A stretch of DNA of 64,000 nt. It comes from Desulfobacteraceae bacterium (GTDB lineage: Bacteria; Desulfobacterota; Desulfobacteria; Desulfobacterales; Desulfosarcinaceae). Shown piece by piece: positions 1 to 64,000 of this stretch. Each line of letters begins with the position of its first letter. Within the stretch, counting starts at the first letter, position 1. Below the pieces are notes generated by a model. That model was not told the origin of the DNA and made no database searches. It saw only the letters and a list, made by a program, of their open reading frames with translations. Location: positions 1 through 64,000 of the forward strand of contig JABDIN010000067.1 in assembly GCA_013003715.1 (NCBI GenBank), read 5' to 3'. The position numbers and the translations under genes were made by a program.

Positions 1-322
1 AAAAAAGTTGTACATCTCCATCCAAGGCAAGTGGTCTGAAGTACACCATCAAAAGGTAGGTTTCAGTATTGGAAACAGCCGGCGAACAAAGGAAGGTAAT
101 CAGGGCTTTCTTTTCAAATCGACGAAGTGGGTCGCGGAATGAAGGAAGTGATGGTGGTGTATCCGGTTGGTAAGATATTTTTATTGGGTACCGGGGTGTT
201 TTTTCCTTTGAACCGCGTACTGCAGAATCACCCAACCCGTTTGTCTTCTGCATTTCAATAAAACACGCTTCGACGTTTCATTTATATAAACCATACCGCA
301 TCGAGTTGATGAGGATTCTCAA
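1..322. other. Upstream region with no convincing gene
   Basis: I see no supported gene in the first 322 bases. A 40-codon frame beginning with ATG at 139 lacks a clear ribosome site and family features. A GAGG at 311-314 lies eight bases before the TTG start of the next gene and is probably its ribosome-binding site. Confidence 0.5.
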
Positions 323-799
323 TTGCTGCACATCTATATAGATGCCGATGCTTGCCCGGTTAAAAACGAAGTGTACCGTGTGGCAAACCGCTATCGCCTT
401 GAGGTCACGTTGGTGGCCAACACCTGGATGCGCATTCCCGATGAGCCATGGATTGCGCTCGAAGTCGTGTCGGACGGATTCGATGCGGCCGATGATTGGA
501 TAATCCAACATGTGGAATCCAATGATATCGTGGTGACCGCCGACATCCCCCTCGCGAGCCGCTGCCTGGAGCAAGGTGCACGCGTTATCGGGACTACCGG
601 AAAACCTTTCACGGAAAACAACATCGGTACCACCGTCGCTACGCGGGACCTGCTGGCAGAACTGCGCAGCACCGGTGAGATCACCGGCGGTCCCCCGCCT
701 CTGCAACAGCGCGATCGATCACGTTTTCTTCAACAGCTCGACAGGGTGATTCAATCCATCCGCCGCCAACATCCATCCAATACCACCGAAACCGGCTAA
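323..799 (+). CDS. YaiI/YqxD family (DUF188) protein
   Basis: A 158-residue cytosolic protein of the UPF0178/DUF188 family, which usually runs about 150 residues. The diagnostic N-terminus IYIDADACPVKNEVYRVA (residues 4-21) carries the conserved Asp pair, and a second conserved stretch reads DIPLASRCLEQGA near residue 74. The fold is related to PIN-type nucleases, but no biochemical activity is established for the family and I assign none. The start is taken as TTG at 323 because the conserved block begins immediately after it and a GAGG sits at 311-314. The next gene starts 51 bases downstream on the same strand and could be co-transcribed. Confidence 0.88.
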   Translation: MLHIYIDADACPVKNEVYRVANRYRLEVTLVANTWMRIPDEPWIALEVVSDGFDAADDWIIQHVESNDIVVTADIPLASRCLEQGARVIGTTGKPFTENNIGTTVATRDLLAELRSTGEITGGPPPLQQRDRSRFLQQLDRVIQSIRRQHPSNTTETG

Positions 800-850
800 G
801 GAATCGGGATTTACTTTCAAATCCGGCTCAAATCAGGTAAGAAACAGAGC

Positions 851-1708
851 ATGCTTAGACAGACATTTCTACATATTCCCGGTATCGGGCCGGCAACCGA
901 GAAGCGTTTCTGGGCAGCCGGTGTCCATGATTGGGATGCCTTTTTTGACGAGGCATCATTGAAACTGACTGCATCCAAACGGGCGGCCATTGGTGACGTG
1001 CTGACCGAATCCGGACGTCAACTGGATCTGCGCAACCCCGGATTCTTCGCCAGGCGCATGCCCGCCAGCGAGCAATGGCGCCTGTTTGGCGATTTTCGAA
1101 GACGTACCGCTTACCTGGATATCGAAACCACGGGATTGGATACCGATTCCACGATATCCACCATCGCCGTTTACGACGGGGAAGGGATGTTCACCTACGT
1201 TTATGGACGGAACCTGGATGACTTTATGGACCATATCCGCCGCTATGAACTTCTGGTGACTTACAACGGCAAGTGTTTCGACCTGCCGGTCATCGAGCGG
1301 TATTTCGGCCGGCCGCTCGACCATGCCCACATTGACCTGCGGTATGTGCTGGCCGGTTTGGGATTGAAGGGTGGGCTTAAACGCTGCGAGGCGCGATTGG
1401 GCATCAACCGTGGCGCACTCGAAGACATCGACGGACTCTTTGCTGTTGTCCTCTGGCAGGCCTATCTTCGCAACCGGGATGAACGGGCGCTGGAAACCCT
1501 GCTATCCTACAACCTTCAGGATGTTCTCAACCTGGAATCATTGATGGTCACAGCATTTAACATGAAGGTCGAACAAACCCCGTTTGATGACCGGTTCCGG
1601 ATGCCCGCTCCGGACCTCCCCCGTAATCCCATTCCCGCCCATCCACAAACCATCGACCGATACCGCCATGAGGCGGCCTTTCTTCGTTCCCTGCAGCCGC
1701 AGTGGTAA
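851..1708 (+). CDS. YprB-like DEDD-family exonuclease (RNase H-like fold)
   Basis: A 285-residue predicted 3'-5' exonuclease. The N-terminal 25 residues (FLHIPGIGPATEKRFWAAG) resemble a helix-hairpin-helix DNA-contacting motif. The nuclease core follows, with exonuclease motif I YLDIETTGLD (Asp90, Glu92), motif II YNGKCFDLPVIERYF (Asp144) and a late YNLQDVLNLESL (Asp224), consistent with the YprB ribonuclease-H-like family. The family is named after Bacillus subtilis YprB; its cellular substrate is not established. It lies downstream of the YaiI-like gene, and nothing obvious follows it before the convergent oxidoreductase. Confidence 0.85.
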   Translation: MLRQTFLHIPGIGPATEKRFWAAGVHDWDAFFDEASLKLTASKRAAIGDVLTESGRQLDLRNPGFFARRMPASEQWRLFGDFRRRTAYLDIETTGLDTDSTISTIAVYDGEGMFTYVYGRNLDDFMDHIRRYELLVTYNGKCFDLPVIERYFGRPLDHAHIDLRYVLAGLGLKGGLKRCEARLGINRGALEDIDGLFAVVLWQAYLRNRDERALETLLSYNLQDVLNLESLMVTAFNMKVEQTPFDDRFRMPAPDLPRNPIPAHPQTIDRYRHEAAFLRSLQPQW

Positions 1709-1861
1709 GTGCGGCGTCATCGTGGTGTGGGGCGTATTTCCCATGGAGCCGCGTGTAGAAAAAATCATCAAACCCGCTTGCCCTCAGCTTTTAAAAAAAA
1801 CGCCACGACCCCTCAGGTATTTAGATATTCAGACTCAAAGATCCAAATTGAATTTTTAAGG

Positions 1862-2953
1862 TTACTCCACCAAAAACGGGTAGTCGTTGTACCCCTTTTC
1901 ATCACCGCCGTAGAAGGTGTCCTGGTCCGGTTCGTTCAATGGGGTGTTGCGGTGATAGCGCTCCACCAGATCCGGATTGGCCAGATAGGGCACACCAAAG
2001 GCCACCAGATCCGCCTCGTTTTCAGCAACGGCCTTTTCGCCGGATTCCTTTCCATAACCGCCGTTGATGATGATGGTGCCCTCATAGATCCTGCGAATGG
2101 TACCCGCCACAGGCGCAGTATCCTCCTGACTTTTGAACGCCTCATGGCCGGGCAGCGGTTCGATAACGTGCAAATAGGCCAGGGGAATGTCCTTCAGCGC
2201 GGCGGCCAATTGGCTGTAGAGGGCCGGCGGGTCCGAGTCGTGCATCCCGTTGAAGACACCTCGTGGTGAAATGCGGAATCCCACACGCCCGGGTCCCCAC
2301 ACCTCCAATACTGCCGCAGCAACCTCCAGCGCAAACCGCATCCGGGAAGAAATGTCACCACCATAGGCGTCGGCCCGCTGATTGGCACCGTCCTTCAAAA
2401 ACTGCTCGATGAGATAACCGTTGGCGCCGTGAATTTCCACGCCATCAAATCCGGCCTTTTCCGCCAGTTTTGCCGCGTGGGCGAACTCATCCACGATTGC
2501 AGGGATCTCTTCGATGGCCAGCATTCTGGGCTTGGTGGGCGGCTCATACCCATTGGATGTAACCACCATGGTGTCCGCCTGGATAGCCGATGGTGCGACG
2601 GGATCTCCGCCGTTGGGTTGCAGGGATGGATGCGAAACACGTCCGGCGTGCCACAATTGGCAGAAAATGCGGCCGCCTTTCTCGTGAACAGCATCGGTGA
2701 CCGCTTGCCACCCCCGAACCTGGGATTGGGTGTAAATACCGGGTGTGAACATATATCCATTGGCCTTTTCGGAGACCTGTGTCGCTTCGGTGATCAGCAA
2801 CCCGGCCGAAGCCCGTTGGGCATAGTGGGTGGCGGCCATGGGTTTGGGTACGCCGTTTTCGTCGTTCCGGTTTCGGGTCATTGGCGCCATGACCATGCGA
2901 TTGGGCAGGGTGAGGTCGCCAAGGGTGTAAGGCGTGAATAAGGTATCTGTCAT
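1862..2953 (-). CDS. Old Yellow Enzyme family alkene reductase (NemA-like)
   Basis: A 363-residue FMN-dependent ene-reductase of the Old Yellow Enzyme / N-ethylmaleimide reductase branch, which uses NAD(P)H to reduce activated C=C bonds or nitro compounds. Family marks include NRMVMAPMTRNR near residue 18 (FMN site), CQLWHAGRVSHP near residue 98, the substrate-binding His/Asn pair in EIHGANGYLIEQFLKDGANQR (about residues 173-193), YGGDISSRMRF, and the C-terminal phosphate-binding region IIINGGYGKES. Length is normal. It stands alone on the minus strand. The physiological substrate cannot be read from the sequence. Confidence 0.9.
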   Translation of the reverse strand: MTDTLFTPYTLGDLTLPNRMVMAPMTRNRNDENGVPKPMAATHYAQRASAGLLITEATQVSEKANGYMFTPGIYTQSQVRGWQAVTDAVHEKGGRIFCQLWHAGRVSHPSLQPNGGDPVAPSAIQADTMVVTSNGYEPPTKPRMLAIEEIPAIVDEFAHAAKLAEKAGFDGVEIHGANGYLIEQFLKDGANQRADAYGGDISSRMRFALEVAAAVLEVWGPGRVGFRISPRGVFNGMHDSDPPALYSQLAAALKDIPLAYLHVIEPLPGHEAFKSQEDTAPVAGTIRRIYEGTIIINGGYGKESGEKAVAENEADLVAFGVPYLANPDLVERYHRNTPLNEPDQDTFYGGDEKGYNDYPFLVE

Positions 2954-3138
2954 GATTGAATTCCTTTTTTATATCTGAATGTGGTCCATGGGAAAAGTGA
3001 AATCCATTCCGAGGCACCCTGCCTGTGCCGATTCCGAAAATGATTGATTGCCCTCTCCATTCATCGATTTCATAAAGGAAATGATATGGCCGGATGTCCT
3101 TTCGTCAAGTTCTTTACAAAACGCTCCATTGCAGACAG

Positions 3139-3357
3139 CTATTCATTGGGTGCCTTGGCGATGATATCGTTATGTTCGGCACGGGGGAGAATCAGCATGT
3201 GCTTGTTTTCTGACCGGCAATTATTGTAAAGTGCCTTGGCTTGGTAAATGGTGATAAGGCGATCCCCGTGGCATATGGCACCATGGGCCAGGTTGACGGC
3301 ATTACTTTTAACCGGAGGCTCGAGCGAATTGCCGCCTGAGGCAATATCGTTTTTGGG
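3139..3357 (-). pseudogene. Remnant of an alpha/beta-hydrolase C-terminus
   Basis: On the minus strand an open frame between a TAG at 3358-3360 and a TAG at 3139-3141 reads, in its second half, HGDRLITIYQAKALYNN followed by HMLILPRAEHNDIIAK. This is the classic end of FrsA/ABHD-type serine hydrolases: the acid-bearing HGxxDxxI strand, an A-x-x-LY helix, then the catalytic histidine in the HND block. The nucleophile-bearing N-terminal two thirds are missing and no in-frame start precedes it, so this is a truncated relic. It occupies most of the gap between the oxidoreductase and the PLP enzyme. Confidence 0.6.
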
Positions 3358-3394
3358 CTAACATAAGAAAAAACAAACGTATTGGAGACGATTC

Positions 3395-4633
3395 ATGAAA
3401 AAGAATCCGATGTTTGAAAAGATCGTCCGTTGCAGAGAAGATTTCCCATCATTGAAAGAAGAGATTAATGGACACCCGTTGGCATACTTTGATGGCCCCG
3501 GCGGTACCCAGGTGCCGCAGACGGTGATAGACGCGGTTTCACATTATTATTACACCAGCAACGCCAATTTCCATGGAAATTTCATCACTTCCCGGCGCAC
3601 GGATGAGGTATTGGAAGGGACCCGGGGAAAAATCGCTAGGTTTCTGGGCGCCGATGGGATGAAAAACATCTCCTATGGTCATAATATGACCACCCTGAAT
3701 TTCTCCCTGAGCCGTGCTTTCGGGAGATATCTGCTTCCCGGAGACGAGATATTGATTACACAGCTGGATCATGAGGCCAACCGGGGACCCTGGCTGGCGC
3801 TCAGGGAAAAGGGAATTGTCGTTCGTGAAGTGGCGATTCTACCTGACGGGACGCTCGATTATAATGATTTTGAGTGCAAATTGAATGAAAAAACGCGGCT
3901 GGTGGCCATGGGATACTCTTCCAATGTCACCGGTACGATTAACAATGTGCCGTTGGTAAGAGAGATGACCTACAAGGTTGGAGCGCTGCTGTTGGTTGAC
4001 GCGGTCCACTATGCCCCTCATTTTCCGCTGGATGTCAACGCACTCGGTGTTGATTTCCTTTTGTGCTCCGCGTACAAATTCTATGGTCCTCATGTCGGGA
4101 TTCTTTATTCTAACGGAGAAATACTCAATCGTTTACCAATGTACAACTTGCGGACACAATTGCAACATGCGCCATACTGCATCGAAACCGGTACTTTGAA
4201 TCATGCGGCCATCGCAGGCGTGAATGCCGCCATTGATTATATTGGATCTTTCGGAGAAGGTGATTCAAACAGGGCGCGGATTGTCGATGCCATGGAGAAA
4301 ATAAATCTGTATGAAGATGCGCTTGCCAAGGATATATTTAAAAGATTGAATGAGTTGAAAAATGTAACCGTCCTTGGACCCACTGATCCCGGAGCAACAA
4401 AAGCACCCACCATTTCGTTTGACATCAAAGGTGTGGGGCCGGCGGAAGTATGTAATTATCTGGGCGAACAAGGAATTTGCGCCTGGAACGGCCATTTTTA
4501 TGGTATCCGTCCCACCGAAATTTTCGGCTACCTGCAAAAAGGCGGTGTCACCAGAGTGGGTGTTTCCGTCTATAACACCTCAGCGGAAGTTGATCGATTA
4601 ATCACCGCCATTAATACATTGGCCAGCCGATAG
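3395..4633 (+). CDS. Cysteine desulfurase-like class V aminotransferase
   Basis: A 412-residue PLP enzyme of the cysteine-desulfurase-like subgroup of aminotransferase class V (SufS/CsdA relatives, as in Vibrio VC1184). The N-terminal YFDGPGGTQVPQTVIDAV is typical of this subgroup. The PLP-pyridine Asp lies in LLVDAVHYAPH (about residue 203) and the Schiff-base lysine is Lys228 in CSAYKFYGPHVG. The C-terminal small domain carries GICAWNGHFYGIRP. The start ATG at 3395 follows a GGAGAC at 3383-3388. No suf, isc or selenium genes adjoin it, so sulfur transfer is only one possible role. Confidence 0.88.
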   Translation: MKKNPMFEKIVRCREDFPSLKEEINGHPLAYFDGPGGTQVPQTVIDAVSHYYYTSNANFHGNFITSRRTDEVLEGTRGKIARFLGADGMKNISYGHNMTTLNFSLSRAFGRYLLPGDEILITQLDHEANRGPWLALREKGIVVREVAILPDGTLDYNDFECKLNEKTRLVAMGYSSNVTGTINNVPLVREMTYKVGALLLVDAVHYAPHFPLDVNALGVDFLLCSAYKFYGPHVGILYSNGEILNRLPMYNLRTQLQHAPYCIETGTLNHAAIAGVNAAIDYIGSFGEGDSNRARIVDAMEKINLYEDALAKDIFKRLNELKNVTVLGPTDPGATKAPTISFDIKGVGPAEVCNYLGEQGICAWNGHFYGIRPTEIFGYLQKGGVTRVGVSVYNTSAEVDRLITAINTLASR

Positions 4634-4714
4634 CCGGAACACTTGGTAATCAATGCAAGGCTGAATCCCGGGAAACCTGGACGTAATCAGATCGCAGGAC
4701 GATTATCAGTTCCG

Positions 4715-4999
4715 TCATGCTTTTCCAAAGGAACATGCCGGGAATCGGCAGGGGGTGCAGTTCAGGCACAATCAGCCGTGGCTCAGTCTGGCAAGATCCC
4801 TGGGCACTGGTCTTTCGCCGGCCATCAGCCGTGGAAGGATCAAGTCGAAAATGGTTGTTTTGTGGTACAGGCCGCAGGCGGGCAGGCCCATGATGGCTGT
4901 GTTGTCGTTGTATCCCGGAAGGAACATGGCACCGGGGAGCAAGGCGGTCGAATACTGGATGTCCTTGAATCCGGAGGCTTCGATACCGGCTTTCGTCAT
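4715..4999 (-). pseudogene. Truncated molybdopterin-binding protein tail with in-frame TGA
   Basis: Three bases after the fmdE stop codon, an ATG at 4999 opens a frame matching only the C-terminal part of MoeA/MogA-like molybdopterin-binding proteins: DNTAIMGLPACGLYHKTT, then IFDLILPRLMAGERPVPRDL and LARLSHG. A TGA at 4772-4774 interrupts it. Beyond the TGA the same frame continues with the Cys-rich ending LCLNCTPCRFPACSFGKA to a TGA at 4715. One substitution (GGA to TGA) at an expected glycine explains the break. The N-terminal part of the usual domain is absent. The residual ribosome site is the GGAGAG at the end of fmdE. Selenocysteine insertion is a weak alternative, since I see no convincing SECIS hairpin. 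Confidence 0.62.
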
Positions 5000-5002
5000 A
5001 CC

Positions 5003-5596
5003 TTACTCTCCTGTTGCGGGCAGAAAATAGGTGCCAAGGGCACAGGGCCTGCAAAGGATCCGGTCATCCTTAAGTACCTCTCTTTTATCGCGGACGACCT
5101 GGCCGCATTTTTCGCAGGTGGCCTTGAATCGTGTGGGCCCAGGCATATCGCAGGCGCTTACATCCACATGCACCTTTTTGATGTCGAATAAATCGTCAAG
5201 GTCCATTTTTTTGTAGGCGGCGAGCTGTTGTTCGCTTTTATCCGCTATTTCAGGTGCATATTGTTCAGCGAGGTCCCGGGCCTTTTCAGTGGAAACGATC
5301 CTGTAGGCGGCGCCGGTCTCAAGATTTACGAAGGTGGCTGCCAGAATCCCATTATCGACAAATTTCAGGGAACGTCGGCCCAATGATGCGCCGGTCACAA
5401 AAGAGATGGCGTCGGTGGCGCAGCGGTCCATCTCCACATAGACGATGAGCTTTTTTATCTGGGGCAGCTCGCTGGGATTGTCCAGGCCGATGAGGCGGCA
5501 GCCTTCCCGTGCCATTCGCACCCCCACGACCTGGCCGGGGCAAAGGTGACCGTGTGCGTTGGCTGATCCTTTGAGTAGCGTTTCAAAGTCTTGCAT
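5003..5596 (-). CDS. FmdE family protein with C-terminal zinc ribbon
   Basis: A 197-residue FmdE-like protein, related to formylmethanofuran dehydrogenase subunit E and widespread in sulfate reducers lacking that enzyme. The N-terminal HGHLCPGQ (His15, His17, Cys19) and MDRCATDAISF (about residue 58) form the conserved metal/cysteine site. The C-terminus has a four-Cys zinc ribbon (CEKCG about residue 160 and CRPC about 182). A role in molybdenum or tungsten cofactor handling is plausible because a molybdopterin-binding remnant follows it and a ModE-type regulator is divergent upstream. Its exact reaction is unknown. Start ATG at 5596 places HGHLCPG at the usual distance. Confidence 0.88.
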   Translation of the reverse strand: MQDFETLLKGSANAHGHLCPGQVVGVRMAREGCRLIGLDNPSELPQIKKLIVYVEMDRCATDAISFVTGASLGRRSLKFVDNGILAATFVNLETGAAYRIVSTEKARDLAEQYAPEIADKSEQQLAAYKKMDLDDLFDIKKVHVDVSACDMPGPTRFKATCEKCGQVVRDKREVLKDDRILCRPCALGTYFLPATGE

Positions 5597-5642
5597 GTGC
5601 GGTTCCCGGTTGAAAAAACACGTAATGGGCCTAGTTGAGAAT

Positions 5643-5666
5643 CCTTATGTTAAACTTAACATAAGG
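5643..5666. promoter_or_regulatory. Perfect 11-bp-arm palindrome between fmdE and ModE-like gene
   Basis: Arms CCTTATGTTAA (5643-5653) and TTAACATAAGG (5656-5666) are exact inverted copies separated by two bases. The site lies 46 bases upstream of fmdE (minus strand), on the side of the divergent ModE-type regulator. Size and symmetry suit a dimeric winged-helix protein. Binding by that regulator is an inference. Confidence 0.6.
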
Positions 5667-6127
5667 TCAAGAGGAAATATGCCGTATGTATCAAGGCAAA
5701 CGCATGTCGGATGATAGGGTTGGAATCGTGTCCGATGAAAACAGATGATGTAATGTCAAATGACAAATCTCAAATTTCAAATGGCGGTATGCTATCTATT
5801 ATTGCTCCGGCGGATAAATACGCAAAACTCGTATTTCTGGTTTATGGGAGGCGGTGGCGCCAAGAAGGCTTGTCCCTAGTACGTTCCGCCGGAAACTCAT
5901 TACGCGAATCAGCGATACGTCACTTTACCTGTTTAGTTGCCGGATTAATATAAAGGAACGTTTTGATCATGTTTAAAAAGATGTACACATCCCATGATAG
6001 CAGGTATATAGATCCGAGTTATTCATGTATCGAGGCGTTTTTTCAACCCTGCCCGTCTAGCCTTTATACTCTTTTGAAAACCTTTGCGACCGCAGGGCAA
6101 ATTAAAGGAGAGTAAAAAAGGGATCGT
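5667..6127. other. Long divergent intergenic region
   Basis: About 460 bases without a supportable gene, between the palindrome and the ModE-like gene. Frames here have no recognisable domain. An AAAGGAG at 6105-6111 lies about 17 bases before the ATG at 6128, rather far for a ribosome site. No known riboswitch motif was recognised. Confidence 0.4.
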
Positions 6128-6457
6128 ATGAAAATCAAATCCATACAATTGCTGGTCAACACGGCAGGCGGTATCATCATGGGAACGGGGCGAATGAAGA
6201 TTCTCGAATCCATTGATCGCACCCGTTCCATAAACAAAACCGCCCAGGAACTGAAAATGGCCTATAAAACAGTATGGAGCAAGATCAAATCCACGGAAAA
6301 AAATTTTGGGAAACCGGTGGTTCTTGCCGATAGGACTAAAGGGACGGAACTCACCGAAGATGGCAGAATATTGCTTGAAAAGTACCGGAAATTAAAACAG
6401 CGTTGTATCGAGGCTGATGATCAGATTTTCGATGAAGTCTTTGCTGACCAGGCTTAA
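6128..6457 (+). CDS. ModE-type winged helix-turn-helix regulator (DNA-binding domain only)
   Basis: A 109-residue protein that is essentially the N-terminal domain of ModE. It has GTGRMKILESIDRTRSINKT, a recognition region AQELKMAYKTVWSKIKS, then the wing and TKGTELTEDGRILLEKY with a terminal dimerisation helix. There is no C-terminal molybdate-binding (TOBE/MOP) domain, so it cannot sense oxyanion in the way E. coli ModE does. Such short ModE-like proteins are common in sulfate reducers and archaea. Divergent orientation to fmdE, with a palindrome between them, suggests it controls that gene and perhaps itself. Target and effector are inferred. Confidence 0.85.
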   Translation: MKIKSIQLLVNTAGGIIMGTGRMKILESIDRTRSINKTAQELKMAYKTVWSKIKSTEKNFGKPVVLADRTKGTELTEDGRILLEKYRKLKQRCIEADDQIFDEVFADQA

Positions 6458-6853
6458 TCGCCTTCTTCCGTCGACCCGACCTTTTTTTGGGATTGATCTC
6501 CATGATATTCCCGGTGCTTACCGGCGGTCAACGGATTCCTTCTCTGCCGTGGATTCTTTTTCCGCCATCGATTCATTTAACTATCGGCAGGGGGGCAACC
6601 GCGAACACCACCGGGCACCGCAGATTCCGCTGGGGCAAAAATGCCCGAAGATATCGACTCCTCCCGGCACTGCCCGAAAAGCCGTCTGAATACAGCCCTT
6701 CCATGGCGTTTCCCAGTTCATTATCACGCCTCGTTTATATATTCCCGCAACTCTCCGGATGTTCACGAAGAAAGAATACAGACAAAATCATCCACAAATG
6801 GTATTATCATAATCGCTTCGACGCGATTGAAAGACGACAAGGATGAAAAAAAT
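6458..6853. other. Intergenic region before the phospholipase D-like gene
   Basis: Nearly 400 bases in which I recognise no gene. A frame runs in from 6641 to the next gene, but its N-terminal 71 codons are rich in Ser, Pro and His and lack family features. The hydrophobic anchor and a ribosome site place the real start at 6854. Confidence 0.4.
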
Positions 6854-8284
6854 ATGAACATATTAAAGCACAAGTACCGGATATTGGGTGTTTTTTTACT
6901 CATCGTTGTAATTGTGGGTGTTTACAATGTGTATAAGCCGTTACCCGAAGGGCTTTCATACGAGGGGGAACTTGTCACTGCCGGAAATATCCGGTTTCTC
7001 AAGGACATTACCTATCGGGATCAAGAGGGTAAAGCCTATTATGAGCATGAAATTTTCAACGAGATTGTTCATATCATTACCTCCGCTCGTCAGACCATCA
7101 TTCTTGACATGTTTTTGTTCAGTGATCTCGGTGGAGAGCCGGATGGTCCTGTACTGCGCCCGCTGTCCGGGGAACTGACCGACCTTCTGGTCTTACAGAA
7201 AAAGAAATATCCGCAGATGCAGATCATCGTGATCACCGATCCGATCAATACCGTCTATGGTGGACTTGAGGCTGACCATCTGACACGGCTTGAGGCGTCG
7301 GGTATTGACGTGGCTATGACCGAACTGGATAAAATGAGGGACAGCAATCCGTTGTACTCTTCAATATGGCGTACTTTATTCAGGTTTTTCGGAAACACCC
7401 GCAATGGGAAACTCCCCAATCCATTGGGCGAGGGCCGGGTCAGCTTGCGGAGTTATATGCGCCTTTTGAATTTTAAAGCCAACCACCGGAAAATACTTAT
7501 CGCCGATTCAGCCGACGGCTATGTCGGGCTCGTCTCCTCGGCGAATGCCCATGACGGCTCGAGTTTTCACAGTAATGTGGCTGTCCGGTTCAGTGGTCCG
7601 GCTGTTCGGGATCTTATTGAGAGTGAACGCGCGGTGATCGCGTTCTCCGGGGGGCCGGAAATCAATGCCGTGGTTCCTGAGGATACCGTTGCCGGACAGA
7701 TGAGGATGCGACTCCTGACTGAAAGTAAAATCAGAACGGGTATTATAAACACCATCGAAAAAACCGGACAAGGTGATATGATCCGCATGGTGATGTTCTA
7801 TCTCTCCCACCGCGACATCATTCGGGCATTGAAAAACGCCCATCACCGCGGTGTGGACATCAGGATAATCCTTGACCCCAACAAGGATGCCTTCGGCAGA
7901 GAGAAAAACGGGATACCCAATCGCCAGGTGGCCAACGAACTTCACAAGTCGGGTATCGCCGTTAAATGGTACGACACCCGGGGAGAGCAATGTCACGCAA
8001 AGTTCATCGCCACCACTTCCGGCGCCGGCAGCAGCAACCTGATTATCGGATCTGCGAACTTTACCCGGCGAAATTTGAATGATTTGAATCTCGAAACAGA
8101 TGTTTATGTGGAAGGGCCATCCAAAGACCCGCTGTTTCAGGAAGTGGACGATTATTTCACCCGGCTGTGGGAAAATCACTCCCAGGCCGTATTCACGCTC
8201 CCCTTTGCCGTGTATGAAGACACGTCGTCCACTAAGAAAATCCTCTACTTTGTTATGGAGCTGTTGGGCGTATCGACTTTCTAA
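6854..8284 (+). CDS. Membrane-anchored phospholipase D-like (HKD) protein
   Basis: A 476-residue PLD-superfamily protein anchored by one N-terminal transmembrane helix (about residues 8-25, RILGVFLLIVVIVGVYNVY). It has two HKD half-sites: N-H-R-K-I-L-I-A-D with His211, followed by SSANAHDGSSFHSN, and C-H-A-K with His381, followed by IIGSANFTRRNLNDLNLE. Two intact half-sites indicate an active phosphodiesterase or phosphatidyltransferase, as in cardiolipin synthases. The substrate is not evident. Start ATG at 6854 is preceded by AAGGA at 6839-6843. It converges with the alpha-2-macroglobulin gene. Confidence 0.85.
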   Translation: MNILKHKYRILGVFLLIVVIVGVYNVYKPLPEGLSYEGELVTAGNIRFLKDITYRDQEGKAYYEHEIFNEIVHIITSARQTIILDMFLFSDLGGEPDGPVLRPLSGELTDLLVLQKKKYPQMQIIVITDPINTVYGGLEADHLTRLEASGIDVAMTELDKMRDSNPLYSSIWRTLFRFFGNTRNGKLPNPLGEGRVSLRSYMRLLNFKANHRKILIADSADGYVGLVSSANAHDGSSFHSNVAVRFSGPAVRDLIESERAVIAFSGGPEINAVVPEDTVAGQMRMRLLTESKIRTGIINTIEKTGQGDMIRMVMFYLSHRDIIRALKNAHHRGVDIRIILDPNKDAFGREKNGIPNRQVANELHKSGIAVKWYDTRGEQCHAKFIATTSGAGSSNLIIGSANFTRRNLNDLNLETDVYVEGPSKDPLFQEVDDYFTRLWENHSQAVFTLPFAVYEDTSSTKKILYFVMELLGVSTF

Positions 8285-8337
8285 TTTGATCACCATTGTC
8301 ATGCGGTGGTTTCCGCTGGTTGTCAGCCGGTAGTCAT

Positions 8338-11300
8338 TTACTTTTTGATTGTGATACGTTCCCCGCCATACCAGCTTTTCAACTCATTGGTATAATACAG
8401 ATAAGCGCTGCTCGCGGAGGCTTCATAGGTTCCGGGAATATCGGCTTTGAGATCAAGATTGATCTCTTTTGCTTCTCCGGGTTTCATCTGTCTCAGGTAA
8501 AAAATCACGTTGCTTCCCAGGGTTTCATAAAAATCGATGGTTTTGTTCTCCATCAGCTCTTTCAATTGCCAGGATTGGGCCGAGAGTCCTCCCGGAATAC
8601 CGACAATGGCCGTCGTCATGGGAAGCCCGTCCGTTTCTTTATTGTTTTTGACCGCTGTTTTGAACCGGACGGTATCACCCATGGTTATGGTGTTTTTGTT
8701 TAGTGATGTGTTAATCTGCACATCGCACTTTTCCGAAGAACGCGGAAGGTAGGTGTTGTAGGTCAGTGCAAAGGTATAGGGCAGCGCCTTTTTGACACCG
8801 ATGAATTTGATTGCCACTTTATATTCGCCTTCACCAAACCGTGGCGACAGTGTTTCTTCTGGAATGACGATTTCATTTTTTTCACCGGCCGTATAGGATG
8901 TCCCGGCGACTTTTTTCCGGTTGACATAAATTTCCACGGTACCCGCTTCATCCGTTCTCCTTGAAAATTTCGTGTATTCGATGAGCGCTTTCAAGGCGAG
9001 GATCGTGCTCTGGGTGTTGCCGAAACCGCCGTGTGGAGACCGCGATTCAACGATGAATTTGACGCCGTTTTCGATTATATTGGTCTCTTTTTTGTCGGAT
9101 TTAAGGGCGGCGAGTACCGTGAGAGAGGTTGTTTCTATTTTAAGTGCCATACCCGTTGAAGAGGTTACGGATTGGGTTTTGCCGGTAAAACCGCCGTCCT
9201 TGAGCTGGTGTAGATAGAGTTTTCTGAGTAAGGATTCCGCCCGGTCATCGCCGACATTGTAAAGTGCATTGGTCACAAGGGCCAGTTGATAGGGGTCGTC
9301 AGATTTGTCCGCCGCTGCATAGGCCCATTCAAGTTCCTTTTGAATTTCAACTTTAAAACCGGCTTCGGAAAGTGCATAAACAATGTATGCATTGGTAATG
9401 TCTTCGGATGCCCTTCCAAAAGTGTCCAGGGCTTGCGGATTTCGCGTAAACCCGCCTCTGCCGTCTCTTTTACCGAGAAGCCAGTTACCGGTTCTCTTGA
9501 TCATTTCATCGTCAACACCCTGAAAGACGCGTTTCATGTCTGAAAACTCCATGAGACCGTAGGCGGTGAGTGCTTCATGTCCGGGAGCCGCCCCGAACCA
9601 TTCGTATCCTTTCTGTTCCGTTTCAAAGGAGGTCAGCTTTTTGTACCCCTTCTTGATCAGGTCATTGGCTTTGTTCATGACGCTTACGTCAGTATAGTCA
9701 TTCTCCCTTAAATAATTGAGGATCATGATATTGGGATAGGTGCTTGATGACGTCTGCTCGAAACATCCGTGGGGTTCTCTGAGTATGGATTCGATGCCTT
9801 TGAGCATGTCGCTCAGTACCGACGGGTAGGCGGTGAAGGTCGCACGGACGCTGCCTTCAACCGGTTTTGCGATGTTCACGGTGAATTCTTTCTCTATTTC
9901 CCGGGATGACAGTCCGGTTTTCACCGGAAAACCTTTTGATGCAACATTCACTTCCCGGACAAAGGCGTCCTTGTCTATCCCGCTGGTGAATTCAGCTGTG
10001 AAAGATCCGGTTCCCGGCACATTTAATACCGTGGCGCTGATGAAAACGGTTTTCGCCCCGTTTTTACCGACCTCGATCGCTAAGCTGTTACCGCCTTCCG
10101 TACGGAATGCCTCAGGTAACCGAACGTTTAGGGTTCCTTTTAAGTCTCTGTCACTGTTGTTGACGATGGTCAGGGGAAGCTCAAGCCGATCCCCCATGGT
10201 CACTTCAACGGGAAGCTTTGCATCAATACTGAAGGGCAGTTGCGTGTAATGGCGTTTCTCGGTTCTGCCGACAAGCCCGTCAACGCCGATGCCTTCAACG
10301 GTTGAACGAAAAGCCGTGATGTCATCGGAATTATAGAACTCAAGGGAGGCTTTGCCCCGTCTGTCCGTGACAATATCGCCCTTAAAGAAAATGGTGGATC
10401 TGGAATCCGTCCGGATATCCGTCTGCGTTTGTTTGTACACGGGTGCCGGAAATACCCTGGCCCGGTAGTATACCGGTTGTTCGATCAACGCTTTTTTTTC
10501 GGCCATTCCCGGTGCCAACTCGGCCTTTTTTTGGGGGCGGACTCTGTCATCCAAAACCTCACCTTCAAGAGCCTGATCCGCTTTTAGATCTTTGAATGCA
10601 ATACCGGCTCCATCATCCTTTATTTCAGGCATGGCAGCTCCTGCCATGGCCATGGCCGCCGGCGGCAAGGCGTTTTCAACTATGACACCGTCCTTGTTCA
10701 GGGTTCGATACCTGAGGTGGTTTTCCAGATAGATGGTGATATCGCCGTATTGGTTTACATAAACTTCCGCTGATTTTTTCCGGCCGGACGATGCGGTTAA
10801 TATCTCCGTCTCAAAAAGATCGACATCCCGAATTACAAATTTGCCTGCATTGTCCGTAATGTATGTTTTTCCGGTCGATTTAACCGTTACAACGGCATTG
10901 CCCACCGGTTCGTTTCCATTGGATGTTTTATAAACGACGCCCTTTATTTCCGCTTTTTCGGATGCATGTTCCGGCGTGTAGTTGTCAATATTCAGGACCT
11001 CTTTCCAGGTGAACCGCCTCCAGCCATGGGTAAGCATGAGATAATCCATGGCGCGTCCGGATTTGGGGTCATTCCGGTCAAAATATAATTTCGGTTCGTG
11101 AATTTCAGACGACAGATCGGGTTCAAGCAGGAGTTGTGAAAGGATCGTACCGGATTTGTCATCGGCAAAAGATATCAGTTTATCATCGGTGACGGACAGC
11201 GAAAGCTGCGCCGGAAGCGGCATGCCCCTCTCGTCTGTAACACGGATATCCATGGTCACTTTTTCCCGTGGCAGGTATTTTTCCTTGTCCGTTGTGATCT

Positions 11301-12642
11301 CTACGTCCATGGTTTTATTTTTATTCATAAAAACAAGGCGTTCGGCCCTTTCAATATGTTTTGAATCAAACAGGGTGATGATGGCGACGCCCATGGGATA
11401 GGCGTTTGAATTGATGGTAAAACGATTTTCTCCTTTTTTTGCAGTAAACGAAAAAGCGTCTTTAAGGTTGGATCGCGATTTAACCATAAGGGATAACACT
11501 TCTGCTTCGGTGGAATTCACGTTTACTTCCATATTGCCGTCGTCTCCGGTCCAAGCCGCCAGCGTATAGCCCCGCGGCATCACTTCAGGCAGATGGAACT
11601 TCTTATCAATGCCGGCCGGACTTGTGACCTCCACAAAATAGTCGGTGTCCGATACCGGTGTGAACTTGAAATCACCCATGCCATTATGAAAGCTTTGAAA
11701 ATCGGTGATCGTTTTTCCCGTATCATCTTTTAACACGCCGCTGAAATCGACGGGCAATCCGAATTCATCAATGGCTTTAAAGGCTACGCGCGATTCAAAA
11801 CCGGCGACCAGATCCCCACCCTCGGGAAACAGATCGACTCTCAAATGATTCAGCAGAATCGGTATGGACCGTGATATGGATTCTTTCTTGCCCTGGTAGG
11901 GGATGACAATGTTCAAAATACCGTCCGGGGTTGAAAGCGTGTCCGGCAGTTTGAACCGGATCATACCGGTTCCCCGGTCATCCGTTGCTCCTTTTTTTTC
12001 AATCAGTATCTCGCCGTTGATTGATACGATATAGGTGAAGCCGGTTTCAATCAGCGGCTTGTTGTCGAGTGTTTCAAGGGCAAGTGTTGCGGTTACCCGA
12101 TCGCCTTTCCCATAGGTTTTTTTCAGATAATCGAGTTTCATTTTAAGGGTGGGCAGGACCACTCGTTGAACCGGCAGCTCTTTTTCAAAAAAAGCAGGAT
12201 CAGTCGCATTCTTTTGCCAGTTTGTGTATGCTTTGGCTTTGTACAGCCCGCCGGAAATATCCGGATCGAGGCTGAAATCCCCGGAAACGGTCCCATCCCT
12301 TACAATGAGTTTCAGTTCCTTTTCCGTTGTGCCCTTGGGACTGATCAGCTCCACATGGAGAATTTCACTCATTTCCGAGGCTTTCATACTGGACGCATTT
12401 CTGACAAATGCCTGGAACCAGATGGTTTCACCGGGATAATAGAAAGGTTTGTCAAACATCAGGTAAACCCGGTCTTCCGGACGTTTAATATCAAATGTGT
12501 CAATTTTTTCCTTCAGGTTATCCATCAATTCGCTATCGAACCTCTCACTATTCTCCTGCCCCGAAGAATTTGGGGGAACACTTAAAGATACAACGGCGGC
12601 AAGTGGCAACAAAATGATTATCAACCATACAAGTTTCCGCAT
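8338..12642 (-). CDS. Alpha-2-macroglobulin family protein with thioester
   Basis: A 1434-residue exported protein with a signal-like N-terminus (KLVWLIIILLPLAAVVSLSV) and no lipobox Cys. MG-type beta domains include PEDRVYLMFDKPFYYPGETI near residue 40. A carboxypeptidase-regulatory-like insert (IKGVVYKTSNGNEPVGNAVV) follows. The thioester motif GCFEQ (Cys960, Gln963) begins an alpha-helical terpenoid-cyclase-like domain. Bacterial members are thought to trap attacking proteases covalently in the periplasm or at the surface. The usual partner pbpC is absent, and the protein is shorter than the approximately 1650-residue E. coli type. The start is ATG at 12642, preceded by AAAGGAGG, rather than an upstream ATG. 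Confidence 0.9.
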   Translation of the reverse strand: MRKLVWLIIILLPLAAVVSLSVPPNSSGQENSERFDSELMDNLKEKIDTFDIKRPEDRVYLMFDKPFYYPGETIWFQAFVRNASSMKASEMSEILHVELISPKGTTEKELKLIVRDGTVSGDFSLDPDISGGLYKAKAYTNWQKNATDPAFFEKELPVQRVVLPTLKMKLDYLKKTYGKGDRVTATLALETLDNKPLIETGFTYIVSINGEILIEKKGATDDRGTGMIRFKLPDTLSTPDGILNIVIPYQGKKESISRSIPILLNHLRVDLFPEGGDLVAGFESRVAFKAIDEFGLPVDFSGVLKDDTGKTITDFQSFHNGMGDFKFTPVSDTDYFVEVTSPAGIDKKFHLPEVMPRGYTLAAWTGDDGNMEVNVNSTEAEVLSLMVKSRSNLKDAFSFTAKKGENRFTINSNAYPMGVAIITLFDSKHIERAERLVFMNKNKTMDVEITTDKEKYLPREKVTMDIRVTDERGMPLPAQLSLSVTDDKLISFADDKSGTILSQLLLEPDLSSEIHEPKLYFDRNDPKSGRAMDYLMLTHGWRRFTWKEVLNIDNYTPEHASEKAEIKGVVYKTSNGNEPVGNAVVTVKSTGKTYITDNAGKFVIRDVDLFETEILTASSGRKKSAEVYVNQYGDITIYLENHLRYRTLNKDGVIVENALPPAAMAMAGAAMPEIKDDGAGIAFKDLKADQALEGEVLDDRVRPQKKAELAPGMAEKKALIEQPVYYRARVFPAPVYKQTQTDIRTDSRSTIFFKGDIVTDRRGKASLEFYNSDDITAFRSTVEGIGVDGLVGRTEKRHYTQLPFSIDAKLPVEVTMGDRLELPLTIVNNSDRDLKGTLNVRLPEAFRTEGGNSLAIEVGKNGAKTVFISATVLNVPGTGSFTAEFTSGIDKDAFVREVNVASKGFPVKTGLSSREIEKEFTVNIAKPVEGSVRATFTAYPSVLSDMLKGIESILREPHGCFEQTSSSTYPNIMILNYLRENDYTDVSVMNKANDLIKKGYKKLTSFETEQKGYEWFGAAPGHEALTAYGLMEFSDMKRVFQGVDDEMIKRTGNWLLGKRDGRGGFTRNPQALDTFGRASEDITNAYIVYALSEAGFKVEIQKELEWAYAAADKSDDPYQLALVTNALYNVGDDRAESLLRKLYLHQLKDGGFTGKTQSVTSSTGMALKIETTSLTVLAALKSDKKETNIIENGVKFIVESRSPHGGFGNTQSTILALKALIEYTKFSRRTDEAGTVEIYVNRKKVAGTSYTAGEKNEIVIPEETLSPRFGEGEYKVAIKFIGVKKALPYTFALTYNTYLPRSSEKCDVQINTSLNKNTITMGDTVRFKTAVKNNKETDGLPMTTAIVGIPGGLSAQSWQLKELMENKTIDFYETLGSNVIFYLRQMKPGEAKEINLDLKADIPGTYEASASSAYLYYTNELKSWYGGERITIKK

Positions 12643-12866
12643 GATTCCTCCTTTATGTGTAAGGTCCAATTATTTGCAGATTATGAACAGGCAATGACTG
12701 AATACTATATGCGTGTAGAAATAATAACAATTCAAAGAAATACAAATTATCGCTTCATTATTTTTACATTTCTTTTACGCCAGCGAAAGCAGAAGTGAGA
12801 CAAAGCCGCAAGTTTCACGCAATGATCGGTTATAACCGGATTAGAAGGAGGGGTGGTGAAAAAAGA

Positions 12867-12888
12867 TTGACAAAATGCCACAATGTGG
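12867..12888 (+). promoter_or_regulatory. Candidate promoter -35 with overlapping palindrome
   Basis: TTGACA at 12867-12872 is followed after 16 bases by TATTTA. The spacer holds a perfect palindrome CCACAATGTGG (12878-12888). It precedes the plus-strand gene at 12942 and lies in the divergent region shared with the alpha-2-macroglobulin gene. The -10 match is weak, so this is tentative. Confidence 0.35.
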
Positions 12889-12941
12889 TATTTAGATATA
12901 TCATTCTTTTATATATAACCCCCTAATTTAAGGTGAAAATC

Positions 12942-13955
12942 ATGGCATACACGGTCCACCCGATTGATCAGATTGAAGGTGTTGGCGCATCCCGTGCTGA
13001 TGTCCTGCGATCCGTAAATATTTTTTGTACCGAAGATCTACTCCTTCGGTCCGAGGACTTTCTTCGTAATATGTTAAGCCGCCGTGGTCACTTTCCGGCG
13101 GCAAACGTTTTTGAATACCGTTGCGCAGCTGAATTAATGCAGGTTAAGGGTTTAACGGGACAATTTGCCGAGGCATTGATACGCGCCAAAAGACAGACAT
13201 TGGTTGAGTTTGCCGGCCTGTCACCGGATACTCTTGTCGAGATATTCGATAATGCAAAAAATGGAAGAATTATCCCGGAAACCATCGACGGGAAAAAAGC
13301 GGTTAGCTGGCAAAAAAGGGCGTTGACCGTGGCCTATACCGGTACGGTTTCCGGAACCGTTATTCATGAGTCCGTGCCGGTAAACGATGCAAAAGTTACC
13401 TGTCAGTTTGAGGATGCCTACACCGATGAGCGTGGACGCTTTTGGATTCCGGTGGTGCCGTATGGCATCAATCGGATAATTATAAGAAAGGACGGTTTTA
13501 AAAGCTTTTCGGCAAAGATTAAGGTCGACCCGGGCAGAATCACCACCCTTGAGGTAAAAGTAAGCCCAGGGCAGGACAAGATCGTGATTTCTGAAGAAAA
13601 GAAAGGTGAGCCCCTGCCTTTGATTCGTGCTGGAGACGAAATCGTTTTTAAAGATGTCGATTTTACAAGTTTCGAGAATGGGACGCCTCTTGTTCTTCGG
13701 TATCGGTACAAAAATGAGGATATCAAGCTCATCAGCGTTCACCGCAAACGCATTGGAAATGTCATTGAAAGGCTGCGCACGAGAACGGAAGGTTCAAAAG
13801 TGGAAGCAAACGCCCCAATCGGGCAGCTATTTATCTGGCAAAACAATGAATTGGTCAAATCCGACAAAACCGTGCGCGATTTTCGGGAGGAAATAATCAC
13901 CACTTTTTACCGTTTGCGAGGAATGAAAGTTTCGCTTAAATCGAGGCGGTATTAA
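12942..13955 (+). CDS. Helix-hairpin-helix (DUF4332-like) plus carboxypeptidase-regulatory-like protein
   Basis: A 337-residue protein of unknown function. Residues about 5-95 resemble the DUF4332 / helix-hairpin-helix fold, with HPIDQIEGVGASRADVLRSV and a second hairpin MQVKGLTGQFAEALIRA. Residues about 125-205 resemble a carboxypeptidase-regulatory-like beta sandwich (GTVSGTVIHESVPVNDAKVT ... TDERGRFWIPVVPYG). The C-terminal 120 residues are unassigned, with a basic end. No signal peptide is seen, which makes a normally extracytoplasmic beta domain on a nucleic-acid-type domain odd. Start ATG at 12942 is preferred because AAGG lies eight bases upstream; a GTG at 12933 is in frame. The next gene is 15 bases downstream. 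Confidence 0.6.
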   Translation: MAYTVHPIDQIEGVGASRADVLRSVNIFCTEDLLLRSEDFLRNMLSRRGHFPAANVFEYRCAAELMQVKGLTGQFAEALIRAKRQTLVEFAGLSPDTLVEIFDNAKNGRIIPETIDGKKAVSWQKRALTVAYTGTVSGTVIHESVPVNDAKVTCQFEDAYTDERGRFWIPVVPYGINRIIIRKDGFKSFSAKIKVDPGRITTLEVKVSPGQDKIVISEEKKGEPLPLIRAGDEIVFKDVDFTSFENGTPLVLRYRYKNEDIKLISVHRKRIGNVIERLRTRTEGSKVEANAPIGQLFIWQNNELVKSDKTVRDFREEIITTFYRLRGMKVSLKSRRY

Positions 13956-13970
13956 AGACAAGGAGTTCCC

Positions 13971-14576
13971 ATGGCACTAATTAACGATTTAAAAAATGGT
14001 CCCGCCTGTTTTTATTTCGACGGCAGTGGCGGCTGCGATTATTGTGATACCATGTCGGATTATGTCGATATTCCCGGCTACAAAGCCCACAACTTCTGTA
14101 ATTGTAACACGGAAGAAGCTGATGCGCAGACAACGCCGGAACCATCGGGTAATCCTGATACTGACCCGGATGCTGATGATGACGCAGTGGTTGTGTATAA
14201 AAATCTTCAATCCAACGCTGAAGATTTTACCGAAAGCCGGGAAGGAGATGAAGTGTTCAACGGATCCCGTCATACGGTCGAGGTGACACTTGATGTAAAT
14301 GAAACGTTCACTGGAGAACATTCCGTTAACGAAGATATCGAAGCCGCTTTTGATCTATCGGGATACACCTATGAGGAAAACGTGACGGAATCCTTTGATT
14401 TAACGTTAGATAACAATGAAGGTGCAGTGGCTCGCGCTGTCTGCTGGTTTGAGACGATTCAATTGAGTGTGGACGTCTACTGGAAATTTAAAGATGGTGA
14501 CGAAATCTTCATGTACACTGCAGAAGACGAGATCACCCACATCCGTGATACCCATGCAGAGATTCAGGACCGGTAG
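13971..14576 (+). CDS. Hypothetical protein with N-terminal Cys/His cluster
   Basis: A 201-residue acidic protein I do not recognise. Residues 1-45 hold a cysteine cluster, PACFYFDGSGGCDYC, followed by DIPGYKAHNFCNCNTEE. The C-x2-C ... H-x2-C-x-C layout recalls the zinc-like motif seen near the end of phage Mu-F-type head proteins, but the match is by eye only. Residues about 46-72 are a Pro/Asp/Thr linker, and the rest is predicted beta-rich (TVEVTLDVNETF). It has no signal peptide. A good AAGGAG precedes the ATG, and with 15 bases to the previous gene the two probably form an operon. Confidence 0.6.
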   Translation: MALINDLKNGPACFYFDGSGGCDYCDTMSDYVDIPGYKAHNFCNCNTEEADAQTTPEPSGNPDTDPDADDDAVVVYKNLQSNAEDFTESREGDEVFNGSRHTVEVTLDVNETFTGEHSVNEDIEAAFDLSGYTYEENVTESFDLTLDNNEGAVARAVCWFETIQLSVDVYWKFKDGDEIFMYTAEDEITHIRDTHAEIQDR

Positions 14577-14605
14577 GCTGGAATACGACCATAGGGGATA
14601 TCGGG

Positions 14606-15463
14606 TCAGGTCTCACTTTTCCCGGACATGTAGAGCATGGCCATTGCCGCCAGGGAAGTGCCGGCGATGAGCAGGAAGCTGACGGCATTGATCACCGGGG
14701 TGCTGCCGTCACGGACCTGGAGATAGAGATTGATCGGCAGGGTGGCTTCCGAACCCACCAGGAACAGGGTGGTGTTGAAGTTTTCAAAGGACATGAGAAA
14801 TGCCATTGCCGCGGCCCCTATGATGGCCGGCCGCAGGAATTTCAGGGTAATGTGGAAGATTACCTGCATCCGGTTGGCCCCGAGATTCAGGGCGGCTTCC
14901 TCCAGGGTGGTGTCGAATTTTTTCAGCCGGGCCGAAACCACCAGCGTCACCAGGGTGGTGATAAAGGAAAATTGCCCCAGCACCACCAGCCAGAATCCCG
15001 GTCTCAAAATTCCCACATCCATCCGCCAGCTATCTTCCAGGGCCGTTCCCAAAGTGTTGCTGACCAATAAAATCGAAATGCCCAGAATCACTCCCGGTAT
15101 CACCAGCGGCGCGAGCATGAGAAAATAGAGCAGCGATTTGAAAGGGAAATCCTCCTGTTCGAATAAAAATGCGGCACAGGTGCCGACACTCACCGACAGG
15201 AGGGTGACGAAGAATGCCACCCGCGCGCTGACCCAGATGCTGTCCAGGTTGATGCGGTCATGGAATATCCCGATCCGTTCGGCATGATTGCTGAAAAACC
15301 AGTCCAGTGTGAACCCTTTCCAGGGAAGGGACGGGAACAGGGAGTCGTTGAACGCCAGGACGCAGGTGACCAGCAGGGGTGCGAACAGGAAGACAAAATA
15401 GAAACAGATATATAACCTGAAACCAAAGTCATAGGTCCTGGATGTCGGCAGGGTGCGGATCAT
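14606..15463 (-). CDS. potC: ABC polyamine-type importer permease, PotC-like
   Basis: A 285-residue inner-membrane permease with about six membrane segments and the binding-protein-dependent transport signature (EEAALNLGANRMQVIFHITL, EAA loop, about residues 187-206). It is the PotC/PotI-like partner of the preceding permease; its start overlaps that gene's stop by four bases (ATGA), indicating translational coupling. It is last in the potD-potA-potB-potC operon on the minus strand. Substrate is most likely putrescine or spermidine by family, but related importers carry other cationic compounds. Confidence 0.85.
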   Translation of the reverse strand: MIRTLPTSRTYDFGFRLYICFYFVFLFAPLLVTCVLAFNDSLFPSLPWKGFTLDWFFSNHAERIGIFHDRINLDSIWVSARVAFFVTLLSVSVGTCAAFLFEQEDFPFKSLLYFLMLAPLVIPGVILGISILLVSNTLGTALEDSWRMDVGILRPGFWLVVLGQFSFITTLVTLVVSARLKKFDTTLEEAALNLGANRMQVIFHITLKFLRPAIIGAAAMAFLMSFENFNTTLFLVGSEATLPINLYLQVRDGSTPVINAVSFLLIAGTSLAAMAMLYMSGKSET

Positions 15464-16317
15464 CGGACCACCTTCCCAAGTGTCTGGCCACTGAGTTTCA
15501 AGCCCAGCCAGACAATGCCCGAGGACAGCAGCAGCAGCAGAAATCCGAACGCCGCGCCCTGGTTCCAGTTGAAGCTGGCAATGAACTGGTTATAGATCTG
15601 TTCGGTGAACCACAGGGAGTTCTTGCCGCCCATCAGATTCGGCGTCAGGTAGTTACCCAGGGTGAGCATGAATACCACAATGGCCCCTGAAACGATTCCG
15701 GGCGTTGCATGCGGGACAATGATTTTAAACACAATAGTGCCCATGTCCGCGCCCAGATCATAGGCGGCTTCAATCAGGCTGTCGTCCAGGCTTTCGAGCA
15801 CCGACACCAGAGGCACTACCATAAACAGCATTGAGGTGTAGACCAGTCCCAGGATCATGGCGGCATCATTGTAAAGCATTTCCACCGGCTGGTCGAGAAT
15901 CCCCAGTTTGAGTAAAAAATGGTTGATCACACCGCTTTCCCGCAACAGAATCATCCAACCATAGACCCGCACCAACTCGCTGACCCAAAAGGGCAACAGG
16001 ATCAGCAGCATGAGAAATCCCCGGGTTCCCGGCCGCGCGACCTTGGTGATGAAAAACGACACCGGCAGCGCAACCACGAGGGTCAGCAGAGTGACGATGA
16101 TGGAATAGATCGCCGTACGGACAAAGGTGAGCCAGTAGATGGGTTCTTTGAAAAAACTCGCGTAGTTGGAAAGGCGCCATTCTGTCTCACCGGTATCGGT
16201 CTCCAGAATAAACGACATGCGGAGCAAGTCGATATGGGGGAGAACGATCAACAATGTCAGCCAGAGTAAAACCGGCGTCAAAAAGAAAAACAGACCCCAT
16301 TTGCGGTGTTGTGTCAT
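15460..16317 (-). CDS. potB: ABC polyamine-type importer permease, PotB-like
   Basis: A 285-residue permease of the PotB/PotH type. The first membrane helix is WGLFFFLTPVLLWLTLLIVL, followed by a periplasmic loop, several further helices, and the EAA loop LIEAAYDLGADMGTIVFKII (about residues 179-198), which contacts the ATPase. Start and stop overlap potA and potC by four bases each. Length is normal for the family. Confidence 0.86.
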   Translation of the reverse strand: MTQHRKWGLFFFLTPVLLWLTLLIVLPHIDLLRMSFILETDTGETEWRLSNYASFFKEPIYWLTFVRTAIYSIIVTLLTLVVALPVSFFITKVARPGTRGFLMLLILLPFWVSELVRVYGWMILLRESGVINHFLLKLGILDQPVEMLYNDAAMILGLVYTSMLFMVVPLVSVLESLDDSLIEAAYDLGADMGTIVFKIIVPHATPGIVSGAIVVFMLTLGNYLTPNLMGGKNSLWFTEQIYNQFIASFNWNQGAAFGFLLLLLSSGIVWLGLKLSGQTLGKVVR

Positions 16318-17426
16318 GGCGATGTTTCAGTTTCGGTTGCAAAACAGATCCCGGAGCTTTTATCCCAGCCGATTTCCACGATGTCGCCGGGACACAGGTC
16401 GTCATGTTGACGGTTTTGGGGCAGGGCCACCAGAAGCTCCCGGTCTGAGTTCTTCGGTGTAGCGATGATACGGCTGTTGGCACCGTCAAACAGAAGGGAA
16501 CGAATGTGTGCTTCAAACCGGTTGAGTCCGGTGTGCGCCGGGTCCGGTTGTATGATCATGGCCTCGGGCCGAAGGAAGAGATCGACGGCAGCCCCGTTCC
16601 GCCATGGCTGATCGCCGGATATGTGAAAAACATTTCCATCAGGGGTTTCGAACCGGCATGTATTGTTGTCGCGGTCACGGATGTGTCCGGACCAGATATT
16701 ATTGTCGCCGACAAATCTTGCCACGAAAGGTGTTGCCGGGCGGTTATACAGATTTTTCGGCGTATCCAGTTGTTCAAAATGCCCTTTGTTCATCACCGCC
16801 ACCTGGTCGGACATCACCAGTGCCTCGGATTGATCGTGGGTGATATACACAAAAGTGGTGCCGACCTTGGCCTGGAGCTTTTTGAGCTCCACTTTCATCT
16901 GTTCCCTCAGTTTCAGGTCCAGCGCACCCAGGGGTTCATCCAGCAATAATACGGCCGGCTCCAGCACCAGACATCGTGCAATGGCCACCCGCTGCTTCTG
17001 GCCTCCGGAAAGTTCATGGATTTTTTTCTTTTCAAAGCCGGGCAGGTCCACCCGTTCCAGGATGGCCGAGACTTTTTTGAAAACGGTCGCCTTTTTTTCT
17101 CCCCGGCGCTGCAGCCCAAAGGCAATGTTATCGGCCACATTCATCATGGGGAACAGGGCCAGATGCTGAAAAACAAGGTTCGCCGGCCGTTTGTTGGGAG
17201 GAATGCCGGCCATGTTGAGACCCCGGATGGTGATACGGCCGTTGTCCGGCTCGGCCAGACCGGCGATCATACGAAGCAGGGTTGTTTTTCCACAGCCGGA
17301 AGGCCCGAGTATGGAAAAAAACCGGCCCTGTTCGACCTCGAACGAGACAGCCTTCACAGCCGTAAAGTCCTTGAATTTTTTGGTGACCTTTTCTACACCC
17401 AGATCAATCTGCATATCGTCAGCCAT
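16314..17426 (-). CDS. potA: ABC polyamine-type importer ATPase, PotA-like
   Basis: A 370-residue ATP-binding subunit. It has Walker A GPSGCGKTT (about residues 42-50), Q-loop VFQHLALFP, signature LSGGQKQRVAIARCL, Walker B VLLLDEPLGALD and the H-loop YITHDQSEAL. The C-terminal third is a TOBE-type regulatory domain, as in PotA/MalK. It powers import through the two permeases downstream. It follows the binding-protein gene after a 42-base gap. Confidence 0.9.
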   Translation of the reverse strand: MADDMQIDLGVEKVTKKFKDFTAVKAVSFEVEQGRFFSILGPSGCGKTTLLRMIAGLAEPDNGRITIRGLNMAGIPPNKRPANLVFQHLALFPMMNVADNIAFGLQRRGEKKATVFKKVSAILERVDLPGFEKKKIHELSGGQKQRVAIARCLVLEPAVLLLDEPLGALDLKLREQMKVELKKLQAKVGTTFVYITHDQSEALVMSDQVAVMNKGHFEQLDTPKNLYNRPATPFVARFVGDNNIWSGHIRDRDNNTCRFETPDGNVFHISGDQPWRNGAAVDLFLRPEAMIIQPDPAHTGLNRFEAHIRSLLFDGANSRIIATPKNSDRELLVALPQNRQHDDLCPGDIVEIGWDKSSGICFATETETSP

Positions 17427-17468
17427 GGTGTTTTCGCCGCCACGGTTTTAATCATGGCGGCAGCCGTC

Positions 17469-18539
17469 TTACCTGGAAGCCTTGACCTTGTCCAGAATCA
17501 TTCCCTCGATACCTTCCAACTTGGACGGAACCGGCGGATACCACTTGATGTTGTCGATAACCGCCTGGGGGAAGCTGCGGTCGAAATTGGCCCGAACCAC
17601 GGCGTCCATGTGTTGATTCGCCCCGGCGGAGGCGGTGGGTGCCCGCTCAAGATTGGTGAAGGTCGCCGCGTTCTGCGGCCGCAGCATGAAATTGATCCAT
17701 TGGTAGGCGGCATCGATGTTCTTGGCCTTGGCCGGCAGTGCGAAAGTGTCTATCCAGCCCAGGGCACCGCTTTTGGGTGCCACAAAATCGATGTCGGGAT
17801 TTTCCGCGTGCAGTTTCCAACCGCCATTGTCCCAGGCCATGGCAAGATGGACTTCGCCTGAACGCATGGACTGCAACAGCGCATCCCCGTTGGTCCAATA
17901 GTTTTTCACCAGGGGTTTCGCGGCAATCATGGCCTGACCGACTTCCTCCATTAAGGCCTTGTAGGCATCGGTATCGTTGTACAGGGAAAATGGGTCCTTG
18001 CCCATGGCAAAGGCCAGCCCGATCAATGTCGGGCGTTTGAGGCGGTAACTGATCCGGCCGGTGTATTTGTCGTTGAGAAGGTCACTGTAATCCAGCGCAT
18101 CAGGGGCTATTTTGCGATTGACCACAAGCCCGGAGGTTCCCCAGCAGAAGGGTACGGCATGGAATTCTCCGCCCACGCTTGTGTTCTTTTTTACCGAAGC
18201 GAGCATGGAAGGGATTATCTGTGCCGTATCGATTTTACGAATATCCATGGCCTGATAAATCCGGTATTTTTTCTGAACCGAGGAAATCCTGTCCTGACTT
18301 GGCTGGGCCAGGTCGAATCCGGCACCGCGGGTTGCCCTCAGCTTGGCGATCATTTCCTCATTGTTGGTATACGTGACATTGACCCGGATACCGGTTTCCG
18401 TTTCGAACTTGTCCACCAGCACCTTGGGCGCATACCCCTTCCAGGTCAGGAGGGAAAGGGTTTCCGCACCGGTATATCCCGGATAGGCCGCGATACTGAC
18501 CAAAAACAACATGACGATGGACAACAGGGATTTATTCAT
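17469..18539 (-). CDS. potD: ABC polyamine-type substrate-binding protein, PotD-like
   Basis: A 356-residue periplasmic binding protein of the PotD/PotF family. It has a signal peptide (KSLLSIVMLFLVSIAAYPGYTGA), then the mature N-terminus ETLSLLTWKGYAPKVLVDKF, the first lobe with GAGFDLAQPSQDRIS and AVPFCWGTSGLVVN, and the second lobe with SGEVHLAMAWDNGGW. The start ATG at 18539 is chosen over an in-frame ATG 81 bases upstream because GGAGG lies just before it and the signal peptide follows directly. It is the first gene of the transport operon. Substrate identity (polyamine or another small cation) is not provable from sequence. Confidence 0.87.
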   Translation of the reverse strand: MNKSLLSIVMLFLVSIAAYPGYTGAETLSLLTWKGYAPKVLVDKFETETGIRVNVTYTNNEEMIAKLRATRGAGFDLAQPSQDRISSVQKKYRIYQAMDIRKIDTAQIIPSMLASVKKNTSVGGEFHAVPFCWGTSGLVVNRKIAPDALDYSDLLNDKYTGRISYRLKRPTLIGLAFAMGKDPFSLYNDTDAYKALMEEVGQAMIAAKPLVKNYWTNGDALLQSMRSGEVHLAMAWDNGGWKLHAENPDIDFVAPKSGALGWIDTFALPAKAKNIDAAYQWINFMLRPQNAATFTNLERAPTASAGANQHMDAVVRANFDRSFPQAVIDNIKWYPPVPSKLEGIEGMILDKVKASR

Positions 18540-18923
18540 GGATTGCCTCCTTTTTTGATACTGCCGGATGGAATATAGGATATGGATCGGGATAATCGGT
18601 ACCGGTCTGACGTGAAGCAAGATACGATAAAGATCTCAGGGGTGTCAACGGTAAAGGTAACGCGGGTCCGGGTAATCGCATGCAGAATTGGCATGTCATC
18701 GGATACTTTTTAATATTGGTATGCATTCATACAACGATGACCCTAAAGATCAAATGGGTTGACATCAGGGAAAAAGCATGGACAATGAAATACGAACGCT
18801 GCAGCGCGTTGACTTTACCGCAAGAGCCTGCCGGGATCATCGACTCACCCGGACAATTCGAGCGTATCATTATTCCCGTTTTTTTTAGTGCGGTGATTCA
18901 ACCGCATGAAAAAAGGAGGCCGC
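18540..18923. other. Divergent intergenic region between potD and GNAT gene
   Basis: About 380 bases carrying the promoters of both flanking genes. I see no coding sequence. A TTGACA at 18759 is the best promoter element. Confidence 0.4.
18759..18786 (+). promoter_or_regulatory. Candidate sigma-70-type promoter for GNAT gene
   Basis: TTGACA (18759-18764) and GACAAT (18781-18786) are separated by 16 bases, upstream of the acetyltransferase at 18924. The -35 is perfect and the -10 matches four of six positions. Confidence 0.35.
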
Positions 18924-19376
18924 ATGAACAAGATCAATTTTAACATCAGACTCATGAAGGCTGAAGATTTTGATGCTGTGGTCGGAATTGATGCAAAGGT
19001 TCTAACCACATCCCGCCCGAAGTACTATGAAATGAGGTTTGACAAGCTTTTCAAATCCACGGATTATCTGCCCACGTCCCTCGTTGCGGAGGACGCGGAC
19101 GGAACGGTGGTGGGATTCGTCATGGGAGCCATTTATATGGGGGAATACGGTATCTTCCAGGAAGAGGCCAGCCTGGATACCATCGGCATCGATCCCGCTT
19201 ACCGGCACAGGGGTATCGGGAAGCGGTTGATCGATGAATATATGGATCATTTGAAAAGCCTGGGGGTACGAAAAGTCAACACCCTGGTGAATTGGGACGA
19301 TTCTCAACTGATACATTTTTTCAGCGCGAACCAATTCAGTCTTTCCAAAACCATTAACCTGGAGAGAAGTATTTGA
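18924..19376 (+). CDS. GNAT family N-acetyltransferase
   Basis: A 150-residue acetyltransferase. The acetyl-CoA binding motif A is DTIGIDPAYRHRGIGKRLID (about residues 87-106), with the R-x-x-G-x-G signature. The N-terminus IRLMKAEDFDAVV and C-terminal VNWDDSQLIHFFSANQF are typical of ribosomal-protein or small-molecule acetyltransferases. Start at 18924 is chosen because AAAAGGAGG ends five bases before it; an ATG at 18906 is in frame but lies ahead of that ribosome site. It resembles the GNAT at 24834, and the two flank the CoA-activase cluster. The substrate is unknown. Confidence 0.82.
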   Translation: MNKINFNIRLMKAEDFDAVVGIDAKVLTTSRPKYYEMRFDKLFKSTDYLPTSLVAEDADGTVVGFVMGAIYMGEYGIFQEEASLDTIGIDPAYRHRGIGKRLIDEYMDHLKSLGVRKVNTLVNWDDSQLIHFFSANQFSLSKTINLERSI

Positions 19377-19456
19377 GCTACCGGGGTGTTTCGGCAGTAT
19401 CGCGGATCTGGGGCTTGCGCGTATTGTTTTTACAGCTTGTCTGAGACCAGGTTTTC

Positions 19457-19777
19457 TTACATCTCATCGGATTCGGTCCTTATAATTGTCTGGAGACGTT
19501 TGAACTGTTTCATCAACTCCTCGGCAAATGGGGTCAGACCGGAGCCTTTGCCTTTCCGGACCACCAAGGTATTTCCCATTCGCTGTGCCGACGACCGTAT
19601 CCGCATCCACAGGGCACGGTAGCTCATTTTCATCTCTTTTGCGGATGCCTGCAAGGATCCGCATCTGCGAATGGCATCCAGCATCCGGTAGCGACCGAGT
19701 CCGAAAACAACCCCGCCATCATTATCTTCTATCCATATCTTTGAACGGCCGGCGAACGCTGGTTTAGGATTATTCAG
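19457..19777 (-). CDS. Second ModE-type winged-helix protein (start codon uncertain)
   Basis: The frame covers a complete ModE N-terminal domain: KIWIEDNDGGVVFGLGRYRM, then LDAIRRCGSLQASAKEMKMS, RALWMRIRSS, and the wing with LTPFAEELMKQFKRL. The first ATG (19684) lies inside the domain and would remove its first strand. Conservation therefore demands a start upstream, where only CTG at 19777 is available before a TGA at 19788-19790. Either a non-standard start is used, or the 5' end has decayed. It has no oxyanion-binding domain. It points away from the CoA-activase cluster that begins 261 bases further on. Confidence 0.65.
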   Translation of the reverse strand: MNNPKPAFAGRSKIWIEDNDGGVVFGLGRYRMLDAIRRCGSLQASAKEMKMSYRALWMRIRSSAQRMGNTLVVRKGKGSGLTPFAEELMKQFKRLQTIIRTESDEM

Positions 19778-19860
19778 GGAAAATTCTCACTGATTTTTTT
19801 TCCGGTGTCCGATCCGATATGGTGTGCCGATGCACCGGAATAGTGTCCATCCTTTGTCAA

Positions 19861-19878
19861 CTTGATGTCAGACATAAG
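19861..19878. promoter_or_regulatory. Imperfect palindrome upstream of the second ModE-like gene
   Basis: An 11-bp perfect palindrome ATGTCAGACAT (19865-19875) is extended by near-symmetric flanks (CTTG and AAG). The half-site ACATAAG also occurs in the palindrome upstream of fmdE. It lies between the second ModE-like gene and the activase cluster, so it may be an operator for either. Confidence 0.35.
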
Positions 19879-20038
19879 TTATCTTCATCAATGGTTTGTT
19901 TTAAGTTATAATTCGATTGGGGCTGATGACATGCCGAATCCATATGCGATCACCCTGTTCCGGGAAAGCTTGGATCTTGAAAAACCTATGGATCTATGAC
20001 TAAATCGAATTTTATATTGAGGTACGGGAGGTAATAAT

Positions 20039-20812
20039 ATGATTACTGCGGGCATAGATTGCGGTGCGAAAAACACCAAAACCATAATCCTGGACAAGGG
20101 TAAGATCACGGGAAAGGCCTTGGTGGCGACCGGGTTCGATCAGGAGAAGGCTGTCAGGGAAAGCCTGGAAAAGGCTGTGGCCGATGCCGGTATAAGAACG
20201 GAAGATATTGAAAAAATATGTGGCACGGGGTCCGGCCGGAATGCCATCGCCATGGCTGATGATAAAATTAATGAGATCAAGGCCATGGCCAAAGGGGCGG
20301 TATTTTTTTTTCCTGATGCCCGTACCGTTGCGGATGTGGGGGCGGAAGAGGGGAGGGCTGCCAAGATCAATGCATCCGGAATCCCGGAGGACTTCGCCAT
20401 CAATGAAAAGTGCGCCGCCGGCGCCGGCACATTTATCGAATCGATGGGCCGGGCGCTGGAAACACCTTTGGACGAGATGGGTCCCCTGGCATTGACCTCG
20501 AACAAAGAGATTCCCATGAACGCCCAGTGTGCCATATTCGCCGAATCCGAAGTGGTGGGGCTGATCCACGCCAACACCGCCAAAAACGATATCAGTAAAG
20601 CCATCCATGATGCCATGGCCAGTCGTGTTGTTTCCATGATACGGCGGATCGGCATAAACCGGGAAGTGGTGATGCTCGGGGGAGTGGGCAACAATCCCGG
20701 CTTTCTGGAAGCCATGCGACGAGATTTGAGCCTGGATACCATATGGATTCCGGAAGCCCCGGAATTTGGTTCAGCCGTCGGTGCTGCTGCTGCGGCCGCT
20801 GAAGATGCGTGA
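20039..20812 (+). CDS. BcrA/BcrD-type CoA-enzyme activase ATPase (first)
   Basis: A 257-residue ATPase of the BadF/BadG/BcrA/BcrD family (HgdC-like). These ASKHA-fold proteins use ATP and a bridging [4Fe-4S] cluster to push low-potential electrons into 2-hydroxyacyl-CoA dehydratases or benzoyl-CoA reductases. It has ITAGIDCGAKNTKTIIL (phosphate 1), cluster-binding Cys125 in NEKCAAGAGTFIES and Cys164 in MNAQCAIFAESEVVG, and the adenosine site VVMLGGVGNNPGF. Where most relatives have DIGGQD, this one reads DVGAEE. A strong GGGAGG precedes the ATG. It heads a four-gene plus-strand operon. Confidence 0.87.
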   Translation: MITAGIDCGAKNTKTIILDKGKITGKALVATGFDQEKAVRESLEKAVADAGIRTEDIEKICGTGSGRNAIAMADDKINEIKAMAKGAVFFFPDARTVADVGAEEGRAAKINASGIPEDFAINEKCAAGAGTFIESMGRALETPLDEMGPLALTSNKEIPMNAQCAIFAESEVVGLIHANTAKNDISKAIHDAMASRVVSMIRRIGINREVVMLGGVGNNPGFLEAMRRDLSLDTIWIPEAPEFGSAVGAAAAAAEDA

Positions 20813-20882
20813 GCTGGTAGTTGGATAGCCACGGTGGCAGGATAAACGGAAAACCCATTTCCATGCTGGGGGGATAAAACGC

Positions 20883-21773
20883 ATGACCGAAGATAAAAAA
20901 GAATTCTGGCGGTGGACCGAGTCCAACTGGAAAAATCCTGATATGGAATGGAAAGATGCACAGTTTATCAGCGTTGGGATTGATGTTGGCTCCGTGAGTT
21001 CCCAGGCGGTTATCATGGCCGACGGTCAGGTGCTTGCATACGGGAATATGCGCACCGGCTCCGACAGCCCGAACAGCGCCAGAAATGCACTGAATTTTGC
21101 CATGGAAGCGCTTGGTGATATGCCGGAAGACCGCATGGATTATTGTATCGGTACTGGTTATGGCCGAGTGAATGTTCCCTTTGCCGATCGAACCATCACT
21201 GAAATCGCCTGCCATGCGCGCGGCGCAAACTTTATCTACGGACCGAATGTCCGCACCGTCCTGGATGTCGGCGGTCAGGATATCAAGGCGATCCAATGTG
21301 ACGAGAAAGGTAAAGTGACCAATTTTCTGATGAATGATAAATGCGCCGCCGGCACGGGTCGTGGTATGGAGGTATTTGCCGATATGCTGGGTGTGTCCAT
21401 TCAGGAGGTGGGCGATCGCTCCTTCGAATTCAAGGGTGAAGAGCCACCGGCGGTGTCTTCCACCTGTGTGGTGTACGCCAAATCCGAGGCCGCCGGTCTT
21501 CTGCGCATGGGGTGGGCCAGGGAAAAAGTCCTTGCCGCTTACTGCAAGGCCATGGCGGAGCGTATATACTCACTGGTTGAGCGTGTTGGTGTAAAATCGG
21601 AATTTGCCGTGACCGGGGGGATGGCCAAAAACCGAGGGGTGATGGATCGTATCATGCCCTTGATCGGCATGGATCGGTTGACGACACCATGGGATACCCA
21701 GATAGCAGGTGCGGTGGGGGCTGCACTGTTCAGCCATGCGCTTTGTATGAAAGGCAAGGGCCGTAAAAAATGA
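20883..21773 (+). CDS. BcrA/BcrD-type CoA-enzyme activase ATPase (second)
   Basis: A 296-residue partner ATPase. An aromatic-rich N-terminal extension (KKEFWRWTESNWKNPDMEWK) precedes the nucleotide fold SVGIDVGSVSSQAVIM. It has the canonical DVGGQDIKAI, cluster ligands Cys154 (NDKCAAGTGRGMEVF) and Cys195 (SSTCVVYAKSEAAG), and FAVTGGMAKNRGV. Two unlike ATPases side by side suggest a heterodimeric activator, as in benzoyl-CoA reductase (BcrA/BcrD), rather than the homodimer of HgdC. Catalytic BcrB/BcrC or HgdA/HgdB genes are not in the window. Confidence 0.88.
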   Translation: MTEDKKEFWRWTESNWKNPDMEWKDAQFISVGIDVGSVSSQAVIMADGQVLAYGNMRTGSDSPNSARNALNFAMEALGDMPEDRMDYCIGTGYGRVNVPFADRTITEIACHARGANFIYGPNVRTVLDVGGQDIKAIQCDEKGKVTNFLMNDKCAAGTGRGMEVFADMLGVSIQEVGDRSFEFKGEEPPAVSSTCVVYAKSEAAGLLRMGWAREKVLAAYCKAMAERIYSLVERVGVKSEFAVTGGMAKNRGVMDRIMPLIGMDRLTTPWDTQIAGAVGAALFSHALCMKGKGRKK

Positions 21774-21849
21774 CCATACCAGTGCAGCCTCCTGTCATGG
21801 ATTAATTTTTCCCAATCACCGTGGGGTTTCAACTATACAGGAGACGCCA

Positions 21850-22140
21850 ATGCTCGCAAATTATGGCTATAAAGACGCCTCAGGTGATTATTTCATTACC
21901 ATTGATACGGATAAATGCAATGGTTGCGGAGATTGTGCCGCAGTGTGCCCGGTGGATTTGTTCGCCGGCATGGACGAAGATCCCAATGATCCCCTGCGCG
22001 TCGAACCTGTCGCCATTGTCGCCGGTACCAAAAAGAATAAAGTGAAATACGAATGCAATCCCTGCAAACCGGAAGCAAATCGTCCTCCGCTGCCCTGCGT
22101 TGCCGCTTGCGCTACGGCGGCCATTTCACACTCCTGGTGA
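21850..22140 (+). CDS. Ferredoxin with two [4Fe-4S] clusters
   Basis: A 96-residue ferredoxin. The first cluster motif is CNGCGDCAAVCPVDLF (about residues 23-38). The second set reads CNPC, then CVAACATAAI after a nine-residue insertion (KPEANRPPL), so the second site has a longer loop than clostridial ferredoxins. This elongated form is typical of ferredoxins beside aromatic-CoA reductase genes. It sits between the activase genes and the oxidoreductase, as expected for an electron carrier linking them. A GGAGACGCC precedes the ATG. Confidence 0.85.
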   Translation: MLANYGYKDASGDYFITIDTDKCNGCGDCAAVCPVDLFAGMDEDPNDPLRVEPVAIVAGTKKNKVKYECNPCKPEANRPPLPCVAACATAAISHSW

Positions 22141-22212
22141 CGCATGTGTAAAAATATCCAATCTCGTATTGCCGATTTTTCCTTAAATTGATTTTTGGAT
22201 TAGGTGAGTAGC

Positions 22213-24765
22213 ATGAGTATGATCGTACTGACAATTAACCACCGGAAAATTGATATTCAATCCGGTACCACGATACTTGAAGCCGCCAGACTGGCCGACA
22301 TATACATTCCGACATTGTGCTATCACCCGGATTTGCCCGCGACCGGGGGCAGCGTAGCATCACCCGCCATTTATCAGGGTGATCTGAAAGTGGAGAATGC
22401 CTTTCCCGCTGAATCGGGACAGGGATGCGGGCTATGTGTGGTGGAAATCCTTGGACAGGAAGATCTTGTTTGTGCGTGTACAACGGCGGTGACCGACGGC
22501 ATGGTCGTGGAGACAAACACCCCTCGCGTTTGTGATCAACGACGGGAAAATCTGGTACCGATTCTCAGCCGGCACCGGCATGCATGCTTGACATGCGCTC
22601 AGCAGGCGGGGTGCAGTGGATCCCAATGCTCATCAAATGTGCCGGAAAACGAACGTTGCTGCACCCGGTTCGGACATTGTGAACTCCAGGCTGTTGCCGA
22701 CTATATCGGAATATCCGATTCAACGCCCAAGTGGGTCCCCACCGATTTACCGCAATTGAAGACGGATCCCTTATTTGAAAGGGATTACAACCTTTGTATC
22801 GGTTGCACGCGCTGCGTGCGCGCGTGCCGGGATTTGCGCGGGATTGAAGCCCTTGGTTTTGTCTATGATAGCAAAGGGATTGCTCAGGTCGGAACGCTGT
22901 CTCCCACCCTTGCCGAATCCGGTTGCCGGTTTTGTATGGCTTGCGTCGAAGTTTGTCCCACCGGCGCTATCGTGGACAAAGGGGTCTCTGCCGCACGCAA
23001 GACCGGGGAAATCGTACCTTGCCGGTCGGCTTGTCCGGCCGGCATCGATGTGCCGGAATATATTCGTCTGATCAGCCTGGGGCGGCAGGACCAAGCCTTA
23101 GCCGTTATTCGGGAAAAGGTGCCGTTTCCGGGAGTGCTGGGACGGGTATGCATTCGACCGTGCGAACAGGTATGCCGACGAGGACGCGTCAATGATCCCA
23201 TTTCCATTTGTGCATTGAAACGCTATGCCGCCGATGCGGGTAAGTCGTCCGGGAAATCCGGGATATCCATAAATTCGGATTCCGGTGATGCAAATTTCGG
23301 TGGAGCGGATTCCGGCAAGACCGTCGCAGTGGTGGGGGCCGGACCGGCCGGTCTTACCGCCGCTTTCTATCTGCGGCGCAAAGGGCATGCGGTCACTCTT
23401 TTCGAGGCCTCGGGTCAGGCCGGCGGTATGCTCCGACATGGCATTCCCGACTTCCGGCTGCCACCGGGTGTCCTGGACGAGGAGATTAAGTATATATTTA
23501 ATTCAGGTATCACCTTTGCGCCCTATCAACGATTAGGCAAAGACTTCACACTGGCGCAGTTGAGATCGGAAGGTTTTGATGCGGTCTTTCTGGGAATTGG
23601 CGCTCAGTTGAGCCGCCGGATTCCACTGGAAGGCTGTGATCTGCCGGATGTCCTGTGGGGTGTGGATTTCCTCAGGGATGTAGCCCGGGGCAAAAATGTC
23701 GGGCTCAAAGAAAATATCGTTGTCATCGGCGGCGGCAATGTGGCCGTGGATGCGGCGATGACCGCTTTACGATGCGGTGCGGTGAATGTGTCATTGGTGT
23801 GTATGGAAACCGCAGCGGAGATGCCTGCCGGTGAAAGGGAGATTCAAGGCGCAGCGGCCGAAGGGGTCAATATCCTTCCCTCCTGGGGGCCTGAAAAGAT
23901 CATCATTGAAAATGGGAAAGTTACCGGTCTGGACCTGGTGGCCTGCACCTGTGTATTTGACGCCCATGGTAATTTCTGTCCCGAATTCGATGACAGCACC
24001 AGGGAATGCCTGCTCGTGGATCAGATTATCCTTGCCGTGGGCCAGGCCGTTGATCTTGCTTTCCTTGATGACGGCATCCCCGTTGGGATTGAAAACGGAC
24101 TTGTGGTCGTTGACGATGAATCACTGGAAACCACTATACCCGGTGTCTATGCCGGGGGAGATGTGGCGGCGTCGGCAGGGGCGGTCATACACGCCATAGC
24201 CGCGGGCAGAAGGGCGGCGATCGCCATTGATACCGCCTTGGGCGGAACCGGCGACATTGATGAAACCGCGTACCGCAGCGCCGGGATGAACCCTGTCCTG
24301 GGCCGGTATGATGGATTTGCGGAACTCGAACGCGTTGGTGTTCGGAAAATTCCACTGTCCGAACGCCGCGGTTTCAGTGAGATTGAACGGGGATATGATG
24401 AAACAGAGGCCATGGCTGAAGCAGGTCGTTGCCTCCAATGCGATCTTCGGTTAAGCATCGGGTATAATCCTTCACCCCCCGTACATAAACTCGGGTTTCA
24501 TGCCGATATCATTGAAACCGTTCCCGAAACAGAAGGTGTATTCAAGCTTATCGGTGAAAATCAAAAAGTGCTCTCCATCAAGGGCACTGCAAATCTGAAG
24601 CAAGAGCTGCTCGATGAGTTGAAGGATGGCTCGCCGGCGGTCTTTTTTGAATACGAAGAGGATAAAATGTATACGCAGCGTGAAAGTGAACTGATACAAA
24701 GACATCTTCAGGTGCATGGCGAGATGCCGGGCGGCGGCGATGATGACCTCGATGATCTTTTTTGA
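22213..24765 (+). CDS. Large Fe-S/FAD oxidoreductase (NuoG-like N-terminus plus GltD-like NAD(P)H module)
   Basis: About 850 residues. Order: a [2Fe-2S] domain (about 1-90, CYHPDL ... GCGLCVVE ... CAC); a NuoG His-Cys region (HRHACLTCAQQAGCSGSQC); two [4Fe-4S] motifs (CIGCTRCVRAC, CRFCMACVEVCPTGAI); a GltD-type helical Fe-S domain (CRSACPAGIDVPEYIRL, VCIRPCEQVCRRG); FAD site VAVVGAGPAGLTAAFYLRRK; NAD(P) site VVIGGGNVAVDAAMTALR; and an Asp-rich tail ending DDDLDDLF. It probably moves electrons between NAD(P)H and the neighbouring ferredoxin to feed the activase, comparable with accessory flavoproteins of anaerobic benzoate clusters. ATG at 22213 follows AGGTGAG; GTG 22204 and ATG 22219 are alternatives. 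Confidence 0.85.
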   Translation: MSMIVLTINHRKIDIQSGTTILEAARLADIYIPTLCYHPDLPATGGSVASPAIYQGDLKVENAFPAESGQGCGLCVVEILGQEDLVCACTTAVTDGMVVETNTPRVCDQRRENLVPILSRHRHACLTCAQQAGCSGSQCSSNVPENERCCTRFGHCELQAVADYIGISDSTPKWVPTDLPQLKTDPLFERDYNLCIGCTRCVRACRDLRGIEALGFVYDSKGIAQVGTLSPTLAESGCRFCMACVEVCPTGAIVDKGVSAARKTGEIVPCRSACPAGIDVPEYIRLISLGRQDQALAVIREKVPFPGVLGRVCIRPCEQVCRRGRVNDPISICALKRYAADAGKSSGKSGISINSDSGDANFGGADSGKTVAVVGAGPAGLTAAFYLRRKGHAVTLFEASGQAGGMLRHGIPDFRLPPGVLDEEIKYIFNSGITFAPYQRLGKDFTLAQLRSEGFDAVFLGIGAQLSRRIPLEGCDLPDVLWGVDFLRDVARGKNVGLKENIVVIGGGNVAVDAAMTALRCGAVNVSLVCMETAAEMPAGEREIQGAAAEGVNILPSWGPEKIIIENGKVTGLDLVACTCVFDAHGNFCPEFDDSTRECLLVDQIILAVGQAVDLAFLDDGIPVGIENGLVVVDDESLETTIPGVYAGGDVAASAGAVIHAIAAGRRAAIAIDTALGGTGDIDETAYRSAGMNPVLGRYDGFAELERVGVRKIPLSERRGFSEIERGYDETEAMAEAGRCLQCDLRLSIGYNPSPPVHKLGFHADIIETVPETEGVFKLIGENQKVLSIKGTANLKQELLDELKDGSPAVFFEYEEDKMYTQRESELIQRHLQVHGEMPGGGDDDLDDLF

Positions 24766-24833
24766 GGGGCTCAACGGAAAACGTCGGTCGATTACCGGCG
24801 CTTCCGATCATTGGTGAGACAAAGATCTATGGA

Positions 24834-25268
24834 TTAGATGGCTTTTTTCAGGTTGATGAAGTTGCTGCGGTCAAACCCCATGGTTTTGAAAAAGGAGAGC
24901 AGGTCCGGAGAATCCCAGCGGACAGAGGTATAGACGGATGTAATACCTTGGGATTTATAAAATTTGAAAATTTCCTGGGCCATACTGGCACCGACGCCCT
25001 GCCCCATAAAAGTGGGGTCGACGCCCAGCGTCGCTATCCAGGCGCTTTTTTCAATACCAAAGCCCAATGTGAGGATATAACTGATCATGAAACCGATCAC
25101 CTTGCCGTCGAGTTCAGCTACAAAACAGGCATCCTGATCCCGTTGAGCGTGGGCTTCGATGAGTCTTACAAAATCGGTTTTTACCGGTTTTTGAATAATA
25201 GACGCATAGATGTCCCTTATTTTCAATGCATCTTTCTCTTCTAGACTTCGAATGATAATTTTATTCAA
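24834..25268 (-). CDS. GNAT family N-acetyltransferase
   Basis: A 144-residue acetyltransferase with motif A ATLGVDPTFMGQGVGASMAQ (about residues 80-99). The canonical R/Q-x-x-G-x-G is partly retained (MGQGVG). The start IIIRSLEEKDALKIRDIY and end LLSFFKTMGFDRSNFINLKK parallel those of the GNAT at 18924, suggesting related genes. It converges on the oxidoreductase and lies 32 bases downstream of a small DUF2080-like gene on the same strand. Target unknown. Confidence 0.82.
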   Translation of the reverse strand: MNKIIIRSLEEKDALKIRDIYASIIQKPVKTDFVRLIEAHAQRDQDACFVAELDGKVIGFMISYILTLGFGIEKSAWIATLGVDPTFMGQGVGASMAQEIFKFYKSQGITSVYTSVRWDSPDLLSFFKTMGFDRSNFINLKKAI

Positions 25269-25300
25269 AATTGTTTCCTCATCACTTCCGGACTGAAAGA

Positions 25301-25507
25301 TTAGTCGATTCTAATAATTTTAACATGGTGGCCGACCCAACCTGGGGGTAAATATACGCGTCCACTGTTCCCGCTGGCCTTAACCCGCTTCTCAATCATC
25401 TCCTCGCCATAAATCTCAAATTTTACCTTAGGGGGATTGATATCCGCAGGTGTGTCTGTGTTTTGGGATGTTTTAGTATCTTCGGGCACTGTCATCGCCT
25501 TTTTCAA
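25301..25507 (-). CDS. DUF2080-like small protein (AbrB-like strand motif)
   Basis: A 68-residue protein. Its C-terminal half, EKRVKASGNSGRVYLPPGWV followed by GHHVKIIRID, matches the DUF2080 / transposon-associated small-protein pattern, related to SpoVT-AbrB swapped-hairpin DNA-binding proteins. The N-terminal 25 residues are Thr/Asp/Pro-rich and probably disordered. Members are often found beside transposases, but none is visible here. It may be co-transcribed with the GNAT gene downstream. Confidence 0.65.
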   Translation of the reverse strand: MKKAMTVPEDTKTSQNTDTPADINPPKVKFEIYGEEMIEKRVKASGNSGRVYLPPGWVGHHVKIIRID

Positions 25508-25944
25508 ATGGTTTTTGAGGAATGATTTTTAGAATCACTGTCTTCCTATTTAATTGATCCGCGACGCTGCTTCCAAAAGTAATCTATTTCCAAAAATAAT
25601 ATAGGCATTTTCCAATACTTCGCCGTGTAGTCGGCATCGGTTTCCTCAATGTGACCATTTTTGAGGCTTAATCTGTGGGAAAGCAACGGCGCCTCTGATC
25701 GGCACATGCACATTTACATCAGCCACTCGAATAAACAGGTCAATGCGTATCATTATCATTTCAAACCCATCAGGGTCAAGGCGTTTTAGCTATTTCTTAG
25801 CTATGTTGATGGTGATAACAGATTCAATTTTGCATTCGATCCATTAATTTGGTATGTTTTCCGCTGAATACTATTTCCCGTCCCGAGTTGGCTTCGGGCG
25901 GCTGGATGTTATTAATGGTAATTTAATCGTCGAGGACACAATTT
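25508..25944. other. Intergenic region with a Fur-box-like site
   Basis: About 440 bases with no gene I can support. It contains one strong Fur-box-like sequence (25739-25757) and otherwise AT-rich unremarkable sequence. Short frames on both strands lack recognisable motifs. Confidence 0.4.
25739..25757. promoter_or_regulatory. Fur-box-like site
   Basis: Read on the minus strand, this 19-mer begins GATAATGATA and continues CGCATTGAC. By eye it matches 15 of 19 positions of the classical Fur box. It is about 190 bases from the Trm112-like gene and 230 from the DUF2080-like gene. Neither is an obvious iron gene, so its role is uncertain. Confidence 0.4.
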
Positions 25945-26118
25945 ATGACACTTGATCGGGAACTATTGGAAATACTTGCCTGCCCGAAATGCAAAGGCGA
26001 GATTCACTTGAATACGGCCGAGGATGGTTTAATCTGCGATACCTGTCGCTTGTTGTATGAAATCAGAGACGATATTCCGATTATGCTGATCGATGAAGCA
26101 ACGGAAATCAAAGACTGA
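25945..26118 (+). CDS. Trm112/YcaR family zinc-ribbon protein
   Basis: A 57-residue protein beginning MTLDRELLEILACPKCKGEI and continuing ICDTCRLLYEIRDDIPIML. It is the complete Trm112-like (UPF0434) fold with a C-x2-C ... C-x2-C zinc site and the conserved YxIRDxIPxML ending. Bacterial relatives are activators or partners of methyltransferases or of lipid A biosynthesis enzymes; the partner here is unknown. GAGGA at 25932-25936 precedes the ATG. It is the first of a plus-strand run of housekeeping genes. Confidence 0.85.
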   Translation: MTLDRELLEILACPKCKGEIHLNTAEDGLICDTCRLLYEIRDDIPIMLIDEATEIKD

Positions 26119-26207
26119 TACTCGCATGCGTATAGCCGGATTCGATTAAATTGAAAAATGAATTGCCTGGTATCGGCACAATTGTCAACCATATGCGTTA
26201 AGGTCCC

Positions 26208-26741
26208 ATGAGTCTTCCTCAAACACCTAAACCCGCTAAATTACTGATCGGCTTTTTTTTAAACGATAGAACCCTGGCAGATTCGGTTGTCCGAAAATTA
26301 AAAGCAGCCTTCAGCAATATCGATCTGGTCAGCCCCTGGTTTGAATTCGACTATACATCGTATTATACGTCGGAAATGGGCTCACCATTGTTCAGGCGGG
26401 TACTGGGCTTTTCAAAACTGGTACCTCAGGAGGACCTGGCGGATATCAAATTGCTTACAAATGAGATTGAGCTCTCTTTTACGAAAAATACCCACCGACA
26501 GGTCAACATTGATCCCGGTATTCTGTCTCCGGAACGATTCGTATTGGCCACTGGTAAAAATTTTACCCACAGAATCTACATCGGTAAACGGATGTTTGCG
26601 GATTTGACCCTGATTTACCGTAAAAACAGTTTTAAAACGCTGCCTTGGACCTACCCGGATTATGCGGCCGCACCCATGTTGGATTTTTTATGGTCGGCCC
26701 GGAAAAAATATCTGGTGGACCTGGCATTCTCATCCCCCTGA
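26208..26741 (+). CDS. DUF4416 family protein
   Basis: A 177-residue protein of the DUF4416 family, found mainly in Desulfobacterota and thermophiles. Conserved features include KLLIGFFLNDRTLADSVV, the aromatic FEFDYTSYYTSEMGSPLFRR and NIDPGILSPERFVLATGKNF. It has no membrane segment or known catalytic motif; function unknown. It is followed 13 bases later by yicC, and conserved proximity to YicC and RemA suggests a linked role. Confidence 0.85.
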   Translation: MSLPQTPKPAKLLIGFFLNDRTLADSVVRKLKAAFSNIDLVSPWFEFDYTSYYTSEMGSPLFRRVLGFSKLVPQEDLADIKLLTNEIELSFTKNTHRQVNIDPGILSPERFVLATGKNFTHRIYIGKRMFADLTLIYRKNSFKTLPWTYPDYAAAPMLDFLWSARKKYLVDLAFSSP

Positions 26742-26754
26742 AAGGATTGATTCA

Positions 26755-27639
26755 ATGATTAAAAGCATGACTGGCTTTGCCCGTTCGGATTATACTAACA
26801 ATGGTGTTCACGTCACTGCCGAGATACGTTCATACAATAGTCGCAATCTGGACATGGTCTTCCGGCTTCCCCATGTATATCAACCACTGGAGGAGCGGAT
26901 TAGATCCTTGATTTCCGTCCGGATCGCCCGGGGACGCGTAGAAGTCAATCTCCAGATCAAGGATGATGCGACGGATGAACAAATTGCATATGAAATTGAT
27001 TTCGCCAGGATCCGTGCTTTTCATCAGGCGCTGATAAGCATAAAAAAAGAACTGAAACTTGACAGCCCCGTCACCATCGATCATTTGACCTCCATCCCGG
27101 GAATGATCAAACCGGGTGATGTGGAAGGTGATGTGGAAGGATGCTGGCCGGTTGTACAGGCGTGCCTCGAACGGACCTTGGCGGAAGTTTCAGAGATGAG
27201 GGAAAGAGAGGGGGAATTCCTCCTCAACGATTTCACCGCACGGCTTGGATATATTGAGTCGCAACTCGGGGAGACGAAAAAACTGTCAAACGGGTTGGTC
27301 AACATCTACAAGGAACGTCTGGAGAGACGAATCGGCGAGCTTACCAATGGGATCGTTGAACTGGATCCGTCAAGAATTGCTCAGGAGGCCGCTATCCTTT
27401 CCGATCGGAGCGATATTTCCGAGGAGATCGTCCGTGCAGAGAGCCATATCGAACAATTTCGCACCATCATGGTTTCCGGTGAGCCGACCGGGCGTAAATT
27501 GAATTTTCTGCTTCAGGAATTAAATCGTGAATTCAATACCATGGGTTCGAAATGCGGCAAGTCGGAAATTTCGCATATTATCGTCAATATTAAATCCGAA
27601 CTTGAAAAACTACGCGAGCAGGTTCAGAATATCGAATAA
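26755..27639 (+). CDS. yicC: YicC/YloC family endoribonuclease
   Basis: A 294-residue YicC-like protein, a divalent-metal-dependent endoribonuclease family linked to sRNA decay in E. coli. The N-terminus [20 protein letters not shown] and [17 protein letters not shown] are diagnostic. The C-terminus carries [56 protein letters not shown] and [21 protein letters not shown]. The start at 26755 gives the standard N-terminus and has AAAGGA eight bases upstream; a longer frame overlapping DUF4416 is not used. Confidence 0.92.
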
Positions 27640-27686
27640 CCGGTTCACAATGGATTGTGGATGATGAATGGAACGCAGGGAGGCCT

Positions 27687-27941
27687 ATGGAGAAAAATTT
27701 ATTGAATATCGGATTCGGCAATACGGTGGTGGCTGACCGGGTAGTGGCAATTGTGGCACCTAATTCGGCACCGATGAAACGACTCAAAGACGAAGCCAAG
27801 GATGAAAAGCATCTGATCGATGCCACGCACGGCCGGCGAACGCGTTCCATCATCATCATGGACAGCAATCATATTATATTGTCCGCCATTCAGGCCGAGA
27901 CCATATCGCAACGGTTCGAAACGCTCTCGGAGCCTGATTGA
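27687..27941 (+). CDS. remA: RemA-like (DUF370) DNA-binding regulator
   Basis: An 84-residue protein of the RemA/DUF370 family (extracellular-matrix regulator in Bacillus). Family blocks are [32 protein letters not shown] and [20 protein letters not shown]. RemA forms oligomeric rings that wrap DNA. In Desulfobacterota its conserved place is between yicC and gmk, as here; its targets there are not known. Start 27687 is chosen for the family N-terminus and the GGGAGG upstream. Confidence 0.88.
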
Positions 27942-27947
27942 CGCCTT

Positions 27948-28559
27948 ATGGATAGTTCGAACGACTTCAAGCGTCGTACCCATAACAAGGTCCCGCCTGC
28001 AGATATCGGGAATCTGTTTGTGATTTCCGCGCCATCGGGTGCGGGTAAAACAACTATATGCAAGGCGTTGCGGCAGAAATTCCCCGAACTGACCTATTCT
28101 GTGTCCAGTACGACGCGTCCGCCACGCAAAGGGGAAATTGACGGCGTGGACTACTTTTTCTTGAGCAGGTCTGAATTCGAGGCGCAGATTCAAGCCGGCG
28201 GATGGGCGGAGTGGGCAAAAGTTCATGGACACTATTATGGCACATCGGCGGTTTTTCTGGACGCCCAACTGGCCCGGGGTAATCATATCCTATTGGATAT
28301 TGATGTGCAGGGAGCCGCTCAATTGTTAAACAGGTATCCGGACGCGGTGTCCATTTTCATCATGCCGCCCAGTATCAATGCATTGCGATGCCGACTTGAG
28401 AAAAGGGATACGGACCAAAAGGAAGTCATCGATGAACGGATAACAAACGCTAAAATGGAGATAGCGAAGAGAGGGATGTATCAGCATGTTGTCGTCAACG
28501 ATGACCTGGAGACGGCAAAACAGGAGATCAGCGGTATTGTGGCCACCCATCTGGTGTAG
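27948..28559 (+). CDS. gmk: Guanylate kinase
   Basis: A 203-residue guanylate kinase, converting GMP to GDP with ATP. It has P-loop VISAPSGAGKTT (about residues 25-36), GMP-binding STTRPPRKGEIDGVDYFF, and the lid region RLEKRDTDQKEVIDERITNA. Its start lies six bases after remA, so the two are co-transcribed. The N-terminal 20 residues are slightly longer than in E. coli Gmk. Confidence 0.94.
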   Translation: MDSSNDFKRRTHNKVPPADIGNLFVISAPSGAGKTTICKALRQKFPELTYSVSSTTRPPRKGEIDGVDYFFLSRSEFEAQIQAGGWAEWAKVHGHYYGTSAVFLDAQLARGNHILLDIDVQGAAQLLNRYPDAVSIFIMPPSINALRCRLEKRDTDQKEVIDERITNAKMEIAKRGMYQHVVVNDDLETAKQEISGIVATHLV

Positions 28560-28596
28560 TGGCTGGTACATGGATGAACTGGTTCGATAGACGATT

Positions 28597-29346
28597 ATGA
28601 GTGAGAAAACGGAATACTTATATGGTCTGCATCCGGTAACGGAAGCGTTATGTGCCGGCCGCCGGCGGATTACAGCCATTCACGTTGCAGACAATAAACA
28701 GGCACCGCGTTTGCAGGGGGTGGCATCGCTTGCCAACGACAGAAAAGTCCCTGTCCTGCGGACCACATCTGCGAAGATATCCGACATGACAGGTGGATCA
28801 TCGCACCAGGGAATATGCGCGGCGGTTTCACCGGTCCGATTTTTCGATATTGAAACCCTGTTGGCGGGCATCCGGCAAACCGGCGGCGCCCCCTTTTTGT
28901 TGATACTGGATAATATTCTGGATCCTCACAATTACGGTGCCATCTTAAGGACCGCCCTCTGTGCCGGTGTCAATGGCGTGATCGTCCCCAAAGACCGGTC
29001 TGCGCCGCCAAATCCGACGGTTTCCAAGGCCTCTGCCGGTGCTCTGGAGTATATGTCCATAGCGAGGGTTACCAATTTGGCTGTGACCATAAAAATACTG
29101 AAGGATCATGACCTGTGGATTGCGGGACTCGATGTATCATCCGCACAGTCTCTTTTTGCGACCGATCTGTGCATTCCGATAGCCCTTGTTATCGGTGGGG
29201 AAGAGCGGGGAATCAGGCCGCTGGTGAAAAAACAATGTGATTTTCTCATCTCAATACCTCAGAAAGAAAAATTGAATTCGTTGAATGCCTCGGTGGCGGC
29301 CGGTATCGTGCTATATGAGACCTTCCGGCAGCGGGAAAATCTATAA
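28597..29346 (+). CDS. rlmB: 23S rRNA 2'-O-ribose methyltransferase (RlmB/TrmH type, SPOUT)
   Basis: A 249-residue SPOUT methyltransferase of the SpoU family, predicted to methylate G2251 of 23S rRNA with SAM. The N-terminal substrate-binding domain begins YLYGLHPVTEALCAGRRRIT. The knot motifs are DNILDPHNYGAILRTALCAG (1), ALVIGGEERGI (2) and SLNASVAAGIVLYE (3). RlmB versus another TrmH-like target is inferred from length and best-fit motifs. Confidence 0.88.
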   Translation: MSEKTEYLYGLHPVTEALCAGRRRITAIHVADNKQAPRLQGVASLANDRKVPVLRTTSAKISDMTGGSSHQGICAAVSPVRFFDIETLLAGIRQTGGAPFLLILDNILDPHNYGAILRTALCAGVNGVIVPKDRSAPPNPTVSKASAGALEYMSIARVTNLAVTIKILKDHDLWIAGLDVSSAQSLFATDLCIPIALVIGGEERGIRPLVKKQCDFLISIPQKEKLNSLNASVAAGIVLYETFRQRENL

Positions 29347-29375
29347 CATTATTTTGAATTAACAAGGACGATATT

Positions 29376-30599
29376 ATGAAGACTGCCGGAAAAATAAGAA
29401 AAAATACTGACGGAACCCTGATGGTTCCCAATTCTCCAATTATTCCTTTTATAGAAGGGGACGGTATCGGACCGGATATTTGGCGTGCCACGCAAAAGGT
29501 TTTGGATCATGCTGTGATGCTGACGTTCGGCGGTGACCGGAAAATTGAATGGCTTGAGCTGATGGTAGGCGAAAAGGGGTTCCACGAAACCGGTGAATGG
29601 TTATCCGAGGAAGCCCTTGATGCCATAAAAACGCATGTCGTGGCCATTAAAGGGCCGCTGACGACACCTGTGGGCAAGGGTATACGCAGCTTGAATGTCT
29701 CCATTCGGCAGGTATTGGATTTATACGCCTGCATACGCCCGGTGAAATACATTGAGACGGTTCCCAGCCCGATGAAGCATCCGGAATCAATAGATATGGT
29801 CATTTTCAGAGAAAACACGGAAGATGTGTACGCTGGGATCGAGTGGCCTGCAAAAAGCGAAGAGGCCAGGCGTGTCATTGAATTCCTGGTTGAATCCATG
29901 GGGGCTTCAATTTCACCGGATGCGGGTATCGGCATTAAACCCATAAGTGAGAAAAATACAAAAAGACTTGTGGCCGCTGCGATTACCCATGCCATAGAAC
30001 ATGATTTGCCCAGCGTTACCTTGATGCACAAGGGAAATATAATGAAATTCACCGAGGGTGCTTTTGCCCGGTGGGGTTATGAAACCGCCCATGAGCAATT
30101 TGGTGACCAAACCATCACTGAGGCTGAGGTTTGGGAGTCTCATGGGGGGAAACCACCGGCCGGGAAGGTGGTGATCAAAGATAGAATCGCCGATATGTTG
30201 TTTCAGCAGGTATTGCTGCGGCCGGCCGAATTTCATGTCATTGCCACACCCAATCTCAACGGAGATTATCTGTCGGACGCACTGGCCGCACAAGTCGGTG
30301 GACTGGGGATGGCCCCCGGTGCGAATATCGGCGATCGCTGCGCCGTGTTCGAAGCGACCCATGGCACAGCCCCCAAGTACGCGGGATTGGATAAGGTAAA
30401 TCCCAGTTCGCTGATTCTGTCCGGGGCGATGATGCTGGACTATCTGGGCTGGAAGGCGGCCGCCGCCGCCGTTCGCGCCGCCATTGAAAAAACCATTCGT
30501 TCCGGTACCGTGACCTATGATCTGGCCCGCCAGATAGCGGGGGCAACGGAGCTGAAGTGTTCCGAATTTGCACAAAAAATAGTGGACAATATGGGGTGA
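29376..30599 (+). CDS. icd: Isocitrate dehydrogenase (NADP-type)
   Basis: A 407-residue isocitrate dehydrogenase, oxidising isocitrate to 2-oxoglutarate in the citric-acid cycle, which many Desulfobacterales use for complete acetate oxidation. The substrate loop is [20 protein letters not shown], followed by [13 protein letters not shown], catalytic Lys in [20 protein letters not shown], metal Asp in [11 protein letters not shown], and nucleotide site [17 protein letters not shown] specificity is inferred from overall similarity to the E. coli enzyme, not from a test of specificity residues. Confidence 0.92.
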
Positions 30600-30610
30600 A
30601 TTCCATGCTT

Positions 30611-30639
30611 GGATGAATCGATTGCGCTTTGATTCATCC
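30611..30639. terminator. Hairpin downstream of icd
   Basis: GGATGAATC (30611-30619) and GATTCATCC (30631-30639) form a perfect nine-pair stem with an 11-base loop, 11 bases after the icd stop. There is no T-run after it, so it may stabilise the 3' end rather than terminate. Confidence 0.4.
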
Positions 30640-30666
30640 TGAACCGGTGTGATCGGAAGTTGAAAT

Positions 30667-31533
30667 GTGAAACGGCTGGCCGGCAGATATCATCGTGTAT
30701 GGGACAGGATTGCAAGGTGTTTTTGTGATGCCGTATACCCCTTGAAATGTCTGAATTGTGATCTGTTATTTAAACGTCCGCCTGTTACCCGCACGCCTGA
30801 CCGGTCCGGTCAGATTGTCCATGACCCCAAGGCACCGTATACGGAAACGATGCCGGCGCAGCTCTCCTCATGGATTTGTCCCCGGTGCCTGAATGCAATC
30901 CAGCCGATCGTTTCTCCGAAATGCAGCTGCTGCGGCCTTCCCTTTGCGGGAAGGCAAGGGGAGGACCACCTGTGTGGTAATTGCCATGAAACGCCTCCCG
31001 TGTACGGACGTGCATGCGCTTCAGGCGTTTATGCGGGAGCGCTTCGGGCCGCCATACATGTATATAAATACCATGGCAATTTTTGTTTATCCAAACCCTT
31101 GGGCAGGCTTTTGTTTTGGACCTATACGCATCAATACACACATCGACATATCGATTGCATCGTACCGGTGCCGCTGCATCGTAAACGACTGAGAACGCGT
31201 GGTTTCAACCAATCCGATTTGCTGGTAGCCGAATGGCCCGGTTTGTTTTCCGGGGTTGGAGACGGATTGGCTGAAATTCCCATTTATAATGACCTGATAG
31301 TTCGCCACCGGCACACGATGCCGCAGCAGGGATTAAACAGAAAAGAGCGGCAGCGAAATATTCGTGATGCTTTTCGCATCCATGCGGCACGACGGATTGA
31401 GAAAAAGCATGTCCTGTTGGTGGACGATGTATACACCACCGGCGCTACCCTGAACGAATGTGCCAGGGTGCTGTTCGGAAACGGCGCATTGGATGTTGAC
31501 GTGATTACGCTGGCCCGTGTGGCTGCGCCTTGA
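30667..31533 (+). CDS. ComF family phosphoribosyltransferase-like protein
   Basis: A 288-residue ComF/GntX-like protein. The N-terminal half has paired zinc-finger cysteines (CLNCDLLF, CPRC, CSCCGLPF, CGNC). The C-terminal half is a type I phosphoribosyltransferase fold with the PRPP motif VLLVDDVYTTGATLNECA, and a conserved RGFNQSDLLVAEW. The family is linked to DNA uptake in Bacillus and Haemophilus, but most members are uncharacterised. The start is GTG at 30667. Confidence 0.85.
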   Translation: MKRLAGRYHRVWDRIARCFCDAVYPLKCLNCDLLFKRPPVTRTPDRSGQIVHDPKAPYTETMPAQLSSWICPRCLNAIQPIVSPKCSCCGLPFAGRQGEDHLCGNCHETPPVYGRACASGVYAGALRAAIHVYKYHGNFCLSKPLGRLLFWTYTHQYTHRHIDCIVPVPLHRKRLRTRGFNQSDLLVAEWPGLFSGVGDGLAEIPIYNDLIVRHRHTMPQQGLNRKERQRNIRDAFRIHAARRIEKKHVLLVDDVYTTGATLNECARVLFGNGALDVDVITLARVAAP

Positions 31534-31608
31534 CGTAAAAATCTTACGGACATTCCGCGTCACACCCGAGGTGGACCGTAAGTGAACAACAGGTGAGCAA
31601 TTGTCGAC

Positions 31609-32421
31609 ATGATATTAAAAACAGCAAAAGGTGTTTCCTATCTACAACTCAATTCCCTGTTGAGGGTTGCGGATCTCCGTCATGGTTTTTTTCTCCGTGA
31701 AGGCGGTATCAGTGCCGGAGACTTTGAAAGTCTGAATTTGAGCCATGGCGTGGGGGACAACAGGCGTAACGTTCTCCACAACCGAAAGACCGTCTCTCAA
31801 GCCATCGGCAGCCAAAATATTTTTTATGTTCATCAGAACCATGGGATTTCTGTGTGCGTGGTCAGGGACAACAATGGCCATGAACATTGTCGGGAAACCG
31901 GCAAGGCATCTGCTGCCGATGCGGTGATATCGGCCTCGGCGGGCGTATTCCCCGTCATTCAGGTCGCCGATTGCCAGGCCGTGCTGATTGCTGATCCAAT
32001 TAAAAAAGTGGTTGCCAATATCCACTCCGGTTGGCGGGGAAGTATTCGTAATATAATAGGAGGGACAGTCCGGTCCATGACGGACCATTTCAATTGCCGG
32101 CCGGCGGACCTGGTGGCCGGCATTAGCCCTTCTCTGGGGCCTTGCTGCGCTGAATTTATCAACTACAGAACGGAAATCCCTTCACCGCTCTGGAAATATC
32201 GGATCAGCGGGACTCATTTTGACTTCTGGGCTTTGAGCCAGGATCAGTTGAGGACTGCGGGACTTGCTCCGGACAATATCGACATCTGTCAGGCGTGCAC
32301 CCGTTGCAACCCGCATCTTTTTTTCAGCTATCGTGGACAGGTCCGCACCGGCCGTTTCGGAGCGTTCATCGGCTTCCCGCACCGCCGTCCGGGCCCTTCA
32401 ATTTCACCACCAGGATTTTGA
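31609..32421 (+). CDS. pgeF: Peptidoglycan editing factor PgeF family (YfiH, laccase domain)
   Basis: A 270-residue member of the multicopper-oxidase-like YfiH/PgeF family, which in E. coli corrects misincorporated amino acids in cell-wall precursors. The metal ligands are visible: HQNHGISV, ADCQAVLI and NIHSGWRGSIRNI (His/Cys/His site), followed by SPSLGPCCAEF and CTRCNPHLFFSYR. The length is normal. It is flanked by comF and a PyrK-like gene in the same direction. Confidence 0.88.
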   Translation: MILKTAKGVSYLQLNSLLRVADLRHGFFLREGGISAGDFESLNLSHGVGDNRRNVLHNRKTVSQAIGSQNIFYVHQNHGISVCVVRDNNGHEHCRETGKASAADAVISASAGVFPVIQVADCQAVLIADPIKKVVANIHSGWRGSIRNIIGGTVRSMTDHFNCRPADLVAGISPSLGPCCAEFINYRTEIPSPLWKYRISGTHFDFWALSQDQLRTAGLAPDNIDICQACTRCNPHLFFSYRGQVRTGRFGAFIGFPHRRPGPSISPPGF

Positions 32422-32475
32422 TAGCAATTCGACCCCTTTTATGTCAGATTGGGATTATTCAAATAACCCGATAGC

Positions 32476-33282
32476 GTGAGCGTCATGTTTCAACAACCAG
32501 CAACCATATTATGGAATGAAAACGTCAATTCGGCTTATTATCGAATGGGCTTATCCTGCGAGGGGACTCTTCTGCGGGCGGTCCCCGGCCAATTCATAAT
32601 GGTCAGATTGAAGGCCGGAAATGATCTGCTGCTTCGACGCCCCTTTTCCATCCACGGCATTGTCACCAGCCGGGGAAATCCCCGGGGAATTGAATTGTTA
32701 TACAAGGTTGTGGGAAAGGGGACATTCCGCCTGTCCGAATACCGGGAAGGCGATTCCCTGGACGTCATCGGGCCGCTGGGAAACGGGTTTACGATATCCG
32801 AGTCTTATGAACGGATTCATATCGTATCCGGTGGTATCGGTGTCGCTCCCTTGCGATTTTTGGCGATGCATATAGAAAGGGTTACCGGGGGAAAAGTCAA
32901 ACCGCAGGTATTTCTCGGCGGTCGATCCGACGCGGACCTTCTATGTACGAAAGAATTCATAGACCTGGGGTTACCCGTACAGATCACCACCGATGACGGT
33001 TCGTCCGGGGATCAATGCCTGATCACAGATCCCTGGGAAGTGAGTGTTTCGGTAAATCCACCACAGATGATTTATGCATGCGGCCCCATGAGCATGCTGC
33101 AATGCATCGGCGGTATCGTCTCAAAACACGGCCTTCTTTGCGAGGCGTCCATAGAATCCGCAATGGCCTGTGGCATCGGTGCCTGTCTGGGATGTGTGGT
33201 CCGGGCCAAGGATATAAATGAGCAGTATAAGCACGTTTGCATAGACGGCCCTGTTTTCAATATTCAGGATTTAAAAATATAG
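32476..33282 (+). CDS. pyrK: Dihydroorotate dehydrogenase electron-transfer subunit-like (PyrK)
   Basis: A 268-residue FAD/[2Fe-2S] oxidoreductase of the PyrK family. It has FAD-binding LLLRRPFSIHGI, NAD-binding IHIVSGGIGVAPLRFLAMHI, and the Cys cluster ACGIGACLGCVVRAKD with a later HVCIDGPVF. PyrK normally passes electrons from PyrD to NAD+, with pyrD alongside. Here no pyrD is adjacent, so it may pair with one elsewhere. Start is GTG 32476 or ATG 32485; neither has a strong ribosome site. Confidence 0.87.
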   Translation: MSVMFQQPATILWNENVNSAYYRMGLSCEGTLLRAVPGQFIMVRLKAGNDLLLRRPFSIHGIVTSRGNPRGIELLYKVVGKGTFRLSEYREGDSLDVIGPLGNGFTISESYERIHIVSGGIGVAPLRFLAMHIERVTGGKVKPQVFLGGRSDADLLCTKEFIDLGLPVQITTDDGSSGDQCLITDPWEVSVSVNPPQMIYACGPMSMLQCIGGIVSKHGLLCEASIESAMACGIGACLGCVVRAKDINEQYKHVCIDGPVFNIQDLKI

Positions 33283-33455
33283 TTTTTTTCAGCGGCATCA
33301 ATGGATTGAACCGATTCCGGCGCCCCATGAGGCGTGATGAAAACACACCGGGAATCCGGATTTATACATTGACTTCGGGGGTATCGTATGTTAACTGGTC
33401 TTTCCTTAATGGGGACACTATCGGCGGGAATCATGGCAGATAGTTTTATGGTATT

Positions 33456-33674
33456 ATGAAGCGGGAAAGCAGACGTCAGATAAAAGAGCTCGCATATTTC
33501 AGCAGTATCGGCCTGTCCGTTGCGTTCGCCGTATTCATTGGTTGGGGCATCGGGACATATCTGGATAAACGATTCGATACCACCCCGTGGTTAACATATA
33601 TTTTTTTGGTGTTGGGGATAGCCGCCGGTTACAGAAACATTGGTCTGGCGATCAAAAAACTGAGAAATTTTTAA
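33456..33674 (+). CDS. atpZ: AtpZ/AtpI-like small membrane protein
   Basis: A 72-residue, two-helix membrane protein (AFFSSIGLSV-like first helix, then FLVLGIAAGYRNIGLAI) typical of the AtpQ/AtpZ family found ahead of F0 genes. It carries the GWGIGTYLDKRFDTTPW motif. Relatives are thought to assist c-ring assembly or magnesium/calcium handling. It is followed 27 bases later by an AtpI-like gene. Confidence 0.85.
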   Translation: MKRESRRQIKELAYFSSIGLSVAFAVFIGWGIGTYLDKRFDTTPWLTYIFLVLGIAAGYRNIGLAIKKLRNF

Positions 33675-33701
33675 AAACGGCAACAGGACCTGCACGATAT
33701 T

Positions 33702-34088
33702 GTGAATATTCAACAGCGCCTATTGAAATTCGTTACCCATGCCAACTGGTGGCTGCTACTGGTTGGTGGTACGATAACGATTTCCCTTTGTTCGATCCCG
33801 TTTGCAAAAGGTGTAATTATCGGGGGATTAATTGTCACGTTGAATTTTACACTCCTGTCCCGCACCCTTAAAAAAGCACTGACGCCGCCTCATCTGGCTT
33901 CTCCGAACGTGGTTCTGGTGAAATACTATATTCGTTTCCTTGCCAGCGCGGTCATCATTTATATTTTGTTGTCGAAAAAGTTTGTGGATCCCATTGGATT
34001 GGTATTTGGTTTATCTGTCGTGGTCATCAGCATTATACTCGCGACCTTGCGTGAACTTAAAAAGTTGATTTTTAAGGAGGCTATTTAA
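33702..34088 (+). CDS. atpI: ATP synthase subunit I-like membrane protein (AtpI)
   Basis: A 128-residue protein with four predicted membrane segments (for example LLLVGGTITISLCSIPFAKG, GLIVTLNFTLLSRTL, FLASAVIIYILL, LVFGLSVVVISIILATL). It is an AtpI-type assembly factor by position and topology. GTG start at 33702. It ends two bases before atpB; an AAGGAGG within its 3' end serves atpB. Confidence 0.8.
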   Translation: MNIQQRLLKFVTHANWWLLLVGGTITISLCSIPFAKGVIIGGLIVTLNFTLLSRTLKKALTPPHLASPNVVLVKYYIRFLASAVIIYILLSKKFVDPIGLVFGLSVVVISIILATLRELKKLIFKEAI

Positions 34089-34090
34089 GG

Positions 34091-34780
34091 ATGGAACACC
34101 CTTATCTTATTCTGGTCAAATTTTTTGAAGCCATTGGATTGGGAGGGTTCGCTCACGCGAACACACATGTGATCTATACATGGTTGGTAATGGCGTTGCT
34201 GATTTCCCTGGGTGCACTGGCAACAAAAAGCATACAACTGGTGCCATCCGGTATGCAGAATTTTTTTGAAGTGGTGGTCTCCGGTATCGAAGAGTTCATG
34301 GTCGATATCGTGGGTGACGAAGGCCGGTGGCTGTTTCCCCTGGCGGCGACGATTTTCATTTATATCTTTGTTAGTAATCTTATCGGGTTGATCCCGGGAT
34401 TTTTTCCGCCCACCGCCAATTTAAACACCACGGCTTCATGTGCATTGGTGGTTGTGGTGTTCACCCACGTGATCGGTATCAAATACCATGGCATCAAGTA
34501 TATCAAACATTTTATGGGGCCGGTATGGTGGCTGGCACCGCTGATTTTCCTCATAGAGCTGATCGGACACGCGGCCAGAATTCTTTCGCTTTCATTTCGT
34601 CTCTTTGGAAACATGATGGGCCATGAGATAGTCCTCGGTATTTTGTTTTCCTTGGCCGGATTGTTCTTTGCGCCGCTACCCATCATGGCATTGGGGATCT
34701 TTGTGGCCTTTGTCCAGGGATTTGTGTTCTTTTTACTGTCCATTATATATTTCTCAGGAGCAATGGAACACGCCCATTGA
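34091..34780 (+). CDS. atpB: F0 ATP synthase subunit a
   Basis: A 229-residue subunit a, the stator channel of F0. Five to six membrane helices are predicted. The essential arginine lies in ILSLSFRLFGNMMGHEIVLG (about residues 161-180). Partner polar residues lie in the last helix (MALGIFVAFVQGFVFFLLSI). It follows atpI directly and precedes atpE. Confidence 0.93.
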   Translation: MEHPYLILVKFFEAIGLGGFAHANTHVIYTWLVMALLISLGALATKSIQLVPSGMQNFFEVVVSGIEEFMVDIVGDEGRWLFPLAATIFIYIFVSNLIGLIPGFFPPTANLNTTASCALVVVVFTHVIGIKYHGIKYIKHFMGPVWWLAPLIFLIELIGHAARILSLSFRLFGNMMGHEIVLGILFSLAGLFFAPLPIMALGIFVAFVQGFVFFLLSIIYFSGAMEHAH

Positions 34781-34942
34781 TGCGAATGGAACGCCGGTGG
34801 ATCGTTCTTCACTAAATTTATGGTGTAAATCCCGGCCGGACCATAAGGGAATACCTTTGGTTACCTGTGACCGGCCGTTCAAAATTTTTGGGAACAGGAA
34901 GAAGCCTTTATTATTAACTTTTAGAAGGAGGAAGAATCAAGA

Positions 34943-35212
34943 ATGGAACCTCAATTATTTACTTTCTTTGTTGCATGCGCCACCGCTGCCGGTTTTGGAA
35001 TCGCGATTGCGGCATTTGGTTGCGGTATTGGCCAGGGGCTTGGACTGCGATCCGCTGTTGAAGGTATAGCGCGTAATCCGGAATCCTCAGGTAAGGTGAC
35101 CGTAACACTGCTGATCGGTCTGGCGATGATCGAGTCACTGTGTATCTATGCGCTGGTAATTGCCTTGATGCTGCTTGGTAAAACTCCGGGTTTGGACAAG
35201 CTGCTCGGGTAG
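34943..35212 (+). CDS. atpE: F0 ATP synthase subunit c (sodium-type signature)
   Basis: An 89-residue two-helix c subunit forming the rotor ring. The ion-carrying carboxylate is Glu64 in [11 protein letters not shown]. Gln31 (GCGIGQG) and Ser65 match the Gln32/Glu65/Ser66 sodium ligands known for the Ilyobacter tartaricus c ring, with conserved loop ARNPE between helices. The position equivalent to Thr67 of that protein is Leu66, so the match is incomplete. GAAGGAGG precedes the ATG. The F1 genes and subunit b are not in the window. Confidence 0.93.
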
Positions 35213-35267
35213 TATTATTACGGCCACGTTCATGTTTGCCTGTCGTGGCCACCGATGTGTTGTTCAT

Positions 35268-35310
35268 AAAAGCGATATGCTTGTTCAGTCAAGTATATCG
35301 CTTTTTTTTT
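35268..35310 (+). terminator. Rho-independent terminator after atpE
   Basis: A long stem (AAAGCGATA plus CTTG pairing with CAAG plus TATCGCTTT, two mismatches inside) with a six-base loop is followed by a run of nine T, ending at 35310. It lies 56 bases after atpE and closes the F0 operon. A second hairpin (GGCCACG/CGTGGCC, 35222-35250) sits just before it. Confidence 0.85.
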
Positions 35311-35779
35311 AAGCGCACTAGCGAGCGCATCCCCTGTGATTTACCGCGAGGAGTCAGCAATTGTTAAAAATTCAAATCTGTAGATATTAGAAGAAAACAG
35401 TAGAAAATGAGAGATACCTGAATGCCCCGGCCTTGTCAATAACTCCGGATATGCTTAAAATGTTTGAATAAAAACTTTAGAGTAAAAACTGTGTATTTAA
35501 GAGTATTTATTTGGCGGTAGTTTAAAATAAACAATAATAACAGGTATATACCTATTGATAGGATGGTGTGAGTAAATCACAATTAAACTATTGATCATTA
35601 GGTTTGACATCCCGGAGGTGATACAATAAATAAGCGACTAACTTTCAGGCCCATGTAAACCTTCCGGCTATCAATAATATTTCTTCCAGGATGGTAAAAA
35701 CTAATTCCTTTTCGGCGCCTGGCTGATCTGTGGCTTTTGGTTGAATGATTTTTGTTTAATGAATTTAATTCGGGGTTCT
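35311..35779. other. AT-rich intergenic region upstream of divergent dnaA
   Basis: About 470 bases with no gene. The stretch 35360-35570 is notably AT-rich. I looked for DnaA boxes (TTATNCACA and reverse) and found none that match exactly, so an origin is not supported. A TTGACA at 35604 is a possible -35 for dnaA. Confidence 0.4.
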
Positions 35780-37120
35780 ATGGAAAATCTCTGGTCTGAT
35801 CTAAAAAAGGCATTGAAGCAGCGGCTGGCAAGTCATACTTTCCGGATGTGGATTGAGCCTATTGTGTTCGAGAAATGTGAAGAAGGGGTATTGACCCTAT
35901 CATGCCCGAACCAATTTTCGAAACGGCGGGTCGTAGAACAATATAGTCGTCTCATCGAAGCCGAACTGCAATTGTTGACCGGCACCGTACATGGTTTGAA
36001 GGTTACAACCCTCAGCCGTGATAAAAAACGAAAAGAGATGCCATCCTTAAACCAACAGCTTCAACTGCCGAATATTCAGGTTCAGCCGCACAGCGGTCGT
36101 TTCCTGAAGAAAGATTATACCTTCGATCAATTTGTTGTCGGCGGTAATAACGATTTTGCCTACACCGCCGCATTATCGCTGGCAGCCAAAAAGAAATCCG
36201 ATCAGAATACGCTCTTCCTTTTATCTAAGACCGGCCTTGGTAAGAGTCACTTGTCACAAGCCGTCGGCCACCATATCTTGTCCGAGTTTCCCACTGAGCG
36301 TGTCTATTATGTGACAGCTGAAGATTTCACCAATGAAATGGTCGACTCATTCCGCAATAACATGGTTGGCCGTTTCAAGAAGAAGTATCAGGATCAATGC
36401 GATGTATTGCTAATGGAAGACATCCATTATCTGTCCGGAAAACAACGCACCCAGGTAGAATTGGCGCAGACCATCGATACCTTGTTTAATTCCGGAAAGA
36501 AGGTCATCTTTTCAAGCTGCTACCTTCCTACGGACATACCCAGGCTGGATGATCAACTCAGGTCCAGGCTCTCATCGGGACTTATCTCTAATATTGATCC
36601 GCCTGATTATAGAACCCGTATTCGGATTCTCAGGAAAAAGGCCGCCAATAGAAGTTTTCGGATTACCGATGATGTCCTGAATTATTTGGCCGGCGAGTTG
36701 ACTGAAGATGTCCGGCAACTGAACAGTGGCCTGATGGGGGTCATTTCGAAAAGCTCTCTGCTTGGTGTACCGGTGGATGTTAAATTGGCCGAAAGTGTCG
36801 TGAAATGTATGATTCACCAGAAAAAAACGATCACCATAGATGTTATAAAGAAAATTGTGTGCAAGCATTTCAATGTCACCCTTAAGGACCTGATCTCAAA
36901 ATCCCGCAAGCAGGCCATCGTACGTCCACGACAAGTGGCCATTTTTCTTTCACGTAAGTATACGGACCAACCGCTGCAGAGTATCGGTAAATGCTTTAAC
37001 AGGTACCATGCAACCGCTTTGCATGCCATCGGGACTGTTGAAAAAGGCATCAAAAAGAATCCGGTTATTCAGCAACAAGTGGACTTTCTTTCCAGGAAAA
37101 TCGAATCATGTGATTTTTAA
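35780..37120 (+). CDS. DnaA family replication initiator-like protein, divergent
   Basis: A 446-residue DnaA-type protein with full architecture: domain I (ENLWSDLKKALKQRLASHTF), AAA+ core beginning YTFDQFVVGGNNDFAYTAAL, P-loop KTGLGKSHLSQA, Walker B LLMEDIHYLSGKQRTQ, arginine finger DQLRSRLSSGL, and C-terminal DNA-binding domain. Several signatures drift: P-loop Thr to Ser, Walker B DDI to EDI, and the DnaA-box helix reads FNRYHATALHA where canonical DnaA has GGRDHTTVLHA. It lies between atpE and a phosphatase gene rather than beside dnaN. It may be a paralogue or a diverged sole DnaA. Start 35780 is used because domain I begins there. Confidence 0.85.
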   Translation: MENLWSDLKKALKQRLASHTFRMWIEPIVFEKCEEGVLTLSCPNQFSKRRVVEQYSRLIEAELQLLTGTVHGLKVTTLSRDKKRKEMPSLNQQLQLPNIQVQPHSGRFLKKDYTFDQFVVGGNNDFAYTAALSLAAKKKSDQNTLFLLSKTGLGKSHLSQAVGHHILSEFPTERVYYVTAEDFTNEMVDSFRNNMVGRFKKKYQDQCDVLLMEDIHYLSGKQRTQVELAQTIDTLFNSGKKVIFSSCYLPTDIPRLDDQLRSRLSSGLISNIDPPDYRTRIRILRKKAANRSFRITDDVLNYLAGELTEDVRQLNSGLMGVISKSSLLGVPVDVKLAESVVKCMIHQKKTITIDVIKKIVCKHFNVTLKDLISKSRKQAIVRPRQVAIFLSRKYTDQPLQSIGKCFNRYHATALHAIGTVEKGIKKNPVIQQQVDFLSRKIESCDF

Positions 37121-37347
37121 CCCGCAGGTGTCCAGCCCTGTATGCCATCGATAACTTTACCTTGATGCCGCCCATCCATGACCGCGGCCTAATCCTCAGT
37201 ATGCACTAATTGGAGGATCATCCGGTTTCCGGATCAATTATGCGCTGAATCTGTGTTCACTTTGTTTACTGTCGGGAGAATATGGTTTTACCCGGAGTGC
37301 TTTTTACCGAAGCCCATATATATGATTTTGGAATATGAAAGGGTGGG

Positions 37348-37545
37348 TTACTGGGTCCAGGTGGAGAGATCTTCAGATGCGACCAACTCTTCCAGAATTT
37401 CCATTCTGGCATTTTGTTCCTGTTCTATTGCACAGCGAATGTTTAAAACACAATACTTTTTACACAACGGATTTTCTATTTGAAATTCTCCATAGCATCC
37501 CAATTCATTAATAGATGCCACCTGCCCCACAATTGTCTTTTTCAT
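37348..37545 (-). CDS. Small cysteine-containing hypothetical protein
   Basis: A 65-residue protein I do not recognise. It has four cysteines in GCYGEFQIENPLCKKYCV and NIRCAIEQEQN, plausibly a metal or Fe-S site, followed by an acidic helix. Its ATG overlaps the TGA/TAA end of the inositol-monophosphatase-like gene by four bases, a strong sign of translation and coupling. No membrane segment is present. Confidence 0.6.
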   Translation of the reverse strand: MKKTIVGQVASINELGCYGEFQIENPLCKKYCVLNIRCAIEQEQNARMEILEELVASEDLSTWTQ

Positions 37546-38330
37546 GTATTGTCCTTTATATCCAGAAGCGAAACCAGTTCTTGATGAATTTTGCCGTTGG
37601 TCACGAGAATTTCATTCGAATCCGGTAAAACAGGGTTGTTGGAAAAATCGGTGGCCATGCCATCCGCCTCCGTGGCGATTAATAACCCGGCCGCGATGTC
37701 CCATGGTTTAAGATATTGTTCCCAGAAGCCATCAAATCGGCCACAACCGACGAAACACAGGTCCAATGCCGCTGAACCGAGCCGTCGAATGCCGCGGGAT
37801 GAACGCAAACAATTCGAGAACCGGCGAAAGATAGATTCGGATTCATTTTTAATCGTATACGGGAAACCCGTGGCCAGGAGGCTGTCTGAGACATTCTCAG
37901 CATTGCTGACATGAATTTTTACGCCATTCAGTTCAGCCCCTTGTCCCTTTATGGCCGTAAATAATTCACAAGTAATGGGATTCCAGACGACGCCGACCTG
38001 AATTCGCCCCCGAAACTCAAATGCAATGGATACAGCAAAAATACCCAGGCCATGAGCGAAGTTGGTGGTTCCATCCAATGGATCAATGATCCATCGACAC
38101 TCAGGATTGCCGTCGATGGCACCTGTCTCTTCACTTAATATCGAATGATCTGGATACCGCTCTTTGATAAGCCGAACGATGACCTCTTCGGAATCGGTAT
38201 CTGCATCCGTTACGAGATCGATTGCGCCTTTTTTCCCTATGGTTTCTATACTGCCGAACCAGGATCGTATTTTTTCCCCGCCCTGGTGTGCCGCCAAGAT
38301 TCCCGTCCGTAAGATATTGTCCATATTCAT
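37542..38330 (-). CDS. suhB: Inositol monophosphatase family protein (SuhB-like)
   Basis: A 262-residue magnesium-dependent phosphatase. Metal-site motifs are GAIDLVTDADTDSEEVIV, ILSEETGA, WIIDPLDGTTNFAHGLGIF and KPWDIAAGLLIATEA. Family members dephosphorylate inositol-1-phosphate or related sugars, and E. coli SuhB also acts in rRNA antitermination. The exact role here is not distinguishable. It overlaps the downstream small Cys gene by four bases. Confidence 0.9.
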   Translation of the reverse strand: MNMDNILRTGILAAHQGGEKIRSWFGSIETIGKKGAIDLVTDADTDSEEVIVRLIKERYPDHSILSEETGAIDGNPECRWIIDPLDGTTNFAHGLGIFAVSIAFEFRGRIQVGVVWNPITCELFTAIKGQGAELNGVKIHVSNAENVSDSLLATGFPYTIKNESESIFRRFSNCLRSSRGIRRLGSAALDLCFVGCGRFDGFWEQYLKPWDIAAGLLIATEADGMATDFSNNPVLPDSNEILVTNGKIHQELVSLLDIKDNT

Positions 38331-38450
38331 AAAGTATGACTCTTATATGGTTTTTTTTTGGTGGTCAACCCAATTATGCGGATGATAATTCCGGTGATTT
38401 CCGGCGGCCGTCAATCACTTCAACCATGCATGACGACCACAAATCATGCA

Positions 38451-40100
38451 TTACAGGGGGTTCGAAGGGATGTCCCTGTCATCGGAAATAACTGCCGAGA
38501 GAGCGGTCAATATCGGTACTAATGAACGATTGTCATTCGCCTGGATTGGAATCCCCCGGGTTTGTCTTTTATATTTTTCCACCACGTCGGTGGCGACGAG
38601 ATCTATTTTGTTTAGCGCAATTACTTTAGGGAGATGAGATAGGTTCAGATCCACAACGATGCGATCCACGGCGTCCATTTGGTCGATGCACCGGGGATTT
38701 GACACATCAATCACGTGCAACAGCACATCAGACACCTCCAGTTCCTCCAGGGTGGCGCGAAACGCGGCCATCAAGTCTTTCGGCAGGTCCCGGATAAACC
38801 CGACGGTGTCGGATATGATCACCTCCACATCTTTTGGAAATTTCAATCGCCGGCTGGAGGGATCCAGAGTTGCAAATAGTCGATTTTCAGCGCGTACTTT
38901 GCTTTTCGTCAGGGTATTCAGAAGTGTGGATTTCCCGGCATTTGTATAACCGATAATACTGACAAGGGGTAATTCTCTTTTTTCTCTAAGTCGCCGCTTT
39001 TGTTTCCTTTGGTTTTGAACTTGTTTGAGGGCTTTCTCGAGCCGGTTGATTTTATCCCGCACCCGCCGCCGATTGACTTCAAGTTTGGTTTCACCGGGGC
39101 CTCTGCCCCCAATGCCGCCGGTCAGTCTGGACATTGCGGTATTTTTGGCTATCAGCCGGGGTAATAAATATTTCAGCTGGGCAAGCTCAACCTGCAGTTT
39201 CCCATCACGGGTTTTTGCACGTAGGGCAAAAATATCCAGGATCAATTGTGTTCTGTCGATTACCTTCAGCTCAATTTGATCGGTGATTGATCTGATTTGT
39301 GATGGATTCAAGTCCTGATCGAATATGATGAGGGTGGCGCCTTCCTGAAGCGCGAGAATTGCAAGTTCCCTCAGTTTGCCACGTCCCATTAAAAAACGCG
39401 GGTCAACCGATTTTCGATATTGAATGATGGTGCGTGCAATGCTGATATTGCTTGATTTCGCCAGATCAGCAAGCTCGTTCATTGAATCCCGTGCCCCTTT
39501 TTTTGATGCCGTACTGATGCTCACAAGAACAGCGCGTTCTTTACCACCGTCGACATCAAAAGTGGCCTGCTGTTGTGAAAGTTCGGTTTCAAGTGCTTGG
39601 ATTGTGCGAAGACAATCGATATCCAGTTCGCCCGGATTCAAATGAGGCAGCACCTGGTATGCTTTGCCATCGGCGGCATATGGTAAAACCTGTGCCCAGT
39701 GTATGTACTCCGGGTCTCCCTGCTGAGTAATCGTGATTGCCGCCATGAGGTCCATGCGCAACAGGGATAAATCCATCAAATCATCTGATGTCAGCGGTTC
39801 ATTTTTCAAATGGGTATGAACGCATCTCAGTCCCCGCAGCCGGCCGGCGGCCAATCTGTATTCGCTTGTATCCGGAATCAGAATGCTCTGTTGATCACCG
39901 ATGATAACGTGTTGAATCTTGCCGCCCCTATCGATCAGTAATCCGATTTGGCGGCGGATTTCGTAACTGAGCCGCGCCGTATCGCGCGCCAATTCGCGTC
40001 CGATGATGTAATTGGTGGGCGTTTTCCGGCGATACAAGTTCTCAAGGCGTTTGATTTGATTTGATTTCAAACCTTTTGAATTGCCGAAAAGTTTTTTCAT
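38451..40100 (-). CDS. hflX: Ribosome-associated GTPase HflX, long form
   Basis: A 549-residue GTPase of the HflX family, which splits stalled ribosomes. About 190 extra N-terminal residues precede the HflX domain, longer than E. coli HflX (426). The nucleotide-hydrolysis region is GGIGGRGPGETKLEVNRRRV, then coiled helices, G1 GYTNAGKSTLLNTL, G3 DTVGFIRDLP and G4 ALNKIDLV. It overlaps dnaB by four bases on the minus strand, so the two are coupled. Confidence 0.92.
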   Translation of the reverse strand: MKKLFGNSKGLKSNQIKRLENLYRRKTPTNYIIGRELARDTARLSYEIRRQIGLLIDRGGKIQHVIIGDQQSILIPDTSEYRLAAGRLRGLRCVHTHLKNEPLTSDDLMDLSLLRMDLMAAITITQQGDPEYIHWAQVLPYAADGKAYQVLPHLNPGELDIDCLRTIQALETELSQQQATFDVDGGKERAVLVSISTASKKGARDSMNELADLAKSSNISIARTIIQYRKSVDPRFLMGRGKLRELAILALQEGATLIIFDQDLNPSQIRSITDQIELKVIDRTQLILDIFALRAKTRDGKLQVELAQLKYLLPRLIAKNTAMSRLTGGIGGRGPGETKLEVNRRRVRDKINRLEKALKQVQNQRKQKRRLREKRELPLVSIIGYTNAGKSTLLNTLTKSKVRAENRLFATLDPSSRRLKFPKDVEVIISDTVGFIRDLPKDLMAAFRATLEELEVSDVLLHVIDVSNPRCIDQMDAVDRIVVDLNLSHLPKVIALNKIDLVATDVVEKYKRQTRGIPIQANDNRSLVPILTALSAVISDDRDIPSNPL

Positions 40101-41464
40101 GGGGTATCTGACGCAGGGTTTTCAAATCGGGTGTATCTGTTGATGAATGTCAGGTGCGCAACACCAGTTGGGCCATTTCGTTGTTTGGCGAGGATTACTT
40201 CCGCTGTTCCACGATTCGGATTGTTTTCATCCTTATTGTAGACTTCGTCCCTGTATATAAATGCAACAACATCCGCATCCTGTTCCAGAGCGCCGGATTC
40301 TCGCAGGTCTGAAAGTTGCGGGCGTTTGTCACTGCGTTCTTCGAGTTTTCGATTTAGCTGAGACAATGCTATAACGGGTACATTCAATTCTTTAGCCAGG
40401 ATTTTCAGGGATCTTGATATTTCTGAAATCTCAAGATCTCTCCGCTCATTTTTGGTGCCGCCTCGCATTAGTTGAAGGTAATCGATAATTACCAATCCCA
40501 GGTCTTTTTCCATTTTCAATCGGCGGGATTTTGTTCTGATGGTTGTTGCGGATATGTCCGGAGAGTCATCTATATAAATCGGAACGTCCGATAAGATGCC
40601 TGCCGCATCCGTGAGTTTTGACCAATCGTCCTGCCCTAAAAAACCACTGCGAATGCGGGATGAGTCTACTCTTGCTTCGGCACAAAGCATTCTCATGGAC
40701 AATTGCTCTTTTGACATTTCCAAGGAAAAAATCGCAACGGGTGTATTGCCGACCACGGCTGCATTTCTGGCCAGGTTCAGCGCGAGAGCGGTCTTACCCA
40801 TTGCTGGTCGAGCCGCAAGAATAATCAAATCAGATCTTTGAAACCCTGCGGTCAGGTTGTCCAGCTTTGAAAATCCGGTGGGTACGCCGGTTACCAGTGC
40901 GCGGTTACCCTCGCGTTCTTCAATCGCCTCAATATTGGTTTCCACCATTTTCCCCAGCGGTGAAAAGCTTTGGCGGCTCGAATTTTCGGAGATTTCATAC
41001 ACCGCTTTTTCAGCAAAATCGATGATGTTTTCCAGCTCTCCCTGATCCTCAAAGCATTTTCTGACGATCTCAGTCGCACTTTGTATCAGTCGTCGCAGAG
41101 AGGCTTTTTCACGTATAATTTTCGCATAGTGCAACGGGTTGACGGCCACTGGTATGGAGTCGACAAAATTGGCCAGAAAGGCTGCACCGCCGATGTCTTC
41201 CAAATGGCCTTTTTCACGAAGATAATTGGACAGGGTGACAAGGTCTACCGGCTCGGCTTTGGAGAAAAGTCCGGCGATGGCGGTAAAGATTTTTTGGTGT
41301 GTGGTTTTATAAAAATCTTCCGGTGACAATATGTCAAGTATATCCAACAGCGTGCTGTTGTCTATTAAAATCGAGGAGAGGATTGATTCCTCAGCCTCAA
41401 CACTTTGTGGGGGCAGCGTGAATAGCGAGGGGTCTTTTGGCTGTTGGGTATGACGTTCAACCAT
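40097..41464 (-). CDS. dnaB: Replicative DNA helicase DnaB
   Basis: A 455-residue hexameric helicase. The N-terminal DnaG-interacting domain begins LPPQSVEAEESILSSILIDN. The RecA-like motor has Walker A ILAARPAMGKTALALNLA, Walker B LGLVIIDYLQLM, H3 motif SQLNRKLEERSDKRPQLSDL and RESGALEQDADVVAFIYRDE. It lies downstream of rplI in the conserved rpsF-rpsR-rplI-dnaB order, and its stop overlaps hflX. Confidence 0.95.
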   Translation of the reverse strand: MVERHTQQPKDPSLFTLPPQSVEAEESILSSILIDNSTLLDILDILSPEDFYKTTHQKIFTAIAGLFSKAEPVDLVTLSNYLREKGHLEDIGGAAFLANFVDSIPVAVNPLHYAKIIREKASLRRLIQSATEIVRKCFEDQGELENIIDFAEKAVYEISENSSRQSFSPLGKMVETNIEAIEEREGNRALVTGVPTGFSKLDNLTAGFQRSDLIILAARPAMGKTALALNLARNAAVVGNTPVAIFSLEMSKEQLSMRMLCAEARVDSSRIRSGFLGQDDWSKLTDAAGILSDVPIYIDDSPDISATTIRTKSRRLKMEKDLGLVIIDYLQLMRGGTKNERRDLEISEISRSLKILAKELNVPVIALSQLNRKLEERSDKRPQLSDLRESGALEQDADVVAFIYRDEVYNKDENNPNRGTAEVILAKQRNGPTGVAHLTFINRYTRFENPASDTP

Positions 41465-41565
41465 AACAATACGGTGCTATACCGCCCGGTATCATTAACA
41501 TTCCGGGCGGTTCCATGGGGGCTAAAATTAGAGATTCATATACGTATTCGGTGCGTACCGAAAGG

Positions 41566-42009
41566 TTATTCAGGCACGATTTCCACTACGATTTCAGGCT
41601 CAACCTCCTTATAAACACGAACAGGAATATTAAAAGTGCCGATTGTCTTAATGGGTTCGCTAAGCAGGATCATCCGTTTTTCTACTTCGATGTCTTGTTT
41701 TGTCAATGCGTCGAGAATGTCGCGAACCGTAACCGATCCATACAACCGATCTTCCTCATGCACCTTTGCCGCTATCTGAACCTGAACGCCTTCCAACCGT
41801 TTGGCCATCTCTTCTGCGAAGGCTTTTTCCTTGGCGATCTGGAGTTCAAACTTCTTCTTTTCCTGCTCGAGGATTTTTCGGTATTGTGGCGTTGCCGGCA
41901 CGGCTTTATCTTGCGGTAACAGGTAGTTCCGCGCATAACCATTCGCGACTTTGACCTCACTGCCGATGATGCCGAGAGAGTCGATTGTTTCTTTTAATAT
42001 TACTTTCAT
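41566..42009 (-). CDS. rplI: 50S ribosomal protein L9
   Basis: A 147-residue L9. The N-terminal 23S-binding domain MKVILKETIDSLGIIGSEVK and NGYARNYLLPQDKAVPAT is diagnostic. A long connecting helix (about 45-75) leads to the C-terminal domain containing LYGSVTVRDI. Located between the DUF2232 gene and dnaB. Confidence 0.95.
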   Translation of the reverse strand: MKVILKETIDSLGIIGSEVKVANGYARNYLLPQDKAVPATPQYRKILEQEKKKFELQIAKEKAFAEEMAKRLEGVQVQIAAKVHEEDRLYGSVTVRDILDALTKQDIEVEKRMILLSEPIKTIGTFNIPVRVYKEVEPEIVVEIVPE

Positions 42010-42043
42010 TTGATAACCTCCAAATTGCTAAAGCCGAATGCGC

Positions 42044-43012
42044 TCATTTAGGATTTTTATTTTCAATTTCGGGTGGATTCAGTTTTCGAAAATCGAGCCA
42101 CAAGTCAAACAGACCCAGTCCAATGACAAATAACCATAGGATCTGCTGCACCGCCAGAAATGCATAGAGGATAATTCTGACAATCCGTGGGATATTTTTT
42201 TTTTCAAAGAAAAACGAAACCACGGCGATCCCATGGAAGAAATATACGGCGAGTAAAATGAACAAGCCGTTCATTCCGATCATCTTTATACTGCTGCCAC
42301 CGATTAATAGTAAGAAACCGGTCCCGATAACCCCCCAAATCAGTTTTTCCGGGGACTTCCATTGGTTCAATGAACCGAAGTCCGGGTAAAATAAGGATTT
42401 TGCCTTGAGTACCGGACGTGAAATAACCATATTCGTCCAGGTTACGAACAGTGCGGATACAAAAATTAACGCCGGCAAAATACGGACCAGAAAGAACTGC
42501 AGGCCATTAAAGGACTGTTTGATAATCGAAATTTGTTCGTCTGATACGCCGATATTTTCATACCAGGATATGGTCAACTCAAGATTTTTTACCACATATC
42601 GTGTAACTAAATCAATGAGACCGATATTGGTGTAGCCGCTGTAAACCAACATGGCCGCCAAACTGATGCCGACAATTGCAATACAGGTATAGCCGACTGT
42701 TTTTTCGATGGATAACTCTTTTTCAAATAGTTCAAATAGAATAAGGCCGAGAACCATCATTTCCAATAGGAAGAAAACATCCAAGGACAAACGGCCAACG
42801 GTGACCGTTAGAATTCCAGCCGTGAGTACCGGAATAATAATACCGTTTTTCCTGCCCAGTTTAGCTCTATAGAAAAGAACAGGCAGCGGGATGAGAAGCG
42901 ATATGAAAAAACCGGCTATGGGCATCATGAGCGATACGGCAACAATGCAACAGGTAATTGCCGTTCCGGTAACAATATCCCTCAATAATTCTGTATTTAT
43001 CGCTTGTGGCAC
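42044..43012 (-). CDS. DUF2232 (YybS-like) membrane protein
   Basis: A 322-residue integral membrane protein with about eight to nine hydrophobic segments, matching the YybS/DUF2232 family seen beside ribosomal gene clusters. Residues 10-60 hold two helices; a conserved loop KSLFYPDFGSLNQWKSPEKL lies near the middle. Function unknown. It is inserted between rpsR and rplI, the position it often holds in this phylum. Confidence 0.82.
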   Translation of the reverse strand: MPQAINTELLRDIVTGTAITCCIVAVSLMMPIAGFFISLLIPLPVLFYRAKLGRKNGIIIPVLTAGILTVTVGRLSLDVFFLLEMMVLGLILFELFEKELSIEKTVGYTCIAIVGISLAAMLVYSGYTNIGLIDLVTRYVVKNLELTISWYENIGVSDEQISIIKQSFNGLQFFLVRILPALIFVSALFVTWTNMVISRPVLKAKSLFYPDFGSLNQWKSPEKLIWGVIGTGFLLLIGGSSIKMIGMNGLFILLAVYFFHGIAVVSFFFEKKNIPRIVRIILYAFLAVQQILWLFVIGLGLFDLWLDFRKLNPPEIENKNPK

Positions 43013-43045
43013 GCCCCCGCTGCTCCTTATATAAGGAAGTTGCCG

Positions 43046-43309
43046 TTATGATTCGACAGTACCGACGAACGGTAACAGCGCAATGGTTCGCGCCCGCTTG
43101 ATCTCATGAGTTAATTTCCGTTGATGTTTCGCACAAGTACCTGTAATGCGCCGAGGAATAATTTTACCGCGTTCGGTTATGAAGTATTTCAGTGTCCTGG
43201 GTTCCTTGTAGTTGATGCTCACGTTGCTATCTGCGCAAAAACGGCAAACCTTGCGTCGATGAAATACCCGTCTTTTTCTTCTTTTATTTTTGGGCTGATA
43301 TGCGGCCAT
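43046..43309 (-). CDS. rpsR: 30S ribosomal protein S18, zinc-type
   Basis: An 87-residue S18 with basic N-terminus [20 protein letters not shown] and the S18 core [37 protein letters not shown]. It keeps the C-x2-C (CRFC) and C-x2-H (CAKH) pairs of the zinc-binding (C+) form. It begins two bases after rpsF. Confidence 0.94.
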
Positions 43310-43311
43310 GA

Positions 43312-43818
43312 TTACTCCTCTTCCTTTGTTTCTGGTTTGCTTGCGTCACTGTCTCCATCCGCATCTTTTTCAGGTGATGTGTCGGCGTCTTTTTCCGTGG
43401 ATGCGTCTGCATCTTTTTTCGGCGACACATCTTCGGTTGATTCCACGGAGGTGTCCGGTTTGTCGGCAGTTTCAGATGCTTTGGCTGCTGTTTCAGCGGC
43501 AATTTCTTCTTTTATTTTTTCCGGGTCCGCATCCTTGTCCAATAACACGGACATGTATTTCATGACCCTGTCATCAATGCGAAAGAACCTTTCCAGTTCA
43601 TCCACCAGAGAGCCGTCGCCACAAAAATCAAGGCGTACGTAATATCCACGAATTTTTTTCTTAATTTCGTAGGCAAGCTTTTTAATTCCCCAATCGTCTT
43701 GAATCAAAAATATACCATTGAATTTGGGAATGAGATCGCAGATTTTTTCGAGAAGATTGGTACGATCCTCTTCAGATATGTCAGGATCGAAGATAACTAG
43801 GGTTTCGTAACGTCGCAT
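43312..43818 (-). CDS. rpsF: 30S ribosomal protein S6 with acidic repeat tail
   Basis: A 168-residue S6. The core (1-100) begins [20 protein letters not shown] and includes [20 protein letters not shown]. About 55 extra C-terminal residues form an Asp/Lys/Ser-rich repeat region, [20 protein letters not shown], predicted disordered. AAGGAGG precedes the ATG. It starts the rpsF-rpsR-DUF2232-rplI-dnaB-hflX series; ssb is absent. Confidence 0.94.
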
Positions 43819-44218
43819 AAAACCTCCTTTTGGGTATTAAGCCCTGCATCTGCAGAGCAAGGATAAAAGAAACAGCTATGATCATAAAAATTTAATTACC
43901 TATCATTCCGGAAAATCATAAGTCAAGGAATTAAATTCGTTTATTCCGGGCAATCGTATTTGAAAGCAGCTTATATTTTTGACGATTTCCTTTTATCAGA
44001 GAAGATCGTGAAAATCCCCGGTCAAGAATGACAATTGTCAAAACAAGGTATGTTACCGGGTTTGAACCCCATGTCATGCCGGTTTTTCTAAAATACAGAT
44101 AAGTATCGGGGAGTTTTACATTGGAATTGCGAAGGCCAAGCGGGTTGGGTGATTTGCCAGCAAGCTTGAGCATTGTTATGGCATTAATTTGCACATTTTC
44201 CTACATAAATGGAAAAAC

Positions 44219-44378
44219 AAGCCGCTGCAATACTTTTCAGCAGTAGGTATAGCCATCAGTCGAGAGTCCGGTAATCATTCAGGCGAAGAAGAGAAAATCA
44301 AGAGCGTCGCGGGTGCACATCTGTAAGTGGAATAACAGCTTCAGGTAACCATTCGAGAGACAAGAGTTGCAGCGGCTT
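44219..44378. repeat. 12-bp inverted repeat pair
   Basis: AAGCCGCTGCAA (44219-44230) and TTGCAGCGGCTT (44367-44378) are exact inverted copies separated by 136 bases. They could bound a relic mobile cassette or form the base of a structured RNA. Confidence 0.5.
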
Positions 44379-44525
44379 ATTTTCTACCGGTTAGATAAGC
44401 AAAATAAATGCCAAGGCTCGTCAATTGCAGTAATAATGTATAATATCATAGATATAATAGTATGTTATAAGAACAGAATTAATGGCCAGGTTCGAGGAAA
44501 TAATTGCATATAGCTCATAATGACT

Positions 44526-44558
44526 GGGTCAAAGTGAACATGTGGTTCAAAATGACCC
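44526..44558. repeat. Insertion-sequence-end-like palindrome
   Basis: GGGTCAAAGTGAAC (44526-44539) and GTTCAAAATGACCC (44545-44558) are inverted copies matching at 11 of 14 positions. The GGGTCAAA-TGAAC type resembles the repeated termini of IS21-like elements. No istA or istB gene is present. Confidence 0.4.
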
Positions 44559-44968
44559 GTATTTAACAGCGTCAATCCGATTTGCGTTATCACCTGTCTG
44601 CCACTGCTGACTGATGACAAATTGATCATCAGTATGGTTTTTCAGATACGATACCATCAGCGTGAGTCTAAACGACGGACTTACTATTCGCCTATCTTAG
44701 GGCTGGTCGACAAATCACCCCGGTGCATGATATTTTAGAGCTTCCGACAATTAACGGACGGTCATACGAATCGATTATGCTTCTGTTGCCAAACCCCGAT
44801 ATCGCGAAATAAAAAATTGACTTCTCCCATTGCCTGATTTAGAAAAATGGTAACCATTAGTAAAACATTGTGAGTTTATCTTTCACGCCTTGAAAAACAT
44901 CATATTCATAAGCACCAACCCCGGAAAATCGGTCGGTCTTTAAGATGAGTGTTACCGGATTCAATTGA

Positions 44969-45349
44969 ATGGTCTCTTTTTTAAAAAGGATGCTTTTATT
45001 CCAAATACGCTTGAAGAAAAGGTTCAAAGCAAAAACGGGCGTATTTGTCGTTTACGAACAATCCTACCTGAAGAATCAGGTTGACTCGCTGAGTATGGGC
45101 GGGCTTTCATTTTATTACGTTGATAGCGGCCTGAAAATTGACAAGGGCACCTATGAACTCTCGTTGATCACCAATGCCCGCATATCTCTCGGGCATATCG
45201 GCTTCAAGACCGTATCGGATACAGTAACCGGTGAAGTTTTATTTCAGAATAAGAAGATCAAGCGCCAGAGTGTCCAATTTGAGAATCTCTCCATTGCGCA
45301 AAAGAGCCAACTAAAACAGATCATTCGCGATCACACTATCAGGGTGTGA
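44969..45349 (+). CDS. PilZ-like domain protein
   Basis: A 126-residue single-domain protein resembling PilZ, a c-di-GMP receptor fold. An R-x3-R motif, Arg14-LKK-Arg18, precedes a beta barrel. The second motif reads DSLSMGGLSFYY (from Asp39), that is S-x-S-x2-G with Asp shifted by one, rather than the canonical D/N-x-S-x2-G. Ligand binding is therefore plausible but not assured. Strands such as YELSLITNARISL and EVLFQNKKIKRQSVQFENLS complete the barrel. It stands alone next to the gene-poor region. Confidence 0.65.
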   Translation: MVSFLKRMLLFQIRLKKRFKAKTGVFVVYEQSYLKNQVDSLSMGGLSFYYVDSGLKIDKGTYELSLITNARISLGHIGFKTVSDTVTGEVLFQNKKIKRQSVQFENLSIAQKSQLKQIIRDHTIRV

Positions 45350-45518
45350 TATGACATCTGAGCCATTGCCCCACCAACATGTTCAGTTCGGATAGTTCCT
45401 TATTCAAAAATGTACGGACAAAGGGGGCATTTTGTCTGGCATCCATGAGCGATTTCATGGAGTACCGGATTTGAACCCGCTGCCCGAACGCCACGGTCGA
45501 TGGTCCGATGCAGATCAC
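45339..45518 (-). CDS. Possible small protein (59 residues), doubtful
   Basis: An open frame from GTG at 45518 to TGA at 45339-45341, converging on and overlapping the PilZ-like gene end by 11 bases. It reads MKSLMDARQNAPFVRTFLNK and ELSELNMLVGQWLRCHITP in its second half, protein-like in composition but unrecognised. It contains the tRNA-like fragment at 45458-45480, which argues for either chance coding or a relic. No clear ribosome site. Confidence 0.25.
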   Translation of the reverse strand: MICIGPSTVAFGQRVQIRYSMKSLMDARQNAPFVRTFLNKELSELNMLVGQWLRCHITP

Positions 45519-45520
45519 GA

Positions 45521-45551
45521 AAAGAAAAAGGCCGGATTTTTAATCCGGCCT
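45521..45551 (-). terminator. Rho-independent terminator after tRNA-Val
   Basis: Read on the minus strand, AGGCCGGATT, loop AAA, AATCCGGCCT is a perfect 10-pair stem followed by TTTTTCTTT. It lies 18 bases downstream of the tRNA gene and fits termination of its transcript. Confidence 0.85.
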
Positions 45552-45569
45552 AAGTTCTTGTTTTTATTG

Positions 45570-45644
45570 TGGTAGGCGGTACTGGATTTGAACCAGTGAC
45601 TTCCACCGTGTGAAGGTGGCACTCTCCCGCTGAGTTAACCGCCC
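45570..45644 (-). tRNA. tRNA-Val (anticodon CAC)
   Basis: A 75-base tRNA with CCA encoded. Acceptor GGGCGGT pairs with ACCGCCT (first pair G-U), anticodon stem CCACC/GGTGG closes loop TTCACAC giving anticodon CAC, and T-stem ACTGG/CCAGT closes TTCAAAT. It reads GTG codons. A terminator follows on the same strand. Confidence 0.95.
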
Positions 45645-45682
45645 ATTCGTGTCGATTCGCAGAGATATTTAAGTATATGTTT

Positions 45683-46423
45683 CTATAGTGAATCGTTGGA
45701 ATCCTTGTCAATTACTATTTCGGATTCGGACGTTTCCACGTTGTCTTCAATTGCCGGTGTTTCATTGTTCATTTCCATGGTTTCCGCTGATGGATCCGGA
45801 TTATTCTCATCATTTTCAGTTTCGTCCGGGGTCTTTTCAATCTGTTCCGCTGATTCTTGAATCCGGCGGTCCAGTGAGGTTTCTTCCGGTAATTCTTCCT
45901 GCTGGCCTGTTAACTCTTCAATCTCTTTGGGTGTCGGGAGATCCTTAAGGTCTTTTAAACTGAAAATTTCGAGAAATTGTTTGGTTGTGGAATAGATCAG
46001 CGGGCGACCCGGGATTTCCTTTCTGCCCAACACCCTGATCAGGTTCCGTTCCAGAAGCATGCGGATTACCCCACCGCTGTCAACACCACGGATATGTTCG
46101 ATATCCGTCCGGATTATCGGTTGCTTGTAGGCAATGATTGCCAAAGTCTCGAGAGCGGCTTTGCTTAATCTTGGTGCCGGGGGTTGAATTAACCGTTTGA
46201 TGTATTCGTTGTATTCCGGCCGGGTTCTGAGTTGATAGCCGCCTGCGACTTCATTCAGGAAAAAACCGCCGCCACGGGCTTCATATTCCACCGAGAGCGC
46301 CGCTATCGCATTTTTAACCATGGAAGCGTCCGCAGTGTTGAGTGTCTTTTTGATTGCTTCTAAAGTTAACGGTACTTCCGAGACAAATAGAAGGCTTTCT
46401 ATAATATGTTTAATTTCTTCCAT
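45683..46423 (-). CDS. scpB: Segregation and condensation protein B
   Basis: A 246-residue ScpB, the winged-helix partner of ScpA in the bacterial SMC condensin. Conserved blocks are EEIKHIIESLLFVSEVPLTL, GGGFFLNEVAGGYQLRTRPE, RLSKAALETLAIIAYKQPII and IRGVDSGGVIRMLLERNLI. The last 70 residues are an acidic, low-complexity tail (ENDENNPDPSAETMEMNNET), longer than usual. It lies 76 bases downstream of scpA. Confidence 0.93.
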   Translation of the reverse strand: MEEIKHIIESLLFVSEVPLTLEAIKKTLNTADASMVKNAIAALSVEYEARGGGFFLNEVAGGYQLRTRPEYNEYIKRLIQPPAPRLSKAALETLAIIAYKQPIIRTDIEHIRGVDSGGVIRMLLERNLIRVLGRKEIPGRPLIYSTTKQFLEIFSLKDLKDLPTPKEIEELTGQQEELPEETSLDRRIQESAEQIEKTPDETENDENNPDPSAETMEMNNETPAIEDNVETSESEIVIDKDSNDSL

Positions 46424-46499
46424 TACGGGGTCAGCGTCTGCTTGTGTAATCCGATGTAAGATTGAAAAACATTCCGACCATTGCCTGGCATAGGTCCAT

Positions 46500-47300
46500 T
46501 TATTGATAAAAAAGTCTTATAATACCGGTTTGAACATGTTGAATGAGTTGTATAAGCGATAATTTCACCATTTCCAGAATGGCGAGAAAAGTGACGATGA
46601 TTTCGCTCCTGCTCGGACTTCCGGAGAAAAGACTTTCAAAGGTTACCGATCCTGTTTTTTCCAGTATATCAACCAATTCTGAAATCCTGTCTTTAACAGA
46701 AATGGTGTCCTCGGAAAAGTCAATTCGATGCTCACCGCCGGCTTTGTTCAGTATTTTCTGAAATGCGTCTATCAACTCGAATAGTCCGACATTGATCATT
46801 TGATCTTCAGTGTAAAAATCTGCGGACTTTTTGTCTACTTTTCGGGCAAACGTATGCTCACCCAAAATTGGACGGTCACTCAGCTGTTCGGCAGCCGATT
46901 TTATCTGAAGATACTCCATCAGTGGTCTGGTAATCTCAAGGCGGGGATCTTCATCTTCTTCCAACTCATGTTTTGGTAGCAGCGTTCGGGATTTGATATG
47001 GGTCAGTGTAGAAGCCATCAGGAGAAAGTCGCCGGCATGATCAATGTCCATCAGCTTAATCCATTCCACATACCGCAGGAATTGATGGGTAATCGTGGCG
47101 ATGGGAATATCATGAATATCAACCTCGTTTTTTTTGATAAGGTGCACAAGAAGATCCATTGGACCTTCGAAAATGTCTTTAAGGTTCACGTGATAGAGTT
47201 CGTCGTGCATGCGGATCAGGCCTTTATCTACCTTTCTGGAATTTGTCTGCGGCGTTTCATTCAGGTACGAAAATTCCATGGCGGCATCAACAGTGTGCAA
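46500..47300 (-). CDS. scpA: Segregation and condensation protein A
   Basis: A ScpA kleisin of up to 266 residues that bridges Smc heads. The conserved N-terminus is YHVNLKDIFEGPMDLLVHLI followed by KKNEVDIHDIPIATITHQFL. The middle is LMASTLTHIKSRTLLP, and the C-terminal winged helix includes VTFLAILEMVKLSLIQL. About 35 residues precede the core, so the start could be ATG 47300, 47279 or a later ATG; the family core is intact in every case. Confidence 0.9.
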   Translation of the reverse strand: MHTVDAAMEFSYLNETPQTNSRKVDKGLIRMHDELYHVNLKDIFEGPMDLLVHLIKKNEVDIHDIPIATITHQFLRYVEWIKLMDIDHAGDFLLMASTLTHIKSRTLLPKHELEEDEDPRLEITRPLMEYLQIKSAAEQLSDRPILGEHTFARKVDKKSADFYTEDQMINVGLFELIDAFQKILNKAGGEHRIDFSEDTISVKDRISELVDILEKTGSVTFESLFSGSPSRSEIIVTFLAILEMVKLSLIQLIQHVQTGIIRLFYQ

Positions 47301-47381
47301 AAAACTGCCGGGTTGTATTCGGGTGAAATAAATAGCCGACTGGATAGGGTGGACGCAAGCTATATTTTTGCCCGTATTTTT

Positions 47382-50078
47382 TTATCCTTGGTTCAGAAGG
47401 TTAGAGGCTTTTGTCAGAAATTTTGTCATATAGGCGAGTTCCTCTGTGCGCGTTTTCACTTTTCCATCCAGTTTGGCGCCTAATACCGCATTCAAAGATT
47501 GCCGGTAAATCGGTCCAGGCTTTATGCCTAATGCCATAAGATCCTGACCGGTCACTTGCAGTTTGACACCTCTTAATTGCGTATAAAAAAAGGATATGGC
47601 TTTTTTTATGCGTTTCAATTGGGTGATGGTCATCATGTACAGGAGCAGCTCGATCTTGAATGGTGCAAGAAAACCATACAATTGGCTATTGGTGATGGTT
47701 GACATTTGTTCCATGTCAGCCAAGCAGCGTTCTGCTTCCAGCCGCTCATCCGTGACAATCTTACAATGGCGCGGTGCCAACTCGAGCCTCGCGCAAATAT
47801 TTCTGCTGGTTGCGTGGTCGAAAGCCCGTATAAGCGCCATGAAATAGACCGTCCATTTCGCATATTCCTCTTCAAGGAACAGCAGCTCTTTCCACGCGAT
47901 GACCTCTTTAACCGAAGACAACGTGGCCAGCAGGGCTTTGTCCAGTTTTATGGATGGATCAATGACGGTCAACAACTGGTAATCATTCAGGCGTGCGATA
48001 GCCGGAATTGGATCTTCCTCTTCCAGAATCTGGTTCAGTTCGCTGAATACCCGCCGGCCGCTGAGACGTTTAAAAAAGTCCATCTTGACGGCATTTTTGA
48101 TAAGGCTTGAGGTCAATTTCCCGATGGTGAATTCGAATCTTTGTTCAAACCGTATGGCCCGGAACACCCTTGTGGGGTCTTCTACAAAGCTCAGATTATG
48201 AAGTACGCGAATCACCCGGTCCTTGAGGTCTTTCTGGGCCGAGAAAAAGTCAATCAGCCTCCCGAAATGTGTCGCATTTATCTGGATGGCCAGTGTGTTT
48301 ACGGTGAAATCCCGCCGGTACAGGTCAAATTTTATAGTACTCATTTCCACATCAGGGAGGGCGGCCGGAAAGCGGTAGTACTCCATCCTTGCCGATGCAA
48401 TATCGATTTTAAAACCATCAGGTAATATAATGACCGCCGTACCGAATTTCTTGTGGGCGTGAATGCGGGCGTCTGCCAGATCCGCATATGTTTTGGCAAA
48501 CTTGATACCATCGCCCTCGATGACGATATCAATATCTTCATTTTTGCGGTATAAAAACAGGTCCCGGACAAAACCACCAATTGTGAAAGCGTTGTATCCG
48601 AGTTCATCGGCAACTTTCCCCAGGGACTCCAGCAGGTCGATGATACGGTTGGACAACCGCTCGTGCATGAAGTTTTTTATTCGTCTGGTTCTCGCTATGA
48701 CAGTCTCTTTCGTGGGATCAAAGGATTTGCCATCCGGCGAATGCGACCGGCTTACCAGAATGTTCAACAGATCCGTCCTGGTAATGACGCCGACAATGCT
48801 TTTCTGATCAACGATGGGTAAAATCCGCTGTTTGCTGCCGATGATTTTTTCTTGAATCTCGGGAAGATTTGCATCGGCGGTGGCGGTATTGAACTCTGTG
48901 GTCATATATTCCCTGACCGGAAGTTTCCCCAGTTTATGGAAAATCGCTTTTTCAATAACCTGGCGCGTAATGTAGCCGACCAGGTTATCGACCCCATTAT
49001 TTGAAGTTATCACCAATAGCGCATTGATATTATAACGGGTGAGCAATTTTTTTGCGGCCACACAGGATTTGTCGTCCAGGACCTTTATCGGGGGTGAGGA
49101 CATCAAGGTCCTGGCCACATGTTTGGGTTTTACGGTTTTTGACAATATTTTTATCAGGTGTTGCTCGACCTGCGCCAGGGTTTTCCCCTTTATGGACGCG
49201 GATGCCGCCGACGGATGACCCCCTCCGCCAAGATCTGAGATGACTTTTCCGACATCGATGTCGCTATTGCGGCTCCTGGCCACGACATACACCTTGTTTT
49301 CCATGAGGGCGATGGCAAAAATGGCATTGATGTTTTCCATTTTCACCATTTTATGCACCAGAAAAGCAAAATCCGGCTGGTATTGATTCACTTTCACATT
49401 GGTTACCACAAGATCAACGCCATTGATGTTGAGATATGTTGCTGATTGGATCATATCGTTCAGAAGGCTGACTTGCTCAGGTGTGATCTCCCTTGAAACC
49501 ATGTTTGAAATTATATTTATATTGGCGCCTTTCCGTAAAAGGAATGCCGCCGCCTGAAAATCTCTTTCGGTGGTCGACGGAAATGTAAAAGATCCGGTAT
49601 CTTCGTAAATCCCCAAACACATGATGGTGGCTTCATCCGGTGTGATGGGAATCCCTTTCTTTTTTATCACTTCCGTCAGTATGGTAATTGTGGCACCGGT
49701 TAACGCATGCAGTTGTAATTGGCCCCTGATATCGTTTTTTTTAGGCGGGTGATGGTCATAGGTATGAATTTCAATACCCGGTGTATCCAGCAAGTCAGCC
49801 AATTGCCCAATTCGATTGGCCTGACGAGTATCAACGAGAACCAGCTTTTTGATCCTTGCCACATCGATGTCTTTCATTTCGATGATATTGAAAAGATACA
49901 CCATGGATTGGATGAAAAAGTTCCGGAGGTTTTTTTCCTGGGTGCCCGGAAAGACCACCAGCGACCCCGGATAGAGCTTTTGAGCTGCAAGCATTGATGC
50001 CAGGGCGTCAAAATCGGCGTTCACATGGGTTGTGATGATCGTCTCGCCGGTTATGGGTGTTTTCGTCTGTTTCGACAC
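47382..50078 (-). CDS. DHH-CBS-CBS-nucleotidyltransferase fusion (A-adding tRNA nucleotidyltransferase type)
   Basis: An 898-residue fusion. Residues about 12-165 form a DHH phosphoesterase domain (THVNADFDALASMLA, TYDHHPPK, YEDTGSF). DHHA1 follows with LGGGGHPSAASASIKGKT (about 278). Two CBS domains lie at about 315-440 (SSPPIKVLDDKSCVAAKKLL, EYMTTEFNTATADANLPEIQ). A class II polymerase-type nucleotidyltransferase then begins FTIGGFVRDLFLYRKNEDID with EGDGIKFAK and RRDFTVNTLAIQIN, plus RNA-binding helices. This architecture is known for A-adding enzymes that work with a separate CC-adding enzyme on tRNA 3' ends. Nuclease plus nucleotide-sensing modules suggest regulation. Confidence 0.88.
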   Translation of the reverse strand: MSKQTKTPITGETIITTHVNADFDALASMLAAQKLYPGSLVVFPGTQEKNLRNFFIQSMVYLFNIIEMKDIDVARIKKLVLVDTRQANRIGQLADLLDTPGIEIHTYDHHPPKKNDIRGQLQLHALTGATITILTEVIKKKGIPITPDEATIMCLGIYEDTGSFTFPSTTERDFQAAAFLLRKGANINIISNMVSREITPEQVSLLNDMIQSATYLNINGVDLVVTNVKVNQYQPDFAFLVHKMVKMENINAIFAIALMENKVYVVARSRNSDIDVGKVISDLGGGGHPSAASASIKGKTLAQVEQHLIKILSKTVKPKHVARTLMSSPPIKVLDDKSCVAAKKLLTRYNINALLVITSNNGVDNLVGYITRQVIEKAIFHKLGKLPVREYMTTEFNTATADANLPEIQEKIIGSKQRILPIVDQKSIVGVITRTDLLNILVSRSHSPDGKSFDPTKETVIARTRRIKNFMHERLSNRIIDLLESLGKVADELGYNAFTIGGFVRDLFLYRKNEDIDIVIEGDGIKFAKTYADLADARIHAHKKFGTAVIILPDGFKIDIASARMEYYRFPAALPDVEMSTIKFDLYRRDFTVNTLAIQINATHFGRLIDFFSAQKDLKDRVIRVLHNLSFVEDPTRVFRAIRFEQRFEFTIGKLTSSLIKNAVKMDFFKRLSGRRVFSELNQILEEEDPIPAIARLNDYQLLTVIDPSIKLDKALLATLSSVKEVIAWKELLFLEEEYAKWTVYFMALIRAFDHATSRNICARLELAPRHCKIVTDERLEAERCLADMEQMSTITNSQLYGFLAPFKIELLLYMMTITQLKRIKKAISFFYTQLRGVKLQVTGQDLMALGIKPGPIYRQSLNAVLGAKLDGKVKTRTEELAYMTKFLTKASNLLNQG

Positions 50079-50635
50079 GCCGGTTCCCCTGTTCTATTAT
50101 GAATATCCGCTCGGGGTAATACTAAAAACTTTTCAAATATTTCAGGCCCCTATAAAGAATTACATACCTTCCATGGATTATCAAGCCAAACCTGATTTGA
50201 CGAATCGTACAAAAGGACCGGCATTGTCGTGAAACGTGGGGGACATAGTTCGAGAGACTGGCACATCATTTGCTTCCAATGCTGAGGCATTGAGGCGCGG
50301 TTTACCATTGCTCGCCGTTATAAAGAGGTTGTCCTTTAATTATGTTTATGTTACCAGAATCAATAAAAATATTCCTTAGGCGCATTTCATTTCCAACTCG
50401 ATAAGAATGACTGATTAATAGTCGTGCCTGTCAAGATTTTGATTCTTTGCCGTATGTTTTTTAAATTTGAATGGATGGCCGCGCAGAAAGTTATTAAAAA
50501 AAATAAAATCGGTTAAGTATCTTGTGACAATGGCCGATCAATTGAATTGTTGTCCCTATAGCTACACTGTTTCATCAATCAATGTTGCTCATATGGTTTT
50601 TGTGTTCGGTTTGAAGAATTCAAAGGGGGATTAGA
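50079..50635. other. Intergenic region upstream of pilC
   Basis: About 560 bases without a gene, between the divergent nucleotidyltransferase fusion and pilC. It contains a sigma-54-type promoter at 50259-50274 and then an AT-rich leader of about 350 bases ending in AAAGGGGGA just before pilC. I could not assign any structured RNA to the leader. Confidence 0.45.
50259..50274 (+). promoter_or_regulatory. Sigma-54-type -24/-12 promoter
   Basis: TGGCACATCATTTGCT matches the sigma-54 consensus TGGCAC-N5-TTGCT exactly, with ten bases between the GG and GC elements. Transcription would start near 50286 and read toward pilC. Sigma-54 control of type IV pilus genes is known in Proteobacteria and fits the PilS-like kinase gene downstream. 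Confidence 0.7.
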
Positions 50636-51841
50636 ATGCCGGTTTTTATTTGGGAAGGCAAAACTAAAAATAACCAGATTCAGAAAGGCGAATTGGAAGC
50701 CGCCACTGAGGATGCGGTCCGGGCAACTCTGGCCAGGATGCGTATAACACCCACGAAAGTAAAGAAAAAACCAAAGGATCTGTTTGAAAATGTAGCCTTT
50801 CTGCAACCCGTGGTAAAAGAAAAAGATGTCATTCTTTTTGCACGGCAGTTTTCGACAATGATAGATGCCGGCCTGCCGATCATTCAATGCCTGGAAATTC
50901 TGCATACCCAGCAGGAAAATAAAACTTTTAAAGGCATGCTCAAGACGGTCAAAGAGTCGGTGGAGAGTGGTGCGACGTTGGCCGATTCCTTAAAAAAATA
51001 TCCCAAACACTTTGATGATCTTTTCGTTAATATGATTGCGGCGGGCGAGGCCGGCGGTATCCTGGACACCATCTTGAGGCGGCTAGCCGGCTATATGGAA
51101 AAAGCGGCAAAGTTAAAGTCACAGGTGAAGGGCGCCATGGTCTATCCGGTGGTGACCCTGATAATCGCCTTTCTTGTGCTCGTCGTTATTCTGGTCTTCG
51201 TCATCCCGGTGTTTCAGGAGATGTTTGCCGATTTCGGCGGTGAACTGCCAGGACCGACTAAGATTGTAGTGGGGATGAGCGAATTCGTTAAATCCAAGAT
51301 CCTGTATTTGATCATTGGAATGGTCCTCTTTTTCTTCGCATTCAGAAAGTACTATAAAACTGAAAAGGGGCGGGAATCCGTCGATGGACTCTTGCTCAAG
51401 CTTCCGGTTTTCGGTATTTTGCTCCGTAAAGTGGCGGTGGCCAAATTCACGCGAACCATGGGCACCATGCTGGGCAGTGGTGTCGCCATTCTGGAAGCGC
51501 TCGACATTGTCGCCAAGACCGCCGGCAATAAAACCATCGAAAAGGCGGTGTACAATGTCCGCTCCGGTATCTCCGAAGGCCGGACCATGGCCGACCCGCT
51601 GGCCGAGAGCGGGGTATTTCCGGCAATGGTGTGTCAGATGATTTCTGTCGGTGAATCCACCGGTGCCCTGGACGCCATGCTCGAGAAGATTGCTGACTTT
51701 TATGATGAGGAAGTGGATCAGGCGGTGGATAATTTGACATCCCTGATCGAGCCTTTCATGCTGGTTTTTCTGGGTACGGTGATCGGTGGGCTGGTCATTG
51801 CGATGTATCTCCCGATTTTCAAGATGGCCGGAGCGATCTAA
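50636..51841 (+). CDS. pilC: Type IV pilus inner-membrane platform protein PilC
   Basis: A 401-residue PilC / type II secretion GspF protein. The N-terminus MPVFIWEGKTKNNQIQKGEL and two repeated cytoplasmic F domains are clear: IILFARQFSTMIDAGLPIIQ-type first repeat near residue 65 and VAKFTRTMGTMLGSGVAILE near residue 268. Three membrane helices lie at about 168-190, 218-238 and 375-395. It recruits the assembly ATPase. pilB, pilT and pilA are not adjacent. The ATG has GGGGGA upstream. Confidence 0.93.
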   Translation: MPVFIWEGKTKNNQIQKGELEAATEDAVRATLARMRITPTKVKKKPKDLFENVAFLQPVVKEKDVILFARQFSTMIDAGLPIIQCLEILHTQQENKTFKGMLKTVKESVESGATLADSLKKYPKHFDDLFVNMIAAGEAGGILDTILRRLAGYMEKAAKLKSQVKGAMVYPVVTLIIAFLVLVVILVFVIPVFQEMFADFGGELPGPTKIVVGMSEFVKSKILYLIIGMVLFFFAFRKYYKTEKGRESVDGLLLKLPVFGILLRKVAVAKFTRTMGTMLGSGVAILEALDIVAKTAGNKTIEKAVYNVRSGISEGRTMADPLAESGVFPAMVCQMISVGESTGALDAMLEKIADFYDEEVDQAVDNLTSLIEPFMLVFLGTVIGGLVIAMYLPIFKMAGAI

Positions 51842-51963
51842 ACAGGGTACGGGGCGATGTCAACCGGATGGATTCATGTGATGCGGAGGCTTTACTGCGC
51901 TCAGTAGTTGTTAACATCTCGATTTCGGTGCACTGAAAAAGCACTGGTAAAAATGACGGTCGA

Positions 51964-53256
51964 ATGGATCCATCGCTTGGTAAACCTGATAAGGAACTTT
52001 ACACCAGACTAAAACGCCTGATGCTGATTCGCGTGTTGTTCACGTCATTTCTTCTGGCGGCAACACTTCTTCTCCATCTAAAAAATACCCAGGCATCGGT
52101 TTCCGGATCCCTATTCATACTCTATGTGCTGATAAGCGGAAATTTCACCTTATCCCTGCTTTACACCCTTTTTTTGAAACATATTAATCGATTGCACCTG
52201 TTCACCTATTGGCAGGTCTCCTTCGATACCTTCACCGTCACGCTTATCATCTATCTCACCGGTGGTTTCTGGAGTGTCTTCTCTTTCCTGTTTTTAGTGG
52301 TCATCATATACGCCAGTATACTCTTGTATCGTAAGGGCGGGCTGGTTATGGCCGGTTTGTGCAGCGCGCAATACGGGATTCTGGTCGTTATGCAATATAC
52401 CGGATTAGTCGTACCGTACTCCGTTGAGAATTCAACATCCTTATTGCACATGGACTTCAGCACTATCCTGTTCAAGGTGCTTATCACCGTGGTTGCCTGC
52501 TTTGCCGTCGCTTTTTTAAGCGGGCTTCTGGCGGAGCAGACGCGAAAAACAAAGATTGAATTGAATGCGTTAAGCCTGCATCTTAAACGCGTCGAAAAAA
52601 TGGCGTCGATGGGTGAAATGGCGGCGGGGCTGGCCCATGAGATCAAAAACCCGCTGGCCTCCCTGGCCGGATGCATCCAATTGTTGAAAGATGAAATCCA
52701 ATACAGCCCGGACCAGGACCGACTGATGCGAATCGTCCTTCGCGAGACGGATCGCCTGAGTGCTCTGGTCAATAATTTTTTACTTTTTGCCCGACCTCCC
52801 GATGGGAAGCCGGAGACGGTGCATTTGGACCACGCCCTGAATGAAATCATATCTCTTTTTGAAAAGGACAATCTGGTATCCGGTAAAGTCCATATCACCA
52901 AAACCCTTGCACCGGATTGCCTGGTTCATATCGATCCGGTTCATTTCCGCCAGGTCATTTGGAATTTGCTGCTCAATGCAGCGGAAGCCATCGACGGTGC
53001 GGGTGAGATTGATGTCCGGGTCAGCGCCAGGAGTAATTCGCTTCTGGTCTTATCCATTGAAGACTCCGGGCCGGGTATCCCCCCGGAGCATATCCAAGCC
53101 ATTTTCGATCCGTTTTTTACGACCAAACCCAATGGTACCGGATTGGGTCTGTCAATCGTCCACCGCATCCTCGAGGCATATGACGGCAGGTTGGATATAC
53201 AACCCCAGAACAAGGGCACACGGGTAATCGTCACTTTAAGGCGCAGTCTGCCTTGA
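51964..53256 (+). CDS. PilS-like membrane sensor histidine kinase
   Basis: A 430-residue kinase. Residues about 18-185 hold six membrane helices, as in PilS. The HisKA box is MGEMAAGLAHEIKNPLASLA (about residues 217-236, phospho-His in HEIKNP), followed by the N-box WNLLLNAAEAIDGAG, G1 EDSGPGIPPEH and FFTTKPNGTGLGLSIVHRIL. No PAS domain is obvious. In the classical system PilS signals to the sigma-54 activator PilR; no PilR gene is present here, but the sigma-54 promoter upstream of pilC fits. It starts 123 bases after pilC. Confidence 0.85.
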   Translation: MDPSLGKPDKELYTRLKRLMLIRVLFTSFLLAATLLLHLKNTQASVSGSLFILYVLISGNFTLSLLYTLFLKHINRLHLFTYWQVSFDTFTVTLIIYLTGGFWSVFSFLFLVVIIYASILLYRKGGLVMAGLCSAQYGILVVMQYTGLVVPYSVENSTSLLHMDFSTILFKVLITVVACFAVAFLSGLLAEQTRKTKIELNALSLHLKRVEKMASMGEMAAGLAHEIKNPLASLAGCIQLLKDEIQYSPDQDRLMRIVLRETDRLSALVNNFLLFARPPDGKPETVHLDHALNEIISLFEKDNLVSGKVHITKTLAPDCLVHIDPVHFRQVIWNLLLNAAEAIDGAGEIDVRVSARSNSLLVLSIEDSGPGIPPEHIQAIFDPFFTTKPNGTGLGLSIVHRILEAYDGRLDIQPQNKGTRVIVTLRRSLP

Positions 53257-53590
53257 CCTGCAGGTGCAGTCCGGACTAACAGGGAAATCAGGTCTTCCGG
53301 TGTACATTGAACAGCACGCGCCTGTGCACATTATGATACATTCCTTCATCTCAATTCTGTTGTTTGCCGATGGGTTTCCTTTTTACCAATACGATGCCAT
53401 TGGCTTCAATCCGCATTCTACTAAAATTACGTAATAATTCGGAAAGTTATAGCTCAATATACAGGACCGATTGCCGAGTTCGCTTGTCTGCATCTCTCGA
53501 ATCGATAGAAAACATCCTTTTTCCCGCCTGGTATGCGTTTTGCTTTATATTAAAGAAAACTATAAAGAAAATCGAACCTTATGATTTTCT

Positions 53591-53682
53591 TGCTCGAAAA
53601 AGGCAAATCATCCCGAAAGGGTGAGGCGCAAAGCCACTGGCCTACTTCCTGATATAGGATATGGCAGCAGGGTTGCCGAGCG
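53591..53682 (+). promoter_or_regulatory. Class I cyclic-di-GMP riboswitch (GEMM-I)
   Basis: P1 arms GCTCG (53592-53596) and CGAGC (53677-53681) enclose the hallmark core: AAGGCAAATC, a hairpin CCC-GAAA-GGG with a GNRA loop, GGCGCAAAGCC, a second hairpin containing the TATGG tetraloop-receptor half, and GGGTTGCC. The base before GCAAA is G, as in c-di-GMP-binding aptamers, where cGAMP-selective variants carry A. It lies 63 bases upstream of an exported fibronectin-type gene. Confidence 0.88.
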
Positions 53683-53692
53683 AACATGGCTC

Positions 53693-53738
53693 CTCCCAAT
53701 GAAGTCGTGGGTCGCACGGCCTAACGATTACTTGGGAG
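53693..53738 (+). promoter_or_regulatory. Expression platform masking the ribosome-binding site
   Basis: CTCCCAA (53693-53699) just after the aptamer is exactly complementary to TTGGGAG (53732-53738), which contains the ribosome-binding GGGAG seven bases before the ATG at 53746. There is no T-run, so translational rather than transcriptional control is likely. Confidence 0.6.
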
Positions 53739-53745
53739 ATACTCC

Positions 53746-55101
53746 ATGAGAGAACTATGTCCGACACTTCAGAAAATTGCCGTTGTAGCGTTGTCTTTCC
53801 TTTTTTTCACCGTTACCCATTGTCTTGCAGCTACCGTGGTCACCCTGGCCTGGGATACCAACACGCCCACTCCTCAGGGGTATCGGGTTTTCAAGCGTAA
53901 AATGGGCGAAGCCTATGATTACACGGATCGGGTATACGATGGCACCCGGACCACATGCATTATAAACGTTGAGGAGGAAAGCGAATACTTTTTTGTGGTC
54001 CGGGCATACGATGGCGATGATGAAAGTGTTGACTCCAATGAGGTACACTTTGTCCCGCACGCCAATGGATCTGAATATGCTTCGGTTCAACCTGATCTGA
54101 GCGGGCCGGAATCAACCACTGGCGTTAAGCTGACCCCTTCACTTGCTGCAAACACAACAAGCGGTGTCAACGGTGAACTGCACCACAAGACCCATTGGCA
54201 GGTCAGTTTCAACCCGGAGTTCAGCGATCTTGTATTTGAACTCGAATCGGCGACCAACCTCGAAGACCTGACTATACCGGAACTGATACTTGATGCCGAA
54301 ACCACCTATTATTGGCGGGCACGACACGGATACGGGAACGGCTCCAAATCCGCCTGGGCCGACCCCTTGTCTTTCACGACAGTGTCGGCACAAGATTCCC
54401 GGGATACGGATTCCGATGGTATCGTGGACAACCAGTCGGTGTCGGATATGAGTTTGGACCTCAACGCCAATGGGAAACCTGACGTATTGGAAAACGAGGT
54501 GTTGATCATCAGGACAGAGACCGGGCATGAACCGATCGCCATTGAATCCATAACAGACAATGCGAACATCGTTTCCTTCAAATCCATCAGCGAAGATTCG
54601 GTTTATGATACCGACAATAAACCTTCGTTGATGACCTCGGGTATTCTGAGTTTTAAAATTTACCTCCGGAATGGGGCTTCCGCCGCTCGTGTAAGGATTC
54701 ATTTAAACAAGGCGGCACCACAAAACGCGAATTGGTATAAATTCGATGTGGAACAAGGATGGTATATTTACGAAGGAGCTGAATTCAGCGCAGACAGATC
54801 ATCGGTAACCCTCACATTCCAGGATGGCGGCGCAGGGGATGATGATGGTGTCGCGAATGGGATCATTGTAGATCCATCGGCCCTGGCACTGGGTTCTGCC
54901 GATACCACATCACATCATACCACATCGAACAGTGGTGTTCAGATTGGGGCGGCCACTGATTCATGCTTTATTAGCACTGTTTCAATTTTTCCTGCTGATT
55001 TTAATGATTCCCACAGTATGCTGATCGCTGTCCTGATGATAATCCTGCTTGCCGGATTGAATGCCTTTGCCCGTAAACGAAATCGGGAAACAAAATCCTG
55101 A
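53746..55101 (+). CDS. Exported fibronectin type III-like protein with C-terminal anchor, under c-di-GMP riboswitch
   Basis: A 451-residue secreted protein. A signal peptide (IAVVALSFLFFTVTHCLAA) is followed by a fibronectin type III domain (VTLAWDTNTPTPQGYRVFKR ... YFFVVRAYDGDDESVDSNEV, about 28-110), a second beta domain with YYWRARHGYGNGSKSAWADP, and an Asp-rich segment. Residues about 240-375 resemble the choice-of-anchor beta domain, with VRIHLNKAAPQNANWYKFDV. The end is a sorting-like tail: Cys in DSCFISTVS, one hydrophobic helix SMLIAVLMIILLAGLNAF, then ARKRNRETKS. It is probably a surface or matrix adhesin controlled by c-di-GMP; that function is inferred. Confidence 0.78.
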   Translation: MRELCPTLQKIAVVALSFLFFTVTHCLAATVVTLAWDTNTPTPQGYRVFKRKMGEAYDYTDRVYDGTRTTCIINVEEESEYFFVVRAYDGDDESVDSNEVHFVPHANGSEYASVQPDLSGPESTTGVKLTPSLAANTTSGVNGELHHKTHWQVSFNPEFSDLVFELESATNLEDLTIPELILDAETTYYWRARHGYGNGSKSAWADPLSFTTVSAQDSRDTDSDGIVDNQSVSDMSLDLNANGKPDVLENEVLIIRTETGHEPIAIESITDNANIVSFKSISEDSVYDTDNKPSLMTSGILSFKIYLRNGASAARVRIHLNKAAPQNANWYKFDVEQGWYIYEGAEFSADRSSVTLTFQDGGAGDDDGVANGIIVDPSALALGSADTTSHHTTSNSGVQIGAATDSCFISTVSIFPADFNDSHSMLIAVLMIILLAGLNAFARKRNRETKS

Positions 55102-55141
55102 GGCCTCACGTGAGCGAGACCAATTCAATTGTTTGAGGATC

Positions 55142-55194
55142 GTCGGGGAGTTTTTATTGTCCAGCATGCGGCTCAATTGGAAAAACTCCCCGAC
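55142..55194. terminator. Long hairpin downstream of the fibronectin-type gene
   Basis: GTCGGGGAGTTTTT (55142-55155) and AAAAACTCCCCGAC (55181-55194) are exact 14-base inverted copies with a 25-base loop, 41 bases after the stop codon. The A/T run is inside the stem, so it may act as a terminator or as a 3' stabiliser. Confidence 0.5.
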
Positions 55195-55338
55195 CCCCCA
55201 ATTGTTTACCTAATTCAAATAGCAGCGTCGGAAATAATCCGATAAGAACAGACTGCCGGCACTGCTGTTTTCCCCCTTCCCTAAAAAACTGGTCATTCTC
55301 AGTTGTTTTCCCGTTTTCCTTTCCCGCCAGATTTTGAT

Positions 55339-55372
55339 ATACCTTGACAGGTATGGTACTTTAAGCTACTTA
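55339..55372 (+). promoter_or_regulatory. Candidate promoter of the lysS operon with palindromic -35
   Basis: TTGACA (55344-55349) lies inside a perfect palindrome ATACCT-TGAC-AGGTAT (55339-55354). TACTTA follows after 17 bases. It lies about 200 bases before lysS in a 470-base gap that is otherwise featureless apart from the hairpin at 55142. The -10 is poor. Confidence 0.35.
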
Positions 55373-55572
55373 CCACTGTTCGACGAAGCTTTCTTGTTGG
55401 ATTGTTTCCTTATTATTTAGTGCCGGAAATCACTATGATTTTAAATTATTCAGATAGTGGAGGCCCTATTGATCTGAATTGATCTGACAATTGATCGTCC
55501 ACAACACCATTACCAATTGCACAGGGATTATATCCAGCAGTTGACAGACTATCCTGAGGGTGAAGGGGAAAC

Positions 55573-57054
55573 ATGGACAACGCTACGGATTTGTTAAGCA
55601 AAAGAAAAGAAAAGATGGTGGAAATGCGAGCCCGGGGGATAAATCTCTTTCCCAATGATTTTCGAGTTTCCCATACGATTAAAGAGATCAAGTCCTGCAT
55701 TGAAACGACACCGGAAGAGGTGACGGAAAATTCACCGGTATTTACGGTATCCGGGCGTATGATGGCGATCAATAATTTCGGTAAAAGCAGTTTCATCCGA
55801 TTTCGTGACCGCCATGGCGTTCTTCAAGCCTATGTCAGGAAAGATAAGGTCGGAGATGACTCCTATGCCTTGTTCAAGCAGATGGATATCGGGGACATTG
55901 TAGGACTCACCGGCGGCATATTCCAGACCAAAACCGGGGAGTGGACCTTGCTGGTTTCGGATTTGCGGCTCCTGTGCAAATCCACTCGCCCGCTACCGGA
56001 AAAATTCCATGGCCTGAAAGATCCGGAGAAGCGCTACCGGCAAAGATATCTCGATCTGATAATGAATGACCAGACCAAGGACATTTTCATTAAAAGAAGC
56101 GGAATTATTCAGGCCGTTCGTCAATTCCTGTTGGAAAAAGACTACCTGGAAGTGGAAACGCCAATGATGCAGCCCATCGCCGGCGGTGCAGAGGCCACGC
56201 CATTTAAAACACACCATAACGCCCTTAACATGGATTTGTTTTTACGAATTGCACCGGAGCTATATCTGAAAAGATTGGTCGTTGGCGGATTTGAGCGGGT
56301 ATTCGAGATTAATAGAAACTTCAGAAATGAGGGGATATCCACCCAGCACAATCCCGAATTCACGATGCTCGAGTTTTATCAAGCCTACGCGACCTTCGAA
56401 GACCTGATGACCTTGACTGAGGAAATGTTTTCATATGTGGCGCGCGGGGTGAACGGATCTGATAAGATTGTTTACCAGGGAAATGAGATCAATCTCGGCG
56501 GCAAATGGCGGCGTTTGAAGCTGCTTGATGCCTTGGTTGAAATCGGCGGTATCGATCCTGCCCTGTTTGATGACAGGGAGGGGTTGTTGAATTTCGCCCG
56601 GCAACAACATATCAAGATAACGAAGACCAATCGCATCGGCAAGATTCTGACCAAATTATTCGATGGACTGGTGGAACCAAAATTGATCCAACCGACCTTT
56701 ATCACGGGATATCCGGTGGAAGTATCTCCCTTATCCCGGAGAAATGCGGAACAGCCGCATCTCACGGACAGGTTCGAGTTGTTTGTTGCCGGGCGCGAGC
56801 TTGCCAATGGCTTTTCCGAGTTGAATGATCCTGAGGATCAAAATGGCCGATTTTTACAACAGGTCGAGGACCGGAAAGCCGGCAATGAAGAGGCGCATCA
56901 AATGGATCATGATTACATTGAGGCGCTCGAGTACGGGATGCCGCCCACCGCCGGCGAGGGAATAGGAATAGACCGTTTCGCAATGCTGCTTACCGATTCC
57001 GCGTCCATCCGTGAGGTGATTTTATTCCCACACATGAGATCAGCCAAGGCCTGA
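55573..57054 (+). CDS. lysS: Lysyl-tRNA synthetase, class II
   Basis: A 493-residue class IIb synthetase. The N-terminal OB-fold anticodon-binding domain includes TVSGRMMAINNFGKSSFIRF. Catalytic motif 1 lies at LEKDYLEVETPMMQPIAGGA, motif 2 at NRNFRNEGISTQHNPEFTML, and motif 3 at GEGIGIDRFAMLLTDS. It charges tRNA-Lys and leads the envelope-biogenesis operon; linkage of lysS to lolC is common in Desulfobacterota. The length is normal. Confidence 0.96.
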   Translation: MDNATDLLSKRKEKMVEMRARGINLFPNDFRVSHTIKEIKSCIETTPEEVTENSPVFTVSGRMMAINNFGKSSFIRFRDRHGVLQAYVRKDKVGDDSYALFKQMDIGDIVGLTGGIFQTKTGEWTLLVSDLRLLCKSTRPLPEKFHGLKDPEKRYRQRYLDLIMNDQTKDIFIKRSGIIQAVRQFLLEKDYLEVETPMMQPIAGGAEATPFKTHHNALNMDLFLRIAPELYLKRLVVGGFERVFEINRNFRNEGISTQHNPEFTMLEFYQAYATFEDLMTLTEEMFSYVARGVNGSDKIVYQGNEINLGGKWRRLKLLDALVEIGGIDPALFDDREGLLNFARQQHIKITKTNRIGKILTKLFDGLVEPKLIQPTFITGYPVEVSPLSRRNAEQPHLTDRFELFVAGRELANGFSELNDPEDQNGRFLQQVEDRKAGNEEAHQMDHDYIEALEYGMPPTAGEGIGIDRFAMLLTDSASIREVILFPHMRSAKA

Positions 57055-57106
57055 ATATGTGGGCAAACCTGTTGCCCGTCTTTATACTGTCCGACCAATA
57101 CGACGA

Positions 57107-58339
57107 ATGGGATTTGAATTCTTCATAAGCCGGCGTTACCTGAGAACTAAACAAAAACAATCGTTTATTTCTCTCATCACTGTGCTGTCCATTGCCGGTG
57201 TCGCCATCGGTGTAATGGCGCTCATCATAGTCATTGCCGTTATGGCCGGATTTGAAACCGACTTAAAATCCCGGATCCTTGGTGTGGAACCTCACCTTGT
57301 GATAGAAAAAAAACAAGGGAAATTCATTGACGGCGACAATGTAAAGGAGAAGGTTTCAGCCGTTTCGGGTGTTAAATCAGCATCCGCATTTATTTCAGCC
57401 CAGGTGATGTTGCGATCGGATTCGCGGTTATCGGGTGCCCTTGTTCATGGTGTCCAACCCAATGCCATTTCCCCCAAAGGTACCAATTGGGAACCGAAGG
57501 CTCTGGAGCTTGTTCATACCAAGGTTACACAGGGGAAACCGGCACCAGCGCCGGGTATCATTTTAGGTAAGGAACTGGCCAGGAGTATCGGTGTATTGAA
57601 GGGGGATACCATTCGTCTGATTTCACCCCGCGGAATGATTGCTCCCATCGGCCACCTGCCAAGCATGAAAAAATTCAGAGTTGTCGGATATTTCGATTCC
57701 GGTATTTATGAATATGATGGTTCATATGCCTTTATCCATTTGGATGAAGCCCGGAAATTGATGCGGATGCCTGATGGGATTACCGGGTTGGAGATTCGGT
57801 TGGACGATATCTATGGCGCGGCGGATGTCGGAAAAAGTATCATGGACAGCATCGGTATCGATTATATCGCCAGGAATTGGATGCAGATGAATAAGAATCT
57901 GTTTTCCGCGCTGAAGCTGGAGAAGACGGTAATGTTTATTATTCTGGCCTTAATCGTATTGGTTGCCGCTTTAAATATCGCCGGATCCCTGATCATGATG
58001 GTGATGGAGAAAACCAAGGACATCGCCATCCTGAAGACAATGGGAGCCAACCATAAAAATATCGGTAAAATTTTTATTATCAAGGGGTTGGTTATCGGGG
58101 CAATGGGTACCGTCCTTGGCACCCTGTTCGGATGTCTTTTATGCATCTTATTGGAAAAATATCAATTTATCAAACTTCCGGGTGATGTGTATTATATTAC
58201 CCGGCTGCCTGTGCAGCTCGAAATGGTGGATGTAGGGCTTATAGCGGTGTCGGCCATGGTCATCTGTTTTCTGGCTACCATTTATCCCGCCCGAAAAGCA
58301 TCTTGCCTGAATCCGCTCGATGCCATACGCTACGGATAA
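57107..58339 (+). CDS. lolC: Lipoprotein-releasing ABC transporter permease (LolC/LolE)
   Basis: A 410-residue FtsX-like permease that extracts lipoproteins from the inner membrane for delivery to LolA. The N-terminus GFEFFISRRYLRTKQKQSFI and first helix LITVLSIAGVAIGVMALIIV are characteristic. A large periplasmic domain (about 45-265) precedes three C-terminal helices (MFIILALIVLVAALNIAGSL and others). The single gene implies a LolC/E homodimer (LolF-like). Start 57107 is chosen for the family N-terminus. Confidence 0.92.
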   Translation: MGFEFFISRRYLRTKQKQSFISLITVLSIAGVAIGVMALIIVIAVMAGFETDLKSRILGVEPHLVIEKKQGKFIDGDNVKEKVSAVSGVKSASAFISAQVMLRSDSRLSGALVHGVQPNAISPKGTNWEPKALELVHTKVTQGKPAPAPGIILGKELARSIGVLKGDTIRLISPRGMIAPIGHLPSMKKFRVVGYFDSGIYEYDGSYAFIHLDEARKLMRMPDGITGLEIRLDDIYGAADVGKSIMDSIGIDYIARNWMQMNKNLFSALKLEKTVMFIILALIVLVAALNIAGSLIMMVMEKTKDIAILKTMGANHKNIGKIFIIKGLVIGAMGTVLGTLFGCLLCILLEKYQFIKLPGDVYYITRLPVQLEMVDVGLIAVSAMVICFLATIYPARKASCLNPLDAIRYG

Positions 58340-58388
58340 ATCTGGATCATTGACTGTACTTGATAGCGACTTATTGGGATAACTAACT

Positions 58389-59060
58389 GTGATCATTGGC
58401 GAAAAAATCTGCAAATCATATTCATCCAGCGGCTCGACGATTCATATTCTCAACAACTTGTCCGTTCGTTTGGATACCGGTGTGACCTTGGGGGTTATCG
58501 GTGCCTCCGGCATCGGAAAATCAACTCTGCTGCATATCCTTGGTACCTTGGATCGGCCGGATTCGGGCGAACTCCGCTTTTTTGATGAAGATGTGCTGGG
58601 CTTCAATGATGAAAAAATGGCTCGATTCAGAAATCAGTCCATCGGTTTCGTTTTTCAATTTCATCATTTGCTCCCGGAATTCAGCGCTCTGGAAAATGTG
58701 ATGATGCCGGCTCTGATTCAGGGAATAGGACAAGAAACTGCAAATGAGACCGCCGAATCCATCCTGGTCCGGGTCGGTCTGAAAGAACGTCTTTCCCACA
58801 AAGCAACCCAATTATCCGGTGGAGAACAGCAACGGGTCGCGCTTGCCCGGGCGCTCGTTATGAATCCAAAGATATTGTTGGCCGACGAACCCACGGGAAA
58901 TTTGGACCGCCAAAATAGCGACCAGATACATGATTTGTTGATGAGCTTAAATGCCGAGTTGAAAATGACCATGGTGGTGGTCACGCATAATCCTGAGCTG
59001 GCATCTTATATGTCCAGGCGGGTGACAATTGCCGACGGCCGGCTGATGGAACTGGACTGA
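58389..59060 (+). CDS. lolD: Lipoprotein-releasing ABC transporter ATPase LolD
   Basis: A 223-residue ATPase of the MacB/LolD group. It has Walker A GASGIGKSTLLHILG, Q-loop FQFHHLLPEFSALENVMMPA, signature QLSGGEQQRVALARAL, Walker B ILLADEPTGNLDRQNS and H-loop VVVTHNPELA. GTG start at 58389, 49 bases after lolC. It pairs with the preceding permease. Confidence 0.94.
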   Translation: MIIGEKICKSYSSSGSTIHILNNLSVRLDTGVTLGVIGASGIGKSTLLHILGTLDRPDSGELRFFDEDVLGFNDEKMARFRNQSIGFVFQFHHLLPEFSALENVMMPALIQGIGQETANETAESILVRVGLKERLSHKATQLSGGEQQRVALARALVMNPKILLADEPTGNLDRQNSDQIHDLLMSLNAELKMTMVVVTHNPELASYMSRRVTIADGRLMELD

Positions 59061-59162
59061 CAATAGAAACGGACACAACCAGACACCCGAACCATCCGAT
59101 CCGCATGTTGTCGGATAGTGTGGTCAACAGACTTTATCTGAAAATAGGCTGAGGTACTATTC

Positions 59163-61799
59163 ATGATCCTGCGATTCTGCCTGTCAACCATTTTAATTGT
59201 GGCGTTGCTGATAACGCCTTGCCATTCCGATGAAATGATCAATGTGGCGGTGTTTCCCTTTGACATTTATGCGGATGAGGGGCTGGAGTATCTTCGCTCT
59301 GAGATTCAAAGGGCCCTGGGGGATTACCTTAAACAAGAAGGGGCGACCCTTGTTGAGTTGGACAAAACCGCCCTGGAAGCGCTCCAGCCGGGGGACCTGT
59401 CCCCGTCGGCAGTGAAAAAACTTGGTGTTGCCGCCAACGCCGATTTCGTGATCCTGGGTAGTTTAACCCGGATACAGGAAAAATACAGCCTGGATGCCAG
59501 TGTGATCGATGTGTTTGACACTGCGGCCGGCCCCGTGGACTTTTATACGGAAGGTGAGGGGATTGAGACGCTTCTGGCCTCGGTAAAGAGACTGTCGCAG
59601 CTGTTGGGTAATAAATTGTTCAAGCATCAGCTCATTTCCGATATTGCCATCACCGGAAATGTCAGAATTGAAACGGACGCCATATTACGGGTGGTCAAAT
59701 CAAAACCCGGGCAAAAATATTCTCCCAAAGGCATGGCCGATGATCTAAAGGCCATATTTGCGCTGGGATATTTCGAGGATATTCGGATTTTGTCCGAGGA
59801 AGGGGCGAATGGTAAAGCCATTACGTTCCAGGTTACAGAAAAACCGACCATTAAACGTATCAATTTTTCCGGAAATCATATCCTTGATGATGATGACCTC
59901 AGGGAAGTGCTGACGCTGAATACCGGCGCAATTCTCAATCTTTTTAAAATAAACAATAATATCAGTATGATAGAGTTGTTGTACAAGGAAAAAAACTATC
60001 ACAACGTCAAGGTCGAATATAAGGTCCATGAACTCAAGAAGTCCCAGGCAGACTTAGAATTCATCATTTCGGAAGGAAAAAAGGTACGCATTAAAACCAT
60101 CAGTTTCGAGGGTAACCATGCTTACGATGATAAGAAATTAAAAAAGCTGATGAAAACTTCCGAGAAAGGATTTTTTTCCTTTTTTACCTCTTCGGGTGAC
60201 CTGAAAAACGAGGATCTTGATCAGGATATCGCAACACTCACCGCATTTTATCATAACAATGGATATATTTATGCAAAGGTCGGGGAACCGCTGGTGGAGT
60301 ACACCGATGAGTGGATATTCGTAGATATTAAAATTGAGGAAAACGACCGTTTTAAGGTTGGCCGGATTGACCTTGAAGGTGATCTTGTCGCCGAGAAAGA
60401 ACAACTCCTGGCGTCACTTCTGATTAACGAGGAAGAGTTTTACAACCGTGAAGTGGTGCGGAACGATGTTACCACCCTAAGTGACCTTTACTCTGATGAA
60501 GGATACGCATACGCTGAGATAATTCCCCGCATTGATGAGGATCCTGAAAATCTTGTGGCCAATATCACGTTTTCCATTAAAAAAGGGGAACACGTATATT
60601 TTGAAAAAATCATTATCAACGGCAATACCATCACCCGCGATAAAGTGATCCGGCGCGAACTGGCGGTATATGAGCAATCCCTGTTCAGCGGCAAACAACT
60701 GAAGCGCGGCGTACGCAATCTGTATCGCTTGGATTTTTTCGATGACATCAGGATTGATACGGTCAAAGGATCGGCAGACGATCTCATGGTACTGAAAATT
60801 GACGTCACTGAAAAACCAACGGGATTGTTTACCTTCGGTGGTGGATGGAGTTCCGTTGAAAACTTTTTTGTTACCGCATCCGTCGCACAGAGAAATCTAT
60901 TTGGGCGGGGTCAGACCTTGCAGTTTAAAGCTGACTTTGGGGCGGTCACCAACAGGTATACCTTGAGTTTTACAGAACCATATCTTTTTGATATGCCTTT
61001 ATCCGCAAAAATAAGCGCATATAACCAGTATAAAGATCAACTGACATACAAAACCGAAAGCATCGGCGGCAGCGTCGGCTTTGGATATCCGGTATTTGAT
61101 TTTACGCGGGCATATTTAACCTATGCTTACGATGTTACGGATATTAAGGATATTGAAGATGATGCTTCCAAGAATGTAAAAGAATTGTCCGGGCAGAATG
61201 TGTCCAGCGGTGTAACCGGTGCCCTCAGATATGATTCCCGGGACCGGTTGTTCAACCCGACCGAGGGGGCGAATCATCGTATTTCCGCGGAGTATACCGG
61301 GCTTGGCGGCGACATTGCCTTTACGAAGTATCTGGCCGAAACCGGTTGGTATGTACCCATCTATAAAGGTCTGGTTGGCTTTGTTCATGGCGAAGGCGGG
61401 TATGTGTATAAGAACCCCACGGGAAAGCTGCCGGATTATGAAAAATTTTATCTCGGTGGACCCAACTCGCTGCGCGGGTTCGGTTACAAAGATATTCATG
61501 TGGAAGATAGCGATGGAGATAAAATCGGCGGTAATACCTATGTTCAGGGAAACCTTGAACTCATTTTCCCGATTTTTGAAAAAGCCGGCGTAATGGGGGT
61601 CGTTTTTTACGATACGGGCAATGTCTTCGGCCGCGAGGAGGCGATCGATGTTGAGAACCTCAGGCAAAGCGCCGGTTATGGATTTCGGTGGTATTCACCC
61701 CTTGGCCCCATGCGCATCGAGAATGGATATATTCTTGACCCGCGGGACGGGGAAGAAACAGGTGGCCGTTGGGAATTCACCATGGGACAGGCTTTCTAG
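59163..61799 (+). CDS. bamA: Outer-membrane assembly factor BamA with extra N-terminal domain
   Basis: An 878-residue BamA/Omp85. After a signal peptide (to about residue 22), residues 24-155 form an additional periplasmic domain (INVAVFPFDIYADEGLEYLR, DFVILGSLTRIQEKYSLDAS) resembling TolB-N/CsgG-like nucleotide-free folds. Five POTRA domains run from about 157 (ISDIAITGNVRIETDAILRV) to about 540, then a 16-strand barrel with the lid motif GPNSLRGFGYKD near residue 770 and a terminal Phe. It inserts beta-barrel proteins into the outer membrane. The added domain is not in E. coli BamA (about 810 residues). Confidence 0.93.
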   Translation: MILRFCLSTILIVALLITPCHSDEMINVAVFPFDIYADEGLEYLRSEIQRALGDYLKQEGATLVELDKTALEALQPGDLSPSAVKKLGVAANADFVILGSLTRIQEKYSLDASVIDVFDTAAGPVDFYTEGEGIETLLASVKRLSQLLGNKLFKHQLISDIAITGNVRIETDAILRVVKSKPGQKYSPKGMADDLKAIFALGYFEDIRILSEEGANGKAITFQVTEKPTIKRINFSGNHILDDDDLREVLTLNTGAILNLFKINNNISMIELLYKEKNYHNVKVEYKVHELKKSQADLEFIISEGKKVRIKTISFEGNHAYDDKKLKKLMKTSEKGFFSFFTSSGDLKNEDLDQDIATLTAFYHNNGYIYAKVGEPLVEYTDEWIFVDIKIEENDRFKVGRIDLEGDLVAEKEQLLASLLINEEEFYNREVVRNDVTTLSDLYSDEGYAYAEIIPRIDEDPENLVANITFSIKKGEHVYFEKIIINGNTITRDKVIRRELAVYEQSLFSGKQLKRGVRNLYRLDFFDDIRIDTVKGSADDLMVLKIDVTEKPTGLFTFGGGWSSVENFFVTASVAQRNLFGRGQTLQFKADFGAVTNRYTLSFTEPYLFDMPLSAKISAYNQYKDQLTYKTESIGGSVGFGYPVFDFTRAYLTYAYDVTDIKDIEDDASKNVKELSGQNVSSGVTGALRYDSRDRLFNPTEGANHRISAEYTGLGGDIAFTKYLAETGWYVPIYKGLVGFVHGEGGYVYKNPTGKLPDYEKFYLGGPNSLRGFGYKDIHVEDSDGDKIGGNTYVQGNLELIFPIFEKAGVMGVVFYDTGNVFGREEAIDVENLRQSAGYGFRWYSPLGPMRIENGYILDPRDGEETGGRWEFTMGQAF

Positions 61800-61899
61800 C
61801 GTCGTTTTCGGGACATTGGATGGCATCGATAAAATCGAATATTAAAAAATATACGGACTCCAGTAGCTTCAAATCTAAACATACAAAGGGGGCATAAGC

Positions 61900-62433
61900 A
61901 TGCAAACCGCCAAAACTATTTTAATTTCTATAGTGCTGACACTATTCATCGGCTCGTCAATTTATGGAGCGGATGTTGCAAAGATAGGCCTTGTAAACTT
62001 TCAGAGAATTTTTGAAAACTCGGCTGCTGGAAAAGCAGCAAAAGTTGAAATTAATCAGCAGGGCAAAAAGATGGAAGAAGATTTGAAAACCAAGGGCGGT
62101 GAGTTGGATCAACTCAAGAAGAAGTTCGAACAGGAAGCGGTTCTGATGGACAAGGCCATGAGAGAGACGAAAGAGCGTGAATTCCGGATTAAAGTGAATG
62201 ATTTTAAAACCCTTCAAAAAAAATACGAGTTGGAAATGCAACGGATTCAGAAACAGATCGTGGACCGGTTGCGTAAAGAAGTGCTCAAAATCGTGGAAGC
62301 TATCGGTAAAAAAGAGGGATATCTGATGATCATGGAACAACGCGGCGTCCTTTATGCCCCCACGTCTTTGGATATCACCGATCAGGTGATCCAGGGTTAC
62401 AACGAGTTTTTCGCGAACAACCCAAAATCGTGA
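61900..62433 (+). CDS. skp: Periplasmic chaperone Skp/OmpH
   Basis: A 177-residue OmpH-family chaperone. It has a signal peptide (TILISIVLTLFIGSSIYGA), body-domain strand VAKIGLVNFQRIFENSAAGK, then long charged helical arms of about 90 residues and the closing segment LMIMEQRGVLYAPTSLDITD. It keeps outer-membrane proteins soluble on their way to BamA, encoded immediately upstream. AAAGGGGG precedes the ATG. Confidence 0.92.
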   Translation: MQTAKTILISIVLTLFIGSSIYGADVAKIGLVNFQRIFENSAAGKAAKVEINQQGKKMEEDLKTKGGELDQLKKKFEQEAVLMDKAMRETKEREFRIKVNDFKTLQKKYELEMQRIQKQIVDRLRKEVLKIVEAIGKKEGYLMIMEQRGVLYAPTSLDITDQVIQGYNEFFANNPKS

Positions 62434-62467
62434 AGCTCAATTTATCCCGGAAAAAACGGCATTGCAA

Positions 62468-63496
62468 ATGACGATTACGATTCAAGAGATCACCGAATTG
62501 GTAGACGGAAGATTCACCGGTCCGGAAAACCTTCCTATCACCGGTGCGGCGCCCTTTGCCCAGGCTGCCGCAGGGGAGATTACCTATGCGGTTAAACCCG
62601 AATTGCTACGGAATTTGGAATCGACCCATGCATCCGCGGTATTTGTGCCGAGCCATTACCAGGATAATTCCGAAAGGCTTGTTTTCGTAGACAATCCCGA
62701 GCTTGCCTTCGCACGGACCCTATCACTTTTTTCCCCCCGGCATCGTCCCGACCCGGGCATTCATCCACAGGCAACGGTGAGCCGGAGTGCGGATATTGCC
62801 GGGGATGTGTTCATCGGCCCAGCGGTAACCATCGGCGATCACGTCATCATTGGGCGCGGATCGGTCTTGATGGGGAATTCCTATCTCGGTGATCGTGTCA
62901 GCATCGGTGAAGACGCACTCGTGTACCCCAATACTACCATCCTGGCAGGTTGCCGGATCGGCAATCGTGTTATCATCCATGCCGGCACTGTTATCGGTAG
63001 CGATGGTTTCGGATATGCCAAAGATAATGATTCTTATGTAAAAATACCCCATACCGGAATTGTACAGGTTGGTGACGATGTGGAGATCGGTGCCGGCAAC
63101 ACCATCGACAGGGCGACATTTGGTAAGACCTGGATAAAGAATGGCGTTAAAACAGACAACCTGGTCCATATCGCCCACAATGTCGTGGTCGGTGAGAATA
63201 CAATCATTATTGCCCAGGCCGGCATAGCCGGAAGTGTCCGGGTCGGTAAAAATGTCATCATCGCCGGTCAGTCGGGAATATCCGATCATACGTCCATTGG
63301 AGACAATGCCGTGGTCGGCCCGCAATCCGGCGTGGCCAAATCAGTACCCGGCGGGGAGGTCGTATTCGGGTCGGAGGCCATGCCCCACAAAATATGGCTC
63401 CGGGTTCAGCGCATCATGCCGCGTCTGCCTGAATTAAAGAAGAAGATTGCCCAGCTTGAAAAACAGTTGCTTCGCATCGAAGACGAAAAACGATGA
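62468..63496 (+). CDS. lpxD: UDP-3-O-acylglucosamine N-acyltransferase LpxD
   Basis: A 342-residue left-handed beta-helix acyltransferase, third step of lipid A synthesis. The uridine-binding N-terminal domain has GAAPFAQAAAGEITYAV. The hexapeptide repeats run from IHPQATVSRSADIAGDVFIG through VVVGENTIIIAQAGIAGSVR. The catalytic His lies in LVHIAHNVVVGEN (about residue 238). The C-terminal helix is RLPELKKKIAQLEKQLLRI. ATG at 62468 is used rather than an upstream TTG. Confidence 0.94.
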   Translation: MTITIQEITELVDGRFTGPENLPITGAAPFAQAAAGEITYAVKPELLRNLESTHASAVFVPSHYQDNSERLVFVDNPELAFARTLSLFSPRHRPDPGIHPQATVSRSADIAGDVFIGPAVTIGDHVIIGRGSVLMGNSYLGDRVSIGEDALVYPNTTILAGCRIGNRVIIHAGTVIGSDGFGYAKDNDSYVKIPHTGIVQVGDDVEIGAGNTIDRATFGKTWIKNGVKTDNLVHIAHNVVVGENTIIIAQAGIAGSVRVGKNVIIAGQSGISDHTSIGDNAVVGPQSGVAKSVPGGEVVFGSEAMPHKIWLRVQRIMPRLPELKKKIAQLEKQLLRIEDEKR

Positions 63497-63520
63497 TGAT
63501 CAGGTCAACGGAGGTGTTCC

Positions 63521-63967
63521 ATGAAAGCGGAATTTGACATCGGATATGTATTAAATTGCCTGCCGCATCGCTATCCTTTTCTTTTGGTGGATAGAATTTT
63601 GGAGATCATTCCAAATGAAAAAGCGGTGGCACTCAAGAATGTAACGATGAATGAACCTTTTTTCACCGGGCACTTTCCGGAGTTGCCGGTGATGCCGGGG
63701 GTCCTGATTATCGAAGCCCTGGCGCAAGTCGGCGGCGTTCTGGTGGTTTCCGGACTACCGGCGGAAAATAGAGGCGCCCCCATGTATTTCATGGGAATCG
63801 ATAAAGCCAAGTTTCGTAAACCCGTAATTCCCGGCGATCAACTTGTCATGGAAGTGTCCATCCTCAAGCACCGCCGGAAGATTGTCAAATTGGCCGGATT
63901 TGCCAAGGTAGACGGAGAGGTCGTTGCCGAAGCTGAACTGATGGCCACCATCGGAGAAAAAAAATGA
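63521..63967 (+). CDS. fabZ: 3-hydroxyacyl-ACP dehydratase FabZ
   Basis: A 148-residue hot-dog-fold dehydratase. Conserved CLPHRYPFLLVDRILEI, catalytic His in FFTGHFPELPVMPGVLIIEA, and MYFMGIDKAKFRKPVIPGDQ. It dehydrates 3-hydroxyacyl-ACP in fatty acid synthesis, competing with LpxA for the same substrate pool. GGAGG precedes the ATG. Its stop overlaps the lpxA start (ATGA). Confidence 0.95.
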   Translation: MKAEFDIGYVLNCLPHRYPFLLVDRILEIIPNEKAVALKNVTMNEPFFTGHFPELPVMPGVLIIEALAQVGGVLVVSGLPAENRGAPMYFMGIDKAKFRKPVIPGDQLVMEVSILKHRRKIVKLAGFAKVDGEVVAEAELMATIGEKK

Positions 63968-64000
63968 TACATCCCACAGCAATTGTCAGCCCTAAAGCGG
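63964..64000 (+). CDS. lpxA: Start of UDP-N-acetylglucosamine acyltransferase LpxA (cut by window end)
   Basis: The ATG at 63964 overlaps the fabZ stop by four bases, and the 12 visible codons read MIHPTAIVSPKA. This is the hallmark LpxA N-terminus and the expected neighbour after lpxD-fabZ. The rest lies beyond the window. Confidence 0.85.
   Translation, partial: MIHPTAIVSPKA

Follow-up and report, generated by a model that had tools for sequence, protein, structure and literature searches.

The leader of the gene at 53746–55101 in the window, the 64,000-nucleotide stretch of DNA analysed here, carries a c-di-GMP-I riboswitch. We propose, with a probability of roughly 0.7, that it acts as a co-transcriptional translational OFF switch for the 451-residue exported protein encoded by that gene. 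In this model the 3′ strand of P1 (53677–53683) would have two candidate partners while the leader is being transcribed. Without ligand it would pair with UCGCACGGC, giving an anti-sequester hairpin (53675–53720) that holds the anti-SD in its apical loop and leaves the SD temporarily open to ribosomes. With c-di-GMP bound, P1 would be held and this hairpin blocked, so that the anti-SD could capture the SD as it emerges, turning translation off. The anti-sequester element was absent from the first-pass annotation of this DNA and is new here, as are the direction of switching and the association with a gene family.

To place the window in context we used a comparative set of 100 c-di-GMP-I loci from the same bacterial family, each with 900 bases of downstream sequence. 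Half of these (50/100) have an SD-masking platform of the design described above, in two subtypes. Subtype A, which includes the window, has the form CCGAGCGA...UCGCACGG, with GGGAG at the end of its SD helix (alignment A1, 20 loci). Subtype B, which includes a second locus from the same genome (L094), has the form GGCAA...UUGUC, and its SD helix ends in GGAGG (alignment A2, 18 loci).

The aptamer

The first-pass annotation had assigned the leader to the c-di-GMP-I (GEMM-I) class and had proposed a covariance search as a check. The cmscan of the 64-kb window matched the whole RF01051 model (positions 1–87) to 53592–53680 on the + strand, the strand of all window features given below, at 78.9 bits (E 7.8e-14), far above the gathering score of 35. 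This was the single c-di-GMP-I match when the window was scanned with all of Rfam, and a rerun on 501 bases left the score at 78.9 bits with no family scoring better. All 22 base pairs of the Rfam model are standard in the window aptamer (22/22), and P1 pairs UUGCUCG (53590–53596) with CGAGCGA (53677–53683) over seven pairs, the latter strand being common to P1 and the anti-sequester hairpin. Judged by this match, the window leader carries a genuine c-di-GMP-I riboswitch, of a class already known.

The aptamer had also been described as complete. P1, the GAAA loop and the UAUGG half of the tetraloop receptor are indeed present, but the other receptor half, as read from the sequence, is CCUAC vs CCUAAG, an imperfect match. 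The reading of the conserved core likewise needs one amendment, as the base preceding CGCAAA is G where a strongly conserved A is expected (GGCGCAAA); of the 46 platform loci in which this base is readable, 5 have the same G. Finally, the end of the feature, previously put at 53748, is corrected to 53745.

Predicted masking of the ribosome site

Downstream of the aptamer, the anti-SD CUCCCAA (53693–53699) is the exact complement of the SD strand UUGGGAG (53732–53738), as the first-pass annotation had noticed, and the GGGAG end lies 7 nt before the ATG at 53746. On its own, an exact 7-nt complement would be only modest evidence, as an equally good one arises in about 2% of shuffles and in 1.4% of random window stretches. 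The pairing becomes convincing because the fold of 53585–53775, whose minimum-energy structure contains it, is more stable than 200 shuffles (z −3.0), and because relatives maintain the helix through compensatory changes. Its computed paired cells amount to 90.0% in the 20 subtype-A loci, where five pairs are changed on both sides, and to 83.6% in the 18 subtype-B loci, compared with 31–51% when the helix is slid. Cells changed on both sides number 17 vs 6.4 shuffled in subtype A and 9 vs 3.6 shuffled in subtype B; these shuffle tests, like those below, are inflated by the kinship of the relatives to one another.

A predicted anti-sequester hairpin competing with P1

The P1 3′ strand, read as GCCGAGCGA (53675–53683), is able to pair alternatively with UCGCACGGC (53712–53720). 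Extended by CAUGGC on its 5′ side (53675–53690) and by GUCGUG on its 3′ side (53704–53720), this forms a long hairpin of 14 pairs that keeps the anti-SD away from the SD, and in which UCGCACGG is conserved in subtype A. As the base of this helix uses the P1 3′ strand, the anti-sequester hairpin and the ligand-bound aptamer are mutually exclusive.

In the window, the downstream pairing of the 8-nt P1 strand is no greater than in shuffles (28%), and support for the hairpin therefore comes from its overall stability and from relatives. Its energy is −21.2 kcal/mol vs a shuffled mean of −14.8 kcal/mol. Paired cells reach 81.6% in subtype A and 84.4% in subtype B, falling to 21–47% when the helix is slid. 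Cells changed on both sides number 14 vs 7.6 shuffled in A and 6 vs 2.2 shuffled in B, and the covariation score was matched by 0 of 500 shuffles in A and 1 of 500 in B. An alternative helix competing with P1 is present in the platforms, its subtype-A pairs being mostly invariant. Because the base of the subtype-A helix hardly varies, covariation is lacking for most of the pairs there, and pairs changed on both sides are no more numerous in the subtype-A anti-sequester helix than in shuffles. Changes in the helix base are supplied by four loci that alignment A1 leaves out. The syntenic orthologue L110 retains the helix with GCUG:CAGC vs GCGA:UCGC in the window, and in L082, L090 and L079 it persists in other sequence forms.

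A pseudoknot combining the anti-sequester hairpin with the SD helix was considered and rejected by reasoning, because the 11 nt between the hairpin and the SD (53721–53731) would need to bridge about 16 bp.

Folding order and the predicted direction of switching

Folding calculations on successively longer window transcripts place the two hairpins in a defined order. With the transcript ending at 53722 the anti-sequester hairpin has a probability of 0.95 and P1 of 0.02; at 53731 the hairpin has fallen to 0.61, and from 53740 onward, including the full length, the SD hairpin stands at 0.98. Forcing the anti-sequester hairpin reduces the SD hairpin to 0, while forcing P1 and the aptamer leaves it at 0.98. 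Nearly all platforms adopt the anti-sequester hairpin before the SD is synthesised (median probability in the pre-SD transcript 0.94 in A and 0.76 in B), and the SD helix is favoured in their full transcripts by a median of about 4–5 kcal/mol. These energies exclude ligand and tertiary contacts, and within them the SD hairpin of the window is favoured at equilibrium by about 8 kcal/mol, whether P1 is formed or not. Switching by equilibrium folding alone was rejected on this basis; since the SD hairpin wins regardless of P1, switching would need kinetic control, and a kinetic model was adopted.

From the computed folding order and the competition for P1 we infer an OFF switch under kinetic control. 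The same calculations bear on the opposite direction, in which c-di-GMP would free the SD and turn translation on, as with other c-di-GMP-controlled adhesion proteins. Both Bc2-cap (PMC4933901) and Vc1-gbpA (PMC4744006) are ON switches, which lowers our confidence in the OFF direction, and as the ligand-free equilibrium fold is the SD hairpin, a default-OFF state is thermodynamically natural. Yet the P1 3′ strand forms part of the conserved alternative hairpin, and ligand binding would therefore remove the sole opponent of SD masking that we see, and holding P1 and the aptamer in place does nothing to lower the probability of the SD hairpin; we consequently consider an ON switch unlikely.

The OFF direction proposed here also weakens one part of the first-pass annotation, which had seen the target as a logical matrix or attachment effector, since c-di-GMP would ordinarily be expected to turn an effector of that kind ON. 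The reading of the target as an exported protein with a C-terminal membrane segment is upheld.

Level of control and ligand

Control of the target is most likely exerted at translation through masking of the SD, as had been suggested before; the conserved anti-SD:SD helix with its compensatory changes argues for this, together with a search of 53257–53800 that found no terminator-like sites. It is conceivable that the element works chiefly through transcription or mRNA decay, for example by Rho termination once translation is blocked, and terminator-like hairpins with trailing T runs do occur at other c-di-GMP-I loci of the bacterial family (e.g. L065 and L068). Such a mode is nevertheless quite improbable here, given the lack of any such site in that interval and a conserved helix that terminates exactly at the SD in both platform subtypes.

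The ligand, we infer, is most likely c-di-GMP. The base equivalent to Vc2 G20, which bears on selectivity between c-di-GMP and cGAMP, is G at 53602, and a count at fixed offset across loci finds G there in 49 of the 50 platform loci, which bears out the c-di-GMP-type base reported earlier. In GEMM-Ib cGAMP riboswitches position 20 is A, not G, and this mark is absent from the window aptamer. The host genome has 14 GGDEF domain matches and one EAL match. Recognition of 3′,3′-cGAMP, or of both dinucleotides, is very improbable: Geobacter GEMM-I aptamers do bind cGAMP (PMC8835794) and the G20-equivalent has been described as a selectivity factor, not a hard filter (PMC9262584), but G holds throughout this platform with a single exception, A occurs in just two unrelated loci, and the genome encodes the 14 GGDEF domains, a count in which any of Hypr type would be included.

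These two loci, L088 (G001:C144:2734-2827) and L106 (G014:C34:219619-219715), belong to the same bacterial family, lie outside the 50 platform loci and are candidate cGAMP-type aptamers in their own right. Separately, L139 (G025:C134:17804-17899) has C at position 20; its subtype-B platform is normal and is followed by a target-family gene.

The target gene and its relatives

The target protein (53746–55101) has a signal-like N terminus, an FN3-like region, a choice-of-anchor-U domain (NF041766, 85.9 bits vs a cut-off of 32), and, at its C terminus, a CFI motif with a hydrophobic segment and a basic tail after it. The window protein itself gives no match to PF00041 (FN3). Of 7 homologues scanned, 5 exceed the PF00041 cut-off in the corresponding region, and a profile built from 28 target-family N termini matches PDB chains of fibronectin and tenascin. 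The C termini of the family share the CFI motif, hydrophobic stretch and basic tail, which suggests a membrane anchor. The earlier description of an exported fibronectin-type protein with a C-terminal anchor is therefore consistent with the FN3 matches of the homologues and profile and with the C-terminal hydrophobic segment.

The riboswitch and its target come after a pilC-like and then a pilS-like gene and before a lysS-like gene, the last labelled from reading of its protein. The pilC-like and pilS-like genes (50636–53256) lie directly upstream of the riboswitch gene, and a pilR-like gene is not adjacent, the lysS-like gene coming after the target. The PilS-like histidine kinase (51964–53256; PF25323, 6TM_PilS) is syntenic in the closest relative: in the best-matching locus (L005, genome G005) a kinase 51% identical to it stands directly upstream of the riboswitch and a homologous gene.

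Homologues of the FN3 and choice-of-anchor-U protein follow 47 of the 50 platform loci (with the start of L097 corrected by hand in this count), typically starting 52–70 nt past the aptamer. In the other three, L074, L076 and L150, the subtype-A platform stands before another kind of exported protein (APCDIKNN...YCELCGYGYV), making the platform a module common to separate gene families. The host genome has three c-di-GMP-I loci, two of which, the window and L094, precede target-family proteins; the third (L001/L068) has a terminator-like platform before an unrelated short lipoprotein-like gene. A cobalamin riboswitch lies about 690 bases downstream of the c-di-GMP-I element at this third locus (L001 1501-1585 and 2270-2471; G000:C3).

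More broadly, the bacterial family has a c-di-GMP-I aptamer in 28 of 30 genomes, and 102 of 146 genomes sampled in the order carry one, with up to 14 matches per genome. On one contig four consecutive matches fall within some 360 bases and may form a quadruple tandem array (G067:C102:7438-7794, − strand). A scan of contigs returned a single distant target homologue, in a Desulfoluna MAG. A c-di-GMP-I-GGC aptamer (RF03167; L033 596-682) lies upstream of a distant target homologue in another family of the order.

Taken across the lineage, the balance tips slightly towards a regulon in which multi-copy FN3/choice-of-anchor-U surface proteins would be repressed, not induced, by c-di-GMP through an anti-sequester module whose subtypes A (UCGCACGG) and B (GGCAA:UUGUC) are unrelated in sequence. 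If true, such repression is the opposite of what known c-di-GMP riboswitches do on surface adhesion proteins.

Comparison with known systems

A literature search for c-di-GMP-I riboswitches paired with this gene, including fibronectin with Deltaproteobacteria, found none; for sulfate reducers it gave a switch upstream of norR. The proposed system would tie c-di-GMP directly to a poorly known exported FN3/choice-of-anchor-U family in sulfate-reducer-like bacteria.

Several characterised riboswitches share features with it. Bc2 of the Bacillus thuringiensis cap gene is likewise a GEMM-I aptamer before an anchored surface protein, but it is transcriptional, working through an anti-terminator, and is ON with c-di-GMP (PMC4933901). 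Vc1 of Vibrio cholerae gbpA, again a GEMM-I aptamer, precedes a surface-attachment protein, which c-di-GMP regulates positively (PMC4744006). The cGAMP riboswitches of Geobacter (GEMM-Ib) have the same aptamer architecture with cGAMP as ligand (PMC8835794), and pilM of G. metallireducens has been handled as a transcriptional ON switch (PMC9262584).

Further likenesses are found in Vc2 of V. cholerae, which PMC9262584, citing Inuzuka et al. 2018, describes as a P1-dependent translational OFF switch: it shares the GEMM-I aptamer, G20, the masking of a distant ribosome site, the central role of P1 in switching, and a proposed kinetic control. Vc2 differs in its target gene and phylum, and the window platform has in addition the conserved UCGCACGG anti-sequester hairpin. 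The two-helix model put forward here is precise and testable, and its predicted sign is the reverse of that seen in known c-di-GMP riboswitches for surface adhesion proteins.
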